Positions 1 through 64,000 of a stretch of 64,000 nt of DNA are shown here, piece by piece. The DNA lies in the NCBI RefSeq assembly GCF_009707365.1, contig NZ_CP046122.1, forward strand, positions 3,534,001 to 3,598,000. The letters are read 5' to 3'. Every line of letters begins with the position of its first letter. Position 1 is the first letter of the stretch. The notes under the pieces are model-generated. The model saw only the letters and a program-made list of their open reading frames with translations. It was not told the DNA's origin and searched no databases. The stretch is from Microlunatus sp. Gsoil 973 (GTDB lineage: Bacteria > Actinomycetota > Actinomycetes > Propionibacteriales > Propionibacteriaceae). The position numbers and the translations under genes are program-made.

Positions 1-906
1 CGACCGGCACGGCACGGCTGGAAGAAGAAGACCACCTGGATCTGGCTGTTCCTGTTGCCGACCGTCGTCCTCTACGGCATCTACACGATCTATCCGATCA
101 TCGCCAGTTACTGGTATTCGCTGGTCGAGTGGAACGGCTTCGACGAGAACCAGACCTTCGTCGGGATCAGCAACTACCGCGAGGTCTTCGCCGATCCGCT
201 GTTCTGGAACTCGTTCAAGGTCACGCTGCTCTTCATGGTGTTCGTGGTCCCGGCGCGCGTACTGCTCAGCCTGCTGATGGCGATGGTGCTCAATTCGCCG
301 AAGCTGCCACTGATCGGCGTGCTCAGGTCGGCGTTCTTCATCCCGGTGGTCACCACCACCGCGATCATCGGTGTGGTCATGCGGTTCATCCTCGATCCGG
401 CGAGCGGACCGATCAATTCGATCCTGCTCAGGCTGGGCAGCGGCGGTATCGACTTCCTGGGTGATCCGCATTGGGCATTGCCGACCGCGGCGGTGCTCTA
501 CGTCTGGAAGTTCTTCGGCGTGACCATGATCTACTGGCTGGCCGCGTTGCAGACCATCCCGTACGAGCTCAACGAGGCGGCGCGGATCGACGGTGCCGGC
601 ACCGGGAAGATCTTCCGATACATCACGGTGCCGATGCTCAAGCCGTTCCTGATCATCATCACCGTGCTGACGATCGAGGAGACCTTCCACAACTTCGATC
701 TGATGTACACCCTGACCGGGGGTGGGCCGTACTTCCACACCGAGATCATCGAGATCTACATCTACCGCTGGGCCTTCGCCGCAGCGATCCCGCAGCTCGG
801 GCACGCCTCCGCCGCGGCCGTCGTCTTCGGCCTGTTGGTCGCTGTCGTCGGAGCGATCCAGCTGTGGGCCGTGTACGCGACCCGTCGGAGAGGAGCCGGG
901 CGATGA
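1..906 (+). CDS. Sugar ABC transporter permease, MalF/UgpA type (5' truncated by window edge)
   Basis: This is an inner-membrane subunit of a binding-protein-dependent carbohydrate importer. The frame is open to base 1 and begins within a basic stretch (HGWKKKTTWIW) typical of the cytosolic tail before the first membrane helix, so probably only a few residues are missing. Several hydrophobic segments follow. The cytoplasmic EAA loop, which docks the ATPase, reads EAARIDGAGTGKIFRYITVPMLK at about 600-650 and is intact (quoted in part: EAARIDGAG). The stop overlaps the next permease start (ATGA). The substrate cannot be read from the sequence; the neighbouring oxidoreductases and deaminase suggest a sugar or amino sugar. 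Confidence 0.93.
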   Translation, partial: RPARHGWKKKTTWIWLFLLPTVVLYGIYTIYPIIASYWYSLVEWNGFDENQTFVGISNYREVFADPLFWNSFKVTLLFMVFVVPARVLLSLLMAMVLNSPKLPLIGVLRSAFFIPVVTTTAIIGVVMRFILDPASGPINSILLRLGSGGIDFLGDPHWALPTAAVLYVWKFFGVTMIYWLAALQTIPYELNEAARIDGAGTGKIFRYITVPMLKPFLIIITVLTIEETFHNFDLMYTLTGGGPYFHTEIIEIYIYRWAFAAAIPQLGHASAAAVVFGLLVAVVGAIQLWAVYATRRRGAGR

Positions 907-1784
907 CCGCTCAACTGACCGCGCCGGCAGGTGCACAGACCGATCGGCAGCGTCGCGTCCTGCGCCGGCTGCCCTGGTGGATCGCCACCGTGTTCCTGAT
1001 CGGCGCCGCCCTGATCTGGATCTTTCCGTTCCTGTGGATGCTCTCCGCATCGCTGAAGAACAACATGGAGATGTTCAGCGGCGGCCTGCGGCTGTGGCCG
1101 AAGGAGTTCGTCTGGGACAACTACGCCCGCGCCTGGAACGATGCGCACTTCGGCCGGTATCTGATCAACACCATCGTCGTCACCGTGATCACCGTGGTGA
1201 TCGTCACCATCCGCTGCGCGACCGCCGGCTACGTCCTTGCCCGCTACCGTTTCCGCGGATCGCGGCTCTTCCTCGGCGTGCTGATCGCGACGCTTTTCGT
1301 GCCGACCGGCTACACGATCATCCCGGTGGTCAAGATCTCGATGCAGCTGCATCTGATCGACTCCCTCGGCGGGCTGATCCTGGCGCTCAGCGGCGGGGCG
1401 TACGTGTCCGCCATCCTGATCTATTACGGCTACTTCCGGCAGATCCCCAGGGAGCTCGAAGAGGCCGCCGTCGTTGACGGCGCCGGGTTCGCCCGGACCT
1501 TCTTCTCGGTGATGCTGCCGCTGGCCATGCCGGTCACGGCAACCGTGGCCGTGTTGACCTTCATCGCCACCTGGAACGCATTCTTCCTGCCTCTGGTCTT
1601 CACCTTCAGCCGACCCAATCTCCGCACGGTGAGTGTCGGCATGCAGGCGTTCGTCGGTGAGACGGCTACCGACTGGGCAGGTATGGCGGCGGCCGGCGTG
1701 ATCTCGATCGTGCCGGTGGTCGTCCTCTTCATCTTCCTCCAGCGCTACTTCGTCGAGGGAATCTCCGGAGCAGTCAAGTCCTAG
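903..1784 (+). CDS. Sugar ABC transporter permease, MalG type
   Basis: This is the second membrane subunit of the importer, about 293 residues long. The ATG at 903 overlaps the previous stop, which shows translational coupling. An N-terminal hydrophobic helix (residues about 25-45) is followed by the MalG-like core. The EAA loop reads ELEEAAVVDGAGFARTFF, and the protein ends with a short basic tail after the last helix. The family forms a heterodimer with the MalF-type subunit. No ATP-binding subunit is encoded nearby. The solute-binding protein gene follows after 40 bases. Confidence 0.95.
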   Translation: MTAQLTAPAGAQTDRQRRVLRRLPWWIATVFLIGAALIWIFPFLWMLSASLKNNMEMFSGGLRLWPKEFVWDNYARAWNDAHFGRYLINTIVVTVITVVIVTIRCATAGYVLARYRFRGSRLFLGVLIATLFVPTGYTIIPVVKISMQLHLIDSLGGLILALSGGAYVSAILIYYGYFRQIPRELEEAAVVDGAGFARTFFSVMLPLAMPVTATVAVLTFIATWNAFFLPLVFTFSRPNLRTVSVGMQAFVGETATDWAGMAAAGVISIVPVVVLFIFLQRYFVEGISGAVKS

Positions 1785-1824
1785 CAACAGCAAATGATCA
1801 TCACACGAAGGGGTGAACGTGATC

Positions 1825-3280
1825 ATGACCGGGAACACGACAAGATTGACACGGCGCGGCCTGCTCGGCGCGTCAGCACTCGCGGCAGTCGGCGTCGCCA
1901 CCGGCTGCAGCAGTTCAGACAACAAATCGAATTCGGGTGGCGCGGCCGGCAGCGTCGGCTCGCTGCAATGGTGGGACCACTTCAGCTCGTTCCAGGATCT
2001 CAACGACAACTGGGCCAAGACGGAGTCCAAGGCGTTGAAGACCAACGTGACCCACACCTACTACGACGCATCCAAGGCACCGCAGGCGTTCCAGCTGGCG
2101 CACCAGGCCAACAAGATGCCCGACGTCTTCTCCAACGTGGTCGGACTGCCCCTGCCGGCGCTCGTCAGCGGCAACTGGGTCCACGAGATGAAGCTGCCGG
2201 AGGACGTGAAGTCCAAGCTTCCGCCCAACACCCTGACCGAGGGCATCACCGGCCTGAACGGCAAGCTCTACGGCTTTCCACTGTTCAGTTTCCGCCAACT
2301 GTCGACGCTGGTCTGGATGAACAAGGACCACTTCACCAAGGCGGGACTCGACCCGAACAACCCACCGACCGACTATGCCGGGTTCAAGACCGCCCTGACC
2401 AAGTTGAAGGCGGCCGGAATCCAGCCGCTGACCATGGCGATCGGTGCCGACGGCGGCCGGATTCGCGATCAGGTCGACGACATGGCCCAGACAGCCGGTT
2501 TCCCCGGCTATCAGGGCATGAGGTTCGCCACCGGTGAGTACGCATACGACGATGATGCGTACGTGACCGTGATCGAGTACTTCAAGGAGCTCAGCGACTC
2601 CAAGCTGCTGATGCCCGGATCGAACAACTTCAGCGTCGTCGATGCTCGCACCCGGTACGCGTCCGGCGTCGTTGGCGCGTTCATCGACGGCATCTGGTGC
2701 CGGCGGCGCCAAGGCCCTGGCACCGACGATCGTCGACAAGATCGCGTCGGGGCCGATCCTGGTGCCGACGTCCGGTACGGATCCGTGGTGTTACCGCGGT
2801 CGACCGAGTGCGGCGTATCTGGTCTCGGCAAGCAGCAAGGACCCGGATGGGGCCGCCAAGCTCATCGCATCGTTCATGTCCGAGGAATATCAGAAGGGAA
2901 TGATCGCGGCGATGGACCAGCCGCCACTGAATCTTGATCTTGTCGACTCCTCCACGGCGATCGACGCGTACAAGAAGGCCGTCGCGTTCTGCAAAGCGAA
3001 CGTCTTCCAGATGCCGCAGGCGATCGTCAAGAATCCCGAACAGGCGGCGGTGGACGCGCAGCGCAAGCCGGTCACGCCTCACGTCGGCAACATCGTCCAG
3101 GGCTATCTGAGCGGCTCGATCAAGGACCTGAAGGGCGCGCTGAAGAAGCTGAGCGATGCCACCGAAGCAGACCGGGAACAGGCGTTCAAGAAGGCCAAGG
3201 CATCAGGAGCCAAGGTTTCCATGGACGACTACGCCTTCAGTGACTGGAAGCCTGGCCAGGACTACGAGAGTCAGAACTGA
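1825..3280 (+). pseudogene. Sugar ABC transporter solute-binding lipoprotein, frameshifted
   Basis: This is a family-1 extracellular binding protein in two frames. The first frame carries a twin-arginine-like signal (LTRRGLLGAS), a lipobox ending at Cys28 (VATGC), and the N-terminal lobe as far as FIDGIWC. The second frame resumes directly with GGAKALAPTIVDKIASGP and runs to the stop at 3280. Removing one C at 2700-2701 gives a continuous protein of about 484 residues of normal length (IWC followed by GGAKAL). The reading is therefore a +1 insertion, either a real mutation or a sequence error. GTG1813, GTG1819 and ATG1825 are in-frame start options. The AAGGGG at 1808-1813 fits ATG1825 or GTG1819. 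The partner permeases lie immediately upstream. Confidence 0.88.
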
Positions 3281-3292
3281 GGAGGCACTGCG

Positions 3293-4060
3293 GTGGGAGA
3301 CGATCGGATCGAACGCAGCGCCATCGTGACGGGGGCCGCGTCACCGCGTGGCATCGGCCGGGCGACGGCGCTGCTGCTGGCCGAGCAGGGCTGGAACATC
3401 GGCATCCTCGACATCGACGAGCGCGGCGGCCAGGCACTCGCCGACGAGATCACCAGCGGCTACAGCGTGAAGTCCTACGCCGCCGTCGCCGATGTCGCGA
3501 ATGAAGGTCAGGTGCGCTCGGCGATCGACGAGTTGGAGGCTGCGCTGCCACCGCTGGCCGGGCTGGCCAACATCGCCGGCGTCAGCTCACCGGTGCCCTA
3601 TCTCGAACTCACCGGTGAGGAGTGGCACCGGGTGATCAACATCAACCTCAACGGCGTGCACTACGTCTGCCGTCGAGTTGCCGAAAGCATGGCGCGGCAC
3701 GGTTACGGACGGATCGTGAGCGTCTCGTCCATCTCTGCCCAGCGGGGCGGCGGAACGTACAGCAAGACGCCGTACTCGGTGGCGAAGGCCGGTGTGATCG
3801 GACTGACCCGGGCGCTGGCTCGCGAGCTGGGTCCGTACGGGATCACGGTGAATGCGGTGGCACCGGGTCCGATCGACACCGACATCATGGGGGGCCCATT
3901 GACCCCGGAACGACGAGCCGCCATGGTCGACGAACTGCTCGTCAACCGGGTCGGCGTTCCCGGGGACGTGGCGACCGCGATCGCGTTCCTGATGTCGGAA
4001 GAGGCCGGCTACATCTCCGGTCACACGCTCAACGTGGACGGCGGCCTGTACATGCACTAG
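3293..4060 (+). CDS. SDR family NAD(P)-dependent oxidoreductase
   Basis: This is a classical short-chain dehydrogenase/reductase of 255 residues that oxidises or reduces an alcohol or ketone with NAD(P). The cofactor motif is TGAASPRGIG (from about residue 13). The NAG-type motif appears as NIAG, the catalytic serine lies in VSVSS, and the catalytic pair is Tyr161/Lys165 (YSVAK). A C-terminal SGHTLNVDGG motif completes the fold. GTG3293 is chosen because GAGGAGG lies just upstream. The gene sits 12 bases after the binding-protein gene, so it probably belongs to the same operon and acts on the imported sugar or sugar acid. The substrate is unknown. Confidence 0.93.
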   Translation: MGDDRIERSAIVTGAASPRGIGRATALLLAEQGWNIGILDIDERGGQALADEITSGYSVKSYAAVADVANEGQVRSAIDELEAALPPLAGLANIAGVSSPVPYLELTGEEWHRVININLNGVHYVCRRVAESMARHGYGRIVSVSSISAQRGGGTYSKTPYSVAKAGVIGLTRALARELGPYGITVNAVAPGPIDTDIMGGPLTPERRAAMVDELLVNRVGVPGDVATAIAFLMSEEAGYISGHTLNVDGGLYMH

Positions 4061-4161
4061 GCCAAGCCCGGGTCAGCGCCGTTACGCCGCCATCCACTGT
4101 CAGCTGTTGCCTCTGGCAGGGCCCGATCGGGGCACCTGATCACCGCCCTGCGGCAGGTGTG

Positions 4162-5006
4162 TCATGCGAAGGCGTGTGCCGCGGCCTCGATGACGACGAT
4201 CGTCCGCAGGATCTCCTGGTACGGCACCGGCGGGGCGCCGGTGCCGAGCATCCCAAGGAAGGCTCCGATCCCTGGTTCGACATAGCCCGGACCGAGTGCG
4301 ATCTCGGAGGAGACGACACCGTGCCGTCCGGTCACGCTCGCGTGGAAGGGCACCCGCTGATGGTCATCGGGCTTGACCAGCTGGAGCGTGACGTCGACCT
4401 CGCCGGATAGGTAGCGGATGATCACGGTGTCGCGGATGGACGACACCCGAAACTCGGTCGGCTCGCCCGGTGCGAGCCGCTGGGCGACATCGGCACAGTG
4501 AATGCCGTAGAAGAAGATGCCGCCGTACTCGCTGCGCGGGTCCGCCGGTCCGATCACGGTCAGCGCCTGCAGCTCGCCGATGGAGTCCCTGCGCTTGGCA
4601 AGGTTTTCGACGTCCGGGACCCAGCGCAACGGCGAGTACGACGCCAGCGGCGTGCCGGTGCGTACGGCTTCGGCGATCATCCGCCGAGCATCATTGGTGC
4701 TGCAGGCCAGCGGCTTGTCGACCCAGACGGGTTTTCCGGCGGCCAGGAAGGGAATGGCTTGATCGGCGTGCAGGGCACCGTCGCGGTTGGTGACGATCAG
4801 GGCGTCGATCTCGCCGATCAGCGAGGCGGAGTCCTCGACTCTGCGATCTATCCCACCCAGCTGCATCAGCTCGGTCAGATGTGCGTCGTCCTCGCCCACC
4901 AGCGCGACGACCTCGGCCCGGGATCGCTCGGTAGCGAGGTTGAGATACTTGATCATCTCGGTCGCGTGGCTGTTTCAACGCCGACAATGGCCAACCTGTA
5001 GGTCAT
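4162..5006 (-). pseudogene. Gfo/Idh/MocA family oxidoreductase, frameshifted near its N terminus
   Basis: The long frame (start 4956) lacks the beginning of the Rossmann fold. Upstream, in another frame, ATG5006 with AGGAAA in front encodes MTYRLAIVGVE. The long frame continues in register with NSHATEMIKYLN after a stop codon. Adding one A to the run at 4972-4974 joins them into GVENSHATEM, a motif typical of this family, and gives about 281 residues. The EKP-type motif appears as VDKPLA. The family members are NAD(P)-dependent sugar or inositol dehydrogenases. The start lies 2 bases beyond the stop of the next Gfo/Idh gene, so the two were co-transcribed. Mutation and sequence error are both possible. 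Confidence 0.87.
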
Positions 5007-5008
5007 GA

Positions 5009-6022
5009 TCACTTTCCTGCCGGCAGTTCGACCGGCCGACCGGTGCGCGCAGACTCGTAGATGGCGAGGACGACTTGCAGCGAGAGTCGTCCATCGGCGA
5101 CGGTGACAAACGGCTCGCGGTGGTCACCGATGGCCTGGAGGAAGTCTGCGTACTGCGCGCGATGGGCCGCGTCGATGGATTCAGCCGCCTCGGACGATGG
5201 CGGTGTGGGCGGGGAATCGGTCACGGTCGTGGTGAACTGGGTGATCCTCTCATCGTCCATGACGATCACGCCCCCGTCGCCGTGGAAGGCCAGCCGGATC
5301 GGGAGCCCGGGGTTGGCGGCGGTGGTCGCCAGAAAGACGCCGATCGCGCCGGACTCGAACGTGATCGTGGCGCCGACGACGTCCTCGACCTCGATGTCGG
5401 TATGGGCGATGCAGCCGCTGTGGGCGGAGACGCAGACGGGGCGACCCATCAGCCAGATCATCAGGTCGAGCGCGTGGATGCCCTGGTTCATCAGGGCACC
5501 GCCGCCGTCCAGCGTCAGCGTGCCCCGCCAGTCACCGGACTCGTAGTACTCCTGGGAGCGCCACAGTGGCGACTCAACGACCGCCGAGGTCAGACGACCG
5601 AGCAGACCATCGTCGATCGCCGACCTGATGCACCGGGCGGCCGGCTGGAATCGCCGTTGGCTCACCACACCGACCGTCACACCGGCCTCCTGCGCGGCCT
5701 CCGCCACCTGATCGGCGCCGTCCATGGTGATCGCCAGCGGCTTCTCCACCAGCACGGACTTGCCCGCGTTGATCACCTGGGCCGCGACCTCGGGATGCAA
5801 GCCGCTCGGCACGCAGACCGAGTACGCCGTGACTTCCGGGTCGGCCAGCGCGTCGGCCAGCTCGGTGTAGGCGGTCGCGCCGTACCGATCGGCAAGAGCT
5901 GCGGCCTTCTCCTGGTCAAGATCAACGACGGCCGCCAGCTTCGCCCGGTCGGCGAGCGAGTCGATCAAGCGTGCGTGAACGGTGCCGATCACCCCGGCGC
6001 CGATGATCCCGACCCGCATCAT
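5009..6022 (-). CDS. Gfo/Idh/MocA family oxidoreductase
   Basis: This is an NAD(P)-dependent dehydrogenase of about 337 residues. The N-terminal Rossmann motif is VGIIGAGVIGTVHA, the family EKP motif reads VEKPLA, and the C-terminal half is the alpha/beta domain that forms the substrate pocket (GGGALMNQGIHALDLMIW, with the conserved catalytic-region His). The tandem ATGs at 6022/6019 put the Rossmann motif at the extreme N terminus. The longer frame to 6097 adds residues without family character. The gene is divergent from nagB with about 107 bases between them. It is followed by a second family member, so the two may act in sequence or as a complex. The substrate is not predictable. Confidence 0.93.
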   Translation of the reverse strand: MMRVGIIGAGVIGTVHARLIDSLADRAKLAAVVDLDQEKAAALADRYGATAYTELADALADPEVTAYSVCVPSGLHPEVAAQVINAGKSVLVEKPLAITMDGADQVAEAAQEAGVTVGVVSQRRFQPAARCIRSAIDDGLLGRLTSAVVESPLWRSQEYYESGDWRGTLTLDGGGALMNQGIHALDLMIWLMGRPVCVSAHSGCIAHTDIEVEDVVGATITFESGAIGVFLATTAANPGLPIRLAFHGDGGVIVMDDERITQFTTTVTDSPPTPPSSEAAESIDAAHRAQYADFLQAIGDHREPFVTVADGRLSLQVVLAIYESARTGRPVELPAGK

Positions 6023-6129
6023 GGTTCCAGTCCACTCGTCGAGCGTCGCATGGTGGTAGCCAAGCACGCAGCGGGTCGGGCGGCCACACCACCCCACCCG
6101 GTGTCTTGGTGAACGGTCAAAGGACCAGA

Positions 6130-6897
6130 ATGGTGATCATGACCGCTGACCTGGACATGCGCATCTATCCCGACCGCGAGCAGTTGGGCGCGGCTGCGGC
6201 CGCCGACATCGCCGAGGAACTCCGGGCGGTCCTGGGGTCACAGACGTCGGCCCGGATGATCTTCGCGTCGGCGCCGAGCCAGGGTGAGACGTTGGCCGCG
6301 CTGGCGGAGGAGCCGGGGATCGACTGGTCCAAGGTCACCGCGTTCCACATGGACGAGTACCTGGGGCTGCCGCAGGATGCGCCGCAGAAGTTCGCCACCT
6401 GGTTGCGCGAGGCGTTCTTCGACCGGGTGCCGATGGGCGCGGTGCACTACATCGATGCGGACGGTCCGGAGACCGAATCGGCCGACGCCTATGCTGCACT
6501 GCTGCAGGAGTCGCCGAGCGACATCGTCTGTCTCGGCATCGGGGTGAACGGGCACATCGCCTTCAACGACCCGCCGGTGGCCGATTTCAACGACCCGGCC
6601 GCGGTCAAGATCGTCGAACTGGACGAGAAGTCGCGGGTGCAGCAGGTACAGGACGGCCTCTTCGCGACCGTCGATGATGTGCCGAAGCGGGCGATCACGC
6701 TGACAGTCCCGTCGCTGCTGAGCGGGAAACGGCTCTTCTGCATGGTGCCTGGTGCGCTGAAGGCGGATGCGCTGAGAGCGACAGCCAGCGAGCCGGTGTC
6801 GACCGCCTGGCCGAGCACGATCCTGCGGACGCATCCGCGGTGCACGGTCTATGCCGATGAAGAGGCAGCGTCCCTGCTGACCACCGAGTCGGAGTGA
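6130..6897 (+). CDS. nagB: Glucosamine-6-phosphate deaminase (NagB/6-phosphogluconolactonase fold)
   Basis: The enzyme converts glucosamine 6-phosphate to fructose 6-phosphate and ammonia in the cytosol, the last step of amino-sugar catabolism. The 255-residue protein shows the family marks FHMDEYLG (general-base Asp) and GIGVNGHIAFNDPP (catalytic His). The usual phosphate loop is altered to SAPSQGETL, so a related isomerase or deaminase acting on another amino sugar is possible. ATG6130 is preceded by AGGA at good spacing; GTG6133 and ATG6139 also lie in frame. The gene is divergent from two Gfo/Idh genes and within reach of the ngcEFG importer at 17.5 kb. Confidence 0.85.
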   Translation: MVIMTADLDMRIYPDREQLGAAAAADIAEELRAVLGSQTSARMIFASAPSQGETLAALAEEPGIDWSKVTAFHMDEYLGLPQDAPQKFATWLREAFFDRVPMGAVHYIDADGPETESADAYAALLQESPSDIVCLGIGVNGHIAFNDPPVADFNDPAAVKIVELDEKSRVQQVQDGLFATVDDVPKRAITLTVPSLLSGKRLFCMVPGALKADALRATASEPVSTAWPSTILRTHPRCTVYADEEAASLLTTESE

Positions 6898-6912
6898 CCA
6901 GCGCCCAGATCA

Positions 6913-6944
6913 TGTCCGGCGCAGGGTGATCCTTCGCCCGGACA
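6913..6944. terminator. Bidirectional hairpin between convergent genes
   Basis: The perfect arms TGTCCGG and CCGGACA flank an 18-base loop between the nagB stop and the response-regulator stop. There is no U-tract, as is common in high-GC actinobacteria. The position between convergent genes supports a terminator role. Confidence 0.5.
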
Positions 6945-6960
6945 GGGATCCGTCGAGCCC

Positions 6961-7659
6961 TCATCGATCCCGGTTGGGATCCGTTGCGGGTGAAGCCGCG
7001 GAGGGCCGCGCCGCGCCGGGAGTGACCAGCCCGTACTCGTACGCCGCGATCACCGCCTGCACCCGGTCACGGAGGCCGAGCTTGGCCAACACCCGGCTGA
7101 CGTGGGTCTTGACGGTCCCCTCGGCCACATAGAGCCGGGCGGCGATCTCGACGTTGCTCAGGCCGCCGGCCAGACAGACCAGTACTTCCCGCTCCCGGTC
7201 GGTGAGCACGTCCAGTGCCGAGCGCTGGAGCTCCAACGGCATCCGCACGTACTCCTCGACCAGCCGCCGGGTGAGCTTCGGCGCGAGCAGCATGTCGCCG
7301 GCCATCACCGTCCGGATGCCCGCGACGAGCTGTTCGGGAGTCACGTCCTTGAGCAGGAAACCGCTGGCCCCGGCCGTCAGCGACTCGAAAACGTAACGGT
7401 CTATGTCAAACGTGGTGAGCATGATCACCCGCACGCCCGGTGTGCCGGTCAGGATCTCCCGGGTCGCCTGAATCCCATCGACGCCGGGCATCCGGACGTC
7501 CATCAGGATGGCATCGGGTGGTCGATGCCGTACACACGCGATCGCCTCGGCGCCATCCGAGGCGCCGAACGCGACGGTCATGTCGGCTTGGGTTTCGATG
7601 ATCATCTGCATGCCCGCACGAACCAGCGGCTGGTCGTCGGCGACCCCGACCGTGATCAT
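6961..7659 (-). CDS. NarL/LuxR-family response regulator
   Basis: This is the DNA-binding output protein of the two-component system with the kinase encoded just upstream. The receiver domain (residues 1-120) shows the acidic pair VADDQ, the phospho-acceptor in ILMDVRMPG, and the switch lysine in FLLKDV. The C-terminal LuxR-type HTH (about 150-205) reads [15 protein letters not shown] and [21 protein letters not shown]7659 is preceded by GGAG and starts the receiver directly. The longer upstream frame overlaps the kinase. The spacing to the kinase stop is 16 bases, so they form an operon. The likely targets are unknown; the membrane gene at 9032 is the nearest candidate. Confidence 0.95.
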
Positions 7660-7675
7660 CTGCGCTCCATTGAGA

Positions 7676-8866
7676 TCATGCAAGTCCCTCCGGCATCGGT
7701 AGTTCGGCGCGCACCAGGAATCCACCATCGGGCCGTTCGCCACAACTGAACCGGCCACCCAGCGCGCGGACCCGTTCGGCCAGTCCCTCGAGCCCGCGAT
7801 GAGCACCCGGAAGTACTGGCTCACCGCGCTGGGTAGGGGCATCGTTGATGATCTCCACAACGAAGTCTGCGTCCGGGCCCTGCCGATCGAGCCGAACCCG
7901 CGTCGGGGCTGATCCGGCGTGCTTGACCACGTTGGTCAGGCTCTCCTGGACGATGCGGTAGGCCGTCAGCTGCAGTCCCAACGGAAGTGCCACATCGCCG
8001 CGTTGATCGTCGAGCCGAACGGGTAGTCCGAGCCCGCGCATCCGGTCACACAACTCGTGCAGGGTTGCCAGCGTGGGCTGCGGCTCGGTCCCGTCATCGG
8101 TCACGTCGTCCCGGCGGAGCACGGCGAGCAGCAACCGGAGCTCGGCCAACGACCCACGGCCCAGCGCTTCGATCTCCCTGAGCGCTTTCCGGGCAACAGC
8201 CGGATCGGCATCCGAGGCGAGACGAGCAGCACCGGCCTGCACGACGATCACGGTGATGGTGTGTGCGATGACGTCATGCAACTCGCGGGCGATGCGGGCC
8301 CGTTCGGCCTGAACACCCCGTTCCTCGGCGAGCGCGCGATCCAGCTCCGCGCGCAGACTTCGCTCCCAGTGTGCCGCCCAACTTGCCGAGAACAGCCCGA
8401 GCGCCCAGAGGGCGATGATCAACGCGGCGTCGAACAACAGGTCGCCCGGCTCCCGCAGTTCGGCGAAGATCGCCGCCAGGGACGCGAATCCACCCAGTGC
8501 CAGGGCGAGGCCGACGACGGCGAGCCGCCGTGGCAGGTGCCGACCGGTCGAATACGTCGCGATGAGCAGCGGCAGGAATTCACCCCAGTAGACCAGCCGC
8601 ATCGGGAACAGCAGCGAGGGCACGATCGTGACGGCAAGGATGATGCCGAGCGTGACCAGCGGAAGCCGGCGCCGGAGCAGCAGGGCGCAGCAGCACAGCA
8701 CGATCGGCACGACGACGGTCGCGTCGCTGCCGGCACCGACCCGAGACGTGAGCCCGAACGGAACCTCGAGTTCGCCGACCACCAGCAGCACGGCAGCCGG
8801 GACGACGTCGAACAAGATGTCGCGCCCCTGCCATGGCCTGACCCGGCGTAGCCCGATGTGCACCAT
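7676..8866 (-). CDS. Two-component sensor histidine kinase (HisKA_3 type)
   Basis: This is a membrane kinase of about 396 residues. The N-terminal half has about five or six hydrophobic helices without a large extracellular loop, so it probably senses a membrane or lipophilic signal. The dimerisation and phospho-acceptor motif is [16 protein letters not shown] (His). The ATPase domain has the N box [12 protein letters not shown] and a G-rich box [16 protein letters not shown]. It phosphorylates the regulator encoded directly downstream. Such NarL-type pairs in actinobacteria often control exporters or envelope stress responses, but the signal here is not evident. Confidence 0.94.
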
Positions 8867-9031
8867 CCCACGCTAGCCACCTGAAGCGCTGCCCGGATCC
8901 ATCTCAAGACATACATCCGAATCCGTCGCTCGGGCGAAGTCATCAAGTCGCTGCGGAGACGCGGCTGGTGGCTGATGTCCCTAGCGTTGCAGCCGTGCCA
9001 ACAGGAGATCCGTTCGGGAGAGGGAGAATTG

Positions 9032-9730
9032 ATGTCAGAGTCCAGACGATCCGAGACCGTCAGGCATTGGATGATGATCATGGCGCTGGTGCTCGGACCG
9101 GCGGTCGTCACGCTGTCGGCAGCGTTCATCCTGCCGTTACCCACCACCGATTCCGTGCACGACGACTTCACGGCCATGATCACCAATCGCCCGCTGCTAT
9201 TGATCTCTTCGCTGCTGGAGGGTGTCGGATTCACGATCACCCTCGGCGGCTACGCGGCCATCGGTCAGTTCCTACGCCGGCGGGGTGTCACGCTGGCCAC
9301 CATCGGCGCAGCCTTGTGCGTGGTTGGGATCCTCGGCTTCGGCTGGGCGGGTGCGACCGGCTTCGTGCTCCACGCACTGACAGGGATGACTGATCATGAC
9401 GCCGCGTTCGCTGCGGCCCAGGCCATCGCGTCCGATCCAGCGAACTCGGTGTCCTCGATGTTGGAGATCGTCGGGCCGATCGGCGTACTGCTGCTGATGC
9501 TCGGACTGTTCCGTGCGCGGATCGTGCCGCTGTGGCCGGTTCTGGTGATCATTGCCGGGATACTGGCCAATGGGGTCATCGGCACCGTGGTGGCAACCTT
9601 CGTTGCCGATCTGCTATTGCTCGCGGGGAGCACCTGGGTCGCGGTGTACCTGATGCGTGTGCGTGGTCCGGAGCTGACTGCTGAGCAAGGCGAGCCGTCA
9701 GAGCTCAGTGGTGTCGCTCTACGGCGGTGA
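9032..9730 (+). CDS. Multi-pass membrane protein of unknown function
   Basis: The protein has about 232 residues and about six hydrophobic helices; I do not recognise a named family. The first helix starts near residue 12 (MMIMALVLGPAVV). ATG9032 is chosen because GGGAGAGGGAGAA lies directly upstream. The gene is divergent from the kinase/regulator pair, with 165 bases between the two starts, so it is a plausible target of that system. A hairpin follows the stop. No catalytic motif is visible. Confidence 0.8.
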   Translation: MSESRRSETVRHWMMIMALVLGPAVVTLSAAFILPLPTTDSVHDDFTAMITNRPLLLISSLLEGVGFTITLGGYAAIGQFLRRRGVTLATIGAALCVVGILGFGWAGATGFVLHALTGMTDHDAAFAAAQAIASDPANSVSSMLEIVGPIGVLLLMLGLFRARIVPLWPVLVIIAGILANGVIGTVVATFVADLLLLAGSTWVAVYLMRVRGPELTAEQGEPSELSGVALRR

Positions 9731-9756
9731 CGCCGTGTTCGAGTGATCATGGAGGG

Positions 9757-9791
9757 GAAGAGGCGCCGCGCGACTGCGACGGCGCCCCTTC
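9757..9791. terminator. Bidirectional terminator hairpin
   Basis: The arms GAAG-A-GGCGCCG and CGGCGCC-C-CTTC pair over 12 positions with one mismatch around a loop of 11 bases. The hairpin separates the plus-strand membrane gene from the convergent DUF3618 gene. Confidence 0.7.
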
Positions 9792-9799
9792 GTTCCTTG

Positions 9800-10420
9800 T
9801 TAGCTGTTGGAACGGGACTCTTGAACCGCGTCCTTGGATTCGGTCGCCTGATCCTTCACGTCGCCGGCTGCCGAGCTGGCGGTGTCCTTGACCTGCTCGG
9901 CTCCCTGCGTCGCGGTGTCGCGTACGGACTCGACGGCGTCCTGGGCGGAGCTCCTGAGCTCGTTGGCGGCATCACCGGCGACCTGCTTGGCCTCCTCCGC
10001 CAATGGCTCCAGCTTCTCCTTGGCAGCAGCAGCGGCCCGTTGTTCGGCCTCTGACGAACGGAACAGCGATGCTGCCAGCAGACCGGCGCCGAAGGCGATC
10101 AGGCCGGCCGCCAGCGGGTTGCCGTCGGTCTGCCGACGGAGGGCGTCACCCGCGCCGGCGGCCTTCTCCTTGACTCCGGTGCTCGTACCGGAGATCTGGT
10201 CACCGGCCGACGACACCCGGTCACCGACCGACTGGCTGACATCGGAGGCCTTGCCCATGACCCGGTCCTTCACTCCGGAGACGGCGCGTCGAGCCTTGCC
10301 GACCTGGCGCTGGGCGATGCGTTTGGGATTGGCCTCGTCGGCGAGGGTGTCGACGTCGTCGCTGAGCCGACTGCGGGTGCGTTCGATGTCGGCGCGGATC
10401 TGATCCGGATCGTTGGTCAT
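9800..10420 (-). CDS. DUF3618 domain protein
   Basis: The protein has 206 residues. The N-terminal DUF3618 signature (DPDQIRADIERTRSRLSDDVD, residues 3-22) is followed by a basic region, one membrane helix (about 118-140, AAGLIAFGAGLLAASLF), and a long Ala/Lys/Glu-rich helix resembling LEA or apolipoprotein repeats. Such proteins occur in actinobacterial operons with the holin-like DUF1469 protein and are thought to be envelope or stress proteins. ATG10420 overlaps the upstream stop (ATGA), and the operon order is 11798 to 10893 to 10417 to this gene. Confidence 0.9.
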   Translation of the reverse strand: MTNDPDQIRADIERTRSRLSDDVDTLADEANPKRIAQRQVGKARRAVSGVKDRVMGKASDVSQSVGDRVSSAGDQISGTSTGVKEKAAGAGDALRRQTDGNPLAAGLIAFGAGLLAASLFRSSEAEQRAAAAAKEKLEPLAEEAKQVAGDAANELRSSAQDAVESVRDTATQGAEQVKDTASSAAGDVKDQATESKDAVQESRSNS

Positions 10421-10896
10421 CGGGGTTCCTCCATGGTTGTTCTGCGCGCGGGTGTGTGGGGCGGTTCCTGGCCCTTCAGGGCGGGCGGGATCTTCTTGAC
10501 CGTTTCGGCGGTCTCGGGCAGCCCGTTGATCTTGCGCATCTCGGCACGTCCGACCATCGCCAGGATGGCGGCGATGATCGCCCAGATGGCCGCGACAATC
10601 AGCCCCGACCAGCCGCGCCCGATCACGCCACCGAGGGCCCACCAGAGGGCGACGGACAGGAAGACCAGGAACAACAGTCCGGCGACGCCGGCGCCGGCGT
10701 ACATGCCCGCGCCCTTGCCGGCGCGGGTGGCTGACTGCTTGGCTTCGGCCTTGGCAAGGTCGATCTCCTGACGAAGCAGGGTTGTCAGGTCTCGGCTGAC
10801 GTCGCCGAAGACCTCGCCGATCGACCGGCCGGACGTCTCATCGGCCGGAGACCCCGCCACTCCATGCGCCCCGGGACCGGTCGGGAGGTCGGTCAT
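10417..10896 (-). CDS. Phage-holin-like DUF1469 family membrane protein
   Basis: The protein has 159 residues. An N-terminal amphipathic segment (SIGEVFGDVSRDLTTLLRQEIDLAKAE, residues about 25-51; key residues R-Q-E-D-L-A-K-E) is followed by two membrane helices (about 65-90 and 95-117). This is the pattern of the Phage_holin_3_6 family. Despite the name, these are chromosomal housekeeping proteins, not lysis proteins. Four-base overlaps with both neighbours indicate tight translational coupling in a three-gene unit. Confidence 0.9.
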   Translation of the reverse strand: MTDLPTGPGAHGVAGSPADETSGRSIGEVFGDVSRDLTTLLRQEIDLAKAEAKQSATRAGKGAGMYAGAGVAGLLFLVFLSVALWWALGGVIGRGWSGLIVAAIWAIIAAILAMVGRAEMRKINGLPETAETVKKIPPALKGQEPPHTPARRTTMEEPR

Positions 10897-11798
10897 CGGG
10901 GGCCCGCCTCTCCGAGGCCACGCGGCAAGGTGTCATCGAAGCCTGTCTCGCCGACCGGAGTCGACGGCCCCTGCGAGTAGTCCGGCCCGGCGGGTGGCGG
11001 GCCACTCAGAGTCTGGTCACCGCCGGCGAAACCCGCGGATGCCGTCGAGTAGCCCCCCGGCACGGCTTGCGTACCGGGCGCGGAATGGTTGCCGGTACCG
11101 GACTGGTCGCCACTCTTTGCCTCCGCGGCCATCCCGCGGGTCAGTCGGCCGACCAGTACGCCAGCCGCGGCAGCGCCCAAGAGGAACGTTCCAGGACGGC
11201 GCCGGGCGAAGGACTTCAGCCCGTCCAGGATGTCGGCGGGTTCGTGGTTCTCCAGCCAATGCGCGGCCGCGCCCGCACGCCGGGAGGCGTCGTGGGCAAG
11301 TCCGGTCATCGGTCCGGATTCGTCAGAGCTGGACGCCATGGAACCGAGTTCCTTGGCGATCGAGTGCACCGACTGGGCAAGCCGCTGCTGCTGCTGACTT
11401 GCCTGGGAGTTGATCTCGGCAACACCCTGGCGCAGCAGGTTGCCGGTCTGGTTCTTGGCTTCGGAGGCGACGTGCGCGACCTGCTGCCGGGTCTCTTGGA
11501 CGACCTGTTGGCCGGCCTGTTTGGTCGTGTCCTTGACCTCGCCTGCCTGGTCCTTCGCGACGTCTGAGGTCGAGTCGCTCGACGACTCCGGCGTGCCTGT
11601 TGGAGGCATGGGCGGCGCGGTGGGAGGCGCAGTCGGTGGCACGGCCGGTGGCACGGGCGGGACGCCTGTGGGCGGCACCGCCGGTGGTACGGATTCTGTG
11701 CTCCCGAAGTCCGAACGGGCGCCGGCCTCGCCGGCATACGGATCCTCGGGATACTCGCCCGGGTTGTGGGCAGGTCGGAAGGGACCGGTCTGGCTCAT
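10893..11798 (-). CDS. Pro-rich, helical single-pass membrane protein (first gene of envelope operon)
   Basis: The protein has 301 residues and no named family that I recognise. The N-terminal 60 residues are acidic, then Pro-rich (repeats of PPxxPP, about 43-75). A long Gln/Ala-rich helix follows (about 85-150, with an SQASQQQQRLAQS segment). A membrane segment reads RRPGTFLLGAAAAGVLVGRL (about 200-220), and a disordered Gly/Pro tail closes the protein. ATG11798 has AGGGA upstream; the longer frame adds a basic stretch without support. The architecture resembles the partner proteins of DUF1469/DUF3618 operons. Confidence 0.88.
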   Translation of the reverse strand: MSQTGPFRPAHNPGEYPEDPYAGEAGARSDFGSTESVPPAVPPTGVPPVPPAVPPTAPPTAPPMPPTGTPESSSDSTSDVAKDQAGEVKDTTKQAGQQVVQETRQQVAHVASEAKNQTGNLLRQGVAEINSQASQQQQRLAQSVHSIAKELGSMASSSDESGPMTGLAHDASRRAGAAAHWLENHEPADILDGLKSFARRRPGTFLLGAAAAGVLVGRLTRGMAAEAKSGDQSGTGNHSAPGTQAVPGGYSTASAGFAGGDQTLSGPPPAGPDYSQGPSTPVGETGFDDTLPRGLGEAGPR

Positions 11799-12178
11799 GG
11801 GAGTTCCCTCTGGGGTGTAACGGGACACATGCGTCGGGTGACGCATGCGAAGTTGATCAAGTTGGGCGGACGTCTTCACCCACGATGATCGCCCGGGTTA
11901 CCCGGTGCTCAGGTACACGAACCACAGCCGATCGATGCATCTGGAAGCCCGAACGACGTCGTCCGCTTGTACGCCAGCTATGCCCCAGTCATGTCCGGAT
12001 CGGGCGGGGTGGAAATTCCCGCGGGTGGCTTGCACTTCGCCATCCAGTCAGACAATCGCCACCGTACGTTCCGACCCTCCTGCCTGACGGCTCCGAGGAA
12101 GACGGAGCGCGCTCTGTTGATCGCCGCGAAGAAGCGCCGCTTGAGGACCAGGTGGGAATGCCATGGGAAGCTGGCTCG
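11799..12178. other. 380-base gap between divergent genes, no clear gene
   Basis: The gap lies between the envelope operon (minus) and the MazG-like gene (plus) and should hold both promoters. It contains a short imperfect repeat, ATGCGTCGGGTGACGCAT (11829-11846, inverted arms ATGCGTC/GACGCAT), close to the envelope-operon start. A plus frame around 11930-12070 reads like a protein scrap (VVRLYASYAPVMSGSGG), but it has no start signal and no family match that I can name. It could be a gene remnant. Confidence 0.4.
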
Positions 12179-12526
12179 GTGTCTGATCTCATTGAGCTAC
12201 GCGACGGAATGCGGCGCTTCACCGAGGAGCGGGACTGGGCCAAGTACCACGACCCGAAGTCACTGATTATGGCCCTGGTCAGTGAGGTGGGTGAGCTGGC
12301 CGAACTGTTCCAGTGGCTTCCCGCCGAAGCGGCATTGGAGACCGCCCGTGAGGAACCGCTACACAGACGGGTTGAGGAAGAAATCTCCGATGTGCTGCTC
12401 TATCTGATCCGACTCGCCGACGTGCTAGATGTTGATCTTGCAGAGGCCGCGGCACGAAAGATGCAGTCGTCTGCCGCCAAGCACCAGCCCGGTCAGCAGC
12501 CGACTCGATTCATCCTCCCTGAATAG
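12179..12526 (+). CDS. MazG-like nucleotide pyrophosphohydrolase
   Basis: The protein has 115 residues, the length of single-domain all-alpha NTP pyrophosphatases. These hydrolyse a (d)NTP to the monophosphate and pyrophosphate with Mg2+ and clean the nucleotide pool. The metal-binding pattern is visible as SEVGELAELFQW and EEISDVLLYL (ExxE and ExxD). The N terminus reads SDLIELRDGMRRFTEERDW, as in close family members. GTG12179 is preceded by GGGAAG with 8-base spacing. It lies next to a toxin-antitoxin pair, and single-domain MazG proteins often occur in accessory regions, though most are housekeeping. Confidence 0.88.
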   Translation: MSDLIELRDGMRRFTEERDWAKYHDPKSLIMALVSEVGELAELFQWLPAEAALETAREEPLHRRVEEEISDVLLYLIRLADVLDVDLAEAAARKMQSSAAKHQPGQQPTRFILPE

Positions 12527-12758
12527 GCTGCTGTCGTTCTCCCACCACGGCTTGGAAATGCGACGCATCGCTAGGCAGCCGCTGATAAATGAAGATGGCT
12601 CGCCGACGACACGCTGCCGTCCCGAACCGCTGTTGAAGTCGACCAACTACCAACCGTGTTCGCCGACTGAACCACAAGATCGGTCGCCCGCGACTGGGCT
12701 TTAGGAGTTCGGATCAGCAGAACGACATCCAAGCACGCGACCGCACCCGCTGTGGATA

Positions 12759-12772
12759 GGCGTGGCCACGCC
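12759..12772. promoter_or_regulatory. Perfect 14-bp palindrome upstream of antitoxin gene
   Basis: GGCGTGGCCACGCC is a perfect inverted repeat 48 bases before the antitoxin start. Phd/YefM-type antitoxins bind such palindromes and repress their own operon, so this is the best operator candidate. The 293-base gap 12527-12819 holds no gene that I can support. Confidence 0.45.
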
Positions 12773-12819
12773 AGGCTGGTCGCCGCTAGCGTGATCAAGA
12801 AGGGATGGGAGGAGATGCG

Positions 12820-13152
12820 ATGGTTCCGCAATACGAGCATGACCTGCCCAACGGGCAAAGACTGATCTCGGTTGACGTCCAAACTGCCCAGGAGTACTTG
12901 CCTCAAGTGGTCGACAGCTTCAAGGCGGGCAACAACGAGCCACTGATCATCGGGGACGAGTCCAGACCCCGAGCCGTCGTAATTCCAGTTGACGAGTGGC
13001 TCGATCTCCACGAGATTGCCGGCCAAGTTGCCGCTGATCGCCGTCTGGAGTCCGAGGCGGGGGCAAGTATCGCCGAAGGCGGACCGGTTGAGCGTTACGA
13101 AGACGTCCTGAAGACGCTCTACGACCCGCGTCGAAAGCCGGACGATGAGTGA
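12820..13152 (+). CDS. Antitoxin, Phd/YefM-like
   Basis: The protein has 110 residues. The N-terminal part (SVDVQTAQEYLPQVVDSFKAG, residues about 17-37; key segment DVQTAQEYLPQVV) and the following EPLIIGDESRPRAVVIPVDEWLDL match the Phd/YefM fold, which binds operator DNA as a dimer. The acidic C terminus would wrap the toxin. ATG12820 is chosen over ATG12805 because GGGAGGAG lies five bases before it. The gene overlaps the toxin gene by 8 bases, the usual antitoxin-first order. Confidence 0.85.
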   Translation: MVPQYEHDLPNGQRLISVDVQTAQEYLPQVVDSFKAGNNEPLIIGDESRPRAVVIPVDEWLDLHEIAGQVAADRRLESEAGASIAEGGPVERYEDVLKTLYDPRRKPDDE

Positions 13153-13798
13153 CCCGTATGCAGTCTTTCTCCGGCCGCGTTTCAAGCGCCGGTTGCTCGA
13201 ACTGTCAGAAGCTGCCCGACGGGATCCCACTGGCTTGCAGGCGAAGGAACTCGCCGCAGTGCTAAATGCTCTCGAGGCGCTGGCGCAAGGTCGCGAACGC
13301 GCCTGGGAAGGGAGGAGACTCGGACGTTCCGGCCGGCATGTAGATCTTCGAGACTGCGCAGAGTTGAAAGTTTCTGTGACTCAGGAATACAGCGCCCGCG
13401 GCAAGCCACTCGGTCCCTCACATCGCCTTCTCTATCGCGAATACGACCCAATGCCGGGCGACACGCGACCGATCCGGGAGCCGATTGCGTTCGGGCGCAG
13501 AGAGAACGGCGAAGTATTCCTACTCGGCGGCAAGGAGCTCAATCGTGTTATTGGCCGGAAGGTCGCTGGGCTCCAAGAGCTTGGGAATGTTGAGCCCAGG
13601 ATCGGGGCGCCAAGCCGTCAGATCCAGCCACCAAGTCCAGTACGCCTGCCGCTCCCGCCGGACATCGCGGCAGCGCTGTTGACGACGGGCGGTCACGGTC
13701 GCTTAAGACGACCTGCTCCATCTCTGGACGGGACGCAAATTCACCGCACAGGTACCTCTTGGAATCTCACAGCTGCAAGACTCCGCCGGGACTGGTAG
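13145..13798 (+). CDS. Toxin-like protein, RelE/ParE-type N-terminal region with a long tail
   Basis: The protein has 217 residues. The first about 110 residues (PRFKRRLLELSE, then LNALEALAQGRE, then PSHRLLYREYD) look like a RelE/ParE-fold toxin, which would cleave ribosome-bound mRNA or poison gyrase. The rest is a Pro/Arg-rich tail of about 90 residues without clear family character, longer than usual for such toxins. The start overlaps the antitoxin gene by 8 bases. The functional class is inferred from gene order plus weak fold similarity. Confidence 0.7.
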   Translation: MSDPYAVFLRPRFKRRLLELSEAARRDPTGLQAKELAAVLNALEALAQGRERAWEGRRLGRSGRHVDLRDCAELKVSVTQEYSARGKPLGPSHRLLYREYDPMPGDTRPIREPIAFGRRENGEVFLLGGKELNRVIGRKVAGLQELGNVEPRIGAPSRQIQPPSPVRLPLPPDIAAALLTTGGHGRLRRPAPSLDGTQIHRTGTSWNLTAARLRRDW

Positions 13799-13937
13799 GT
13801 GGCTCGCAGTGTGTCCGGCGGGGCAAGCTGGGTGGCAGTCCGATCGGTCATCGGTGCGGAAGTTGTCCACAGGGGGTGCCACGATCGTGGGAGCTTCTGC
13901 TTAGCTATGCGGCACGGACTCTTGTGAGGCACTGAGC

Positions 13938-14540
13938 ATGCATCGACGGCTGGCCGCGGCGACGACTGTCTGCGCGACGCTGCTGCTTGCCGCGTGCACT
14001 CAGAACGCCCCACAACCTCCGCCACCACCTTCGAGCGGGCCAACGGTACCGTCAGCTTCGAGTAGTCCCATTCCCGCTTCACCGTCGCCTACCACGTCGA
14101 AGCATTCAGACTTCCGCACGGTCCAGGATCTCTACAAAGCCGAGTTCGCCGATGAAGTTCGAGTGCTTAAGCACGGCGGCGCTGACGTTCTTCCCCACGA
14201 GATGCGTCGACGAACCACTGGCACATACCAGAAGGACCTTCTTCAAACGCTGAGATCAGAGAAGAAGGAAGGATCGAGGCTAGTTGCGGGTGGTCGGCTC
14301 CTTGGGATCAAGATGGAGCATTGGTCGCCTACGAAAGTGACCTTCCATTCCTGCGAGGATTACACGGGGCTGAAGGCAGTTGATAAGAATGGCGAGCCGA
14401 TCAAACAGAAACCCGGCGTGCGGGCCATTCAGACAATTACGACAATCAAGCCCCACAGCAGATGGCTGATTGCAGCCTCTGACGCGCGAGTCGTGAAGAA
14501 CTTCCGAGGCGCAGAATGCAACGGACGGTGGTATAAGTGA
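13938..14540 (+). CDS. Putative lipoprotein
   Basis: The protein has 200 residues. A signal peptide with lipobox LLLAAC (Cys20) is followed by a Pro/Ser-rich linker (about 25-55). A globular domain of about 145 residues contains LYKAEFADEVRVLKHGG and FHSCEDYTGLKAVDKNGEPI (quoted in part: CEDYTGLKAVDKNG). No named function is recognised; the alpha/beta layout could be an NTF2-like domain. The stop overlaps the start of the next, also secreted, protein (GTGA), so the two act together at the cell surface. Codon third positions are less GC-rich than in neighbouring housekeeping genes, which fits an accessory region. Confidence 0.75.
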   Translation: MHRRLAAATTVCATLLLAACTQNAPQPPPPPSSGPTVPSASSSPIPASPSPTTSKHSDFRTVQDLYKAEFADEVRVLKHGGADVLPHEMRRRTTGTYQKDLLQTLRSEKKEGSRLVAGGRLLGIKMEHWSPTKVTFHSCEDYTGLKAVDKNGEPIKQKPGVRAIQTITTIKPHSRWLIAASDARVVKNFRGAECNGRWYK

Positions 14541-15493
14541 GACTGCGGCTGGCGGCGCTCCTATCCGCAACTCTAGCGATGACCGCCGCATTGCTCCTGC
14601 CAACAGGAGCCGCTGCCGAAACCAGGCAATGCATCCATAAATATATGAAACTGCAACAAAAGACCGGCTTGGTATCAGTGCAATGTGACAAATGGGCCAG
14701 CACTAGTCATGCCAAGACGGCCGACAGCTCAAACCCGACCCATCGACCGACTGCGCCCCCCAAGGAACACGTCCCGACGTACGCGGAGCGGGTTGCGGAG
14801 ATCAAGGAGAAGAACAAGCAGGCGATCGACGCGTACAAGGCTGCTCTCGCCCAGCGCAGTGACCACTACCGAACCGGAGAATGCGTCTTCACCGCGGGCG
14901 GCCCGTTCTCAAGCCAGAACTGCTCGATGCCGACCAAACCCAACTTGATCAACATCCCTGACCCGCCGAAAGGCAGTCCGCGACCAACCGAGCCGATGTT
15001 GCCTCCCGAGCAAGCCGCCTACCTGGCCATCGCCACCAAGCTCCGCATCGACGCCTCCTCTGTCGGTATCGGACCGGATCCCGATCTCAGCCGCTGGAAG
15101 ATGGCCGTCGTCGGCCACTCCTACTGGCTCTGGGCGGATGGCCCCACCCACATCGGCCCAGTCTCCGACTCTGCATCCGGACGAACCGTCACGCTCAATG
15201 CCACGCTCAGCTCGGTGACCTTCGACATGGGCGACGGGCACACAGTCGGATGCAAAGGCGCCGGCACCCCGTACCCGGGGGACAAGAAGGGTCTGCACGC
15301 CAAGTCACCGACCTGCGGCTACACCTATCAGAGGACCTCGGCACATCATGCGGGCGGCACGTACCCCGTCCGGGCCACCACCTACTGGAGTGTCGCCTAC
15401 ACCGCACCGGACGGCTCCGGGGTCATCCCCATCGTGCTCTCCTCGCAACGCCAACTGGAGGTCGGCGAACTGCAGACGGTGATCACGCACTAA
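14537..15493 (+). CDS. Secreted protein, probable PKD-like C-terminal domain
   Basis: The protein has 318 residues. A Sec signal peptide (RLAALLSATLAMTAALL, cleavage near AAAE) is followed by a Cys-containing region and a Lys/Glu-rich helix (VAEIKEKNKQAIDAYKAAL). A C-terminal beta-rich domain reads VTFDMGDGHTVGCKG and YTYQRTSAHHAGGTYPV, which resembles the PKD pattern (GDGx(n)YxxxGxY). The GTG start overlaps the lipoprotein stop. The pair resembles surface-protein pairs seen in actinobacteria with no known role. Confidence 0.75.
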   Translation: MRLRLAALLSATLAMTAALLLPTGAAAETRQCIHKYMKLQQKTGLVSVQCDKWASTSHAKTADSSNPTHRPTAPPKEHVPTYAERVAEIKEKNKQAIDAYKAALAQRSDHYRTGECVFTAGGPFSSQNCSMPTKPNLINIPDPPKGSPRPTEPMLPPEQAAYLAIATKLRIDASSVGIGPDPDLSRWKMAVVGHSYWLWADGPTHIGPVSDSASGRTVTLNATLSSVTFDMGDGHTVGCKGAGTPYPGDKKGLHAKSPTCGYTYQRTSAHHAGGTYPVRATTYWSVAYTAPDGSGVIPIVLSSQRQLEVGELQTVITH

Positions 15494-15639
15494 TGGGCGG
15501 CGCCGAGCAGCGCCCGCGCCGGGACATACTCGACCCCGCTGTGTGACCGTTATCCACAGACCAGGGCATGACAACGCCCATCAGACGTGGCGTCGCTCCT
15601 AGACTCGGCGAACATCCAATCTCGAGGAAGTGAGCGCTG

Positions 15640-16149
15640 ATGCCAGACCCCGAGCCGGAACAACCGCTCCCCCAATCCGAGCTCACCGCCGTGCAGCTGC
15701 TGACGCGGCTGCTCGAGTTGATCAAGAACAGCGACAGCGTGGCCGACTTCAGCTTCGACCAGGTCCAACGAGCTCTCGATGTCCCCATCGAGCGATACGG
15801 GCCGAACAAATGGGGGACGCAGGCGCGGCTTACTCGCAACTGGAACTATGCGATCCACGCTCTGGAAGACTTCCCAGATGGAGCACGAGTCATGGTGTCG
15901 TTCTTCGAGGACGAAAGCACAACATTCGGCGACATGACCGAGATCTGCCAGCTGGACTTCGATGACTTCACCGGCGACTTGCGGAGCGCGGGCTTCATGA
16001 AGCAGTCGTTCTACGGAGATCACGGGATACCGCTGTACGACGCGTACACCCGGAATCATCTTCGTGTCGAAGTCTCTTCGCGCGGCGAAGCCAGTAGATC
16101 GAGCGACAAGGTTCTGCACCAGTGCATCCAAGCGGTCCTGGTGCGCTAG
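15640..16149 (+). CDS. Hypothetical protein, possible partner or immunity protein of the zincin
   Basis: The protein has 169 residues, is acidic, and has no signal peptide or membrane segment. I do not recognise the family. It has an N-terminal helix (TAVQLLTRLLELIKNSDS) and a mixed alpha/beta body containing FFEDESTTFGDMTEICQLDF (partial) and a possible beta pair LRVEVSSRGE. The ATG lies 9 bases after AGGAAGTGAG. It is followed directly, or with overlap, by an HExxH protein. A toxin/immunity or enzyme/inhibitor pair is one reading, based only on gene order. Confidence 0.65.
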   Translation: MPDPEPEQPLPQSELTAVQLLTRLLELIKNSDSVADFSFDQVQRALDVPIERYGPNKWGTQARLTRNWNYAIHALEDFPDGARVMVSFFEDESTTFGDMTEICQLDFDDFTGDLRSAGFMKQSFYGDHGIPLYDAYTRNHLRVEVSSRGEASRSSDKVLHQCIQAVLVR

Positions 16150-17282
16150 AGGTGGAACCCCACACTGCAATGCCTCGGGCGATCAGGCTTGTCCTTCGCA
16201 CGTTCGCAGCCCAACCCGGCGTCACCGAGGAGAATGTGGCGGTCCTGTCGTCCGTCATCACCGGTTCTCCGCGGCTTGTTTCACAGCTCAACGCCTCAAT
16301 TCGAACTGGTCAGCTGACCGGACTCGGGTCACTACCGACGGAGTCGCATGCCGGCGGGACCTACGATGGCCGGTTGAAGGTCATCAGCCTGCCGGTCGGG
16401 ATTCTGGTACCCGAAAGGCGTCCCGAGATCACCTTCGTCCTGGGCCATGAACTCCAGCACGCACTGAACAACCCCGCAATGCAGGCGACGCACGAGCGGT
16501 TCTTGGAGGCCATCGGATATGCGGCCCAAATGGCTTGTGACTACACGCTGGCGATCCGGGACCACCTCGCCTATCAACGCGTCGACGAGGCAAGCGCAAA
16601 CCTTACGGGTTGGAATGCACTCGTGGAACACGTGCGGGACGCGTATCCCCAAGCGTCACTTGCTCACGTCGTCCTGAAGAGTTGGCGTGCAGAGGATTTC
16701 GTCACCCCAACCCGCGGAGCGAAAATGTACGCCGCCCGGCCTGGCCTCACCATCAAGCCAGACCTCACCATCGACCCTTCGCCGGCCAACATCGAGGCGA
16801 TAGGCCGCTACTACTTCGACAAGGACCCCGGGCACACCAAGATCGGATATCTCGGCACTTCGGATTACCTCAACCTGTACGGCGCCGAGGCAGTCAGCCA
16901 GGTCGCGGCCTTCCATCGCGACTACAACGACGGCCAACACCCGCCACCCATCATGATCATCAACGCGACCGAGCTGGGGCTCTCGCGCAAGATCATGGAG
17001 GAGAACGGCATCGACCTCCAAGGACAGCCGACCCAGCCGTACCTCGACTGCAGCACCGACCCACCGCGGCTGGAGTTCCTGCACCACACCATCACCACAC
17101 ACCGGCACGTGCCCACCGACTTCCAGGCTCCCGCCCCCTCGGCAGCGCCCGACCCGTCGGTCGCGCTCGCTCGCACACCCCCGGGGCTGTCCCGGACGTT
17201 CACCCCACGGCTTCACCCCGGCGCGAACCTCCGGCGTCGGGCGCCCGGGCGGGGGCCGGCCGTCGACCCGCGGGAGCGCTGA
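16122..17282 (+). CDS. HExxH zincin-like protein of unknown family
   Basis: The protein has up to 386 residues. The motif GHELQHALNN (around residue 110) is a zinc-protease HExxH motif, and DEASANLTGWN about 50 residues later could supply the third ligand (Glu) of a gluzincin. No signal peptide is seen. The last about 50 residues are Pro/Arg-rich and look disordered. Starts at GTG16122 (overlapping the previous gene), GTG16152 and ATG16170 are all possible. I cannot name a family. It could be a secreted or polymorphic-toxin-type peptidase or an intracellular protease. The pairing with the preceding gene is the main context. Confidence 0.65.
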   Translation: MHPSGPGALEVEPHTAMPRAIRLVLRTFAAQPGVTEENVAVLSSVITGSPRLVSQLNASIRTGQLTGLGSLPTESHAGGTYDGRLKVISLPVGILVPERRPEITFVLGHELQHALNNPAMQATHERFLEAIGYAAQMACDYTLAIRDHLAYQRVDEASANLTGWNALVEHVRDAYPQASLAHVVLKSWRAEDFVTPTRGAKMYAARPGLTIKPDLTIDPSPANIEAIGRYYFDKDPGHTKIGYLGTSDYLNLYGAEAVSQVAAFHRDYNDGQHPPPIMIINATELGLSRKIMEENGIDLQGQPTQPYLDCSTDPPRLEFLHHTITTHRHVPTDFQAPAPSAAPDPSVALARTPPGLSRTFTPRLHPGANLRRRAPGRGPAVDPRER

Positions 17283-17460
17283 GGGGCTCGTCCCGATCAT
17301 CTGCCCAGAGCGCTCTGCTGTCTCGTGTTGCGGTCAGGACGCAATCTCGTATCGAATCCGTCAATTGGTTGCGACTCGGAAGAAGAAAGCGAAGAATCCC
17401 ACCGCAGGGAAGCTATCCACCCTAGGATGCGGGACATTGTCTCAGGTGGATCCGATCGCA

Positions 17461-17479
17461 GCAGGTCAGCCTGACCTGC
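17461..17479. promoter_or_regulatory. Perfect 19-bp palindrome upstream of ngcE
   Basis: GCAGGTCAGCCTGACCTGC is a perfect inverted repeat (9-base arms, one central base) 63 bases before the ngcE start. It is the obvious operator candidate for the importer operon. The core AGGTnAGCCTnACCT resembles the DtxR/IdeR iron box, not the DasR site (ACTGGTCTAGACCACT-type) known for amino-sugar genes in Streptomyces. Confidence 0.65.
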
Positions 17480-17542
17480 CGTACGACCACGATCGGAGCT
17501 GTTCTGACAACGAAGTCGGGAACTAAGAGAAGGCAGGACCGA

Positions 17543-18958
17543 ATGACAGAATCCATCGGATCGGCCCGGCTGGACCGCCGCGGCCTGCTCCGCGGGTCAT
17601 TGGCGACCGCAGCCCTGGCGGGTCTGGGAGGGACCCTCGCCGGCTGCGCCACCAGTGGCGGCGGCCAAGTCAAGCAGGAGACCGGGACCAAGTCGGCAGA
17701 CAACCCGTTCGGGGTGCCGGACGGCTCAACCATCGACGCGGTCATCTTCAACGGCGGCTACGGCTACGACTACGTCCAGTTCGCCGCCGACCAGCTCAAG
17801 AAGAAGCTGCCGAAGGTCACCCCGAAGGTGACCCCGTCGACCCAGATCGCCCAGGAGCTGCAACCTCGCTTCGCCGGCGGCGATCCGCCGGATCTGATCG
17901 ACAACTCCGGCGCCGGCGCCATGACCTTCAACTCCATCCAGGACCAGCTGGAGGACCTCCGGGACGTCTTCGACGCCAACAACTACGAGGGCACCAAGAT
18001 CTCCGACACGCTCTACCCGGGAGCGATCGAAGCCGGCACCTTCGGCGGCAAAGTGCTCGAGGTCAACTACGTCCTCTCGCTCTATGCGATCTGGTATTCC
18101 GCCTCGCTATTCAAGGAGAACGGCTGGTCGGTGCCGCAAACGTGGGACGAGGTCATTGATCTTGGTGCCAAGGCGAAGGCCAAGGGCAAGTACCTCTGGG
18201 TCTGGGGCAAGGAGGCGGCAACCTATTACCAGACGCTGGCGATGGAGTCGGCCACCAAAGCCGCCGGCGACGACTTCCGGCTCCCGCTGGAGAACCTCAA
18301 GCCGAAGTCCTGGTCGCATCCGGCGATCCAGAACGTGTTCAAGGCGTTGGAGACCTGCGTTCAGAAGGGTTACTTCAAGCCCGGTGGTGCCGGCACGCAG
18401 TTCACCAAGGCCCAGGCCCAGTGGAGCAACGATCAGGCCGCGATCCTCTACCCCTCCGGGGCATGGATCGAGAACGAGATGAAGGACCAGACCAAGGAGG
18501 GCTTCGAGATGACCGGCGCCCCGGTGCCGGTGGCCTCGACATCTGGCGAGGCGATGCCGTACAACGCGATCTACAGCACCGCCGGCGAGCCCTTCATCGT
18601 CCCCAAGGGCAAGAATCCGGCGGGCGGCAAGGAGCTCCTCCGGGCAATGCTCTCCAAGGAGGCGTCGGCCAACTTCGCCAAGACCAAGCTGGCACCGACG
18701 ATCGTCAAGGGCGGCATTCCGGACGACGCCTTCGGCTCGACCGCGCTCGCCTCGCAGGTCAAGATGCTCAACGATGCCGGCAGCAACACCTTCCGCTTCA
18801 CCACGATCGGCATCTACGGCATGAACACCGATCAGCTGGTGGTCTGGAACAACTTCCTCTCCGGCAAGATCGACGCCAAGGGCCTCACCGAGGGTCTGCA
18901 GAAGATCATGGACAAGGTTGCCGATGACCCGTCGGTCAAGAAGACCAAGGCCACATGA
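17543..18958 (+). CDS. ngcE: N-acetylglucosamine/diacetylchitobiose ABC transporter solute-binding protein
   Basis: This lipoprotein of 471 residues captures N-acetylglucosamine or chitobiose outside the cell. It has a twin-arginine-like signal (LDRRGLLRGS) and a lipobox ending at Cys35 (LAGC). The mature part matches the NgcE pattern I know from Streptomyces: IDAVIFNGGYGYDYVQFAA, STQIAQELQPRFAGGDPPDL, FDANNYEGTKISDTLYPG. It is the first gene of ngcEFG, with a 4-base overlap to ngcF. No ATPase is encoded here; NgcEFG systems share MsiK. The products would feed NagA/NagB, and a nagB gene lies 11 kb upstream. Confidence 0.9.
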   Translation: MTESIGSARLDRRGLLRGSLATAALAGLGGTLAGCATSGGGQVKQETGTKSADNPFGVPDGSTIDAVIFNGGYGYDYVQFAADQLKKKLPKVTPKVTPSTQIAQELQPRFAGGDPPDLIDNSGAGAMTFNSIQDQLEDLRDVFDANNYEGTKISDTLYPGAIEAGTFGGKVLEVNYVLSLYAIWYSASLFKENGWSVPQTWDEVIDLGAKAKAKGKYLWVWGKEAATYYQTLAMESATKAAGDDFRLPLENLKPKSWSHPAIQNVFKALETCVQKGYFKPGGAGTQFTKAQAQWSNDQAAILYPSGAWIENEMKDQTKEGFEMTGAPVPVASTSGEAMPYNAIYSTAGEPFIVPKGKNPAGGKELLRAMLSKEASANFAKTKLAPTIVKGGIPDDAFGSTALASQVKMLNDAGSNTFRFTTIGIYGMNTDQLVVWNNFLSGKIDAKGLTEGLQKIMDKVADDPSVKKTKAT

Positions 18959-19947
18959 GCACATCGGCAGCATCGACACGGGCGACGGCGTCGGGCACCA
19001 CGCCCCGGCGCCGTCGTCGCCGTTGGACCTTCGACAAGATCAGCTTTCTGGCCGTCTTCCTGGGCGTCCCACTGATCATCTATGTCGTCTTCGTGATCTC
19101 CCCGTTCATTCAGTCCATCTACTACTCGCTGACTGACTGGGGTGGCTTCAGCACGACCATGAACTTCGTCGGCCTGGCGAACTTCAAGGAGCTGCTCAGC
19201 GATGATCTCTTCCTGACCGCTCTGCGCAACAACATCACCCTGTTGATCGTGTTGCCGGTCTTCACCATCGTCGTCGCGTTGATCTTCGCCTCACTGGTCA
19301 CTGTCGCCGGCAGCAACCGCGGTGCGGTACGTGGCCTGCGGAACTCCAGCTTCTACCGGGTCGTCTCGTTCTTTCCGTACGTCATCCCGGGTGTGGTCAT
19401 CGGTCTGATCTGGGCGCAGGTCTACGATCCCAGCTCCGGCCTGCTCAACGGCGTGCTGACCAAGGTCGGCCTACACCAGTTCGAGTCGTATCCGTGGATC
19501 GGCGACGAGCGGACCGCCCTGGCCGCGTCGATCTTCGCCATGGCCTGGGGCGGCATCGGCTTCTACATGGTGCTGTTCATTGCCGCGATCCGCGGCATCG
19601 AACCCGAACTCTTCGAGGCGATGCGCATCGATGGTGCCGGACGGTGGAAGACCGCGATGCACCTCACCATGCCGATGATCAGGGACAACGTCCAGACGGC
19701 GTACATCTATCTCGGTATCGCTGCCCTCGACGGGTTCGTCTTCATGCAGGCCCTGAATCCGACCGGCGGCCCGAACAACTCCACATTGGTTATGGGTCAG
19801 GTGCTCTTCCGGACCGCCTTCGAGCACGGCAAGTACGGCCTGGCCACCGCCATGGGTGTCGCACTCTCGATCGTCACGCTGGCCTTCTCGGCGCTGGTCT
19901 TCGCGGTGAACCGACTACTCGGCGCAGAAAGGGACGTGGCGCGGTGA
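18955..19947 (+). CDS. ngcF: N-acetylglucosamine/diacetylchitobiose ABC transporter permease NgcF
   Basis: This is a MalF-type membrane subunit of 330 residues. A basic N-terminal tail (PRRRRRRWTFDKISF) precedes the first helix. The helix 1/loop region SPFIQSIYYSLTDWGGF and the EAA loop LFEAMRIDGAGRWKTAMHL are intact, and there are six or more membrane segments. ATG18955 overlaps the ngcE stop, and the stop overlaps the ngcG start. The assignment rests on its position after ngcE and on similarity to NgcF. Confidence 0.9.
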   Translation: MSTSAASTRATASGTTPRRRRRRWTFDKISFLAVFLGVPLIIYVVFVISPFIQSIYYSLTDWGGFSTTMNFVGLANFKELLSDDLFLTALRNNITLLIVLPVFTIVVALIFASLVTVAGSNRGAVRGLRNSSFYRVVSFFPYVIPGVVIGLIWAQVYDPSSGLLNGVLTKVGLHQFESYPWIGDERTALAASIFAMAWGGIGFYMVLFIAAIRGIEPELFEAMRIDGAGRWKTAMHLTMPMIRDNVQTAYIYLGIAALDGFVFMQALNPTGGPNNSTLVMGQVLFRTAFEHGKYGLATAMGVALSIVTLAFSALVFAVNRLLGAERDVAR

Positions 19948-20846
19948 CGACGACAACCGATCTGCCACTGGAACCGACCGTCGCACCCGCGCACCAGGAA
20001 CGCAAGGTTCGGGACACCCCGGGCGAACGAGCCACCGCCGGTGTGGCGCACGTCGTTCTGATCATCTGGTCGATCATCGTCATTGCGCCGATGTTGTGGA
20101 CGCTGCTCTCCAGCTTCAAGACGTCGCGAGAGATCTTCGCGTCGCCGTTCAAGCTTCCGGCGGCGTTGCAGTTCATCAACTACGCGCACGCCTGGCAGCA
20201 GGCGGGCATCGGCCGTGCCTTCATCAATACCGTGATCGTGGTCGGCGTGGCCATGGTGCTGGTGATGATGCTCGGCTCCATGTGCTCCTACGTCCTGGCG
20301 CGGTTCCAGTTCTTCGGCAGGCGCGCGATCTACTACCTGATGCTGTCCGGGTTGACCTTTCCGGTTTTCCTGGCGATCGTTCCGCTGTTCTACGTGCTGA
20401 AGAACTTCGGACTGCTCAACACACTGCCCGGGCTGATCATCACCTACGTGGCCTTCGCGCTGCCGTTCACGGTGTTCTTTCTGTACGCGTTCTTCCGCAC
20501 GCTCCCCTACGAGCTGGCCGAGGCCGCGGCGATCGACGGCGCCGGGGAGTGGAAGACGTTCTTCCTGGTGATGTTGCCGATGGCGCGTCCCGGCATCGCG
20601 TCGGTCGCGATCTTCAACTTCCTCGGACTGTGGAACCAGTTCCTGCTGCCCGTGGCTTTGAACACCACGCGGAGCAATTGGGTGCTGGCCCAGGCGGTCG
20701 CTGCGTTCGCGTCCCAGGCGGGATATCGCACCGACTTCGGGATGCTGTTCGCGTCGGTGATCATCACCATCGTGCCGGTACTGGCTGTCTACGTGATCTT
20801 CCAGCGACAGTTGCAGGCGTCCGTCACCGCAGGCTCGCTCAAGTGA
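19944..20846 (+). CDS. ngcG: N-acetylglucosamine/diacetylchitobiose ABC transporter permease NgcG
   Basis: This is a MalG-type membrane subunit of 300 residues. GTG19944 overlaps the ngcF stop. The first helix starts near residue 35 (HVVLIIWSIIVIAPMLW) and is followed by LLSSFKTSREIFASPF. The EAA loop ELAEAAAIDGAGEWKTFFL is intact, and the C terminus ends shortly after the last helix. It pairs with NgcF to form the channel. A strong hairpin 11 bases past the stop ends the operon. Confidence 0.9.
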   Translation: MTTTTDLPLEPTVAPAHQERKVRDTPGERATAGVAHVVLIIWSIIVIAPMLWTLLSSFKTSREIFASPFKLPAALQFINYAHAWQQAGIGRAFINTVIVVGVAMVLVMMLGSMCSYVLARFQFFGRRAIYYLMLSGLTFPVFLAIVPLFYVLKNFGLLNTLPGLIITYVAFALPFTVFFLYAFFRTLPYELAEAAAIDGAGEWKTFFLVMLPMARPGIASVAIFNFLGLWNQFLLPVALNTTRSNWVLAQAVAAFASQAGYRTDFGMLFASVIITIVPVLAVYVIFQRQLQASVTAGSLK

Positions 20847-20856
20847 CCGCTGCCGC

Positions 20857-20894
20857 AGCCCGCGCCGGCGTCCGAGGGGCAACCGGCGCGGGCT
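20857..20894. terminator. Strong bidirectional hairpin after ngcG
   Basis: The perfect 12-base arms AGCCCGCGCCGG and CCGGCGCGGGCT enclose a 14-base loop between the convergent ngcG and ABC-2 permease genes. No U-tract follows. The stem is very GC-rich. Confidence 0.8.
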
Positions 20895-20900
20895 CGGAGA

Positions 20901-21653
20901 TCATGGGACTCGGCGGTACGCCCGCATCGCGAAGACGTACGCCACCAGCCCGGCACCGACCAGCCAGGCCATCGCGATCCAGATGTCATTCCCGACCGGG
21001 CGGGACTCCAGCAGAGCACGCAGAGTCTCGACGATCGAGGTGACCGGTTGATTCTCGGCGAACACCCGGACCGGCGTCGGCATGCTGGCAGTCGGCACGA
21101 ACGCCGAGCTGATGAACGGCAGGAAGATCAGCGGATAGGAGAAGGCCGACGCACCGTCGACGGACTTGGCGGTCAGGCCGGGGATCACCGCGAGCCAGGT
21201 CAGCGCCAAAGTGAACAGGGCCAGGATTCCGGCCACCGCCAGCCACGCGACGACGTTCGCACCGGACCGGAATCCCATGATCAACGCGACGCCGATGATG
21301 ATCGCCACGGAGATGAAGTTCGACACCAGCGATGTCAGGACGTGGCCCCACAGCACCGCTGACCTGGCCACCGGCATCGAGTGCAATCGGGTGATGATGC
21401 CCTTCTGCGTGTCGTTGAAGATCCGGAACGCTGTGTAGGAGATGCCGCTGGCGATGGCGATCAACAGGATCCCGGGGAGCAGGTAGTTGACGTAGTTGTC
21501 GGTGCCGGCGTTGATCGCGCCGCCGAAGACGTACACGAACAACAGCATGAAGGCGATGGGCATCAACGCGACCGTGATGATGGTGTCCGGACTCCGCTGG
21601 ACGTGCTTCATCGTGCGACCGAACAGCACGGTCGACTCTCGTACGGCGTTCAT
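20901..21653 (-). CDS. ABC-2 type exporter permease (DrrB-like)
   Basis: The protein has 250 residues with six predicted membrane helices. The family core reads MPIAFMLLFVYVFGGAI, then YVNYLLPGILL, then RLHSMPVARSAVLWGH, then LPFISSAFVPTASMP. It forms the channel of an exporter with the ATPase encoded immediately upstream (4-base overlap). DrrAB-type pumps export lipophilic drugs or lipids; the substrate is unknown. Co-transcription with PadR and DUF1048 genes suggests drug-responsive control. A closely similar permease is encoded at 62711. Confidence 0.93.
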   Translation of the reverse strand: MNAVRESTVLFGRTMKHVQRSPDTIITVALMPIAFMLLFVYVFGGAINAGTDNYVNYLLPGILLIAIASGISYTAFRIFNDTQKGIITRLHSMPVARSAVLWGHVLTSLVSNFISVAIIIGVALIMGFRSGANVVAWLAVAGILALFTLALTWLAVIPGLTAKSVDGASAFSYPLIFLPFISSAFVPTASMPTPVRVFAENQPVTSIVETLRALLESRPVGNDIWIAMAWLVGAGLVAYVFAMRAYRRVP

Positions 21654-22420
21654 TGCTTGATCTTCTCCTTCGTCCTGCCGACGACGGTCAGGAAGATCTC
21701 CTCCAGCGTCGGTTGCTTCTCGATGTATTCGATCTTGGCCGGCGGAAGCAGCTGCTTCAGTTCGTCGAACGTCCCGTTCACGATGATCCGACCTTCGTGC
21801 AGGATCGCGATCCGATCAGCCAGCTCCTCGGCCTCGTCCAGATACTGCGTCGTCAACAGGATCGTGGTGCCGCGATCCGCAAGTTCCTTGATCGTGTTCC
21901 ACACCTCGAGTCGTCCCTCGGGATCCAGCCCGGTCGTCGGCTCGTCCAGGAAGATCACCTGAGGATCACCGACAAGGCTCATCGCGATGTCCAGCCGACG
22001 GGTCATGCCGCCCGAATAGGTTCCGGTTCGTTTGTCCGCGGCATCGCCGAGCCCGAACTGCACGAGCAGGGCCTCGGCGACCGTGCCCGGGTCGGGGACG
22101 CCGCGCAGTTTCGCCACCAGGAGGAGGTTCTCCCTGCCGGTGAGTATCTCGTCGACAGCGGCGAACTGGCCGGTCAAGCTGATCGCCCGGCGTACGTCGT
22201 CCGGCTGCTCGGCGGTGTCGAAGCCGGCGACCCGGGCCGTACCGGCGTCTGCCTTGAGCAGGGTCGAGAGGATGTTGATGGTCGTCGTCTTGCCGGCGCC
22301 GTTCGAGCCGAGCAGGGCGAAGATCTCTCCGCGGCTCACCTCGAAATCGACACCTTTGAGGACTTCCACGTCCTTGAACGACTTCTGCAGGCCATCGGCC
22401 CGGATGGCAATCTCGGTCAT
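21650..22420 (-). CDS. ABC transporter ATP-binding protein (DrrA-like)
   Basis: The protein has 256 residues. Walker A is GSNGAGKTT, the Q loop lies in SLTGQFAAVDE, the ABC signature is YSGGMTRRLDIA, Walker B is VIFLDEPTTGLD, and the switch His is replaced by Gln (TTQYLDEAEELADR), as is typical for DrrA relatives. The C-terminal extension reads LEEIFLTVV, the DrrA-type end. It energises the permease downstream. It follows the DUF1048 gene with a 4-base overlap. Confidence 0.95.
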   Translation of the reverse strand: MTEIAIRADGLQKSFKDVEVLKGVDFEVSRGEIFALLGSNGAGKTTTINILSTLLKADAGTARVAGFDTAEQPDDVRRAISLTGQFAAVDEILTGRENLLLVAKLRGVPDPGTVAEALLVQFGLGDAADKRTGTYSGGMTRRLDIAMSLVGDPQVIFLDEPTTGLDPEGRLEVWNTIKELADRGTTILLTTQYLDEAEELADRIAILHEGRIIVNGTFDELKQLLPPAKIEYIEKQPTLEEIFLTVVGRTKEKIKQ

Positions 22421-22773
22421 TGATCGGACTCCTCGCGTGCGAGCCGCTTGTGCACGCTGCTGTTCAGCTTGTCGTGCCAGTTCTCGGTGTAGGTATTGGC
22501 ATTGCGGAGCAGTTCGTCGCAGAATTCCGCGACGTCGTCACCGGTGACCTCCAGGGCGCGTTTGCCGTCGGCGACGCTGGTCTCGAAGAGCCCGAGCAGA
22601 TCTCGCAGCAGGTAGACCATGTCCATGCCGTCGCCGCCGGCGAACTTGAAGACGTACTTCTTGATCTCGTCGTAGACGATCTGGTAGTCGCGAGGCAGTG
22701 CTTTCGCGCGCGCCTCCATGTTTCGCCACTCCTTCTTGTCGCCGAGGATCTTCTTCAGGAAGTTCTCGATCAC
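22417..22773 (-). CDS. DUF1048 family protein
   Basis: The protein has 118 residues. The motif ILGDKKEWRNMEARAKALPRDY and the segment IYDEIKKYVFKFAGGDG (here VYDEIKKYVFKF) identify DUF1048, small helical proteins usually encoded between a PadR regulator and a DrrAB-type exporter. The GTG start overlaps the PadR stop. The function is unknown; the conserved context suggests an accessory or regulatory subunit of the exporter module. Confidence 0.88.
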   Translation of the reverse strand: MIENFLKKILGDKKEWRNMEARAKALPRDYQIVYDEIKKYVFKFAGGDGMDMVYLLRDLLGLFETSVADGKRALEVTGDDVAEFCDELLRNANTYTENWHDKLNSSVHKRLAREESDQ

Positions 22774-23096
22774 TTCTGGTTCTCCTTGAGTTCGTTGATC
22801 TTCTGGGACAGGAAGTCCCATTTGGCCCAGAACGAGCTGAGCTCGGCTTTGCCGGCGTCGTTCAACGTGTAGAACTTCCTCGGCGGGCCCTGGGTGGACG
22901 GCTTCTTCTCGATGGTCACGAACCGGTTCTTCTCCAGTCGCAGGAGGATGGTGTAGACGGTGCCCTCCACGACATCGGAGAAGCCCAGCCCTCGCAGAGT
23001 CGACGTGATCTCGTAGCCGTACGTCTCACCGCGGCTGATGATCTCCAGCACGCAGCCCTCGAGCACGCCCTTGAGCATCTCCGTCAGGTTGTCCAC
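22770..23096 (-). CDS. PadR family transcriptional regulator
   Basis: The protein has 108 residues. The winged-helix signature reads EIISRGETYGYEIT, then GTVYTILLRLEKN, then PPRKFYTLNDAGKAEL, and a C-terminal dimerisation helix follows. GTG23096 has GGAGGGGG upstream. It is the first gene of a four-gene operon with DUF1048, DrrA-like and DrrB-like proteins, so it is likely the repressor of this exporter operon and is released by the exported compound. Confidence 0.92.
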   Translation of the reverse strand: MDNLTEMLKGVLEGCVLEIISRGETYGYEITSTLRGLGFSDVVEGTVYTILLRLEKNRFVTIEKKPSTQGPPRKFYTLNDAGKAELSSFWAKWDFLSQKINELKENQK

Positions 23097-23204
23097 GCCT
23101 GACCCCCTCCCTTGGTACATTGAAGCCAGTAGTCAGTGTCACGCAGTACCACTAGTTTGTATCACTGAGTACCGGAAGTCAAGCGGTGACCAGCAGGAGG
23201 AGTC

Positions 23205-23891
23205 GTGGAGTTCAGTAGCCTCGCGATCCTCATCGTGGTGCTCGTCACCGCGCTGGTGGTGTTCGGCGTGCTCAGCTACGCCCGTCAGCGGCGGAAGAAC
23301 GACGAACGGCGACAGGCCTTCGCCCGTCTCGCGGCCGGGACCGGCCTGCAGTACATCGCCGAGGACAAGTCCTACGCCCAACGGTTCAACGACCGCGAGA
23401 AGCCGTTCCAGCGAGGCGGGAAGGCACGCAACATCCTGGCCGGCAGCTATCGCGGACGCCCGGTCTGCGCCTTCGAGTACGGCTACACGACGAGCAGTTA
23501 CAACGGGACGACCACGACCACCCACACGTACCACTTCGCGATCTGGGTCGTCGCCCTGCCGACCGCCGTGCCGCTGTTCACCGTCGGCAGCGAGGGCGTC
23601 TTCGGGGGGAAGATGGCCGCGGCGATGGGTTTCCGACGGTTGGACATCGGGGATCCGGTCTTCGACGACAGGTTCAAGATCAAGTGCGACAACGAGCCGT
23701 TCGGTCGCCGGGTGCTGCATCCGGCAGTGATCGATCTGCTCCGGCAGACCGGTCCGTGGAACTGGCGCTTCTCGGGCCAGAACATGATCAGTTACGAGCA
23801 AGGCATGTTCGAGCCGGGCAACGCACTGCCGCGGCTCAATCTGATGTGCGATCTCATTGATCGCATCCCGGCCGACGCCTGGCGACCATGA
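23205..23891 (+). CDS. Membrane-anchored DUF3137-like protein
   Basis: The protein has 228 residues. One N-terminal membrane helix (LAILIVVLVTALVVFGVL) is followed by a basic stop-transfer segment and a soluble domain of about 190 residues. Its pattern (GRPVCAFEYGYTT, then FAIWVVALPTAVPLFTV, then FDDRFKIKCDNEPFGRRVLHPAV) is seen in DUF3137-type proteins. GTG23205 has AGGAGG upstream. It is divergent from the PadR operon, with 108 bases between the starts. The function is unknown. Confidence 0.8.
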   Translation: MEFSSLAILIVVLVTALVVFGVLSYARQRRKNDERRQAFARLAAGTGLQYIAEDKSYAQRFNDREKPFQRGGKARNILAGSYRGRPVCAFEYGYTTSSYNGTTTTTHTYHFAIWVVALPTAVPLFTVGSEGVFGGKMAAAMGFRRLDIGDPVFDDRFKIKCDNEPFGRRVLHPAVIDLLRQTGPWNWRFSGQNMISYEQGMFEPGNALPRLNLMCDLIDRIPADAWRP

Positions 23892-23908
23892 TGTTTCGGC
23901 CGTAAGCC

Positions 23909-24637
23909 TCAGAGAGCCGGCACCCGATCGGTGATGCAGTAGGTCCCACCGGGACCGGTCATCACGGTCCACTCGTCACAACGGCGGACAATCTCCGACC
24001 CGAGGGCCTCGTGGCGGGCGGTCTCCGCGTCCCGGTCGGTGGTCGACCAGTCGATGTGGCCGCGTACCCGGCCGGTCGGTTCCTGGAGACGCTGGAACAG
24101 GAGGCGCAGCGGGAGTTGATCAACAAGATGCATCCGAGCGAACTCCGATTCATCGATCGGTCCCACGTCCCAGCCGATGACGTCCGACCAGAAGGTGGTC
24201 TCGGTGTCCCAGTGTTCGACGGGAATGTCGATGCACAGTTGGTCGGCGATGCTGCGGTGGCCCCCCGGCCACTGGCTTGCCGGCGCCCTACCGGCGGAGG
24301 GATCACTGACGAAACAGAAGACGAAGCCGCCCGGCGAGCCGAGCACCTCGCATTCCGGATTGTCGGTGATCATGGTGGCGCCGGCCGCAACCGCCTCTCT
24401 GGCTGCCGCCGGTGGGTCGGTGACGTGCAGGTCGAGGTGCACTCGGTCGGCTCCTTCGCCGAGCCGCTGGAGTGCGACGAAGGTGGGGCGGTCCGGCGGT
24501 CGCAGCCCCTGGAACTCACCCTGATCACCGATCGGGTCGCGCAGGGTGTAACCGGTCAGCCGTTGCCAGTGCGCGGCTGCCTCGGCGTAGTGATCCGGGC
24601 TGAAGTCGAGCAGGGCGAGCATCCAGAACGGTTGCAT
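23909..24637 (-). CDS. VOC family (glyoxalase/bleomycin-resistance fold) protein with two domains
   Basis: The protein has 242 residues with two VOC-like modules (about 1-120 and 130-240). It has typical segments (HLDLHVTDPPAAAREAVAAGA, then GSPGGFVFCFV, then GPGGTYCITD). The metal ligands cannot be assigned with confidence. Possible roles are dioxygenase, isomerase or drug binding. The gene ends close to the convergent DUF3137-like gene and starts 9 bases after the methyltransferase stop, so it is co-transcribed with the methyltransferase. Confidence 0.85.
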   Translation of the reverse strand: MQPFWMLALLDFSPDHYAEAAAHWQRLTGYTLRDPIGDQGEFQGLRPPDRPTFVALQRLGEGADRVHLDLHVTDPPAAAREAVAAGATMITDNPECEVLGSPGGFVFCFVSDPSAGRAPASQWPGGHRSIADQLCIDIPVEHWDTETTFWSDVIGWDVGPIDESEFARMHLVDQLPLRLLFQRLQEPTGRVRGHIDWSTTDRDAETARHEALGSEIVRRCDEWTVMTGPGGTYCITDRVPAL

Positions 24638-24646
24638 GCCACCGTC

Positions 24647-25483
24647 TTACCCGGTTGTCCTGACGGTTGCCATGGTTGTGGTCACGTAATGCATGTCGAA
24701 GGTTCCGCCGAGCCGGTCGATCGCCCTGCCAACCGCCTCCAGGACAGCAGCGGTCTGTTCGGCGGAGGCCCTGGTCAACATGCCCTGGGTGGGCAGCAGC
24801 GCCAGATATTCATCCCGGGTGTACGACTGATCCCAGCTGTCCTGCCAGCGCTCGGCTTCGCCGAACCCGCCGACGCTCCGGAATCCTTCGGCGGTGCGGT
24901 CGACCATCGCGTTGTACCAGACCGAGGCTGGCGGTGGCGTACAGTCGGTCGGGGTCGGCCAGTCGGGGACAGCCCGGGCGAACGCATCGGCGAACGCCTC
25001 GTTGATCTCTTCGGGAGCGTCGCCGGCGTTCCAGAAGACCGCGACGCGGCCGCCGGGTCGCAAGACCTGTTTGGCCTTGGCCGCACCGGAGACCGGTTCG
25101 ACCCAGTGCCAGGTCTGCCCCGAAACGAGTGCGTCGAAGAGCCGGCCGTCGGACTCCCAATGCTCGATCGTCGCCTCCTCGACAACGAATCCCTCGGCGC
25201 GTGCGAAGCCGGCCATCCGGGCATCGGGCTCGACTCCCGTCACCCGAGCGCCGGAGTCCCGCAGTTGCCGGGCGACGATGCCCGTACCGATACCGACGTC
25301 GAGCACCTCGGGTCCCGGGCTGGTCGTTCGGATCCGCTCGATCAGATCCCGTGGATAGCGGGGACGCCACCGGTCGTACGCCGCCGGATCGACGCCGAAG
25401 GACTCGGCGACGGCGCGATATCGGTGGGTCTCGATGGTCGATCCACTCGTCGGGTTCCCCGACGTCGATGGCATAGTGGGCAT
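24647..25483 (-). CDS. Class I SAM-dependent methyltransferase
   Basis: The protein has 278 residues. Motif I is VLDVGIGTGIVARQL, and the acidic residue of motif II lies in VTGVEPDARM. The motif III-like region is VLRPGGRVAVFW. An N-terminal segment FGVDPAAYDRWRPRYP is shared with many small-molecule methyltransferases. ATG25483 lies inside a palindrome between this gene and the divergent TetR gene; ATG25474 is an alternative. The substrate is unknown. TetR control suggests an inducible function. Confidence 0.92.
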   Translation of the reverse strand: MPTMPSTSGNPTSGSTIETHRYRAVAESFGVDPAAYDRWRPRYPRDLIERIRTTSPGPEVLDVGIGTGIVARQLRDSGARVTGVEPDARMAGFARAEGFVVEEATIEHWESDGRLFDALVSGQTWHWVEPVSGAAKAKQVLRPGGRVAVFWNAGDAPEEINEAFADAFARAVPDWPTPTDCTPPPASVWYNAMVDRTAEGFRSVGGFGEAERWQDSWDQSYTRDEYLALLPTQGMLTRASAEQTAAVLEAVGRAIDRLGGTFDMHYVTTTMATVRTTG

Positions 25484-25511
25484 GTGCCCACACTAAGTGG
25501 GCATACGCCCA
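25476..25511. promoter_or_regulatory. Two adjacent TetR-type palindromes
   Basis: The palindrome GTGGGCATGTGCCCAC (25476-25491, 7-base arms) is followed by TGGGCATACGCCCA (25498-25511, 5-base arms). Centres are 21 bases apart, on the same helix face. The first covers the methyltransferase start and the second lies just upstream of the TetR ribosome site. The layout fits autoregulation and repression of both genes. Confidence 0.7.
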
Positions 25512-25528
25512 TTCGCAAGGAGGAGTCG

Positions 25529-26119
25529 GTGCCGACCGGTACTGCCATTCCGGACGCCCGTGAGCAGCTCTTCGCTGCGGCGGAACGGGTACTGCTCCGG
25601 GACGGGGTGCAGAGCCTGACCAGCAGGGCCGTGACCGCCGAGGCGGGCGTGGCCAAGGGGGTGCTGCATCGACACTTCGCAGACTTCGACGATTTCCTGG
25701 TCGAGCTCATCCGCGATCGGATCAGCGTGATGCGGGCCAGATCGGCGGAGCTGATGTCGACCGTCGGGTCCGGGTCGGTGGTGGACAACGTGACCGACGC
25801 TCTTGTCCTGATGTTCACCTCGGTCGCCACGCGGATGGTCGGTCTCATCACCGTCCGCGACGAACTGCGCATCCGGCTCCGGGCAGCGGGACACGAGGGC
25901 GTGCCCGTGGCCACCGATGCCGCGTGGATGATCCGCGAGTATCTGGCGGCCGAACGCGAGCAGGGTCGGCTCCGGCCGGACGCCGACCTCGACTCGATCG
26001 GGTTGACCCTGATCGGTGGCGGACAGCTGCTCTACGAGTCCGGGACTCCCGATTTCGAGGCGGTACGCCGCCTGGCCGTCTCCACCCTCGCCGGCGCCAT
26101 CGCCGATCACGCCCGTTGA
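25529..26119 (+). CDS. TetR family transcriptional regulator
   Basis: The protein has 196 residues. The N-terminal HTH reads REQLFAAAERVLLRDGVQSLTSRAVTAEAGVAKGVLHRHFADFDDFL in outline (key residues T-S-R-A-V, A-G-V-A-K-G-V-L, H-F-A-D-F). The C-terminal ligand-binding domain is helical. GTG25529 is preceded by AAGGAGGAG; the frame continues far upstream without family character. It is divergent from the methyltransferase/VOC pair, with palindromes in between, so it is the likely repressor of both sides. Confidence 0.92.
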   Translation: MPTGTAIPDAREQLFAAAERVLLRDGVQSLTSRAVTAEAGVAKGVLHRHFADFDDFLVELIRDRISVMRARSAELMSTVGSGSVVDNVTDALVLMFTSVATRMVGLITVRDELRIRLRAAGHEGVPVATDAAWMIREYLAAEREQGRLRPDADLDSIGLTLIGGGQLLYESGTPDFEAVRRLAVSTLAGAIADHAR

Positions 26120-26207
26120 TCGTGAATTCCTGCCGTCCAGCCGCTGCATCGGTGCCGTGGCGAGCGGGAAACGGCGGACCGGACGGCGGAAGTACTCATC
26201 GGTCTGG

Positions 26208-27722
26208 CTAGAAGCGGTCGGCCGAGGCGGCGTTCCAGTCGGTGGCCCAGCTCGGTCGCGGTTCGCTGAGCAGTTCACCGGGTCCGAGCCACTCGTACAG
26301 CTCGGCGTAGGAGCGGTTCTCCACCTCGCTGACGTTGCGCCGCAACATCTCCGGAGTGAGCTGGTCCGGGCTGGTCACCCCCATCGACGCCATCATCGAG
26401 ACGGCCTCGGCAACCGTGCCCTGCTGATAGCGGAAGACGCGCTGGCTCTTGTCACCGACGTCCAGCGCCCGGGATCGCCGCGGATTCTGGGTGGCGACCC
26501 CGACAGGACAGGTGTCGGTGTGGCAGCGCAGCGACTGGATGCAGCCGATCGCCATCATCATCGCCCGGGCCGCGTTGGTGTAGTCGGCTCCCTGGATCAG
26601 CCGTTTGACGATGTCGCTGCCGGAGGCGATCTTGCCCCCGGCAGCGATCTTGATCCTGCCTCGCAGCCCGCTCCCCACCAACGCGTTGTGCATGATCATC
26701 AGACCGTCGGTCAGCGGTGCGCCCACATGATCCTCATATTCCAGCGGCGCCGCCGCCGTGCCCCCTTCGGAACCGTCGACGATGATGAAGTCCGGCGTGG
26801 TGCCGACCTCGAGCATCGCCTTGCAGATCGCCAGCACGTCCCGGCGGTGGCCGACGCAGAGCTTGAAGCCGACCGGCTTACCGCCGGACAGCTCGCGCAT
26901 CCTGGCGATGAATTCGATCAACCCCGTTGGCGTGGAGAACACCTGATGGCCGGGTGGGCTGACGCACTTCTGTCCCTCCGGCACGCCACGGATGCTGGCG
27001 ATCTCGGCGCTCACCTTCGCCGCCGGCAGCACGCCACCCAGCCCCGGTTTGGCGCCCTGCGACAGTTTCAGCGAGGTCGCCTTGACTTGATCGTGAGCGG
27101 CGTTCTCGGTGAATCGACCGGGGTCGAACCGGCCGTCGGGCGTGCGGGTGGAGAAGTAGCCCGAACCGATCTCCCAGATCAGGTCGCCCCCGTTCTCCAG
27201 GTGATACCCGGTCAGCCCGCCCTCGCCGGTGTCGTGGGCGAAGCCACCGAGCGCCGCGCCCTTGTTGAGCGCCCGGATCGCGTTGGCAGACAGCGCTCCG
27301 AAGCTCATCGCCGATACGTTGAGCAACGCCATGCTGTACGGCTGGCTACAGTCCGGGCCACCGACCCGGACCCGCGGTGCCGTCTCGGGGGCGGTCAGCG
27401 GGGTCATCGAGTGCAGCAGGTATTCGTAGCCGGCGACGTTGACGTCCCGCTCGGTGCCGAACGCCTGCTCGCCGTGAATGCCCTTGGCCCGCTCGTAGAT
27501 GGTGTCCCGGATCTCCCGGTCGAACGGCCGGCCGGCGGTGTTGCTCTCGATGAAGTACTGCTGCACCTCCGGCCGGATGCTCTCCAGCAGATAGCGAAGG
27601 TGGCCGACCAACGGATAGTTGCGCAGGACCGAGTGCTTGCGCTGCAGCAGATCCCAGGTGCCCAGGGCCGCCAGGGCTCCGGCCGTTCCTGCGGCGACAC
27701 CGGCCGCCCGACGCTTACCCAT
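26208..27722 (-). CDS. FMN-binding glutamate-synthase-like protein, membrane anchored
   Basis: The protein has 504 residues. An N-terminal hydrophobic segment (AAGVAAGTAGALAALGTW) precedes a glutamate-synthase central/FMN barrel domain. Visible motifs are AMSFGALSANAIRALNKGA (FMN site), GGLTGYHLENGGDLIWEIGSGYFS, IVDGSEGGTAAAP, and the Cys cluster CIQSLRCHTDTCPVGVATQ, which binds the 3Fe-4S cluster in GltS. It lacks the amidotransferase and GltD domains, so it is not a full glutamate synthase. ATG27722 is preceded by AAGGAGGA. The biological role of this stand-alone family is unclear. Confidence 0.92.
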   Translation of the reverse strand: MGKRRAAGVAAGTAGALAALGTWDLLQRKHSVLRNYPLVGHLRYLLESIRPEVQQYFIESNTAGRPFDREIRDTIYERAKGIHGEQAFGTERDVNVAGYEYLLHSMTPLTAPETAPRVRVGGPDCSQPYSMALLNVSAMSFGALSANAIRALNKGAALGGFAHDTGEGGLTGYHLENGGDLIWEIGSGYFSTRTPDGRFDPGRFTENAAHDQVKATSLKLSQGAKPGLGGVLPAAKVSAEIASIRGVPEGQKCVSPPGHQVFSTPTGLIEFIARMRELSGGKPVGFKLCVGHRRDVLAICKAMLEVGTTPDFIIVDGSEGGTAAAPLEYEDHVGAPLTDGLMIMHNALVGSGLRGRIKIAAGGKIASGSDIVKRLIQGADYTNAARAMMMAIGCIQSLRCHTDTCPVGVATQNPRRSRALDVGDKSQRVFRYQQGTVAEAVSMMASMGVTSPDQLTPEMLRRNVSEVENRSYAELYEWLGPGELLSEPRPSWATDWNAASADRF

Positions 27723-27799
27723 GACCACGTCCTCCTTCGGATCCGCTCGGCCCAACGGCCGGGTCGAGCGTATCCGGAGTGGTGATCAAGAAGGGGCGA

Positions 27800-28447
27800 T
27801 CACGACAGGACGGCGACGTGGTCCCAGAGTGCGTCGACCTGGGCCTCCGCCGCGCGCAGGCTCTCCTCGGCCATCGGAATCAGTCCGGCCATCGCAGGAT
27901 TGCTCTTGGCCAGGGTCAGTTCCGCCTCGATGAACCGCGGCTCGAGCCCCGTCAGCGACAGTCCGTGCGGCAACCAGACCGACGCGTGGTCCCAGCCCTC
28001 CCTGGGGGCGCCCGGACCGTAACCGCCACCACGGGTGGCGATCACGATGAACTCGCGTCCGCCCAGCAGCCCTTCGTTGGTCTCCGGGTCGATCGCCAGG
28101 CCGGGAGCGATCAGGTGGTCGACCCAGGACTTGACCGCGCTCGGCGCACCGTAGTTGTAGAGCGGCAGACCGAGTAGAACTGTGTCGGCCGCCTTGATCT
28201 CGTTCACCAACTCCACCGTCAGTTCCCAGGAGGCCTGTTGGGCCTGGGTGCGCTGGTCCGGGGAAACCATGCGCGCCAGACCGGAATCGGCGTCCAGGTG
28301 GGGCAAGGGATGACGGCCGAGATCGCGATAGCGGGTAGTGCCGGCGGGGTTGGCCGAGCGCCAGGCTGTGGCGGCCCGGGCGGTCAACCCACGGCTGACG
28401 GAGTTGTCGCCCTGGATGCTGGAGTCGATGTGCAGCAGGTGTGGCAT
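27800..28447 (-). CDS. FMN-dependent NADH-azoreductase (AzoR-like)
   Basis: The protein has 215 residues with a flavodoxin-like fold. The FMN phosphate loop is HIDSSIQGDNSVSRGLT, the segment LLGLPLYNYGAPSAVKSWVDHLI holds the PLYNYG flavin contact, and ATRGGGYGPG is the second loop. Such enzymes reduce quinones and azo compounds by two-electron transfer with NADH. ATG28447 begins right before the fold. The gene is divergent from a MarR regulator, a common arrangement for quinone/azo stress. Confidence 0.9.
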   Translation of the reverse strand: MPHLLHIDSSIQGDNSVSRGLTARAATAWRSANPAGTTRYRDLGRHPLPHLDADSGLARMVSPDQRTQAQQASWELTVELVNEIKAADTVLLGLPLYNYGAPSAVKSWVDHLIAPGLAIDPETNEGLLGGREFIVIATRGGGYGPGAPREGWDHASVWLPHGLSLTGLEPRFIEAELTLAKSNPAMAGLIPMAEESLRAAEAQVDALWDHVAVLS

Positions 28448-28575
28448 GGGATGCCTTCCTTGGTGAGAGAGAGATAGCTTGTGCTTCACCAATCATCTAT
28501 ACACCGCGAGCCCATGGCATACCGCATATCAAATTATGAGACATAACCGTTGGCCGATTGGCTACTGTTGGGGAC

Positions 28576-29043
28576 ATGCAGGAGTTGCCCATCGTCGATC
28601 AACCACCGCCGCGATGTGGTGCGCTGCTGGACAACGTGGCGCGCAAGCTACGGGTGCATTCACTGGCGGTGCTGCATCCGCTGGGCCTCCGTCCACGGCA
28701 TCTCGTCGCCTTGACGGTGATCCGCGGACGCAACGGCCTGCTGCAGAGTGAACTGGCCGATGAGTTGCAACTGGACAGCACCAACGTCGTCGGACTGCTC
28801 AACGAGCTCGAGGCCGAGGGGCTCATCGAGAGGCGGCGCTCCACCACGGACCGGCGGCGCCACAACGTGCTCCTCACCGATGCCGGCAACGCGAAACTGG
28901 CCCAGGCCGAGCGGGCGCTGGACGCCGCGGAGAACGCGGTGTTCGGACGTCTCGATACAGACGACCGGTCCACGCTGTACGCGTTGCTCGCCAAGGCGAC
29001 AACGCCGTCGACGGAGGCCTGTCTTGAGTCCTTGACCGAGTGA
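28576..29043 (+). CDS. MarR family transcriptional regulator
   Basis: The protein has 155 residues. The winged helix reads LLQSELADELQLDSTNVVGLLNELEAEGLIERRRSTTDRRRHNVLLT (key parts: recognition helix D-S-T-N-V-V-G-L-L, wing S-T-T-D-R-R-R-H). It is divergent from the azoreductase over an AT-rich 128-base gap (28448-28575), where it probably binds. The family releases DNA upon binding phenols or quinones, or upon thiol oxidation. Here a Cys lies near the N terminus (PRCGALLD) and another near the C terminus. TTG28558 is an alternative start. Confidence 0.92.
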   Translation: MQELPIVDQPPPRCGALLDNVARKLRVHSLAVLHPLGLRPRHLVALTVIRGRNGLLQSELADELQLDSTNVVGLLNELEAEGLIERRRSTTDRRRHNVLLTDAGNAKLAQAERALDAAENAVFGRLDTDDRSTLYALLAKATTPSTEACLESLTE

Positions 29044-29058
29044 GGGTCGGGAACGACG

Positions 29059-29085
29059 AAGGGCGGCCCCGAAGGACCGCCCTTT
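29059..29085. terminator. Bidirectional terminator hairpin
   Basis: The arms AAGGGCGGCCC and GGACCGCCCTT (one mismatch) enclose a 5-base loop and are followed by a T. The hairpin sits between the convergent MarR gene and rplI. Confidence 0.8.
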
Positions 29086-29108
29086 GTGCTGGGTCGTACG
29101 GCTAAGGC

Positions 29109-29558
29109 TCAGGCCTCGGCGACGACGGTGACCGGGATGTGCGCGGTCACCGCATCGTGCAGCTTGATGCCGACGGTGTGCTGACCGAGGCTGCGGATCG
29201 GCTTGCCCACCTGGACGGCGCGCTTGTCGACCGCCGGACCACCGGACTTCTTGATCGCGCTGACGATCAGCGACGGCGTTACGGCACCGAAGAGCTTGCC
29301 GCTGTCGGAGGCCCGGACCGGAACCTCGACGGCGACCTGCTCGAGCTGGTCGCGTACCTGCTGGGCGTGCTCGATGCCGCGGATCTCGCGAGCGTCGCGG
29401 GCCCGCTTGATGCCGTCGATCTGCTTCTCGGCGCCCTTGGTCCAGTTGATCGCGAATCCGCGCGGGACCAGGTAGTTGCGGCCGTAGCCGTCCTTGACGT
29501 CGACGATGTCACCGGCAACACCAAGGTTGTCGACCGGCGCGGTGAGAATGAGCTTCAT
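29109..29558 (-). CDS. rplI: 50S ribosomal protein L9
   Basis: The protein has 149 residues. The N-terminal 23S-binding signature is VDNLGVAGDIVDVKDGYGRNYLVPRG in outline (G-x-x-G-x-x-V-x-V-x-x-G-Y-x-R-N-x-L-x-P). A long connecting helix and the C-terminal domain (GKLFGAVTPSLIVSAI) follow. It is the last gene of the rpsF-ssb-rpsR-rplI operon, 19 bases after rpsR. Confidence 0.98.
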   Translation of the reverse strand: MKLILTAPVDNLGVAGDIVDVKDGYGRNYLVPRGFAINWTKGAEKQIDGIKRARDAREIRGIEHAQQVRDQLEQVAVEVPVRASDSGKLFGAVTPSLIVSAIKKSGGPAVDKRAVQVGKPIRSLGQHTVGIKLHDAVTAHIPVTVVAEA

Positions 29559-29577
29559 CTGTTCTGTCTCCTCAATC

Positions 29578-29817
29578 TCAGCGGGCCGTCGACGCGTACG
29601 GCAGCAACGCCATCTCGCGGGCGTTCTTGATCGCGATGGCGACCTTGCGCTGGTCCTGGACGCTCAGTCCGGTCACCCGGCGGGCGCGGATCTTGCCCCG
29701 CTCGGAAATGAACTTCCGCAGGGTCGCGGTGTCCTTGTAGTCGACCGGCTGGCCCTTGCGCAGCGGATTGGCCTTCTTCTTCGGCTTGCGTTCTGTGTTT
29801 CGTGGTGCGTTGGCCAT
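29578..29817 (-). CDS. rpsR: 30S ribosomal protein S18, cysteine-free type
   Basis: The protein has 79 residues. The signature [20 protein letters not shown] and the end EMALLPYAS are typical of S18. The N-terminal CxxC that binds zinc in many S18 proteins is absent ([17 protein letters not shown]), and no cysteine occurs in the chain. It is therefore the zinc-independent type, here in the main ribosomal operon. It follows ssb after 69 bases. Confidence 0.97.
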
Positions 29818-29886
29818 TGTGGTGCTCTCCTTCTCTGAGCCCGGCTGACGCCGGAATGTGCCATGTGTTGGTTGGTTCAGGGTGGA

Positions 29887-30474
29887 TCAGAACGGCGGTT
29901 CGTCGTTGGTGTTCGTGGCCCACGGATCATTGCCCCCGACGGAGCCCTGGCCGGAGTTGTCGTTGCTCGCCCAGGGGTCGTTGCCCCCGAACGAACCGCC
30001 ACCACCCTGGCCGGAAGACCCGCCCTGCTGGCCGCCGTAACCACCCGAGTTGCCACCGGAGTTGCCGCCGTAGCCGCCACCCCGCTGGCCGCCGCCCTGT
30101 CCTCCGCCGCTGGTGGTGCGGGTGACCTTCGCGGTCGCGTACCGCAAGGCGGGGCCGATCTCGTCGACATCGATCTCGAAGACGGTTCGGCGCTCACCCT
30201 CGCGGGTCTCGTAGCTGCGGGACTTCAGCCGTCCCTGGACGATCACCCGCATGCCCTTCTGCAGCGACTCGGCGACGTTCTCGGCGGCCTGTCGCCAGAC
30301 CGCACAGTTGATGAACATCGCCTCGCCGTCGCGCCATTCGTTGCTCTGGCGGTCGAAGGTGCGAGGCGTCGAGGCAACCGTGAAGTTGGCCACGGCGGCA
30401 CCCGACGGGGTGAAGCGCAGCTCGGGGTCGGCGGTCAGGTTGCCGACGAGCGTGATGGTGGTTTCGCCTGCCAT
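29887..30474 (-). CDS. ssb: Single-stranded DNA-binding protein
   Basis: The protein has 195 residues. The OB fold occupies about 1-115 ([20 protein letters not shown], then [30 protein letters not shown] in outline). A long Gly/Gln/Ser-rich linker with [15 protein letters not shown] repeats follows, and an acidic tip ends DEPPF, which recruits partner proteins. It binds ssDNA as a tetramer in replication and repair. It lies between rpsF and rpsR in the conserved order. Confidence 0.97.
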
Positions 30475-30555
30475 TGATGTCTCCGGTGATCAGCGTGCTG
30501 GTTGATGCCCCACTGTGCCACGTGGGGCCGACAGTGTGGAGCAACCGTTCACAGA

Positions 30556-30846
30556 TCAGTGGGCGTCGGTACGCAGTACCTTCGTCCGCATGATCGATTC
30601 GTTGATACCGAGCTGACGGTCCAGCTCCTGGACGTCGGCCGGCTCGGACGTCAGATTGACGACCGCGTAGATGCCTTCCGGCTTCTTGTTGATCTCGTAC
30701 GACAACCGGCGCCGACCCCAGATGTCAACATTGTCGACGGTTCCGCCGGCATTGGTGATCACCTTCAGGTAGTTGTCGAGCGTCGGGGCGACCTGTCGCT
30801 CGTCGGTGTCCGGGTCGATGATGATCATGACCTCGTACTTGCGCAT
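30556..30846 (-). CDS. rpsF: 30S ribosomal protein S6
   Basis: The protein has 96 residues, beginning [16 protein letters not shown] and containing [27 protein letters not shown] in outline. ATG30846 is chosen because GAGGAGGAG lies upstream; the longer frame enters the leader. It is the first gene of the operon. S6 pairs with S18 on the 30S platform. Confidence 0.97.
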
Positions 30847-30876
30847 ACGCGAACTCCTCCTCCTCTGGTCTCTGCG

Positions 30877-30897
30877 GTCATGGGACGTCCCCATGAC
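30877..30897 (-). promoter_or_regulatory. Hairpin in the rpsF leader
   Basis: The perfect 8-base arms GTCATGGG and CCCATGAC surround a 5-base centre, 31 bases upstream of rpsF. In the mRNA sense a CCG follows the stem's 3' side. S6:S18-binding leaders with a CCG element are known in other bacteria, so autoregulation is possible. It could equally be a promoter-region palindrome. Confidence 0.45.
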
Positions 30898-31204
30898 AGG
30901 AGGGCGATGCTTCGGCCGCGATCCGGGACGGACCGTGGCCGACCAACCAGATTACCGGTCGCCGGTCCGGGAAGCCAATTGGCGCCGGGGCCAGCCGGTC
31001 CCGCTCGACGGCGCACTCGTCGGCTGGCAGCGCATCCCTCACCCGGGTCCCGCACCACTTACTCGGCGGCGCACCACTTACTCGGCCGCGCACCCCTCAC
31101 CCGGGTCCCGCACCACTTACTCGGCGGCGCACCACTTACTCGGCGGCGCACCACCTACTCGGCGGCGCACCACCTACTCGGCGGCGCACCACCTACTCGG
31201 CGGC

Positions 31205-31267
31205 GCACCGGCTGCAGCGGGTGCGAGGACGAGTAAGTGGAGCGGCGCCTACCAACTGGTGCGGGAA
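31205..31267. repeat. 63-bp capping unit, copy A
   Basis: Copy A starts GCACCGGCTGCAGCGGGTGC. It contains CGAGTAAGTGG, the reverse complement of the 19-bp repeat core, and CCAACTGGTGC, the reverse complement of the second repeat subtype. It is identical to copy B at 59 of 63 positions. Confidence 0.92.
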
Positions 31268-31452
31268 GCACTGTCTGACCCGGTGGGTTCGTACTGCCAA
31301 AGCTCTCGACGAGGTCGCGGGTCGCGGCGCCCTGCTCGCAACTGCACGAGTTGTTCGCAGTCGCACCAGTTGCTCGACGCTGCACCCTCTACTTCGCACC
31401 AGTTGCTCGACAGCGCACCGGTTGCTCGACGGCGCACCACATACTCGGCGGC

Positions 31453-31515
31453 GCACCGGCTGCAGCGGGTGCGAGGCCGAGTAAGTGGTGCGGTGCCGAC
31501 CAACTGGTGCGGGAA
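31453..31515. repeat. 63-bp capping unit, copy B
   Basis: This is the direct repeat of copy A, 248 bases downstream, differing at 4 positions. GCCGAGTAAGTGGTGC in this copy is the exact reverse complement of the first 16 bases of the 19-bp repeat. It can therefore pair with upstream units. Confidence 0.92.
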
Positions 31516-31540
31516 CGGCCGGCGGGCTGGCGGACTGAAC

Positions 31541-31767
31541 GGACCGGCAGCGTCGGCGTGGACCGACGGGCAGCGTCGTCGCGGACACACAGGCAGCGTC
31601 GTCGCGGACCCACAGGCACCCTCGGCGCGGACCGAGACGGCAGCGCCGGCGTCGACCGACGGGGACCGTCGTCGCGGACCGACGGGGACCGTCGCCGCAG
31701 ACCCACCGGCACCCTCGTTGCGGACCCACGGGCAGCGTCGGCGTGGAACCACGGGCACCGTCGTGTG
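31541..31767. repeat. 23-bp tandem repeat array, about ten degenerate units
   Basis: The units start near GGACCSACGGGCASCGTCG. Boundaries are 31541, 31560, 31583, 31606, 31629, 31653, 31676, 31699, 31722 and 31745. Most units are exactly 23 bases; the first is 19 and the fifth 24. It is unrelated in sequence to the 19-bp family just upstream. No spacers occur, so it is not CRISPR, and no gene signal supports translation. Confidence 0.9.
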
Positions 31768-31781
31768 GCGTCGGCTGCGCG

Positions 31782-32243
31782 TCACCCTTCGGCGAGGGCG
31801 GCAAGTCGGTCCAGTGAGGCGTGCAGGTTGTCCTTCGTGGTGCCGCGGGCACGGGAAAACCGGTTGACGTCGGTCAACTCGGTCCAGTCGTAGGTGTGGA
31901 TCACCCGGGTACGCCCCTCGGCGATGGGCTCCAGCTCCCAGCGCCACAGATGTCCCGGCGGCCGCTTGCCGACCTCGGCGGGGCGCCAGGCGATCAGCCG
32001 ACCCTCGACGAACTCGACGACATGGTTCTCCCGGACGCTGCCCTTCGTCAGGATCGTCGCGAACACCTCACCGACGGCGCGAACACGTTGGCCCTCGGCG
32101 GCCGAACCCAGATTGTCGTTCCCGTCCCAATGCGGTTGGTGGGCCGGATCGGCGATGAGTTCGAAGATCGCTTGCGGGTCGGCGGCGATCTCCCGCTCTG
32201 CCCGTACGACAGTCGGCGTCGTCTCCGTGTCCCCGGCGACCAT
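31782..32243 (-). CDS. SRPBCC family protein (polyketide cyclase/START-like)
   Basis: The protein has 153 residues with a single START-type hydrophobic-ligand fold (VRAEREIAADPQAIFELIADPAHQPHWDG, ending RGTTKDNLHASLDRLAALAEG; key residues I-F-x-L-I-A-D-P). The function is unknown; family members bind lipids or shape reactive intermediates. ATG32243 has AAGGA close by and avoids overlap with the upstream PAP2 gene. The stop lies just past the 23-bp repeat array. Confidence 0.85.
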   Translation of the reverse strand: MVAGDTETTPTVVRAEREIAADPQAIFELIADPAHQPHWDGNDNLGSAAEGQRVRAVGEVFATILTKGSVRENHVVEFVEGRLIAWRPAEVGKRPPGHLWRWELEPIAEGRTRVIHTYDWTELTDVNRFSRARGTTKDNLHASLDRLAALAEG

Positions 32244-32280
32244 GTCCTTATCGAAGCAGGTCGAGACGCCGCCGGTCAGA

Positions 32281-33162
32281 TCAATTGGAGGTCCGGGAGA
32301 CCAGGCTCGAATAGCAGCCGACGGCCATGGCAGCAACCGCAGCGATCACCCCGGCGGTGATCGGAATGACCTTGGAGGCATCCGGTCCGGCGGTCCAGTC
32401 AAAGCCGTACACGATCACCCCGAGCGCGGCAGCCGAACCGCCGAGCAGGGCCGGGAACCCACCGCCGTACCGTACGACGCCATCGGGCGAACGGCCGGCG
32501 ATGATCGCCGACATCAGGGCGGCCCAGGCCAGCGTGACCAGCATCCCGGCCACCACGTCACTCGGCCGATGCCAGGCGGCGATGATCGTGGCCAGTCCGG
32601 TCAGGCCACCGATCGCCGCACCGCCGAGGGTGACGAACCAACGCAATGCTCGCGGCGAGACCAGCACCGCGGCGAGGACGAGAGAGAAGACGAGCGTGGT
32701 GTGCCCGCTGGGCAAGGTGTTGGCGGCCTCGCCGACACCGAGATCGGGACGGCTGAGCAGATGGTCCTTCAACAGCTGGGTGGTGAGGTTGGCGCCGACC
32801 ACCAGGACAACCGCGGCGACGGCCACCCGGAACCGGCGGCGTACCAGGGCGACACCGACCATGATCGCCAACGCGACGGCGGCCGAGACGGTGCTGACCT
32901 GTTGCAGCAGCCGGATCAGCTGGTCGTTGACGTTGCTGTGGCCGTGGGACAGCACCCGCATCGCCGCGTTGTCGTACTCCTGTCCGAAGGCCGTGTGCAG
33001 GGCCACCAGGACAGTCGCCACCATCCCGGCCACCGCCGCGAACGCCAGCGGCAGCGCCGATGCGGCCGGGCTCGGACCGACCCGCCGGGGGCGGCGCCGG
33101 TCGAAGTCGGAGCCGTAACCATCAGGCCGGGCAACCGATGGCCGCTGGGTGATGAGAGCCAT
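32281..33162 (-). CDS. PAP2 superfamily membrane phosphatase
   Basis: The protein has 293 residues with six or more membrane helices. The three-part phosphatase signature is visible as LLKDHLLSRPD (KxxxxxxRP), NTLPSGHTT (PSGH), and AWHRPSDVVAG (SRxxxxxHxxxD-like; here H-R-x-x-D). It acts on lipid phosphates such as undecaprenyl pyrophosphate or phosphatidic acid at the outer face of the membrane. ATG33162 places a basic tail before the first helix. It is followed by the SRPBCC gene after 37 bases. Confidence 0.92.
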   Translation of the reverse strand: MALITQRPSVARPDGYGSDFDRRRPRRVGPSPAASALPLAFAAVAGMVATVLVALHTAFGQEYDNAAMRVLSHGHSNVNDQLIRLLQQVSTVSAAVALAIMVGVALVRRRFRVAVAAVVLVVGANLTTQLLKDHLLSRPDLGVGEAANTLPSGHTTLVFSLVLAAVLVSPRALRWFVTLGGAAIGGLTGLATIIAAWHRPSDVVAGMLVTLAWAALMSAIIAGRSPDGVVRYGGGFPALLGGSAAALGVIVYGFDWTAGPDASKVIPITAGVIAAVAAMAVGCYSSLVSRTSN

Positions 33163-33250
33163 GCAGTCAAGAGTGCTGGCGGAGACCACGCATCCGGAGC
33201 AGGATCGCCGGATTCTGATCGAATCCACAGACTCCGATTAGGGTGCCGAT

Positions 33251-33778
33251 GTGAGCCAGCCGACAACCGACGAATTCGCCGAGCCAGCCGGGTCATCGAG
33301 CGATCCTTCAGATTTGCTGGTCGGATACCTGCGCGCCTACCGGGACGCGCTGTCCCGCAAGCTCGCCGGTCTCGACGACACCCGGCTCGGGTCGGCGGTC
33401 CTGCCCAGCGGCTGGACCCCGCTGCAACTGCTCAAGCATCTGATCCATGTGGAACGCCGATGGTTCAGCTGGGGCTTCCTCGGCAAGGACCTGCCCGACC
33501 CGTGGGCCGATCACGATCCCGACAATCCCGCCCGCTGGTTCGTCGCGCCGGACGAGACGATCGACACACTCCAGGCGCTCCTCGAGGCGCAGGCGGCGGA
33601 GACCGATCACGTGCTGGCCGAGCACGCGTTGGACGAGACCGCCGCCACCGGTGGCAGGTTCACCGACGCCCCACCGACCTTGGCCTGGATCGGCTTCCAC
33701 GTGCTCCAGGAGTACGCCCGCCATCTCGGCCACCTGGACGTCGTCAGGGAACTGATCGACAACAGCATCGGAGAATGA
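33251..33778 (+). CDS. DinB/DUF664 family protein (mycothiol-dependent type)
   Basis: The protein has 175 residues and forms a four-helix bundle. Metal-binding histidines are visible as LLKHLIHVERRW and EYARHLGHLDVVRE (HxxxH). This is the DUF664 branch of DinB, common in actinobacteria as thiol (mycothiol) S-transferases or detoxifiers. GTG33251 follows a short gap from the divergent PAP2 gene. The substrate is unknown. Confidence 0.88.
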   Translation: MSQPTTDEFAEPAGSSSDPSDLLVGYLRAYRDALSRKLAGLDDTRLGSAVLPSGWTPLQLLKHLIHVERRWFSWGFLGKDLPDPWADHDPDNPARWFVAPDETIDTLQALLEAQAAETDHVLAEHALDETAATGGRFTDAPPTLAWIGFHVLQEYARHLGHLDVVRELIDNSIGE

Positions 33779-33824
33779 CGAATCCGAGGGAACCGATCGC
33801 GGTGACGCCCCCGTCCTAGGTGCA

Positions 33825-33841
33825 CTACGCACGGTGCGTAG
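33825..33841. promoter_or_regulatory. Perfect 17-bp palindrome upstream of DUF4190 gene
   Basis: CTACGCACGGTGCGTAG has 8-base arms around one G, ending 18 bases before GTG33860. It could be an operator, or a terminator for the DinB gene that ends 46 bases upstream. Confidence 0.5.
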
Positions 33842-33859
33842 GACCCAAAGGAGAGAACT

Positions 33860-34180
33860 GTGAGCGCCTCTTACCCGACGTCCCCCGTCTCCGCTGCCGA
33901 CGACCCCGGTCGGACCCTCGGCATCGTCGGACTGGTGCTGGCCTTCGTCACCTCGCTGCCCGGCCTGATCGTCAGCATCATCGCCCATCGCAAGTCCAAG
34001 GCCGCCGGCTTCAACAACGTGATCGCCAAGGTCGGCATCGTGGTCGGCGCGATCTTCACCGGCTTCGGACTGATCCTGGCCACCGTCGGGGTGGTCGGTG
34101 TGGTTGCGCTGGGTCAGAAGTGCGCCGAGCTCGGCCCGGGTGTTCACCAGTCCGGCGGCACCACGATCACCTGCAGCTGA
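33860..34180 (+). CDS. DUF4190-like small membrane protein
   Basis: The protein has 106 residues and two membrane helices (LGIVGLVLAFVTSLPGLIVSIIAH, and VGIVVGAIFTGFGLILATVGVVG; key features two TM, HRKSKAAGFNN loop). This is the usual layout of DUF4190. The C-terminal extracellular tail holds two cysteines (QKCAELG, TITCS), which could form a disulfide. GTG33860 is preceded by AAAGGAGAG. The function is unknown. Confidence 0.85.
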   Translation: MSASYPTSPVSAADDPGRTLGIVGLVLAFVTSLPGLIVSIIAHRKSKAAGFNNVIAKVGIVVGAIFTGFGLILATVGVVGVVALGQKCAELGPGVHQSGGTTITCS

Positions 34181-34255
34181 GGCTCCAGCCCCGCCGGCCG
34201 GAATGAGTTGATCACTCCCGGGCGCATCGGACCGGCCCCGACCTAGACTCACCGC

Positions 34256-35320
34256 ATGAGCTACGCAGAGCAGCGGGAGTTGGATCGGGGTCGGATTCGT
34301 TTTCCAGACATCAGCCCGCGGGCGTACGAACATCCCGCCGATCGGGGCGCACTCGTCGCGCTGCGCGCCATCCCCGGTTTCGACGCCGTCCTCAAGGCAG
34401 TGTCCGGAGCCATCGGGGAGCGGAGTGTCCGGCTGCTCTATCTGGCCAGCGCGGTCCGCGTCTCACCACGGCAGTATCCCGATCTTCATCAAATGATCAC
34501 CGAATGCGCGACAACGCTGGATCTGCAGCCGATTCCGGAGCTTTACGTCCAACAGGACCCGGCACCCAACGCGATGACGATCGGCCTGGACAAGCCGATC
34601 ATCGTGATCACCACCGGCATGCTGAAGCTCCTCGACGCCGAGGGATTGCGGTTCGCGATCGGGCACGAGGTGGGTCATGTGGTCAGCGGGCATGCTCTCT
34701 ACCGGACGATGCTGCTGCAGTTGATCGGCATCGCCAACCAGATCCAGTGGCTGCCGATCGGCGCGTGGGGGATCCGCGCGATCATCGCCGCACTGATGGA
34801 GTGGTATCGCAAGTCAGAGTTGTCCTGTGACCGGGCCGGCCTGCTCTGCGTCCAGGATCCGCGTGCGGCACTGCGGGTGCACGCATCGTTGGCCGGAGCG
34901 CTCAATCCCGACGAGATGGACATCGCCGGGTTCCTTGATCAGGCCAAGGACTATCAGGAACGCGGCGACGTCCGGGACTCCGTGTTGAAGATCCTGCAGA
35001 TCTCCGGGCAGACCCATCCGTTGGCAGCACTGCGGGCCGCGGAGTTGCAGAAGTGGGCGGCAGGCTCGGAGTACCAGGACATCCTGGCCGGCAACTACCC
35101 GCGGCGGTCGGAGGACAAGGATGCCCCGATGAGCGATGATGTGAAGGCTGCGGCGGCGTCGTACACCGAGAGTTTCGGGTCCAGCTCCGATCCGTTGATC
35201 AAGGTGATCGGCCGGGTCAGCGGCGTGATGGGCGGTGTCGGTGGCGCGGCCGCCAATCGCATGCGTGACTGGTGGCAGTCCGGACGTTCCACAGACTCGG
35301 GGAAGTCGGACGACCAGTAG
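34256..35320 (+). CDS. M48 family zinc metalloprotease
   Basis: The protein has 354 residues. The zinc motif is GHEVGHVVSGH (HExxH), and the third ligand is probably the Glu in SELSCDRAG. The region SVRLLYLASAVRVSP lies before the core, and a middle hydrophobic segment (LLQLIGIANQIQWLPIGAWGI) may anchor it to the membrane. It resembles M48 proteases involved in membrane-protein quality control (HtpX-like), but the substrate is unknown. The C-terminal 60 residues are low-complexity. Confidence 0.93.
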   Translation: MSYAEQRELDRGRIRFPDISPRAYEHPADRGALVALRAIPGFDAVLKAVSGAIGERSVRLLYLASAVRVSPRQYPDLHQMITECATTLDLQPIPELYVQQDPAPNAMTIGLDKPIIVITTGMLKLLDAEGLRFAIGHEVGHVVSGHALYRTMLLQLIGIANQIQWLPIGAWGIRAIIAALMEWYRKSELSCDRAGLLCVQDPRAALRVHASLAGALNPDEMDIAGFLDQAKDYQERGDVRDSVLKILQISGQTHPLAALRAAELQKWAAGSEYQDILAGNYPRRSEDKDAPMSDDVKAAAASYTESFGSSSDPLIKVIGRVSGVMGGVGGAAANRMRDWWQSGRSTDSGKSDDQ

Positions 35321-35357
35321 GTCGGATCCGCCGGCGACGCAAGATCAACCCGGCCGG

Positions 35358-36686
35358 TCAGCTGAAGAGTGCCTCGGCGAGGTAGTGCCCGACCTTGGGC
35401 GCCGGTGGCACCGCGAAGACCCCCGACCCGATGTGGCCGATGTATTCGTTGAGCAGATCCGATCCGCCGAGCTTGCGTTGCAGTCGCACGAAATAGTCGG
35501 GGTCCTTCATGTACGCGATGAACAGCAGTCCGGCATCCAACTGGCCGAACCGGCTGATCCCGTCGGTGTAGTTGTACGACCGGCGCAGGATCTTGACACC
35601 ACCGTTGTTCTCGTGCGCAGCAAGGGCGATATGTGACTTCAACGGAATGTCGTAGTCACCGCCGGACTTGGCGGTGAAGTTCGGCGTGTCGAATTCCGTC
35701 GTGCCGCTCAGCGGTGCCCCGGCGTCCTTGGTACGCCCGAAGGTCTGCTGCTGGGTGCTGAGATCGGCGGAGTCCCAGATCTCGATGTTCATCTGGATCT
35801 TGCGGGCCACCTGATAGCTCCCGCCGCGCATCCAGGCCACGTCGCCGTCGCCGACCCAGACATGGTCATCGAAGTCGGCGGCTTCCTTGACGTTGCGGGT
35901 GCCGTCCTTGAACCCCATCAGATTCCGCGGCGTCGTCTGCCCCTTGCCGGCCGACGCCCGTCCGAACCCCATCACCGTCCAGCGGGTGTTCACCACGCCG
36001 CGTCCCATCCGCGCCAGGTTGCGGATCGCGTGATAGGCGACCTGGGGATCATCGGCGCAGGCCTGCAGGCTCAGCTCGCCGCCGGTGTAGGCCTTCTGCA
36101 GTTGATCACTGGGCAGTGTCGGCAACGGCTCCAACAGCCTCGGCTTCTTCGCCGAGAGCCCGAACCGGTGATCGAAAACTCCCGGACCCAGCCCGAGGGT
36201 GATGGTCAGCGAACTCGGTCCGAGGTTGTACGCCTCCCCGGTGTCGGGCGGCACCGCCCCGCTCCGCGACGGCGCCACAGCGCCCACTGGCTGCCCCTTC
36301 ATCAACTGGGCGATGCCGGCCGACCAGCGGGCCAGCAACACCTGCAGATCGGTCGCTGTGTCGGCGACGAGATCGAAGGTCATGAACACGCAGTAGCGCT
36401 GCGGCTCGGTCTGGATGCCGGCCTGATGCGTACCGGTGTAGAAGGGATAGCTCCGGTCGAAGTCGACGCCTGCGGTTTGATCTTCCCCATCGGACTGCAG
36501 GGCGACGGCCGTTCCGCCCCCGCCGGCCAGAGCACCGATCACCGCACCGGCACCGGCGCCGGCGAAGAACCCACGCCGGGACAGTCCGCGACGCTTACCG
36601 GCACCGGCCGACGGGTCGACCGGGCCGGTGGCCTGGTTCTCCGCGGCCGGGATCCCGTCGGTCCCGGCACCCTGCTGTTCGGTCAC
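35358..36686 (-). CDS. efeB: Iron-uptake Dyp-type heme peroxidase EfeB
   Basis: The protein has 442 residues. The Tat signal (GLSRRGFFAGAGAGA) exports it folded. The Dyp signature GFKDGTRN (GxxDG) supplies the catalytic Asp, and VARKIQMNIEIWD lies in the heme-domain core. In the EfeUOB system it oxidises or releases iron for uptake by EfeU and can act as a peroxidase. The GTG start directly abuts the efeO stop. It is the last gene of efeUOB. Confidence 0.95.
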   Translation of the reverse strand: MTEQQGAGTDGIPAAENQATGPVDPSAGAGKRRGLSRRGFFAGAGAGAVIGALAGGGGTAVALQSDGEDQTAGVDFDRSYPFYTGTHQAGIQTEPQRYCVFMTFDLVADTATDLQVLLARWSAGIAQLMKGQPVGAVAPSRSGAVPPDTGEAYNLGPSSLTITLGLGPGVFDHRFGLSAKKPRLLEPLPTLPSDQLQKAYTGGELSLQACADDPQVAYHAIRNLARMGRGVVNTRWTVMGFGRASAGKGQTTPRNLMGFKDGTRNVKEAADFDDHVWVGDGDVAWMRGGSYQVARKIQMNIEIWDSADLSTQQQTFGRTKDAGAPLSGTTEFDTPNFTAKSGGDYDIPLKSHIALAAHENNGGVKILRRSYNYTDGISRFGQLDAGLLFIAYMKDPDYFVRLQRKLGGSDLLNEYIGHIGSGVFAVPPAPKVGHYLAEALFS

Positions 36687-37922
36687 TTAAGCGGTCGCCA
36701 CCTTCTCGGCCAGTCTGGCCAGCGAATCCTGCAGTGCCTGGACGTTTTGGCTCAGTTTGTTCGCATCCGCCGAGCGCAGCGCGGCGGTGTAGGCCCTGTA
36801 GCCGCCGATCGCCTCGGGATCACGGTACTCATCGAGCATCGATCGGGTCGAGTCGAAGCGCTTGCCGATCTGCGCCGTCAACGCCGGATCGATCTTCTGC
36901 AGACCTGGCCGGAGATAGGCGAAGGACTGCTGGGCACCCTCGACGTTGGCCGCGAAGTCGACCAGATCGATATGACTGAAGCTCTCCTCCTCGCCCTTGA
37001 TCTTGTTGGCCTGGACCTCCTCGAGCAGTCCGGCCGCTCCGTTGGCGAGATCCTCCGGCTTGAAGGTCAGTGTCTTGGAGAGTTCGGCCAGCTTCTTCAC
37101 GTTGGTGGTCAGTTCGGCGGCGAGCTTCCTGGTCGACGCGGTGATCTTGCCACGCTGCCAGAGATCACGCTCGACGGCATGGAAACCGTGCCAGCCGACC
37201 GCCGGATCCAGGTTGGAGGCCCGCATGTCGATCAGGTAGTCGAGATTCCCGGAGTTGTCGGTGGCGTTGTGGCCGGGCAGTACGAAGCCTTCGACGTCGG
37301 ATTCGATGTGTTCATAGAAGGGCCGCGCGACACCGTACTGGCGCTTCGCCGCCTCGAGATCACCGGCGTCGACGTCCCGCTGCAGTTTCTCCACCGCGGT
37401 CACCATTCCGGAGACCTGGCCGGCGACGTATGTGCTGTATTCCTTGGTGCCGTCGACCAGCAACTGCTGGGCGCCGCCGGTCGGTGAGGCAGCCGCCTTG
37501 CCGGTAACCGTGAACCGCACCGTCTCCGGGCTGCCGCCCGGGCAGTAGATCTGGTACTGGCCGCCGCCGAGCGTCACGGTGAAGCTGACCGGCTTGAGCC
37601 CAGGCGCCAGATTCTCCTTCTCGCCGATGATCTTCTGTTGGCTCAACAGCTCGACCTCGGTGATCGCGGTGGAACTCCTGTTGGTGATCGTGAAGGTGAC
37701 TGGTCCGGCCGGCACACTGTCATGATCAACGGAGCACGTGTCGCCCGATCCGCCTGCCGCCAAGGTGATCGCGACGCGGGAGACGCCACCGGCGGTCGCG
37801 CCGCTCGATTTGACCTCGTCGGTGGAACTGCCGCCGGAGCAACCGGCGACGCCGGCCGACAGCGCGGCTGCGGAGAGTGCGACCGCCGCCAGTCGACCGA
37901 TGCGGTGCAGCGATGGGGACAT
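36687..37922 (-). CDS. efeO: Iron-uptake lipoprotein EfeO
   Basis: The protein has 411 residues. The lipobox ends at Cys28 (GVAGC). The N-terminal cupredoxin-like domain (about 45-150, VPAGPVTFTITNRSSTAIT) is followed by the M75-type helical domain with the HxxE motif GWHGFHAVERDLW. It binds ferrous or ferric iron outside the membrane and passes it to EfeU. It follows efeU by 48 bases. Confidence 0.95.
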   Translation of the reverse strand: MSPSLHRIGRLAAVALSAAALSAGVAGCSGGSSTDEVKSSGATAGGVSRVAITLAAGGSGDTCSVDHDSVPAGPVTFTITNRSSTAITEVELLSQQKIIGEKENLAPGLKPVSFTVTLGGGQYQIYCPGGSPETVRFTVTGKAAASPTGGAQQLLVDGTKEYSTYVAGQVSGMVTAVEKLQRDVDAGDLEAAKRQYGVARPFYEHIESDVEGFVLPGHNATDNSGNLDYLIDMRASNLDPAVGWHGFHAVERDLWQRGKITASTRKLAAELTTNVKKLAELSKTLTFKPEDLANGAAGLLEEVQANKIKGEEESFSHIDLVDFAANVEGAQQSFAYLRPGLQKIDPALTAQIGKRFDSTRSMLDEYRDPEAIGGYRAYTAALRSADANKLSQNVQALQDSLARLAEKVATA

Positions 37923-37970
37923 GAACAGATACTCCTGGAGCTCAAACGGATGATCAGGCCCGACGCTGGG

Positions 37971-39536
37971 CTAGGTGGTTTGGCCGGCATGCTGCACGGC
38001 AGAAGCAGGAACGGTTTCGGCGCGGATGGCGGCCTCGGCGGCACGGAGCCGGCGGCGGCCCCGTTCGCCGCGGGCGAGGATGAGCATCCCCGCGAGCGCC
38101 AGGACGATCGGCAGCCAGACCCGCCACAGGATCACCTCGGCAGCGCTGACGGCGACGTTGTCGATCATGGTCGCGGTAGCCGTCCGGTAGGCGTTGCTGA
38201 CCTGCCAGTCGCCGACTGCCCGGTCATCGCTGACCTGTACCACCCGGGGTGAGGTCAGTCCGCCCCCGGTCAGCGCGACCAGGGTGCGGCCGGTCTGGGA
38301 CGCGTCGACGATGCCGCCATCGCGGGTGGTCAGGTTGATCCGGAGATGGTCTGTCCAGCGTGCCTGGTACGGGCCAGGGGCGCGCCTGACGTCGATGCCG
38401 ACCGGGAGTCGTCCGCCGTTGAGCTTGACCAGGGTGTCGGCGTCGACGGTGGCCGGGCGGCCGGCTGCCGGCTGACCCGCGGTCAGCTGCCAGTGCGTCT
38501 GTGCGCCGGCCCGGGTGTGTTGCGTGAGGATGGTCGTCTCGGGGTTGCCGTTGCGGGCAACGGTGAGCTTCGCCGTGTCGCCGGTGACGGCCACTCGGGC
38601 GGTGCCGCCGTCGGCCAGCGGCGCCGAGGTCGGAACGTGGGCGGCGGCCGGACGGACGGCGACAGCAAGCACGATCGCCGTCGCGACCAACAGGCCGCCG
38701 AGGATCTGCTGCAGCCGCACGGCGGTCCATCCCGAGGGGCGGTGCGCTTTGGGCCACAGCGTCCAGAGCAACATCGGGACCAGATAGAGCGCCCACCCGA
38801 GGGCCTCGATGACGCGAGGATCGGCGGGTATGCCGAGTACGCCGGTGATCAACGCTGCCCGGATCGAGCCGTTGGGCGCCAGCCAGGACAGATCGACCGT
38901 GGGTTGTTGGCCGATGGTGATCCAGCCGGCCTCGTGCCCGGTGCGCAGGGCGCTGAGCACCAGGCCGGCCGCGACGAAGATCAGGAAGACGCTGGTGGCG
39001 GTGAAGAACTTGGCCAGGTTCAGCCGGATGCCGCCCGTGAAGAGGCCGACTCCGATGGCGACCGCGGCCAGCACGCCCAGCAGCGCGCCGATCAGCGCCA
39101 CAGCGGCGTTGTTGGACGCCTGAACGGTCGCGAGGATGAAGACCGAGGTCTCGAAACCTTCCTTGAGCACCGCCAGGAACACCATGACGGCCAACGCCCA
39201 CGCCGTGCCGTTCGACAGCGCCGCCTGGGCCGAGCCCTCCAGGTCCCGCTTCATGTATCGGGCGTGACTGCCCATCCACACGATCATTCCGGTCACGAAG
39301 ACGACAGCGACGGCCCCGATGACCGTCTCCATGCCTTCCTGCTCGGCCTGCGGCAACGCTCGTTCGATGATGGTCAGCGCGACGCCGACGCCGATGCTCA
39401 CCGCGACCGCCAGCCCGGCACCCACCCACATCGGCGTGAGCCGGACATTGTTGCGCCGTAGGAAGGTCGCAATGATGCTGACCACGAGCGCGGCTTCGAG
39501 GCCCTCGCGCAGTCCGATGACGAATGTTGGCAGCAT
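37971..39536 (-). CDS. efeU: Iron permease EfeU (FTR1 family) with C-terminal extracytoplasmic domain
   Basis: The protein has 521 residues. The REGLE iron motifs GLREGLEAALVV and LKEGFETSVF lie in the membrane part (about 1-280). A further about 200-residue region follows (TSAPLADGGTARVAVTGDTAKL and onward), largely beta-like, ending in one more membrane helix (WLPIVLALAGMLILARG) and a basic tail. This extension is typical of actinobacterial EfeU. The protein imports Fe2+/Fe3+ together with EfeO and EfeB. A DtxR/IdeR-type box lies just upstream. Confidence 0.95.
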   Translation of the reverse strand: MLPTFVIGLREGLEAALVVSIIATFLRRNNVRLTPMWVGAGLAVAVSIGVGVALTIIERALPQAEQEGMETVIGAVAVVFVTGMIVWMGSHARYMKRDLEGSAQAALSNGTAWALAVMVFLAVLKEGFETSVFILATVQASNNAAVALIGALLGVLAAVAIGVGLFTGGIRLNLAKFFTATSVFLIFVAAGLVLSALRTGHEAGWITIGQQPTVDLSWLAPNGSIRAALITGVLGIPADPRVIEALGWALYLVPMLLWTLWPKAHRPSGWTAVRLQQILGGLLVATAIVLAVAVRPAAAHVPTSAPLADGGTARVAVTGDTAKLTVARNGNPETTILTQHTRAGAQTHWQLTAGQPAAGRPATVDADTLVKLNGGRLPVGIDVRRAPGPYQARWTDHLRINLTTRDGGIVDASQTGRTLVALTGGGLTSPRVVQVSDDRAVGDWQVSNAYRTATATMIDNVAVSAAEVILWRVWLPIVLALAGMLILARGERGRRRLRAAEAAIRAETVPASAVQHAGQTT

Positions 39537-39555
39537 GTCTTCCAGTTCCCGTTAC

Positions 39556-39574
39556 TGAGGCGAGCCTAACCTTA
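39556..39574 (-). promoter_or_regulatory. DtxR/IdeR-type iron box upstream of efeU
   Basis: On the minus strand the site reads TAAGGTTAGGCTCGCCTCA, matching 15 of 19 positions of the IdeR consensus TTAGGTTAGGCTAACCTAA. It lies 20-38 bases before the efeU start, where it can block the promoter. This predicts repression of efeUOB when iron is plentiful. Confidence 0.8.
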
Positions 39575-39701
39575 GGTCGCTCCGCGGGTTTTTGGCAATC
39601 CTCCCGTTGAGAAAATGCTGCGTGGCCTTCGTCACGTCTGATTGACCTCTGGCTCACGCCGGGCGGGTGGTTGTCGGCGGGGCGGAATAGGGTTCCCGGT
39701 T

Positions 39702-40499
39702 ATGAGCGAGTTGCTGATCGGTGGGCACGGCGAGCAGGAGGACCCGATCGCGCAGGCCCGGGCGCGCGATGCCGGGTTGGCGCAGTTCTTCCTCGGCGAT
39801 CCGCAGGACTGGAAGGGACCGAAGATCGCCTACGCCGGCGGCGCCGAGGCACTCAAGGACGCAGCCGGCGAGGCGGGCATCACGCTCTACGTGCACGCGC
39901 CGTACGTGATCAACGTCGCGACCAGCAACAACCGGATCCGGATTCCCAGCCGCAAGATCCTGCAGCAGCAGCTCGACGCCGCCCATGAGGTCGGTGCGGC
40001 GGGACTGATCGTCCACGGCGGGCACGTGCTGGCCAAGGACGACCCCGGACTCGGCTTCGAGAACTGGCACAAGTGCATTGAACGGGCCGAGATCAAGGTT
40101 CCGCTGCTGATCGAGAACACCGCCGGCGGCGATCGCGCAATGGCGCGGCACCTGTCGAGCATCGAGAAGCTGTGGCAGGCGGTGCAGGCAGCGGACGGCT
40201 CGGAGAATGTCGGCTTCTGTCTGGACACCTGCCATTTCCATGCCGGTGGTGAGGAGCTGGTCGGCCTGGTCGACAAGGTCAAGGCGATCACCGGACGGAT
40301 CGATCTGGTGCACTGCAACGATTCCAGGGACGCCTTCGGATCCGGAGCGGACCGGCACACCAACCTGGGCTCGGGCGAGGCCGATCCCGAGGGACTGGTC
40401 GCCGTGGTCAAGGCCGCCGGTGCTCCGGTCGTCGTCGAGACACCGGGCGGCATCGACGGCCAGGCCGCCGACATCGCCTGGTTGCGCGAACGCTGCTGA
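39702..40499 (+). CDS. Endonuclease IV-like (AP endonuclease family 2) protein
   Basis: The protein has 265 residues with a TIM barrel of the Nfo family. Metal-binding segments are visible as YVHAPYVINVAT, GLIVHGGHV, LLIENTAGG, FCLDTCHFHAGG, LVHCNDSRDAFGSGADRHTNLG and VVETPGG. It cleaves DNA at abasic sites in base-excision repair with zinc. ATG39702 is chosen; the longer upstream frame lacks family sequence. It is divergent from efeU. The symbol nfo would be reasonable. Confidence 0.9.
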   Translation: MSELLIGGHGEQEDPIAQARARDAGLAQFFLGDPQDWKGPKIAYAGGAEALKDAAGEAGITLYVHAPYVINVATSNNRIRIPSRKILQQQLDAAHEVGAAGLIVHGGHVLAKDDPGLGFENWHKCIERAEIKVPLLIENTAGGDRAMARHLSSIEKLWQAVQAADGSENVGFCLDTCHFHAGGEELVGLVDKVKAITGRIDLVHCNDSRDAFGSGADRHTNLGSGEADPEGLVAVVKAAGAPVVVETPGGIDGQAADIAWLRERC

Positions 40500-40526
40500 C
40501 CCGTCCGGGCGATTGAGGTCCTGACG

Positions 40527-41810
40527 TCACTGCCGGCGTAACCGGGTGGACAGATAGGCGCCGAGGGCGATCGCCACGGCCCAGATCAGATGCAGCCCGG
40601 TCAGGGCCGCGAGCACCAGGACCGAGACCAGGGCGATGACGGCCGTCCACCAGCCGACGCTGCGGCGGGGCAGGAGGCGTACGGCCGCCGCGGTTCCGAA
40701 GATGTAGACCAGGGTGAAGGCCCCGGTGGTGAGCAGCACGAGGTCGGTGACGCCCAGCCGGAAGATCATCGCGGCGGTCTGCGATGCAGCGGCCAGTACC
40801 CCGGTGATCATCAGCGAGCGCCGCGGGATCTGGCCGACCGCACTGCCCTGACCGATCCAGGTGGGCAGTCCGCCGTCGCGACCCAGTGCCGCGCCCAGCT
40901 TCGAGCCTCCGGCGAAGTAGGCGTTCATCGCGCCGATGGTGAGCAGCACCGCGACCAGGGCGGTGACGATCCGGACCTGACCGCCGATGCCGACGGCCAG
41001 AACGTCCGACAACGGCGCGGTGCTGCTGCCGGTGGCCGACCCGAGCACCAGAAGAGCGGTGGTTGCCAACCCGAGGTACAGCACGGCGACGATGGTGATC
41101 GCGGCGGCAGCGGCCCGGGGCACGTCGCGTTGGGAATGCCGGTATTCCGCCGACAACGACGCCACGGCCTCCCAGCCGGCGAAGCCCCAGACCAGCACCG
41201 CCGCGGCAGGACCGATCGCCGACCAGCCGCGCGGCGCGAACGGCGTGAGATTCGCCCAGCGAGCGTGCGGCAGTGCGGCGACAATGGTGATCGTCATGAT
41301 CAACGCCAGCCCACCGGTCAGCGCGAGCTGTGCCCGGCCGGAGATCCGCAATCCGAACGCGTTCATGATCACGACGACCGCGATCAACACGTAACCGACC
41401 GCGATCGACGTCGGGCGTCCACCGCCGACCGCATCCGCGACATAGTTGCCGGCCATCATCGCTGCGGCCGGAGCCCCGACCGGCACGGCGAAATAGAAGA
41501 CCCAACCGACCACCGTCGCCGCCCGCCCGCCGAACGCCCGACGCGCGTAGGTGGAGACACCGCCGGAGTCCGGGTACCGGGCGCCCAGCGCGGCGAAGGT
41601 CGATGCCAGCGGGATCGACAGGACGACCATCACCAACCAGGCGATCAGCGAGGCAGGCCCGGCGATGCCGGCCGCGACGGCGGGCAGCGTGATCACCCCG
41701 GTGCCGAGCACTGCACCCACAGACAGCGCCGTCCCCTGGACGACGGACAACCCCTGGGTCGCCGACCGGGTCCCGGTTGCGGGATCAGTGGAAGCTACGG
41801 TCACATCCAC
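40527..41810 (-). CDS. APC-family amino acid permease
   Basis: The protein has 427 residues and about 12 membrane helices. The first helix contains the APC substrate motif SVGAVLGTGVITLPAV (GxGxxxLP), and GGVSTYARRAFGG and GFAGWEAVASLSAEYR are typical. It imports or exchanges an amino acid or amine. It is divergent from a MocR regulator across a repeat-containing 77-base gap, so its substrate may be an amino compound sensed through pyridoxal phosphate. Confidence 0.93.
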   Translation of the reverse strand: MDVTVASTDPATGTRSATQGLSVVQGTALSVGAVLGTGVITLPAVAAGIAGPASLIAWLVMVVLSIPLASTFAALGARYPDSGGVSTYARRAFGGRAATVVGWVFYFAVPVGAPAAAMMAGNYVADAVGGGRPTSIAVGYVLIAVVVIMNAFGLRISGRAQLALTGGLALIMTITIVAALPHARWANLTPFAPRGWSAIGPAAAVLVWGFAGWEAVASLSAEYRHSQRDVPRAAAAAITIVAVLYLGLATTALLVLGSATGSSTAPLSDVLAVGIGGQVRIVTALVAVLLTIGAMNAYFAGGSKLGAALGRDGGLPTWIGQGSAVGQIPRRSLMITGVLAAASQTAAMIFRLGVTDLVLLTTGAFTLVYIFGTAAAVRLLPRRSVGWWTAVIALVSVLVLAALTGLHLIWAVAIALGAYLSTRLRRQ

Positions 41811-41826
41811 GATCCTCCCGAAGAAT

Positions 41827-41871
41827 TGGACCTACAACCAGGTCCACATCTGGCCAGATTGATTGGTCCAC
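41827..41871. promoter_or_regulatory. Putative MocR operator region
   Basis: The region holds TGGACCT(6)AGGTCCA (41827-41846), a perfect 12-bp palindrome ATCTGGCCAGAT (41848-41859), and direct copies of GGTCCAC at 41841-41847 and 41865-41871 (24 bases apart). The spacing of direct repeats resembles sites bound by dimeric MocR proteins between divergent genes. Confidence 0.6.
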
Positions 41872-41887
41872 TCCTAGACTCGGCCGC

Positions 41888-43327
41888 GTGCAACTGCAGA
41901 TCACCCTCGATGAGCGCTCGGGCCACGCCGGGAGCATCTACCGGCAGGTCTGTGACGCGATCAGGGACGGTCGGCTGGCAGCCGGCGAGCGGATGCCGTC
42001 GAGCCGGGAACTGGCGGCCGACCTGCGAGTGGCACGGGGGACGGTGACGACCGTCTACGACCGGCTGATCGCCGAGGGTTACCTGGTCAGCCGACGCGGG
42101 GCCGGCACCTACGTCTCCGCGGCGGTCACCGTCGCGGGCCGGACAAGTCGTGCCGCCCGAGCCGGGACCGTCCGGCCGAAGCCGGTCTGGGACCACGTAC
42201 CGGAGGCGATGGACGACGGGCCGCCGGCGCCGTACGACCTGTCGGTCGGCGGCCCGGACCCGGCGCTGTTCCCGCTGCCCGTCTGGCGCCGGATGGTGTC
42301 GCAATCTCTCCGCGGTTCGCTGGTGACACACTCCACCTACGACTCCGGCGGCCACCCCGAACTGCAGTCGGGTATTGCCCGCTATCTCGGGCTGTCCCGG
42401 TCCGTGCAGGCATCCGAGACGGATGTGCTGTTGACCAATGGGGCCCAGCAGGCACTCGACCTGTGCGCCCGGGTGCTGGTCGAGCCGAGTGACGTGGTGG
42501 CCGTCGAGGATCCGGGCTACTCCGCCGCGGCCTGGCTGTTCGCCTCGCACCGCGCCAGGGTGATCGGAGTAGGCGTCGACCAGCAGGGGTTGATCGTCGA
42601 CGCGCTGCCCGATGCGGCCAAGATCATCTACGTCACCCCGTCGCATCAGTTCCCCACCGGTGCGGTGATGTCGTTGGCCCGCCGACTTGCGCTGTTGGAT
42701 TGGGCCGCTACCCACAACGCGGTGATCATCGAGGATGACTACGACAGCGAATTCCGGTACGCCGACCGGCCGCTGGAACCGTTGCAGAGTCTCGATCGGG
42801 ACGGCCGGGTGATCTACGTCGGCTCCTTCTCCAAGATCATGTTGCCGATGCTTCGGGTCGGCTATCTGATCGCTCCGGCGGCACTCCAGCCGGCGCTGGG
42901 CCGGGCCAAAGGCTTGGCCGACTGGCAGGGCGATCGGGTGACCCAGACCGCATTGGCACGCTTCCTGGACGAGGGCCTGTTGTCCCAGCATCTGCGGCGA
43001 TCGTTGCGGATCTACCGTGAGCGGCGGGAGAACCTGCTGGCGGCTGTCGATCAACTGCCCGGACTGTCGGTACTACTGTCGGCTGCCGGGCTGCACATCT
43101 GCCTTCGCTTCGACGACCCGTCGGCCGATGACCAAGCCGTCGCCCGGTACGCAGCCGAAGCGGGGGTCGCGGTGGAGCCGGTGAGCCGGCGGTTCGTCGG
43201 TCACGCTGGGTGGCCGGGTCTGGCGCTCGGTTTCGGGCGGATCCCGGCCGATCGCATCGAGCCTGCGATCGGTCGTCTGGCAACGATCATCAGCCGGGTC
43301 GGTCCTCGGCCGGGATCCGCGGGGTGA
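41888..43327 (+). CDS. MocR/PdxR-type regulator (GntR HTH fused to aminotransferase domain)
   Basis: The protein has 479 residues. The GntR winged helix (about 1-75, YRQVCDAIRDGRLAAGERMPSSRELAADLRVARGTVTTVYDRL in outline) is joined to a fold-type I aminotransferase domain. The PLP lysine lies in VGSFSKIMLPMLRVGYL, with TNGAQQALDL and EDDYDSEFRY as further cofactor contacts. Such proteins use PLP as the sensor. GTG41888 sits right before the HTH. It probably controls the divergent APC permease. The 3' end overlaps the convergent serine-hydrolase gene by 38 bases. Confidence 0.93.
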   Translation: MQLQITLDERSGHAGSIYRQVCDAIRDGRLAAGERMPSSRELAADLRVARGTVTTVYDRLIAEGYLVSRRGAGTYVSAAVTVAGRTSRAARAGTVRPKPVWDHVPEAMDDGPPAPYDLSVGGPDPALFPLPVWRRMVSQSLRGSLVTHSTYDSGGHPELQSGIARYLGLSRSVQASETDVLLTNGAQQALDLCARVLVEPSDVVAVEDPGYSAAAWLFASHRARVIGVGVDQQGLIVDALPDAAKIIYVTPSHQFPTGAVMSLARRLALLDWAATHNAVIIEDDYDSEFRYADRPLEPLQSLDRDGRVIYVGSFSKIMLPMLRVGYLIAPAALQPALGRAKGLADWQGDRVTQTALARFLDEGLLSQHLRRSLRIYRERRENLLAAVDQLPGLSVLLSAAGLHICLRFDDPSADDQAVARYAAEAGVAVEPVSRRFVGHAGWPGLALGFGRIPADRIEPAIGRLATIISRVGPRPGSAG

Positions 43328-44696
43328 GCCGGGTGCCGGTGTAGAGGTAGTCACCGCCGGCCGGATTCTGCTCCGCGGTGAACCGCCCGTAGCTGTACGT
43401 CGTCCAGGCCAGCCGCTCGTCGGAGCGTGCCAGGAAATGATCATCACTGACCGGCACCAGATCCAGCAGTTCGGGCTCGTCCTCGGGATCCGGCGAATCC
43501 TCGGTCGGCACGATGTTGATCGTCAGTCGCCCGTCGTGCTGGGCGACCTCGTAGCTCTCGGAGAACCGGCCGTAGCGGCCGACCGCCCCAGGGGTGCCGG
43601 TGATCACGTGAGGCTCCTCCGGCGGCAGGTCCAGCTGGACTGGTGCATCGATGCCGCGCGGGGCGAGTAATGCCCGGCGAAGCTCACCCCAGAACAGGTT
43701 CCCACCCGGACCGTTGGTCAGCAGGCACAGCGCAACACCCCGATCCGGGTAGGCCTGCAGATAGGCGAGCTGCCCGACCGTCGCACCGTTGTGCCCGAAG
43801 GCCTCGCTGCCGCCGAAGCGGTCGACCATCCAGCCAAGACCCTGCCAGCCGTCGACGCGGTGGCCGACCGGTGGCCGGATCTCCTCGGCCCGCATGGCGT
43901 CGGCGGACGCCGTGGTGATGATCGTTGTGCCCCCGAGGGAGCCACCGCGCAGGTGCATCCGGGCGTAGGTCAGCACGTCGGTGACCGTTGAGTTGATCAG
44001 GCCGGCGGGGCCGATCGATCGGGGCAGCTGCCACCGCCGGATCACGGTCCGCGGTTCGCCCGGTTCTCCCGAGTGTCCGACCGCGGCCGATCCGAGGATC
44101 GCCTCCTCGGGCAGCGTTCCGGTGTGCTCGAGACCGAGCGGTCGCAGGATCTGATCATGGAGCGCGGCATCCCAGGTCGTTCCGGTGAGCTCCTCGATCA
44201 GCTTGCCGACCAGCACGAATCCTGCGTTGCAGTAGGAGAACATGGTTCCCGGCCGGAACAGTTGCCCGATTCCGGCCAGGCCCTCGACGTACTTCGTCAC
44301 CGCATCATCGCCCCTGCCGTGGTCGGTGAACACGTCACCGTCGATCCCGGAGCTGTGACTGAGCAGGTGCCGCAGTGTGATGATCTTGGCCGCCTCCGGG
44401 TCTCCGAGCTGCAGATCGCGGAGGATGTTGATCACCGGCTGGTCCAGGTCCACCTTCTGCTGCTCCACCAACTGCATGATCATCGTTGTGGTGAAGGTCT
44501 TGGTGATCGACCCGACCTGGAAGATCGAATCCGGCTGGACCGGAGCCTGGGTGTCCAGGTTGAGCGAGCCGGAGGCGTACGCCCTGATCCGGTCGTCGCT
44601 CTCGGAGCTGCCCAGGCTGAGGATGCCCAGTGCGGCGCCGGGCACCTGGTGGGTTTCGCGGAGTTCATCGAGCAGCTGCTGCGGGTCGACCGTCAT
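43290..44696 (-). CDS. Serine hydrolase, beta-lactamase class C family
   Basis: The protein has 468 residues without a signal peptide. Active-site motifs are SITK (SxxK, in QVGSITKTF), YCN (YxN, in FSYCNAGF), and a HxG-type triad element near FGHNGATVG. It resembles class C beta-lactamase-fold esterases and peptidases; the C-terminal about 100 residues form an extra beta-rich domain. GTG44702 is an alternative start in the frame GTG-ATC-ATG. The substrate is unknown. Confidence 0.9.
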   Translation of the reverse strand: MTVDPQQLLDELRETHQVPGAALGILSLGSSESDDRIRAYASGSLNLDTQAPVQPDSIFQVGSITKTFTTTMIMQLVEQQKVDLDQPVINILRDLQLGDPEAAKIITLRHLLSHSSGIDGDVFTDHGRGDDAVTKYVEGLAGIGQLFRPGTMFSYCNAGFVLVGKLIEELTGTTWDAALHDQILRPLGLEHTGTLPEEAILGSAAVGHSGEPGEPRTVIRRWQLPRSIGPAGLINSTVTDVLTYARMHLRGGSLGGTTIITTASADAMRAEEIRPPVGHRVDGWQGLGWMVDRFGGSEAFGHNGATVGQLAYLQAYPDRGVALCLLTNGPGGNLFWGELRRALLAPRGIDAPVQLDLPPEEPHVITGTPGAVGRYGRFSESYEVAQHDGRLTINIVPTEDSPDPEDEPELLDLVPVSDDHFLARSDERLAWTTYSYGRFTAEQNPAGGDYLYTGTRLTPRIPAEDRPG

Positions 44697-44731
44697 GATC
44701 ACCCATTCTGGCAGCAGGCATCGACCTCGAG

Positions 44732-45634
44732 CTATCCGGCTGAGGGCGGCTCTCCGGCGGCTCGCTCGCGGAGCAGACCGAGCAGGCGGCGTACGGCCGG
44801 GTTCTCCCGCAACGACTCACGGCTGCGCACCATGATCGACCGGGTCGGGGTCGGATCGACGAGGTCGAGCACGGCGATGCCGGGCGGCGGGCTGACCAGT
44901 CCCAGCCGGGGCACCACGGTGATCCCGGCACCGGCGGCGACGAAGGCGATCGCGGTCGGATAGTCCTGGGTCTCGATGTGGAAACCGGGCGCGAAGCCGG
45001 CGGCGGCGCAGGCCCTCAGCAGGTTCCGACGGCAGGCGCCGCGCGCCACGTCGTTGTCCACCCACGGCTCATCCCGCAGCCCGGCCAGCGCGACGGCGCC
45101 GGCGCCCGCCAGCGGGTGGTCGGCCGGGACCACCGCAACATACGGTTCGGTCAACAGCGGTTCGATGTCGTAACCGTCCAGCGGCGACGACGCCGCGCCC
45201 TCGACGAAGATCTCCACGTCGGGCCGGTCACCGGTCTCCGGCAACAGCTCGGTGAGCCGCAGATCCAGCCGCAGCGTCGGGAACTCCCGGGTGAGGGCGG
45301 CGACGATCGGCGGGATCCAGGTCGAACCGGCCGACGCGAAATGCGACACCAACAGCGAACCGACCCGTCCGGCGCGCAGGTCGCCGGTCAGCGCCTCGAG
45401 CCGGGCCAGTCGTTCCAGCACCGCCTCCGATTCGGCGGCCAGCAGCCGGCCGACGCCGGTCGGGACGATGCCGCGGCCCCGGCGTTCGACCAACGTCAGA
45501 CCGGTCTCTCGCTGCAGGGCGCTGAGGTGTTGGCTGACCGCGGAGGGCGTGTAGCCGAGGTTGCCGGCGGCCCGGACGACCGATCCCTCCGCGACGACCG
45601 CGCGGAAAACGCGTAATCGATTGATATCCAGCAC
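44732..45634 (-). CDS. LysR family transcriptional regulator
   Basis: The protein has 300 residues. The N-terminal HTH reads LRVFRAVVAEGSVVRAAGNLGYTPSAVSQHLSALQRE in outline (key T-P-S-A-V-S-Q-H-L). An alpha/beta effector domain (about 90-300) follows. GTG45634 starts the HTH directly. It is divergent from an EamA exporter gene with 81 bases between the starts, the classical arrangement for LysR control. A TNA motif was not resolved. Confidence 0.93.
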   Translation of the reverse strand: MLDINRLRVFRAVVAEGSVVRAAGNLGYTPSAVSQHLSALQRETGLTLVERRGRGIVPTGVGRLLAAESEAVLERLARLEALTGDLRAGRVGSLLVSHFASAGSTWIPPIVAALTREFPTLRLDLRLTELLPETGDRPDVEIFVEGAASSPLDGYDIEPLLTEPYVAVVPADHPLAGAGAVALAGLRDEPWVDNDVARGACRRNLLRACAAAGFAPGFHIETQDYPTAIAFVAAGAGITVVPRLGLVSPPPGIAVLDLVDPTPTRSIMVRSRESLRENPAVRRLLGLLRERAAGEPPSAG

Positions 45635-45715
45635 GGTTCGAATCGTAAGCCCTACTGAACATTCATGTCCGATTGTTCGCTTGTCGTCAAACCTTCCAGG
45701 CTGCAGGATCGGACT

Positions 45716-46618
45716 GTGACAACAACCGTCAATGCTCCCGCAGCGCCCGCCACCCGTGCCTCGGCCACCGTGGCGATGTCCGTGACGATCCTGCTCTGGG
45801 CATCGGCGTTCGTTGTGATCCGCTGGGCGGCGCCCTACCTCTCCCCCGGCCCGTTGGCCCTGCTCCGACTGCTTCCGGCCGCGGTAGCGATGACCGCCTT
45901 CGTGTTCGTCCGCGCCCGTCGTAGCGGTCTGCGGGTGCCGACCGGCAGGCCGCTGGCGCTGACCGTCGGCTACGGCGTCGCCTGGTTCGCCGGCTACACC
46001 GTGGCGCTGAACTGGGCGGAGCACCACCTGGACGCGGGCACCGCGGCCATGCTGGTCAACGTCGCGCCGATCCTGATCGCCCTGGGGGCCGGGCTCTTCT
46101 TCGGCGAAGGGCTGCCCAAGCCGCTGTTCCTCGGGACGGGCATCGCGCTCATCGGCGTGGTGCTGATCGGGTCGACTACCGGGTCGGGCCATTCCGATCT
46201 GCTCGGCCTGGCACTCGGCCTGCTCGCCGCGCTGCTCTACACCGTCAGCCTGCTCACCCAGAAGGTCGTGCTGCGTAGCGTCGACCCGCTGGTCGCCACC
46301 TGGACGGGCTGCGTCGCCGGGATGCTCGCCACCCTGCCGTTCGCCGGCCAGGCGTTAGGTGAGGTCGTCCAGGCACCGGCCAGCGCGACCGTTGCGGCGA
46401 TCCTGCTCGGCATCGGCCCGACCGCGATCGGCTTCTCCACCTGGGCGTACGCCCAGAGCCACCTGGCCACCGGACGCCTGGCCGCCGCGTCCTTGATCAT
46501 CCCGGTCGTCGCCATGATCATCTCCGCGATCACCCTCCGGGAACTGCCGCCGGTGCCGGCAATCATCGGCGGACTGATCTGCCTGGGCGGGGTGGTGGTC
46601 AGCCGCCGGCGGGCGTAG
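45716..46618 (+). CDS. EamA/DMT family transporter
   Basis: The protein has 300 residues and ten predicted membrane helices forming two EamA repeats (about 20-145 and 155-290). Segments such as LLWASAFVVIRWAAPY, NWAEHHLDAGTAAMLVNVAP and GPTAIGFSTWAYAQ are typical. It exports metabolites such as amino acids. GTG45716 is chosen because AGGATCGG precedes it. The divergent LysR is its likely regulator. Confidence 0.93.
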   Translation: MTTTVNAPAAPATRASATVAMSVTILLWASAFVVIRWAAPYLSPGPLALLRLLPAAVAMTAFVFVRARRSGLRVPTGRPLALTVGYGVAWFAGYTVALNWAEHHLDAGTAAMLVNVAPILIALGAGLFFGEGLPKPLFLGTGIALIGVVLIGSTTGSGHSDLLGLALGLLAALLYTVSLLTQKVVLRSVDPLVATWTGCVAGMLATLPFAGQALGEVVQAPASATVAAILLGIGPTAIGFSTWAYAQSHLATGRLAAASLIIPVVAMIISAITLRELPPVPAIIGGLICLGGVVVSRRRA

Positions 46619-46627
46619 CTTCACCCT

Positions 46628-47089
46628 ATGAGTGAGGCCACGCAGGCACCGACCGTGTACGAGGCGGCCGGCGGCGCTGACGCCATCCGGCGGCTGGCCG
46701 AGGCCTGGCATGCCCGGTGCCTCGCCGACCCGATCGCCGAACATCCGTTCAGCCACGGCACCCATCCCCAACACACCGAGCGGCTGGCCGCCTACTGGGG
46801 CGAGATGCTGGGTGGACCGCCCGCCTTCACCTCCGGCCTGGGCACCGAGGCCGACGTCGTTCGGATGCATTCCGGCAACGGGCCGCACCCGGAGCTGGAC
46901 ACCGCAGCCGAGTGCTGTTTCGTCAAGGCCCTCGACGATGCACAGATCCCCGACGAGGAGCCGTTGCGCACCAACCTGATCGACTGGTTCCGTTGGTCAA
47001 GTTCCCTGGTCAACCACGGCTTCCGCAAGGACGAGGTCGACGACGGTCTTCGCCTTCCCAAGTGGACCTGGGGCGGACCGGTCGAGTAG
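46628..47089 (+). CDS. Truncated hemoglobin (group II-like)
   Basis: The protein has 153 residues. The globin core is recognised by VYEAAGGADAIRRLAEAWHAR and HGTHPQHTERLAAYWGEMLGGP, which should hold the proximal heme His. Its C-terminal part reads FVKALDDAQIPDEEPLRTNLIDWF. Such proteins bind O2 or NO and handle oxidative or nitrosative stress. It begins 9 bases after the EamA stop. Confidence 0.85.
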   Translation: MSEATQAPTVYEAAGGADAIRRLAEAWHARCLADPIAEHPFSHGTHPQHTERLAAYWGEMLGGPPAFTSGLGTEADVVRMHSGNGPHPELDTAAECCFVKALDDAQIPDEEPLRTNLIDWFRWSSSLVNHGFRKDEVDDGLRLPKWTWGGPVE

Positions 47090-47177
47090 TCCCGCGCCCC
47101 GTCCCGGTCGGGCGGAGCTGCGCCACGATCCGCGAACGAATAGGTCAGGACCGAACCCGGCCCGTACGATTCCGGCC

Positions 47178-47966
47178 ATGTCCCGCGCGTTGATCACCGG
47201 TGGTACCTCGGGCATCGGTCACGAATTCGCCCGGCAGTTGGCGCAGAGGTCCTATGACCTCGTCCTTGTCGCCCGCGACAAGGAACGTCTGGACGTGGTG
47301 GCCGAGGAACTGCGTACCGGCTACGGCGTCGAGGTGGAGGTGCTGCCCGCCGATCTCGCCGATCGCGACCAACTCCAGCAGGTCGCCCTCCGGCTCGGCG
47401 AGGCGGACCGGCGGGTCGACCTGCTGGTGAACAACGCCGGATTCGGCGTGCACTCCCGGCTGCTCGACTCGGACCTGACCGCTCAGGACGCCGCGATCGA
47501 CGTCATGGTCCGGGCCGTCATGGTGCTGTCCAACGCTGCCGGCCGGGCGATGCGCGACCGGCATCCGAACCGGACCGACCAGGTCGGCATCATCAACGTG
47601 TCGAGCACCGCCGGGTACGTCACCATGGGCGCCTACTCCGCGATCAAAGCGTGGGTCACCGCCTACACCGAGGCCCTGGCCGGAGAGCTCGCCGGCAGCG
47701 GCGTGCGGGTCACCGCGCTCTGCCCGGGCTGGGTGCGCACCGAGTTCCACCAGCGAGCCGGGATCAACGCCTCCGCGATTCCCACGCCGCTCTGGCTGGA
47801 GGCCGACCGACTGGTCAGGGACGCGCTGGTCGACTTCGATCACGGCAAGGTGATCTCGATCCCGAGCAAGCGCTACAAGGTGCTGATCGGGCTGGCCCGC
47901 GTCGCGCCGCGCAGGCTGATCCGCTCGGCATCGTCGATGATGTCCTCGAGCCGACACTCCCGCTAG
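47178..47966 (+). CDS. SDR family oxidoreductase
   Basis: The protein has 262 residues. The NADP motif is LITGGTSGIG, NNAG appears as LLVNNAGFG, and the catalytic pair is YSAIK with the serine in NVSSTAG. The C-terminal basic segment (YKVLIGLARVAPRRLIR) may touch the membrane. The next genes encode a lysophospholipid-type acyltransferase and an alkylglycerone-phosphate-synthase-like protein, so a lipid substrate such as acyl- or alkyl-DHAP is plausible. That is inference from context. Confidence 0.92.
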   Translation: MSRALITGGTSGIGHEFARQLAQRSYDLVLVARDKERLDVVAEELRTGYGVEVEVLPADLADRDQLQQVALRLGEADRRVDLLVNNAGFGVHSRLLDSDLTAQDAAIDVMVRAVMVLSNAAGRAMRDRHPNRTDQVGIINVSSTAGYVTMGAYSAIKAWVTAYTEALAGELAGSGVRVTALCPGWVRTEFHQRAGINASAIPTPLWLEADRLVRDALVDFDHGKVISIPSKRYKVLIGLARVAPRRLIRSASSMMSSSRHSR

Positions 47967-48080
47967 GCCAGCGTGCACATCGGCCGCCCGGACGGGACCG
48001 GGAGCCCGGAACGCGACTCGACGACTAATCTGGGCGACAGAAATACTCGGTCGCGGGTACCTCGACGCTATGGTGAGCAA

Positions 48081-48779
48081 ATGAGCGGAAGCCGTTACAC
48101 CTCCCGGGGGCATGCGGGACTGCGCTTCATCGCCCAACGCGGGCTGTTGAAGCCGGTCGTCTGGTCGCTGACCTCGGTTCGGGTCTACGGCCGGGAGAAT
48201 CTCGACGAGCTGAAGGCGCCCTACATCGTGGTCGCCAACCACTCCAGCCATCTGGACGCGCCGCTGGTGATGGGGGCGTTGCCTCGGGACCACACCCGCT
48301 TCCTGGCGACCAATGCCGCCGCCGACTACTTCTTCGACATTCGCTGGCGCAGGACCCTCACCCAGCTGTTCTTCAACGCCTTCCCGGTGGATCGCACCGG
48401 GCTGCGCGGCCGCAACGGCGTGGCCAGGCAACTGTTGGAGTCCGGCGTGCCGCTGCTGCTCTTCCCGGAGGGCACCCGCTCGATGAGCGGTGAGATGGCC
48501 CAGTTCAAGCCCGGCGCTGCCGCCCTGTCGATCAGCCAGGGAGTGCCCTGCCTGCCGCTCGCCCTTGCGGGCGCCTACGACGCGATGCCGAAGGGCGCAG
48601 GCTGGGTCAGGGGCGGCCGGCCACCGATCACAGTCAACATCGGACGTCCGATGTGGCCCGAGGAGGACGAGGACGCGGTCGCGTTCTCCAACCGCCTGGC
48701 CAAGGAGGTCAGGTCCCTCGGTGACGAAGCTCTTGAACGCCGCGAGCGCGAAGACCGCTCGCGTGGCAAGATCAATTGA
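48081..48779 (+). CDS. 1-acyl-glycerol-3-phosphate acyltransferase-like protein (PlsC family)
   Basis: The protein has 232 residues. The acyltransferase motifs are VVANHSSHLDAPL (NHxxxxD), FNAFPVDR, LLLFPEGTRS (FPEGTR), and GVPCLPLALAG. It transfers an acyl chain from acyl-CoA or acyl-ACP to a glycerol backbone at the membrane. ATG48081 precedes the basic tail; the longer frame is not supported. It lies between an SDR and an AGPS-like gene and could be a DHAP or lysophosphatidate acyltransferase. Confidence 0.93.
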   Translation: MSGSRYTSRGHAGLRFIAQRGLLKPVVWSLTSVRVYGRENLDELKAPYIVVANHSSHLDAPLVMGALPRDHTRFLATNAAADYFFDIRWRRTLTQLFFNAFPVDRTGLRGRNGVARQLLESGVPLLLFPEGTRSMSGEMAQFKPGAAALSISQGVPCLPLALAGAYDAMPKGAGWVRGGRPPITVNIGRPMWPEEDEDAVAFSNRLAKEVRSLGDEALERREREDRSRGKIN

Positions 48780-48880
48780 CGCAGTGTGACTCCCAGGACT
48801 GCGGCAACAATAGGGATTCCGGCACGCCGGTGCGCGGACCGTTTCCCGGGGACGAATCATTCCGAGCACGAGGGGGACGC

Positions 48881-50604
48881 ATGACCACTCCGCCCAGCAC
48901 AACGGACGCCAACGAAGTCGGCGGGGCGGCGATCACGCACAACGGCAGGCCCGACGTCAAGCACATGAAGTGGTGGGGCTGGGGCGTCGAGGGAGTCGCC
49001 TTCCACTTCGACGACAAGCCGAAGTTCGCACCGTTCGTGAAGAAGGCCGTCGGCCTCGACCTCAGCGGCGAGGCTCCGCCGCCCATCCGGACCTCGGCCG
49101 GTTGACGGTGGCGGCACCCAAGATCTCCGACGACCTGCTCACCGAGCTCAAGGGCACCGTCGGCACCCAGAACGTGGTCAGCGACGACGAATCCCGGGTG
49201 GTGCACACCTACGGCAAGTCGCTGCGTGACCTGCTCCGGATCCGCGCCGGCGACCTTCCCCGGGTGCCCGATGTCGTCGTCTATCCGGGCGACGAGGACG
49301 AGGTTCAGACGATCGTCGAGCTGGCGGTCGCTGCCGACGCCGTGCTGATCCCGTACGGCGGCGGCAGCAACATCTCCGGCAGCCTGCAGCCGTCCCCGGA
49401 CGAGAGCCGCACGGTCATCTCACTGGATCTCGGTCGGCTCAACAAGGTGCTGGACATCGACGAGGAGTCCGGGCTGGCGAGGATCCAGGCCGGCGCCCAG
49501 GGCCCCGACCTGGAGGAGCAGCTCAACAAGCGCGGCTGGACCGTCGGGCACTATCCGGACAGCTTCAACCACTCCACCATCGGTGGCTGGGTGGCCACCC
49601 GGTCCTCCGGCATGCAGTCGGACAAGTACGGCGACATCTCCGACATCACCCGCGGCGTACGGGTGGCGACACCGGGTGGACCGCTGGTATTGCGGCCGCT
49701 GCCGAGCACCTCGACCGGACCGAGTGTCCGGGAGATGATCTTGGGCAGCGAAGGCCGGCTCGGCGTGATCACCGAGGTGACCGCGCACGTCCACCGGTTG
49801 CCCGAGGAGCGGGTGATCATGGCGTACTTCTTCCCGACGTTCGACGCCGGGCTGGACGCGATGCACGACATCTCGCTGCTGGATTCGCGGCCGTCCATCA
49901 CCCGGGTGTCCGATGCCGGGGAGACCGGTTTCACCCTGGCCACCGCCAAGAAGACGTCGGTCGGGCAGACCGTGCTCTTCAAGGTGCTGCAGCGGCGCGG
50001 TTGGGATCTGGACAGGATGTGCCTGTCCTTCGTCGGCTACGAGGGCACCAAGGCCCACGTGGTCCGGCAGCAGGGCGAGGTCAAGAACATCGTCAAGAAG
50101 CACGGCGGCATCGGCGTCGGCAAGGGACCCGGTGTGCTGTACGACCAGAAGAAGTTCGACACGCCCTACATCAGGGATTTCCTGCTGGACTGGGGCGGCG
50201 CCGCCGATGTCTCCGAGACCGCAGCGCCGTGGAGCCGGCTGAAGGACGTCTACTACAACACCGTCGAGGCGGCCCAGCAGGCGTACCGGCAGCTGGGCAT
50301 CGATCCGGGCTGGATCATGTGCCACCTGTCGCACTCCTACCACTCGGGTGCCTGCCTGTACTTCACCTTCGCCTTCGTCTACGGGGACAGGGATCCGCTG
50401 CCGATGTACCAGGCGGTGAAGAACGCGATCCAACAGTCGTTCATCGACAACGGGGCAACGCTCTCCCACCACCACGCGGTCGGCACCGAGCATTCGCCGT
50501 GGCTCTCCCAGGACATCTCGCCGGCCGGATCCAACATCATGAAGGGTCTGTTCGCCGCGGTCGACCCGGGCAGGAACTTCAACCCGGGCAAGATCACCGA
50601 ATAG
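48881..50604 (+). pseudogene. Alkylglycerone-phosphate-synthase-like FAD-binding oxidase, frameshifted
   Basis: The first frame runs 48881-49105 (TTPPSTTDANEVGG, then HMKWWGWGVEGVAFHFDDKP, ending GEAPPPIR-TSAG). The second frame continues from about 49089 as DLGRLTVAAPKISDD to the stop. Adding one G in the GG run near 49088-49090 gives PPPIRDLGRLTV and a continuous protein of about 574 residues. The FAD-binding segment is PYGGGSNISGSL, and the SHHHAVG triple-His near the C terminus matches AGPS catalytic histidines. AGPS swaps the acyl chain of acyl-DHAP for a fatty alcohol. ATG48881 has GAGGGGGA upstream. Mutation or sequence error cannot be separated here. Confidence 0.87.
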
Positions 50605-50626
50605 TCGACGCGCCGGATCGCACCGC

Positions 50627-51647
50627 TCAGCGATGCGGCGCCGGCCCGGTGGACTCGCCGATCACCAACTCGCCGGCACGCAGGAGCGCGGTCAGATTGT
50701 TCGGGTCCTCCAGCCGGCGAAGCAGCGCCTCGACGCCCAGTCTGCCGAGTTCGGAGCTGGGCCCGGCGACCGTGGTCAGCGGAGGGTCGGTCATCGCTGC
50801 CACCTCGACCGAACCCAGCACCGACATCACCGAGACGTCGGCCGGCACCTTGTGGCCCTGATGGGTCAGTTCGGCGACCACCCCGGTGGCGGTGGCCTCC
50901 TCGAGCACGATCAGCGCCGTCACGTCCGGGTCGGCCTGCAACACCTCACGCCCCACCTGCCGGCCGGCCCGCACCGTGCCGAGTGAGCGGAAGACGATCG
51001 GGCGCATCCGCCGCTTCCTGGCCATGGCCAGATAGGCCTCCCTCGGTGCGGACGTACGGACCGAAACCCGCCATCCCGGGCACCTCCTCGCTGCCGTTGA
51101 CGAACGCGATCCGCCGGTGTCCCAGGCCGGCCAGATGGTCGATGCACAACCGCATCGACTCCTCGAAATCGATGTCGACGTACGGCACACCGGCCATGTC
51201 CCGGGTCCGGCCGATCAGCGCGAACGGGGTGTCCAACTGGCGCAGGATCTCGACCCGTACGTCGTCCAGGCCGACCTCCATCAGCACCACGCCGTCGACC
51301 AGCTTCTGACCGACCAGGCTGGCCAGCGCCTCTCCGTCGCTGCTCACCGGCCAGATCACCAGGTGGTGGTCGGCCTCGTTGGCCGCCTGGGCCGCCCCGA
51401 TGAAGAAGTCCTTCAGCGAGTGGGCGGTTCGATCCGCCGCGAAGGGACAGACCAGCGCGATGATCCGGGTCCGCCGGCTGGCCAGCGCCCGGGCGACCAT
51501 GTTGCGGCGGAACCCCAGGTCGGCCATCGCCTGTTCGATCCGCCGCCGGGTCTCCGGCGTCACCGGTTTGGTGTCGTTGAGCACGAAGGAGACCGTCGCG
51601 ATCGAGACGCCGGCCGCCTCGGCGACATCCTTCATGGTGGCGGCCAT
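50627..51647 (-). pseudogene. LacI family transcriptional regulator, frameshifted
   Basis: The HTH reads TMKDVAEAAGVSIATVSFVLND near the start at 51647 (AAGGAG upstream). The first frame follows the ligand domain to GPYVRTE; the second resumes with EAYLAMARKRRMRPIVFRS and ends LVIGESTGPAPHR. Removing one base of the CCC at 51041-51043 (plus strand) joins them into about 339 residues, a normal LacI length. It lies divergent from a sugar importer with palindromic sites between, so it would be the local repressor. Confidence 0.88.
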
Positions 51648-51761
51648 CGGCAAACTCCTTCTCGACGTGCCGGCGGCACGTCATTCTCGAACCGGTCGGT
51701 TCCAGTTCGGACACACCCGTTGACAAACCAGGAATGAACCGTAAGCCTGGGTTTTGATCAA

Positions 51762-51775
51762 GTTAGGCGCTTAAC
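51762..51775. promoter_or_regulatory. LacI-type operator, site 1
   Basis: GTTAGGCGCTTAAC is a 14-bp palindrome with one mismatch and the CG centre typical of LacI operators. It lies between the lacI-type gene and the importer operon, which starts 100 bases downstream. Confidence 0.65.
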
Positions 51776-51827
51776 CTCGCAGTGTCCAGCATCCTGGTCC
51801 GGCTGGGACCCGATCGATCGACCTCAG

Positions 51828-51841
51828 GTTAAGCGCTGCAC
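51828..51841. promoter_or_regulatory. LacI-type operator, site 2 (imperfect)
   Basis: GTTAAGCGCTGCAC shares the GTTAnGCGC half with site 1 and lies 66 bases further (centre to centre). It ends 33 bases before the binding-protein start. Two sites could support DNA looping. Confidence 0.55.
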
Positions 51842-51874
51842 CATTGACGGTGAGTCAGCGAAGGAGCTGATCGG

Positions 51875-53125
51875 ATGATCAAGAAGCGTCCCGTCCTCAG
51901 GCGATGGGCAACCGTGGCGGCGCTGGCCGCCTTGACCCCGATCACTCTTGCCGCCTGCGGCGGTTCGAGTGGCGGTTCTTCCGGTTCTTCCGGATCGGGC
52001 TCGGTCGACTCGCTGACCGTGCTCGACTACTACACCGACGACCCGGGGCACAGCGACATCGGCGACCAATTGTCCAAGTGCGGCACCTCGATCGGCGTGA
52101 AGAAAGTCGTCCACCAGTCGGTCCCCGGACCTACCCTGATCCAGAAGGTCCTGCAGCAGGCATCATCGAAGTCCCTCCCGGACGTGTTGATGCTGGACAA
52201 TCCCGACATCCAGCAGATCGCCCAGACCGGCGCGCTGGCTCCGCTGGACGACTTCGGCATCAACGCCGACGGTTATGCGCCGGGTCCCAAGGCGGCCGCC
52301 ACCTACCAGGGCAAGCTGTACGGGCTGCAGCCCGGCGCGAACACGATCGTGATCTTCTACAACAAGGACATCCTGTCCAAGGCGCACGTCAAGCCGCCGA
52401 AGACCTGGGCCGAGCTCAAGTCGGCTGCCAAGAAGCTCACGGTCGGCAAGCAGTACGGCTTCGCGTTCAACGCCACCGCCGACTACGAGGGGGCGTGGCA
52501 GTTCCTGCCGCCGATGTGGACCAACGGCGGTGACGAGACCGATCTGACCACGCCGCAGGTTGCCGAGGCTCTGCAACTGTGGAAGGACCTGGTCGACGAC
52601 GGCTCCGCATCGAAGAGCGTGATCAACTGGAGCCAGGCAGATGTCAATGATCAATTCGTCGCCGGCAAGGCCGCGATGATGCTGAACGGCCCGTGGCAGA
52701 TTCCGGTGCTGACCCAGAAGAAGATCAACTTCGGCGTCGTTCCCTTCCCGGTCAACAAGGAGGGGCAGACCTCGGTGGCCCCACTGGGCGGCGAGGCCTG
52801 GACCGTGCCGATGACCGGCGACAAGGAGAAGATGGCCAAGGCGGCGGACCTGGTGAAGTGCATGAACACCGACGCCAATCAGCTGCTGCGGGCCAAGCAG
52901 GGCGGTGTGATCCCGACCAAGATCAAGGTGGCCGAGGAGTTCAAGCAGCAGGAGCCGTCGATGGCCGGGTTCGTCGACGCGGTCGCCACCGCCCGGGCCC
53001 GGACCGGCAAGTTGGGACCGAAGTGGCCAGACACCGCCAAGACGATCTACACCGGCATGCAGTTGGTGCTCACCGGCCAGGCAGCACCGGCTGACGCGAT
53101 GGCCAAGGCTCAGGCGGGCGGCTGA
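51875..53125 (+). CDS. Sugar ABC transporter solute-binding lipoprotein
   Basis: The protein has 416 residues. The signal peptide ends with the lipobox LAAC (Cys28), followed by a Gly/Ser linker. The body is a type-1 extracellular binding protein (DVLMLDNPDIQQIAQTGALAPLDDF, then YGLQPGANTIVIFYNKD, then GKAAMMLNGPWQIP; quoted in outline). It captures a carbohydrate for the permeases encoded directly downstream; its stop overlaps the next start by one base. It is controlled by the divergent LacI. Confidence 0.94.
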   Translation: MIKKRPVLRRWATVAALAALTPITLAACGGSSGGSSGSSGSGSVDSLTVLDYYTDDPGHSDIGDQLSKCGTSIGVKKVVHQSVPGPTLIQKVLQQASSKSLPDVLMLDNPDIQQIAQTGALAPLDDFGINADGYAPGPKAAATYQGKLYGLQPGANTIVIFYNKDILSKAHVKPPKTWAELKSAAKKLTVGKQYGFAFNATADYEGAWQFLPPMWTNGGDETDLTTPQVAEALQLWKDLVDDGSASKSVINWSQADVNDQFVAGKAAMMLNGPWQIPVLTQKKINFGVVPFPVNKEGQTSVAPLGGEAWTVPMTGDKEKMAKAADLVKCMNTDANQLLRAKQGGVIPTKIKVAEEFKQQEPSMAGFVDAVATARARTGKLGPKWPDTAKTIYTGMQLVLTGQAAPADAMAKAQAGG

Positions 53126-54084
53126 TGTCGCAGGCCCAACTGGCCGCTACAGGTAGGGAGGCGAGCCCGTCGGCACCGACCGGTCCGACGGGCTCCCGCC
53201 GGCGCCGCCACTGGCGCGAAGAGACCGCCAAGGTGCTCTTCGTCGTACCGGCGGCGTTCGCGATCGTCGTGCTCTTCGGGTACCCAGTGGTCAAGAACCT
53301 GACCATGAGTTTCCAGGAGTACACCATCCGGACGTTCTTCACCGGTGAGGCCCCCTGGGTCGGGATCACCAACTACGTCACGGTGATCTCGGAGGACCTG
53401 TTCACCAAGACGGTGATCAACACTGCCTTGTTCACGGTCGGGTCGATCGTCGGCCAGTTCATCATCGGGATGTTGTTGGCGCTGTTCTTCCACCGGCACT
53501 TCCCGCTGCACGGCGTGCTGCGGGCGTTATTCCTGTTGCCGTGGCTGATCCCGCTGATCGTCGGCAGTGCTGCCTGGCGGGCCATCCTCGACCAGGACAG
53601 CGGCATCCTGAACGTCGCGCTGGAGACCTTGGGCTTCGATCCCGTACCGTGGCTGACCTCGCCGGATGTGGCATTGATCGCGATCATCCTGGTCAACATC
53701 TGGCTCGGCATCCCGTTCAACCTGACACTGCTCTACAGCGGCCTGCAGGACATACCGGACGAGTTGTACGAGGCCGGCGCGCTCGACGGCGCCACCGGCT
53801 GGCGGGCGTTCTGGAACATCACCTGGCCCAATCTCCGTGCTGTGGTCAGCGTCGTCCTGATGCTCGGCGTGGTCTACACCCTCAAGGTGCTCGACATCAT
53901 CCTCGGGCTGACCCACGGCGGTCCGGCCAATGCCACCCAGACGATCGCCACGCAGTCCTACCAACGGTCCTTCGTCGAGTTCAAGTTCGGCGAAGGTGCC
54001 GCACTGAGCAACATCCTGATCGTGATCTCACTGGCCTTCGCCGTCGTGTACCTGCGGGTCACCCGGCGTCAGGTGGACGAGTGA
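53125..54084 (+). CDS. Sugar ABC transporter permease, MalF type
   Basis: The protein has 319 residues with six or more helices. A basic N-terminal tail (GSRRRRHWREETAKV) precedes helix 1. The EAA loop ELYEAGALDGATGWRAFWN is present. It is coupled to the binding-protein gene by overlap (TGATG). With the following permease it forms the membrane channel. No ATPase gene is nearby. Confidence 0.94.
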   Translation: MSQAQLAATGREASPSAPTGPTGSRRRRHWREETAKVLFVVPAAFAIVVLFGYPVVKNLTMSFQEYTIRTFFTGEAPWVGITNYVTVISEDLFTKTVINTALFTVGSIVGQFIIGMLLALFFHRHFPLHGVLRALFLLPWLIPLIVGSAAWRAILDQDSGILNVALETLGFDPVPWLTSPDVALIAIILVNIWLGIPFNLTLLYSGLQDIPDELYEAGALDGATGWRAFWNITWPNLRAVVSVVLMLGVVYTLKVLDIILGLTHGGPANATQTIATQSYQRSFVEFKFGEGAALSNILIVISLAFAVVYLRVTRRQVDE

Positions 54085-54097
54085 GGAGGGCCGCCCG

Positions 54098-54979
54098 ATG
54101 ACCACAGTTGCCGAAGTCCCCGACAACCGGACCGCGGACGAACAGCGTCGCCACCAGCGCCATCTGATGATTCGCCACACCAAGGACTGGATCCGGATGG
54201 GGCTGGGGATCATCTTCCTGGTCGGGATGTTGTTCCCGGTCTACTGGATGTTGAACATCTCGTTGCAGGGCAGCGGAACGACGCTGACCTCCTCGGTGTT
54301 TCCGCTGCATCCGAACTGGGACGGCTACCGGACGGCGATCGCCGACCAGGGCGGCCATCTGATCACCAGTCTGATCATCGCCGTCGGGACCGTGGTGGTG
54401 ACCCTGATCATCGCAGCGCCGTGTGCCTACGCGCTGGCCCAGTTCCGGTTCCGCTGGATCAATTGGGCGTTGCTGGCGATCCTGATCTCGCAGATGATCC
54501 CCGGCATCGTGATCGCCAACGCCCTGTACGCGCTGTACGAGCGGCTCAATCTGTTGGACTCGATCCCCGGGCTGATCATCGCCAACGCTGCGAACGCGAT
54601 ACCGTTCGGGATCCTGATCATGCGATCCTTCATGCTCGGCGTGCCGCCGTCGATCGTCGAAGCGGCCCGGGTCGATGGTGCCGGTCGGTTCCGGGCCTTC
54701 CTGTCCATCGTTGTGCCGATCAGCCGGAACTCCCTGATCACCGTGGGCCTCTTCTCCTTCCTGTTCGCCTGGAGTGACTTCGTGTTCGCGCTGACGTTGA
54801 CCACCAAGGGCACGATCGTCCCGGTCACTCTCGGCATCTACACCTACCTCGGTGCCCATGTCGCCAACTGGAGCCCGGTGATGGCAACCGCGGTGCTGGC
54901 GTCGATCCCGGCGATCATCCTGTTGATCATCGCCCAGCGGTACATCGCGGCCGGCGCCTTCGGTGGCGCAGTCAAGTAG
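54098..54979 (+). CDS. Sugar ABC transporter permease, MalG type
   Basis: The protein has 293 residues. Helix 1 reads [19 protein letters not shown], and the EAA loop [19 protein letters not shown] is intact. GAGGAGG lies just before ATG54098, 13 bases past the previous stop. It completes the importer. The ThuA gene follows 44 bases after its stop. Confidence 0.94.
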
Positions 54980-55023
54980 CCGTTCAACCCCCTGACAAGA
55001 ACCCTGAGAAGAGAGAAGTGCAG

Positions 55024-55800
55024 ATGTCGAACAGTTCGTCGCCGATCCGCGTCCTGGTCTGGGGCGAGAACCGCCACGAGAAGATCGAACCGCATGTCGC
55101 CGAGATCTACCCCGACGGCATGCACACCACCATCGCGGCCGGCATCACGGAGAATCTCGGCGACCGGGCCAGGGTTTCGACGACCACGCTGGACGAGCCC
55201 GAGCACGGGCTGACCGACGACGTCCTGGCCGACACCGATGTGCTCGTCTGGTGGGGCCACGCCGCACACGGCGAGGTGGCCGACGAGGTCGTCGACCGGG
55301 TGCACCAGCACGTCCTGTCCGGCATGGGCCTGGTCGTCCTGCACTCCGCACACTGGTCGAAGATCTTCGGGAAGCTGATGGGCACCACCTGCACGCTGCG
55401 CTGGCGCAGCGAACGGGACCGGGAACTGGTCTGGACCGTCGATGCCACGCATCCGATCACCGAGGGCGTACCCAATCCGATCATCATCGATCAGCAGGAG
55501 ATGTACGGGGAGACCTTCGACATCCCGGCACCCGACGAGTTGATCTTCATCTCCTCCTTCACCGGCGGCGAGGTGTTCCGTTCCGGTTGCACCTTCCGGC
55601 GCGGCAACGGCAGGATCTTCTTCTTCTCCCCCGGTGATCAGGACTACCCGGTCTATCACCACAAGGATGTCAGGAGAGTGATCGCCAACGGCGTCGCCTG
55701 GGCCACCACCGACCGGCCGCGGCGGATCCCGACCCTGCTCCGCTACGACACCGACGACTTCTACAACGGACACGGATACACCGGCCCGATCGCCGACTGA
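55024..55800 (+). CDS. ThuA family protein
   Basis: The protein has 258 residues with the ThuA (trehalose-utilisation) class I glutamine-amidotransferase-like fold. Visible segments are [41 protein letters not shown], and TPITEGVP-type ([10 protein letters not shown]). The function in sugar catabolism is not settled; ThuA/ThuB act with keto-sugar oxidation in rhizobia. ATG55024 fits GAGAGAAG; GTG55018 is an alternative. It sits between importer genes and a Gfo/Idh gene. Confidence 0.9.
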
Positions 55801-55851
55801 GACACTTCCAGACACGTTCCGCAGATCCCCTTGCCGCACCACGTGCTGCAT

Positions 55852-55877
55852 CCCGCACCGGAAGTACCCGGTGCGGG
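55852..55877. terminator. Intercistronic hairpin between ThuA and Gfo/Idh genes
   Basis: The perfect 10-base arms CCCGCACCGG and CCGGTGCGGG surround a 6-base loop. The 111-base gap otherwise holds only the next ribosome site. The hairpin could end the importer transcript or adjust downstream expression. Confidence 0.6.
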
Positions 55878-55911
55878 AGGCAATAGGTGGTGCGGCCGGC
55901 CAGGAGGCACG

Positions 55912-57042
55912 ATGAACAACGAACAGCCGGTCCGGATCATCCAGGTCGGGGCCGGAGGCATGGGCCGGGCCTGGTTGGGAGCGATCGGCCGGTCACCCGA
56001 TGCCGAACTCGTCGGCCTGGTCGACATCGCTCCGGGCGCCGCCGAAGCGGCGCTGGAGTCGACCCGCACGCCGTCGGTGCCGACCGCCACGTCGCTGCCC
56101 GAACTGCTGCGCCGGGTCGAGGCCGATGCCGTGGTCAACGTCACGATCCCTGAGGCCCACGTCGACGTCAGCATCAGCGCACTGTCGGCCGGGCTGCCCG
56201 TGCTGTGCGAGAAGCCCGCCGCGGAGAACACGGCTGCCGCACTGTCGATGGCGGCCGCCGCAGAAGTCAGCGGTCGGTTGATGATGATCTCCCAGTCCCG
56301 CCGCTACTACGGTCACGTGGTTGCGTTGGGTGAGTTGATCACCCGGATCGGCGGCGCCGGACTCGTCGAGTGCAGCTTCTACAAGGCACCACATTTCGGT
56401 GGCTTCCGGGACCAGATGGACTACCCACTGCTGATCGACATGGCGATCCATCAATTCGATCTCGCCCGGCTGCTGATCGGCAGCGATCCTGTGTCGATCT
56501 TCTGCGAGTCGTTCAACCCGGACTGGAGCTGGTACGCCGGAGACGCGGCGGCGCAGGTCAGCACCGTCTTCGACGGCGGCACCCGGTTCGCCTTCACCGG
56601 CAGTTGGTGCAGCCCCGGGCTGGAGACCTCCTGGAACGGCGACTGGCGGATCAGCGGGCCGAACGGCACGGCCCGTTGGGACGGTGATCATGCCCCGACG
56701 GCCGAGACCGCCGAGGGGCAGCCGATACCGGTGACCGTGCCCGACCTGCCGGCGGAGATCAACGGTTCACTGGCGGAGTTCATCACCGCGCTGCGCGGCG
56801 GACCGGTGCCCGACGGTGAGGTGCATAGCAACATCCTCAGCCTGCTGATGGTCGAGGCGGCCGTCCGATCTGCCCGGTCCGGGCAACGGGAGAAGCTGGC
56901 CGGGCTGCTGCAGGAGGCCTATGAGGTTGCCGTGCAGAGCGAACAGCGCCCAGCGGTCCGCGCCGCTCTTGCCGGGTGGTCGTCGGTCCATGACCTCATC
57001 GGTCGGCCGTACCACGGTGTGACCACCGACGCCGGAGTCTAG
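55912..57042 (+). CDS. Gfo/Idh/MocA family oxidoreductase
   Basis: The protein has 376 residues. The Rossmann motif is IIQVGAGGMGRAWLG, the EKP motif reads CEKPAAENTAAAL, and the active-site region DMAIHQFDLARLLIG is typical. It probably oxidises or reduces the imported sugar, together with ThuA. ATG55912 has GGAGG upstream. Its 3' end overlaps the convergent TetR gene by 4 bases. Confidence 0.93.
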   Translation: MNNEQPVRIIQVGAGGMGRAWLGAIGRSPDAELVGLVDIAPGAAEAALESTRTPSVPTATSLPELLRRVEADAVVNVTIPEAHVDVSISALSAGLPVLCEKPAAENTAAALSMAAAAEVSGRLMMISQSRRYYGHVVALGELITRIGGAGLVECSFYKAPHFGGFRDQMDYPLLIDMAIHQFDLARLLIGSDPVSIFCESFNPDWSWYAGDAAAQVSTVFDGGTRFAFTGSWCSPGLETSWNGDWRISGPNGTARWDGDHAPTAETAEGQPIPVTVPDLPAEINGSLAEFITALRGGPVPDGEVHSNILSLLMVEAAVRSARSGQREKLAGLLQEAYEVAVQSEQRPAVRAALAGWSSVHDLIGRPYHGVTTDAGV

Positions 57043-57691
57043 CTCCGGGCGGTGTTGAGCGCCGCGAACCCTGCCAGCATGGCATCCAGGGCGAATTCCA
57101 ACCGGTAGGTCGGGGAGCGGCCGGCGCTGGCCCGGGCGGCCCGGGTCAGCAGCGGGTGGTCCGCTGCCTCTGCCAGCCGACCGGCCGGATCTCCCGGTAG
57201 GGCGTTCGAGGTGTCGGTGCCCGTGGAGAGGGCGGCGTGCACCAGCGCCAGCCGCCCACTGCGTACACCATGTCGAGGGCGTATTCGGGTGTGAACCCGG
57301 CGTCGCAGAGCATGCCCACCAGGGACTCCAGGATCTGCAGGTTGCCGCTGGTCATCGCCGGCCGGGCCAGGACCAGCGGCACGAGTTCGCGGTGGGCGGT
57401 CAGCTTGTCGTAGAACGCCACGCCGTAGCCGCGCACAGTGTCCTGCCAGTCCCCCGGCGACGTCCGGCCTGTGGTTGCCTCGACGACAAGCTCACCGACG
57501 ATTGCATCCAGTAACGCGTCCTTGTTCGGGAAGTGGTGATAGATCGCCATCGCCTCCACTCCGAGTTCGGCGCCGAGCCGGCGCATGGACAGCGCCCTCA
57601 GCCCTTCCCGGTCGGCAAGCCCGATCGCTGCCCGGAGGATCGTTGTCGGCTCGAGTCCGGCGTGCTGTCCCCGGCTTCTGGACGGGCTCAT
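57039..57691 (-). pseudogene. TetR family transcriptional regulator, frameshifted
   Basis: The HTH reads TILRAAIGLADREGLRALSMRRLGAELGVEAMAIYHHFPNKDALL in outline (residues about 15-60). The first frame holds through ALDMVYAVGG; the second picks up at VHAALSTGTDTSNALPG and ends at 57039. Adding one base next to 57251 gives AVGGLALVHAALSTG and about 217 residues. ATG57691 has AGGAGG upstream. It is divergent from a small membrane gene with clear operator-like repeats between. Confidence 0.86.
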
Positions 57692-57716
57692 GGTCCTCCT
57701 GGGGTTACCCCTGTTG

Positions 57717-57770
57717 CTCTGTTTTACGCCGTACATTAGCGTAGGTCGTGTCTTACATCGTAAAACAGAG
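57717..57770. promoter_or_regulatory. TetR operator region with long inverted repeat
   Basis: The perfect 12-base arms CTCTGTTTTACG (57717-57728) and CGTAAAACAGAG (57759-57770) lie 30 bases apart. Each holds part of a smaller palindrome, TTACGCCGTA and TTACATCGTAA. The layout gives two TetR sites in opposite orientation between the regulator and the gene at 57780. Confidence 0.75.
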
Positions 57771-57779
57771 GAGCATGCT

Positions 57780-58238
57780 GTGTCCTACACCGCAACAACC
57801 GTCGGTCCTCCGCGTGGGGCGTTGACCGCGGCCTACACCGGCCTCGGACTGACCGTCGCCTCGATCGTGCTGGTCTTCGTCGATCACGCGACCGGCAACG
57901 TGTTGGCCGCGCACATCCGGGACGGCTACCCGTTCTACAGCCGGGACCGGATCGACGGCGCCGCGACGATCTACCTGAGCTATCTGTCCGTCCTCGGTGG
58001 GCTGGGCATCATCGGCTGGCTGACCACCCTGTGGGCGATCGCCCGGCGCAAGCGCTGGGCTCGGTGGCTGGCCACCGGACTCGTCGCGGTCGGCACGGCC
58101 GTCGCCCTGTTCGACCTGTTGGTGCGTGACACCTCGGGTGACACCGGCCTGCCCGCGCTGATCGGCGCCGCCGGACTGCTGCCCGGTCTCGCCGGGCTTG
58201 CCCTGGTGATCATGCTCTGGCGCCGTCCCGATTCCTGA
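57780..58238 (+). CDS. Small multi-pass membrane protein
   Basis: The protein has 152 residues and four membrane helices (GLGLTVASIVLVFVDH, YLSYLSVLGGLGIIGWL, WLATGLVAVGTAVALFDLLV, GAAGLLPGLAGLALVIMLW). No family is recognised with confidence. GTG57780 has GAGGAG at good spacing. It is under the divergent TetR and is followed 36 bases later by a serine hydrolase, so it is likely part of an inducible unit. Confidence 0.82.
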   Translation: MSYTATTVGPPRGALTAAYTGLGLTVASIVLVFVDHATGNVLAAHIRDGYPFYSRDRIDGAATIYLSYLSVLGGLGIIGWLTTLWAIARRKRWARWLATGLVAVGTAVALFDLLVRDTSGDTGLPALIGAAGLLPGLAGLALVIMLWRRPDS

Positions 58239-58274
58239 TCACCAGTCCACCACCGATCCTCGAAGGAGGGCCGC

Positions 58275-59396
58275 ATGACCACATCACTCGAACCCGACCG
58301 GTTGACGGCCGCACTGACCGACCTGCACACGGCCGGTGTGCCCGGCGCGTTCGCCGAGGTACGCCAGGACGGCCGGATCTGGCGCGGTGCTGCCGGAGTC
58401 GCCGACCTCGACACCGGCGAACCGGTCGATCCTGATCTTGCCCACCGCGTCGGGAGCATCACCAAGACCTTCACTGCTGTCGCCGTGCTGCGCCAGGTCG
58501 AGCGAGGACAGATCGATCTCGACAGGCCGGTCGGCCACTACCTGCCCGAGCTCGTCCCGGGCGAGCGCGGGCGCACCATCACTGTCCGGATGTTGATCAA
58601 CCACACCAGCGGACTGGCCGAGTATCTGCCGTACGCCTACCCGTCCCTGCGATCGTTCCCGGTGATCGCGAAGACGACTCCGGAAAGCCTGGAGGCCGAA
58701 CGGCTCCGCAGTTTCGATCCGCTGGAGTTGATCAAGCTCGGCGTGGCCGCCCCGGCCACAGGCGGGCCGGGCAGCTCGCCGGGCGTCTACTCCAACACCA
58801 ACTACCTGCTGTTGGGACAACTTCTCGATCGCGTCACCGGGATCGGAGCCGAGGAGTTGATCACCAAGGACGTCATCGAGCCCGCCGGCCTGCGTCACAC
58901 CGACTTCCCGGAGGGTCCGCGGCTCAGGGTCCCGCACTCCCGGCTCTACGAGTCCTGGTTCGGAATGCTCGAGCCGCCCCATGACTTCAGCGTCTTCGAC
59001 ATGTCCTGGGTCGGGGTCTCTGCGGCGCTGGTATCGACCGTCGGGGACCTCAACGAGTTCTTCGGCCGGCTGCTGGCCGGGAGCATCGTCGAACCGGCGA
59101 CGCTGGCCCAGATGCAGCGCACCGGCCCAGTGATCTCCTTCGAACAGAGCGTGATCGACTACGGTCTCGGGCTGCACCGCAGGGAGGTGCCCGGCCACGG
59201 CACCTTCTGGGGTCACGACGGCTCGGTCTGGGGCGGCGGTGCGATCGTGCTGTGCAGCGCAGACGGCGGCCGGCAGTTGGCCCTTGCCGCCAATCGGCAA
59301 CGGTGGAACCGACTGGACGAGACCGGGCGACCGCAGCCGCATCCCATCGATGGTGCGCTCAACCGCTTCCTGCACCTCGCGATGGGCGGGTCATGA
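58275..59396 (+). CDS. Serine hydrolase, beta-lactamase class C family
   Basis: The protein has 373 residues. Motifs are SITK (VGSITKTFT), YSN (GVYSNTNYL), and HDG (WGHDGSVWG), the last in the position of the KTG/HxG box. There is no signal peptide. It is most like D-alanyl-D-alanine carboxypeptidase or esterase-type members. It is probably co-transcribed with the membrane gene at 57780 under TetR control. The substrate is unknown. Confidence 0.92.
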   Translation: MTTSLEPDRLTAALTDLHTAGVPGAFAEVRQDGRIWRGAAGVADLDTGEPVDPDLAHRVGSITKTFTAVAVLRQVERGQIDLDRPVGHYLPELVPGERGRTITVRMLINHTSGLAEYLPYAYPSLRSFPVIAKTTPESLEAERLRSFDPLELIKLGVAAPATGGPGSSPGVYSNTNYLLLGQLLDRVTGIGAEELITKDVIEPAGLRHTDFPEGPRLRVPHSRLYESWFGMLEPPHDFSVFDMSWVGVSAALVSTVGDLNEFFGRLLAGSIVEPATLAQMQRTGPVISFEQSVIDYGLGLHRREVPGHGTFWGHDGSVWGGGAIVLCSADGGRQLALAANRQRWNRLDETGRPQPHPIDGALNRFLHLAMGGS

Positions 59397-59439
59397 TCAG
59401 CAGACGGTGATCAGGGAGACGGTGATCAGGATCTGATGA

Positions 59440-60456
59440 TCAGGATCTGGGGCCGCGCTCCAGTGCGTTCCTGATCGTGTCGCGCTGCCGGGCGCGGGCG
59501 TCCCGGAGTTTGCCCTCTGCGTCCCGGACCCTGCCGATGGCGTCGCGGACCTTCGGATCCTTGCGTACGTGATCAAGGGTGAGCGCCTCGGCAAGCTGGC
59601 CATGATCACGCCAGCCGGGCTCGGGTCGTACGATCTCAAGCCGACCGCCGAGCTCGGCATGGGTCTGCAGACCGCCGAGAATGATCTCCAGCCCGAAACC
59701 GAAGTCGTCATCGCCCTCACTGGCCCCGACATCGGGTTCGGGATCGGGATCACCGTCAGCGGCGGCCGCATCCTGCAGGTAGCCGCCTGATTGCACGAGC
59801 GGGGCGAGGTCAGGGAACCGTTCCTCGGTGACGAGTTCCCTGACCAGCTCCGCCGGGATCCGAGAGCGGTTCAGCCTTCCATCGGAGGCGATGTCGCGCT
59901 CCATCATGCTGCTGGCGCGGACGTAGTTGGTGATCAGCAGGAGAGCGCGAACCTTGTCCGCATCGGGAATCTCGAGTCCGCGCATGCAGCGCATCGCCCG
60001 GTCGACGATCGCCAGGTTGTTGGGCGTCAACAGCTGGGCCTCGGAGACCGGAACGTCTCCCAGCCACGGGTGATCACGATAGATGCCGAGCATCTGCGCC
60101 GCGAACTGGCGCAGCTGGGTCCGCCAGTCCGGGTCGACGATGCCCTCGTGTTTGCCGTCGCCCAATCCGCGGTCGGAGTCGAGGAGCACCTCGCCCGCGA
60201 CGGCATCGGCCATCAACTGGAGCAGGTCGTCCTTAGCGGTGACGTAGCGGTAAAGGGCCATCGTGGTGAAACCGAGCGCGGCCGCCACCTTGCTCATGGT
60301 CACGGCACCGAGCCCCTCGGCGTCGGCGATGCCGATCGCCGCCTCGACGATCCGTTCGTGGCTCAACTCCCGCTTGGGTCCCCGCTGCGGATCGGCCACC
60401 ATGCCCCAGCTGATCGCGACGGCCCGGGGCAGACCGCCGTCCAATGGATCACTCAC
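59440..60456 (-). CDS. TetR family regulator with TetR_C_1-type domain and helical tail
   Basis: The protein has about 338 residues. The HTH (about 30-75) reads IADAEGLGAVTMSKVAAALGF and ALYRYVTAKDDLL. The C-terminal tetracycline-repressor-like domain (about 80-235) contains WRTQLRQFAAQMLGIYRDHPWLG. The extra about 85 residues end in a charged helix (VRDAIGRVRDAEGKLRDARAR), unusual for TetR. GTG60456 and GTG60465 are possible starts. It is divergent from a flavin monooxygenase/exporter unit with three direct repeats between them. Confidence 0.9.
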   Translation of the reverse strand: MSDPLDGGLPRAVAISWGMVADPQRGPKRELSHERIVEAAIGIADAEGLGAVTMSKVAAALGFTTMALYRYVTAKDDLLQLMADAVAGEVLLDSDRGLGDGKHEGIVDPDWRTQLRQFAAQMLGIYRDHPWLGDVPVSEAQLLTPNNLAIVDRAMRCMRGLEIPDADKVRALLLITNYVRASSMMERDIASDGRLNRSRIPAELVRELVTEERFPDLAPLVQSGGYLQDAAAADGDPDPEPDVGASEGDDDFGFGLEIILGGLQTHAELGGRLEIVRPEPGWRDHGQLAEALTLDHVRKDPKVRDAIGRVRDAEGKLRDARARQRDTIRNALERGPRS

Positions 60457-60524
60457 CCAGACCACTCATCCGGATCATCGTGCCGCATCACGACTCAACG
60501 GTATCAAACCGTGTACACCGCACT

Positions 60525-60572
60525 CTGTATATGTAATACTCTGTTTATGTCGCACGCTGTATATCTCACACA
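60525..60572. promoter_or_regulatory. Three 16-bp direct repeats before the monooxygenase gene
   Basis: CTGTATATGTAATACT, CTGTTTATGTCGCACG and CTGTATATCTCACACA follow one another with exact 16-base spacing, ending 16 bases before the start. They are AT-rich in a GC-rich genome and contain the promoter region. They are candidate sites for the divergent TetR. Confidence 0.7.
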
Positions 60573-60588
60573 CAGAAATGGAGCAGCC

Positions 60589-61833
60589 ATGCAGAACTTC
60601 TCGGGACGGGACACGGACGTGCTGATCAGCGGAGCCGGAATCGCAGGCTCGGCGGCCGCGTACTGGTTGACTCGCGCCGGCCTGTCCGTCACCGTCGTCG
60701 AGCGGCATCCCGAGCCGCGCCGTGGTGGACAGGCCGTCGACCTGCGCGGAGCGGGACGCACGGTCGTCGGCCGGATGGGGCTGCTGGATGCTGCCCGGGA
60801 GATCGCAGTCGATCAGGCCGGATTCCAGCTGATCGGACCGTCGGGCAAGTCGCTCGGCCGGGTCGGGGTTGATGCCTTCGGCGGCGAGGGGATGGTCTCG
60901 GAGATCGAGATCCTCCGCGGCGATCTGGCCGAACTCCTCCACCGGGCGACCTTGCCGGACACCGAATACATCTTCGACGACACGGTCACAGCCGTCAGCC
61001 AGGACGACGACGGGGTGACTGTGTCCTTCGAGAACTCCGGGCCCCGGCGCTGCCGGCTGCTGATCGGCGCCGACGGGTCACATTCGGTGGTCCGCCGACT
61101 GGCCTTTCCCGACGAGCAGGAGGCGGTGCACCCGTTGGGCTGCTACAACGCGTGGTTCACGCTCACCGACAGCGACATCGACACCCAGGGCTGGTTCCAG
61201 ATGTTCAACGCGCCGGGCGGTCTGGTGGCCGGCGTCCGTCCGGGACGGCAACCGGGTGAGATCAAGGCGAGTCTGAGCTTTCGGTCCGATGCGATCAGCT
61301 ATGACCGCAGGGACCAGGCCGCCCAACAGTCACTGCTGGACAAGCGATTCGCCGGCGCCGGCTGGCACGTGCCGCAGATCCTCGACGAGATGCGCCGGGC
61401 CGACGACTTCTTCTTCGACTCGATCGACCAGGTCCGAATGCGCCGTTGGCACCAGGGACGGGTGGCGCTGCTCGGGGATGCCGGCTACTGCCCGACCTCG
61501 CTGACCGGTCTGGGCACCAGCCTCGCGCTGGTCGGCGCGTATGTCCTGGCCGGCGAGTTCTGCCGCACCGATGATCACCGGATCGCCCTGGCCAACTACC
61601 AGACGATCATGCAGCCGTACGTCGACCAGGCGCAGCAGCTGCCGCCCGGCGGGATCTCGGGCTACGCACCGAACACGGCGCTGATGATCCGGCTGCGCTC
61701 GCTTTCGATGACCGCCTCGACCCGCTGGCCGTTGCGGGCGATCTTCGCCGCACAGTTCCACAAGGCCGACGCGATCGACCTGCCGAACTATGAATTCGCC
61801 GAGCTCGCGCGACCGGTCGACCGGAGCCTGTGA
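60589..61833 (+). CDS. FAD-dependent monooxygenase
   Basis: The protein has 414 residues. The FAD motif is ISGAGIAGSAAAYWL (GxGxxG), followed by VVERHPEPR. LIGADGSHSVVRR is the DG motif and GRVALLGDAGYCP the GD motif that binds the ribityl chain. This is the class A aromatic/polyketide hydroxylase fold, which includes Tet(X)-like drug-modifying enzymes. ATG60589 has GGAG six bases upstream. It is directly coupled to an exporter gene (overlap), suggesting modification and export of a drug or natural product. Confidence 0.93.
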   Translation: MQNFSGRDTDVLISGAGIAGSAAAYWLTRAGLSVTVVERHPEPRRGGQAVDLRGAGRTVVGRMGLLDAAREIAVDQAGFQLIGPSGKSLGRVGVDAFGGEGMVSEIEILRGDLAELLHRATLPDTEYIFDDTVTAVSQDDDGVTVSFENSGPRRCRLLIGADGSHSVVRRLAFPDEQEAVHPLGCYNAWFTLTDSDIDTQGWFQMFNAPGGLVAGVRPGRQPGEIKASLSFRSDAISYDRRDQAAQQSLLDKRFAGAGWHVPQILDEMRRADDFFFDSIDQVRMRRWHQGRVALLGDAGYCPTSLTGLGTSLALVGAYVLAGEFCRTDDHRIALANYQTIMQPYVDQAQQLPPGGISGYAPNTALMIRLRSLSMTASTRWPLRAIFAAQFHKADAIDLPNYEFAELARPVDRSL

Positions 61834-62714
61834 TGACCGACTACGCCATCGAGACGGTCGGGTTGACCAAGGCCTACCGGGACAATCTCGTGCTCTCCGG
61901 GCTCGATCTGCGGGTCGGCACCGGTCAGGTGTTCGCCCTGCTCGGCCCCAACGGGGCAGGCAAGACGACCTTGATCAACATCTTGTCGACGTTGCTCCGC
62001 CCGGATGCCGGCACGGCGCGGGTGGCCGGCTACGACGTCGTCACCCAGGCAGCACAGGTCCGGAGCTCGATCAGCCTGACCGGCCAGTACGCCGCCGTCG
62101 ACGAGGTGTTGACCGGTCGGGAGAACCTGATCATGATGTGCCGGCTGACCGGGCTCAACCGCCATCGGGCGCGCCGCCGGGCGAAAGAACTGCTGGACCG
62201 CTTCGACCTCGGCGAAGTGGCCGATCGCCCGGCCGGGCGCTATTCCGGAGGTCTGCGGCGCCGTCTGGATCTGGCGATCGGGCTGATCACGATTCCGCCG
62301 GTGATCTTCCTCGACGAACCGACGACCGGTCTGGACACCCGCAGCCGGCAGGCGCTGTGGGAACTGATCGCCTCGCTTCCGAACGTCGGTGCAACGGTCT
62401 TCCTCACCACCCAGGATCTGGCCGAGGCGGATCATCTCGCCGACCGGATCGTCGTCATCGACAACGGTGCCGTCGTCGCCGAGGGCACTCCCACGCAGCT
62501 CAAGTCACGGGTCGGCACCGACGTCGTCGAACTCCGGGACAAGGACGGCCGGCTGGTCACCGAGATCGGTACCGACGGCACCGCGGCCGGGCTGCGCCGG
62601 GTGTTGGAGTCGCTGCGGCGCGAGCAACGCGACCTTCGGGTCGTCGTTCGCAGCCCAAGCCTCGACGACGTCTTCCTCAGCCTGACCGAGCAGCAGAAGG
62701 AGACAGCAGCATGA
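61833..62714 (+). CDS. ABC transporter ATP-binding protein (DrrA-like)
   Basis: The protein has 293 residues. Walker A is GPNGAGKTT, the signature YSGGLRRRLDLA, Walker B VIFLDEPTTGLD, and Gln replaces the switch His (TTQDLAEADHLADR). The C-terminal extension ends LDDVFLSLTEQ. It is about 40 residues longer than the paralogue at 21650, mainly in the C-terminal domain. The start overlaps the monooxygenase stop (GTGATGA), and the stop overlaps the permease start. Confidence 0.95.
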   Translation: MTDYAIETVGLTKAYRDNLVLSGLDLRVGTGQVFALLGPNGAGKTTLINILSTLLRPDAGTARVAGYDVVTQAAQVRSSISLTGQYAAVDEVLTGRENLIMMCRLTGLNRHRARRRAKELLDRFDLGEVADRPAGRYSGGLRRRLDLAIGLITIPPVIFLDEPTTGLDTRSRQALWELIASLPNVGATVFLTTQDLAEADHLADRIVVIDNGAVVAEGTPTQLKSRVGTDVVELRDKDGRLVTEIGTDGTAAGLRRVLESLRREQRDLRVVVRSPSLDDVFLSLTEQQKETAA

Positions 62715-63514
62715 CCGCGATCATCTTCGGCCGGCCCACCCCGTCGGTCATCAGCTCCGCATCCGGCCCGGCCACGCAGCTGATCTTTATCGGCCGGAGC
62801 CTGCGGCACAGCCTGCGCGATCCCGAGGCGTTGATCATGGCGATCGCCATGCCGGTGATCCTGATGCTGATGTTCACCTACGTCTTCGGCGGTGCGATCC
62901 AGCGCGACGGCAACTACGTCAACTACGTGGTCCCCGGAGTCATCCTGCTGTGTGCCGGGTTCGGCGCGGCCAGCACGTCCACCGCAGTCGCCCGGGACAT
63001 GACCAACGGCGTGATCGACCGGTTCCGCAGCATGCCGGTGCACAGTCCGATGGTGGTCGGCGGGCACGTGGTCGCCAGCCTGGCCAGGAACCTGTTCGCC
63101 ACGGGTATCGTCGTCGGGGTCGGCTGGTTGATCGGCTGGCGCCCGTCGGCGAACCCGCTCGGCTGGCTGGCGACCGCCGCAGTCATCGCCGTCTACATTC
63201 TGGCGATCACCACGTTGTTCGCCGCGCTGGGACTGCTCGCCTCGAGCCCGGAATCGGCCAGCAACTTCGGTTTCGCAATCTTGTTCCTGCCCTATCTGTC
63301 GAGTGCGTTCGTACCGGTCGGCACCATGCCGACCTGGCTGCAGTGGTTCGCCGCGCACCAGCCGGTGACACCGATCATCGAGACCCTGCGGTCGTTGCTG
63401 ATGGGCACGCCGTTGGGTCACAACGGGTGGTACGCCATCGGCTGGTGCCTGCTGATCCTGGTCGGCAGCGCCGTGTGGTCGGCTTGGCTCTTCTCCAGGC
63501 GCCGCGCCCGCTGA
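62711..63514 (+). CDS. ABC-2 type exporter permease (DrrB-like)
   Basis: The protein has 267 residues and six membrane helices. The core matches the paralogue at 20901: MPVILMLMFTYVFGGAI, YVNYVVPGVIL, RFRSMPVHSPMVVGGH and PYLSSAFVPVGTMP. It exports a substrate with the coupled ATPase. It is the last gene of the monooxygenase/exporter unit, which is under the divergent TetR. Confidence 0.94.
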   Translation: MTAIIFGRPTPSVISSASGPATQLIFIGRSLRHSLRDPEALIMAIAMPVILMLMFTYVFGGAIQRDGNYVNYVVPGVILLCAGFGAASTSTAVARDMTNGVIDRFRSMPVHSPMVVGGHVVASLARNLFATGIVVGVGWLIGWRPSANPLGWLATAAVIAVYILAITTLFAALGLLASSPESASNFGFAILFLPYLSSAFVPVGTMPTWLQWFAAHQPVTPIIETLRSLLMGTPLGHNGWYAIGWCLLILVGSAVWSAWLFSRRRAR

Positions 63515-63657
63515 CCTTCGGGCACGTGACCGTGGGCCGGCAAATGGGCTTGAGGCTAGAGCTTCCGGTTTACGGGATGAGGTGACACCGCTCCGGTGAG
63601 GGCGGGGTCACGGGTGGGAACCTTTGGTTGCTTCCTGTGACCGAAGGAGACCATCCC

Positions 63658-64000
63658 GTGACCCCTGATTCCATCATCCATGATCGTCGTGCTGCTCTGA
63701 TTGCCCATGCGGCCAAGGTCGGTGTCACCGAGGCCTGCCGCACGTTCGGTGTGTCTCGACAGTCCTACTACCGATGGGTCCGCCGCGCCCAGCAGTACGG
63801 GTCGGCATCGTTGATGCCGAAGAGCCGCCGGCCACCGGTGATGCCGAACGCGATGAGCCCGGAGGAAGTGTCGAAGATCCTGGCGATCGCGGTCTGCCAG
63901 CCGACCCTGGGTGCCCGCCAGCTGCTGCGTCACCTGGCCCGGATCGGAGTGCGTCGATCGGCGTCCGGAGTTCAAAAGATCCTCCGCAACCACCACCTCG
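63658..64000 (+). CDS. Transposase with N-terminal HTH (IS481-like), truncated by window edge
   Basis: GTG63658 follows AAGGAGA. The frame is open to the edge and reads VTPDSIIHDRRAALIAHAAK, then VTEACRTFGVSRQSYYRW (HTH), then LGARQLLRHLARIGVRRSAS. This matches the N-terminal HTH part of IS481/IS3-type integrase-fold transposases; the DDE domain would lie beyond 64000. The left end of the element should lie in 63515-63657, where the short repeat GTCACGG...CTGTGAC (63607-63640) is visible, but I cannot fix the terminus. Confidence 0.8.
   Translation, partial: MTPDSIIHDRRAALIAHAAKVGVTEACRTFGVSRQSYYRWVRRAQQYGSASLMPKSRRPPVMPNAMSPEEVSKILAIAVCQPTLGARQLLRHLARIGVRRSASGVQKILRNHHL

Follow-up and report, generated by a model that had tools for sequence, protein, structure and literature searches.

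The repeat array that precedes rpsF in Microlunatus sp. Gsoil 973 is best interpreted as a tandem pair of long, imperfect palindromes of the form (GCACC-unit)n–centre–(GGTGC-unit)m. We think it probable that the array represents two tandem gene-less copies, with expanded arms, of a dispersed palindrome whose partner, an AbiEi-like putative nuclease, is encoded elsewhere in the genome, and that this palindrome spreads in a manner resembling that of REP repeats with their RAYT proteins. Overall, the pattern points to a hitherto undescribed system in Actinobacteria that parallels the REP repeats and their transposases.

Architecture of the array before rpsF

The window, a stretch of 64,000 nucleotides of the Gsoil 973 genome, carries 19-bp units in two blocks at positions 31032–31515, each block with a 63-bp ‘cap’ (31205–31267 and 31453–31515; 59 of 63 positions identical). 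The unit sequences, their spacing and the identity of the caps are as described in a first-pass annotation of this DNA, which had also noted that the caps contain reverse complements of the units. This is borne out for the first unit type by an exact match of 16 bases in copy B and of 11 bases in copy A, and for the second unit type by a match of 10 bases in both caps. The caps had been regarded as the ends of the blocks; instead, each consists of a palindrome centre (GCACCGGCTGCAGCGGGTGC) and a right arm, and the 19-bp arrays form the left arms. The sequence GCACCACTTACTCG has 12 matches in the window at up to two mismatches (0.24 expected), and the single-stranded DNA of 31052–31515 folds with a z-score of −7.7 relative to 100 shuffles.

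Palindrome 1 begins with a degenerate outermost left-arm unit of 20 bp (GCATCCCTCACCCGGGTCCC; 31032–31051, forward strand), followed by a left arm of eight GCACC-units on the same strand (31052–31204) that start at 31052, 31071, 31090 (20 bp), 31110, 31129, 31148, 31167 and 31186. Its 20-bp centre, GCACC-N10-GGTGC, occupies 31205–31224, and its right arm (31225–31267, reverse strand) is composed of two reversed units and a GGGAA end. In palindrome 2, the left arm (31344–31452, forward strand) is built from units of the GCACCAGTTGCTCG subtype, which are in part degenerate and show one irregular spacing (31382 to 31396). The centre at 31453–31472 is again GCACC-N10-GGTGC (20 bp), and the right arm at 31473–31515 (reverse strand) likewise comprises two reversed units and a GGGAA end. 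The right arms of both palindromes consist of reverse-complement units and end in GGTGCGGGAA.

The array is bordered by two genes that are neighbours only. The gene at 30556–30894 (reverse strand), which we take to be rpsF from its sequence and the earlier annotation, has an uncertain start codon, with the open reading frame extending to 30894 and our gene caller placing the start at 30846. The open reading frame at 31782–32336 (reverse strand; 31782–32243 according to our gene caller) is presumably SRPBCC-like. A coding repeat was considered and rejected, as units of 19 bp do not preserve a reading frame and the open reading frames across the array look spurious, as expected of GC-rich DNA. 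An unrelated tandem array with a 23-bp unit (31546–31764, ~9 copies, consensus GGCACCGTCGGCGCGGACCCACG) occupies part of the same intergenic gap and directly adjoins the palindromes; among 63 stretches of the same genome around palindrome matches, at least two matches to this consensus were found in the window only. A repeat finder additionally reported short tandem repeats at 59394–59449 and 60519–60564 (15/14 bp and 16 bp).

A dispersed, mostly intergenic palindrome family

The first-pass annotation had proposed that many dispersed copies of the cap would favour a mobile or regulatory repeat family, and such copies were found. A search of the cap against the 4,913,910-bp genome returned 126 matches at E up to 10, a figure that is not a copy number because both strands of a palindrome are counted. 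The centre pattern GCACC-N10-GGTGC was found 111 times at up to two mismatches, compared with 6 times for the reversed pattern, and the longer frame GCACC-N14-GCACC-N10-GGTGC-N14-GGTGC was found 76 times at up to one mismatch, compared with 0 for its reversal. The same frame is present in 14 of 147 Propionibacteriaceae genomes, with the reversed pattern scoring 0 in each case. Cap matches at E up to 0.001 were confined, among the matches listed for 57 genomes, to the window’s own genome and one other (G006), and matches to the second subtype described below occurred in 3 of 40 genomes, indicating that the frame, and not its letters, is common across genomes; the core sequence changes wholesale between species. 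One frame match in G006 (G006:C1:2225943-2226000) has an unusual core (GCACCCGAAACGTGCC...) that is unlike those of the other G006 copies listed.

The elements of the Gsoil 973 genome fall into two core subtypes. In the window subtype, the number of units beside the centre ranges from 0 to 8 on the left and from 0 to 11 on the right (80 centres, a few of which belong to the other subtype). The second, simple subtype has 21 matches at up to three mismatches in this genome, and 22 of its elements were collected from the stretches around matches. It forms a palindrome of about 68 bp, with pairing of 0.66–0.74 at 29–34 bases from the centre, 0.42 at 34–40 bases and ~0.3 beyond. A solitary element of this subtype (core CTGCATCCC), with the arrangement GCACC-N14-GCACC-N10-GGTGC-N14-GGTGC, lies between two tandem genes at 55836–55893 of the window; this element, the palindromic architecture of the array as a whole and the flanked gene described below were absent from the first-pass annotation. 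Two loci (L068 and L072) each carry elements of both subtypes, separated by no more than about 1.7 and 3 kb.

Placement was assessed in 63 stretches around matches, the window included, a sample chosen for its matches and not a whole-genome scan, using frames with up to three mismatches and genes from our own caller (coding density 0.86, overlaps of up to 40 bp allowed). Of 67 frame clusters, 66 are intergenic; 23 of these lie between convergent, 33 between tandem and 10 between divergent genes, while the other gaps of at least 80 bp (n = 228) comprise 17 convergent, 127 tandem and 84 divergent cases. The excess in convergent gaps is significant (Fisher p = 2e-7; 5e-4 against all 518 junctions), and the median distance of the copies is 49 bp to gene 3′ ends compared with 123 bp to 5′ ends. 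At 34–52 bases from the centre, the flanks of the 22 simple elements are rich in C on the left (194/396) and in G on the right (208/396), which may reflect a target preference. Insertion into pre-existing hairpins was rejected, since the flanks of these elements pair with their own partner (0.343) no better than with others (0.356).

A partner gene flanked by its own palindromes

Paired frames ~1 kb apart occur in several genomes, and the pairs that were opened (two each in G003, G010 and the Gsoil 973 genome, G000, and one each in G006 and G018) flank a gene for a protein of ~300 amino acids. At one of the two G010 pairs, the gene is broken (L283, 2657–3380) and lies between two GCACC palindromes. 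The partner gene of the window subtype is located at G000:C1:3464705-3465607 on the reverse strand, with flanking palindromes at 3464522 and 3465745, and a second partner gene in the same genome is flanked on both sides by simple-subtype palindromes, at 4662094 and 4663211. Both strong members of the clade in this genome therefore carry their own palindrome subtype on both sides. In a strict pairing test, the two flanks of the window’s partner gene gave 20 and 19 of 29 pairs, so that it scored as one-sided although the pattern shows its own subtype in both flanks. The four weaker paralogues matching the same profile in this genome showed no palindromes, none of their 8 flanks exceeding 18 of 29 pairs.

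The N-terminal two thirds of the protein match AbiEi profiles of PADLOC in all 23 aligned members (residues 13–196 of the first member, E = 9e-18), and Pfam AbiEi_4 was matched in 18 of the 23. In the C-terminal domain, D223, E234 and K240 are invariant in the 23 aligned sequences. Pfam matches of this region are weak (of 10 C-termini, one matched DUF559 at 0.0024 and one MTES_1575 at 0.046) and lie below the curated cut-offs throughout the clade. The canonical spacing of PD-(D/E)XK nucleases is E-x-K, and the E-x5-K of the clade differs from it. We regard this domain as a putative PD-(D/E)XK/Vsr-like nuclease, the likeness to Vsr being our own assumption; since the D/E/K residues are conserved and the Pfam matches are only weak, this assignment is motif-based. 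No sequence relative was found in the PDB at E up to 10. No Y1/HUH transposase was present among the 12 Pfam families matched by the 23 members at E up to 0.1, and no transposase domain was detected, the match to HTH_Tnp_1 at 0.063 in 1 of the 23 being at chance level. A phage or plasmid origin was considered and rejected: among viral sequences (IMG/VR), 54 and 114 stretches fitted the peptide patterns of two profiles and none was confirmed, and one protein searched at 1e-15 had no match in 72,556 plasmid records. As for recurrent neighbours other than this gene, a Pfam scan of 116 genes of up to 2 kb adjoining the clusters showed only common families among the 25 of 216 listed, a sample that a rare family could escape.

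To investigate the association across Actinobacteria, we took one locus per genome, from the best matches, in 30 Propionibacteriaceae (93 of 147 genomes had matches) and in 28 genomes of other families (181 of 296 genomes of the class encode AbiEi-like proteins with this profile at E up to 1e-30; palindromes were checked in 28 of the 181). With significance set at 20 or more of the 29 pairs in a 58-bp window, the 5′ flanks had palindromes in 33 of 58 cases and the 3′ flanks in 28 of 57; the corresponding figures were 0.3% for Markov-shuffled flanks and 2 of 108 for windows located 780–1100 bp away. Of 57 loci, 24 have palindromes on both sides, 13 on one side and 20 on neither, and several of those below the two-sided threshold show, by eye, decayed matching pairs. 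In the 24 two-sided loci, the two palindromes share 47.8 of 58 bases within a locus compared with 23.0 of 58 between loci, and the partner palindrome of the same locus is the best match in 23 cases. The palindrome centres of these loci are 107–239 bp upstream and 30–166 bp downstream of the gene. The gene is therefore linked to palindromes in many actinobacteria, and the palindromes differ among them.

Palindrome and protein co-vary: protein identity correlates with palindrome similarity (Mantel r = 0.49, 0 of 5000 permutations) over 36 loci with a significant palindrome, from which the near-duplicate L181 had been dropped. L181 lacks the centre of the palindrome that is present in L180. Repetition of the half-site at 19 bp exceeds the 99.9% level of shuffles in 38 of 60 Propionibacteriaceae flanks, compared with 1 of 104 distant windows; the score combines pairing with 19-bp repetition and was shaped on the GCACC type, and 29 of 50 flanks remain above this level when the five GCACC loci are left out. 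In the other families, the 19-bp register was found in 9 of 56 flanks, and a register of 20 bp is visible by eye in some clades.

Solitary palindrome copies are also scattered in the genomes that were checked. In G024, a member of another genus with the half-site GCCCC and one match to the protein at E up to 1e-20, the cognate palindrome has 53 matches (E up to 10, both strands), which at E below 0.001 and counted by position correspond to about a dozen separate places. G104 and G072 contain 8 and 7 GCACC frames, and the protein gene lies beside none of them in the 15 stretches fetched around these frames. In Microlunatus endophyticus (G012), of the same genus as the window, a remnant of the gene is found next to one GCACC palindrome, behind a gene end similar to that of G006 and G011, in which the protein gene stands behind what looks like rpoC; the best intact gene of G012 has GCTTC-type flanks that score below threshold.

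The protein gene appears to be retained at a small number of inherited sites and, for the most part, to diverge faster than its neighbours. Behind a gene that we take to encode an MBL-fold protein, the protein gene is present in G003, G014 and G017, whereas in Gsoil 973 the MBL-fold gene is followed by an array that lacks the protein gene. At this site, the G014 and G017 copies have a GCTCG-type palindrome and proteins that are 65% identical, whereas G003 has the GCACC type and a protein with 51–52% identity to both; the left neighbours are 79–84% and the right neighbours 67–75% identical. Over seven site comparisons, the protein is 51–65% identical and the left neighbour 72–88%; the right neighbour is 67–93% identical in five comparisons and 27% and 54% in the other two, where it is possibly non-orthologous. 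In one of the seven (G014/G017), the protein (65%) and the right neighbour (67%) are about equally diverged. A clean empty site was found neither behind the MBL-fold gene nor at one solitary G003 palindrome (L156), inspection by eye of the sequences around the 22 simple elements revealed no target duplication, and no recent move was seen. In two related species (L264 and L263), the solitary G003 palindrome is not kept, and the orthologous gap holds other palindromic sequences: three copies of TGACCACTGGTCA in G014 and a different hairpin in G017. The G014 and G017 sequences suggest that this gap is prone to palindromic repeats, and the differing palindromes show turnover and not mechanism.

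Proposed mechanism, rival explanations and related systems

Binding and cleavage by the partner protein and mobility of the palindromes are what we infer from these observations. AbiEi proteins are described as binding inverted repeats in their own promoters, and Rv2827c as binding four at once (PMC7319586). The AbiEi part of the partner protein would bind and read the repeated half-sites and position the C-terminal domain, which would cut or nick at the palindromes. Repair of such breaks or nicks from other copies could then spread the palindromes to new sites and homogenise them, as is proposed for REPs with RAYTs. In the window subtype, the arms would later have grown by gain of 19-bp units, probably through slippage or unequal recombination.

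The strongest rival is that the palindromes are operators of an AbiEi-type autoregulator whose C-terminal domain has lost, or never had, nuclease function, the dispersed copies being a regulon or having been fixed by chance. AbiEi and Rv2827c are indeed reported to repress their own promoters through inverted repeats (PMC7319586), and a 5′ centre 107–239 bp upstream of the gene lies where an operator could be. However, the matching palindrome that also lies 30–166 bp downstream, the preference of the Gsoil 973 copies for convergent gaps and for gene 3′ ends over 5′ ends, and the invariance of D223, E234 and K240 argue against this reading, which we consider unlikely, although regulation could hold together with the nuclease reading. 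An ordinary insertion sequence, with the palindromes as terminal repeats and the solitary copies as MITE-like derivatives, would resemble the observed unit of about 1.1–1.3 kb, in which one gene lies between matching ends and gene-less copies occur elsewhere. It is nevertheless improbable, given that no known transposase domain was found in the 23 members, that each end is itself a complete palindrome, that the two complete units seen in the Gsoil 973 genome are of different subtypes and that several related species have the gene at one and the same position.

The first-pass annotation had left three readings of the array side by side: a mobile non-autonomous repeat, a structured RNA and a protein-binding array. 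The first is favoured by the many dispersed copies with the same cap, and the third becomes a component of that mechanism through the link to an AbiEi-like protein. The second, a structured RNA or a transcription terminator or 3′-end stabiliser unrelated to the nuclease, would agree with the strong fold (calculated as DNA) and with the tendency of the copies to lie in convergent gaps and close to gene 3′ ends. Yet no Rfam match was found in 30000–33000 at E up to 1, and a consensus search of 30850–31800 gave 0 intrinsic terminators (hairpin and T run) and 0 sigma-70-like promoters; nor is the solitary G003 relative of the array conserved at the orthologous position of two related species. The wholesale change of the core between species also speaks against an RNA, and this reading, which we find very hard to sustain, leaves unexplained why matching palindromes on both sides accompany the genes of a single protein clade. 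That the elements belong to the known REP/RAYT system deserves almost no credence, even though the pattern of two cognate palindromes per gene, dispersed copies, co-evolution and fast gene evolution is the same (PMC2817692). The 23 members have no Y1/HUH match, so that the defining enzyme is absent, and the palindromes measure 58–68 bp compared with the 20–40 bp given for REPs (PMC3733652). In the 10 nt that adjoin each foot of the 22 simple elements on its outer side, the tags GTAG, GTGG and GGAG were each found 0 times and CGTC once.

The preferred reading of palindromes seeded by an AbiEi-like putative nuclease shares features with several known systems. RAYTs are described as having flanking REPs, co-evolution with them, faster divergence than their neighbours and a fixed position (PMC2817692). 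The present system is like REP/RAYT in its cognate palindromes on both sides of the gene, its many solitary intergenic copies, the co-variation with the protein and a gene that stays in place and, in most cases, evolves faster than the genes beside it. It differs in that the protein is unrelated, combining an AbiEi-like part with a putative PD-(D/E)XK domain, and in that the palindromes are longer, their half-sites recurring every 19 bp in the Propionibacteriaceae and their arms being expandable into tandem arrays. Because both enzyme and palindrome differ, the system would work like REP/RAYT without being a member of it. The AbiEi profile match in every aligned member recalls the antitoxin of the AbiE type IV toxin–antitoxin system, which binds pairs of inverted repeats (PMC7319586). 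Unlike AbiEi, the protein has an extra C-terminal domain and its palindromes lie on both sides of the gene and are dispersed. In the 24 two-sided loci, the positions of the palindrome centres leave no room for an AbiEii nucleotidyltransferase toxin gene inside the unit. The D...E...K pattern and the weak Pfam matches connect the C-terminal domain to DUF559, MTES_1575 and Vsr-like nucleases, but DUF559-type paralogues in the Gsoil 973 genome have no palindromes. The likeness to insertion sequences and MITEs consists of the ~1.2-kb unit, the matching ends and the gene-less derivatives; the differences are that the protein matches no known transposase, that each end forms a full palindrome and that no target duplication was noticed by eye.

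No description of the gene–palindrome association was found among the open-access literature matches listed, which is weak proof, subscription papers and bioRxiv being outside that search. The system has a class of protein and an organisation of repeats that bear no relation to those of REP/RAYT, although by outward pattern it could be grouped with the REP/RAYT kind. The chances seem evenly balanced that it represents a large unnamed actinobacterial class, selfish or domesticated, in which a sequence-specific AbiEi-nuclease seeds and maintains its own palindromic sites across the genome, with lineage-specific half-sites and with proteins and palindromes that change in concert, and which arose independently of REP/RAYT. 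If so, the family would constitute a natural collection of re-targeted palindrome-specific nucleases.

To our knowledge, the principal case studied so far in which short palindromes are linked to a single protein is that of REP repeats and RAYTs. If Actinobacteria have a second system that is unrelated but shares this genomic signature, it would amount to convergence and would allow the spread of gene-less palindromes to be tested with a different chemistry. The association also suggests a role for a protein that is very common in the class, and the many lineage-specific half-sites, each with its own protein, could show how DNA is recognised by AbiEi modules. For Gsoil 973 and other high-GC genomes, it would account for one kind of odd intergenic array, and it gives the array before rpsF a partner gene.
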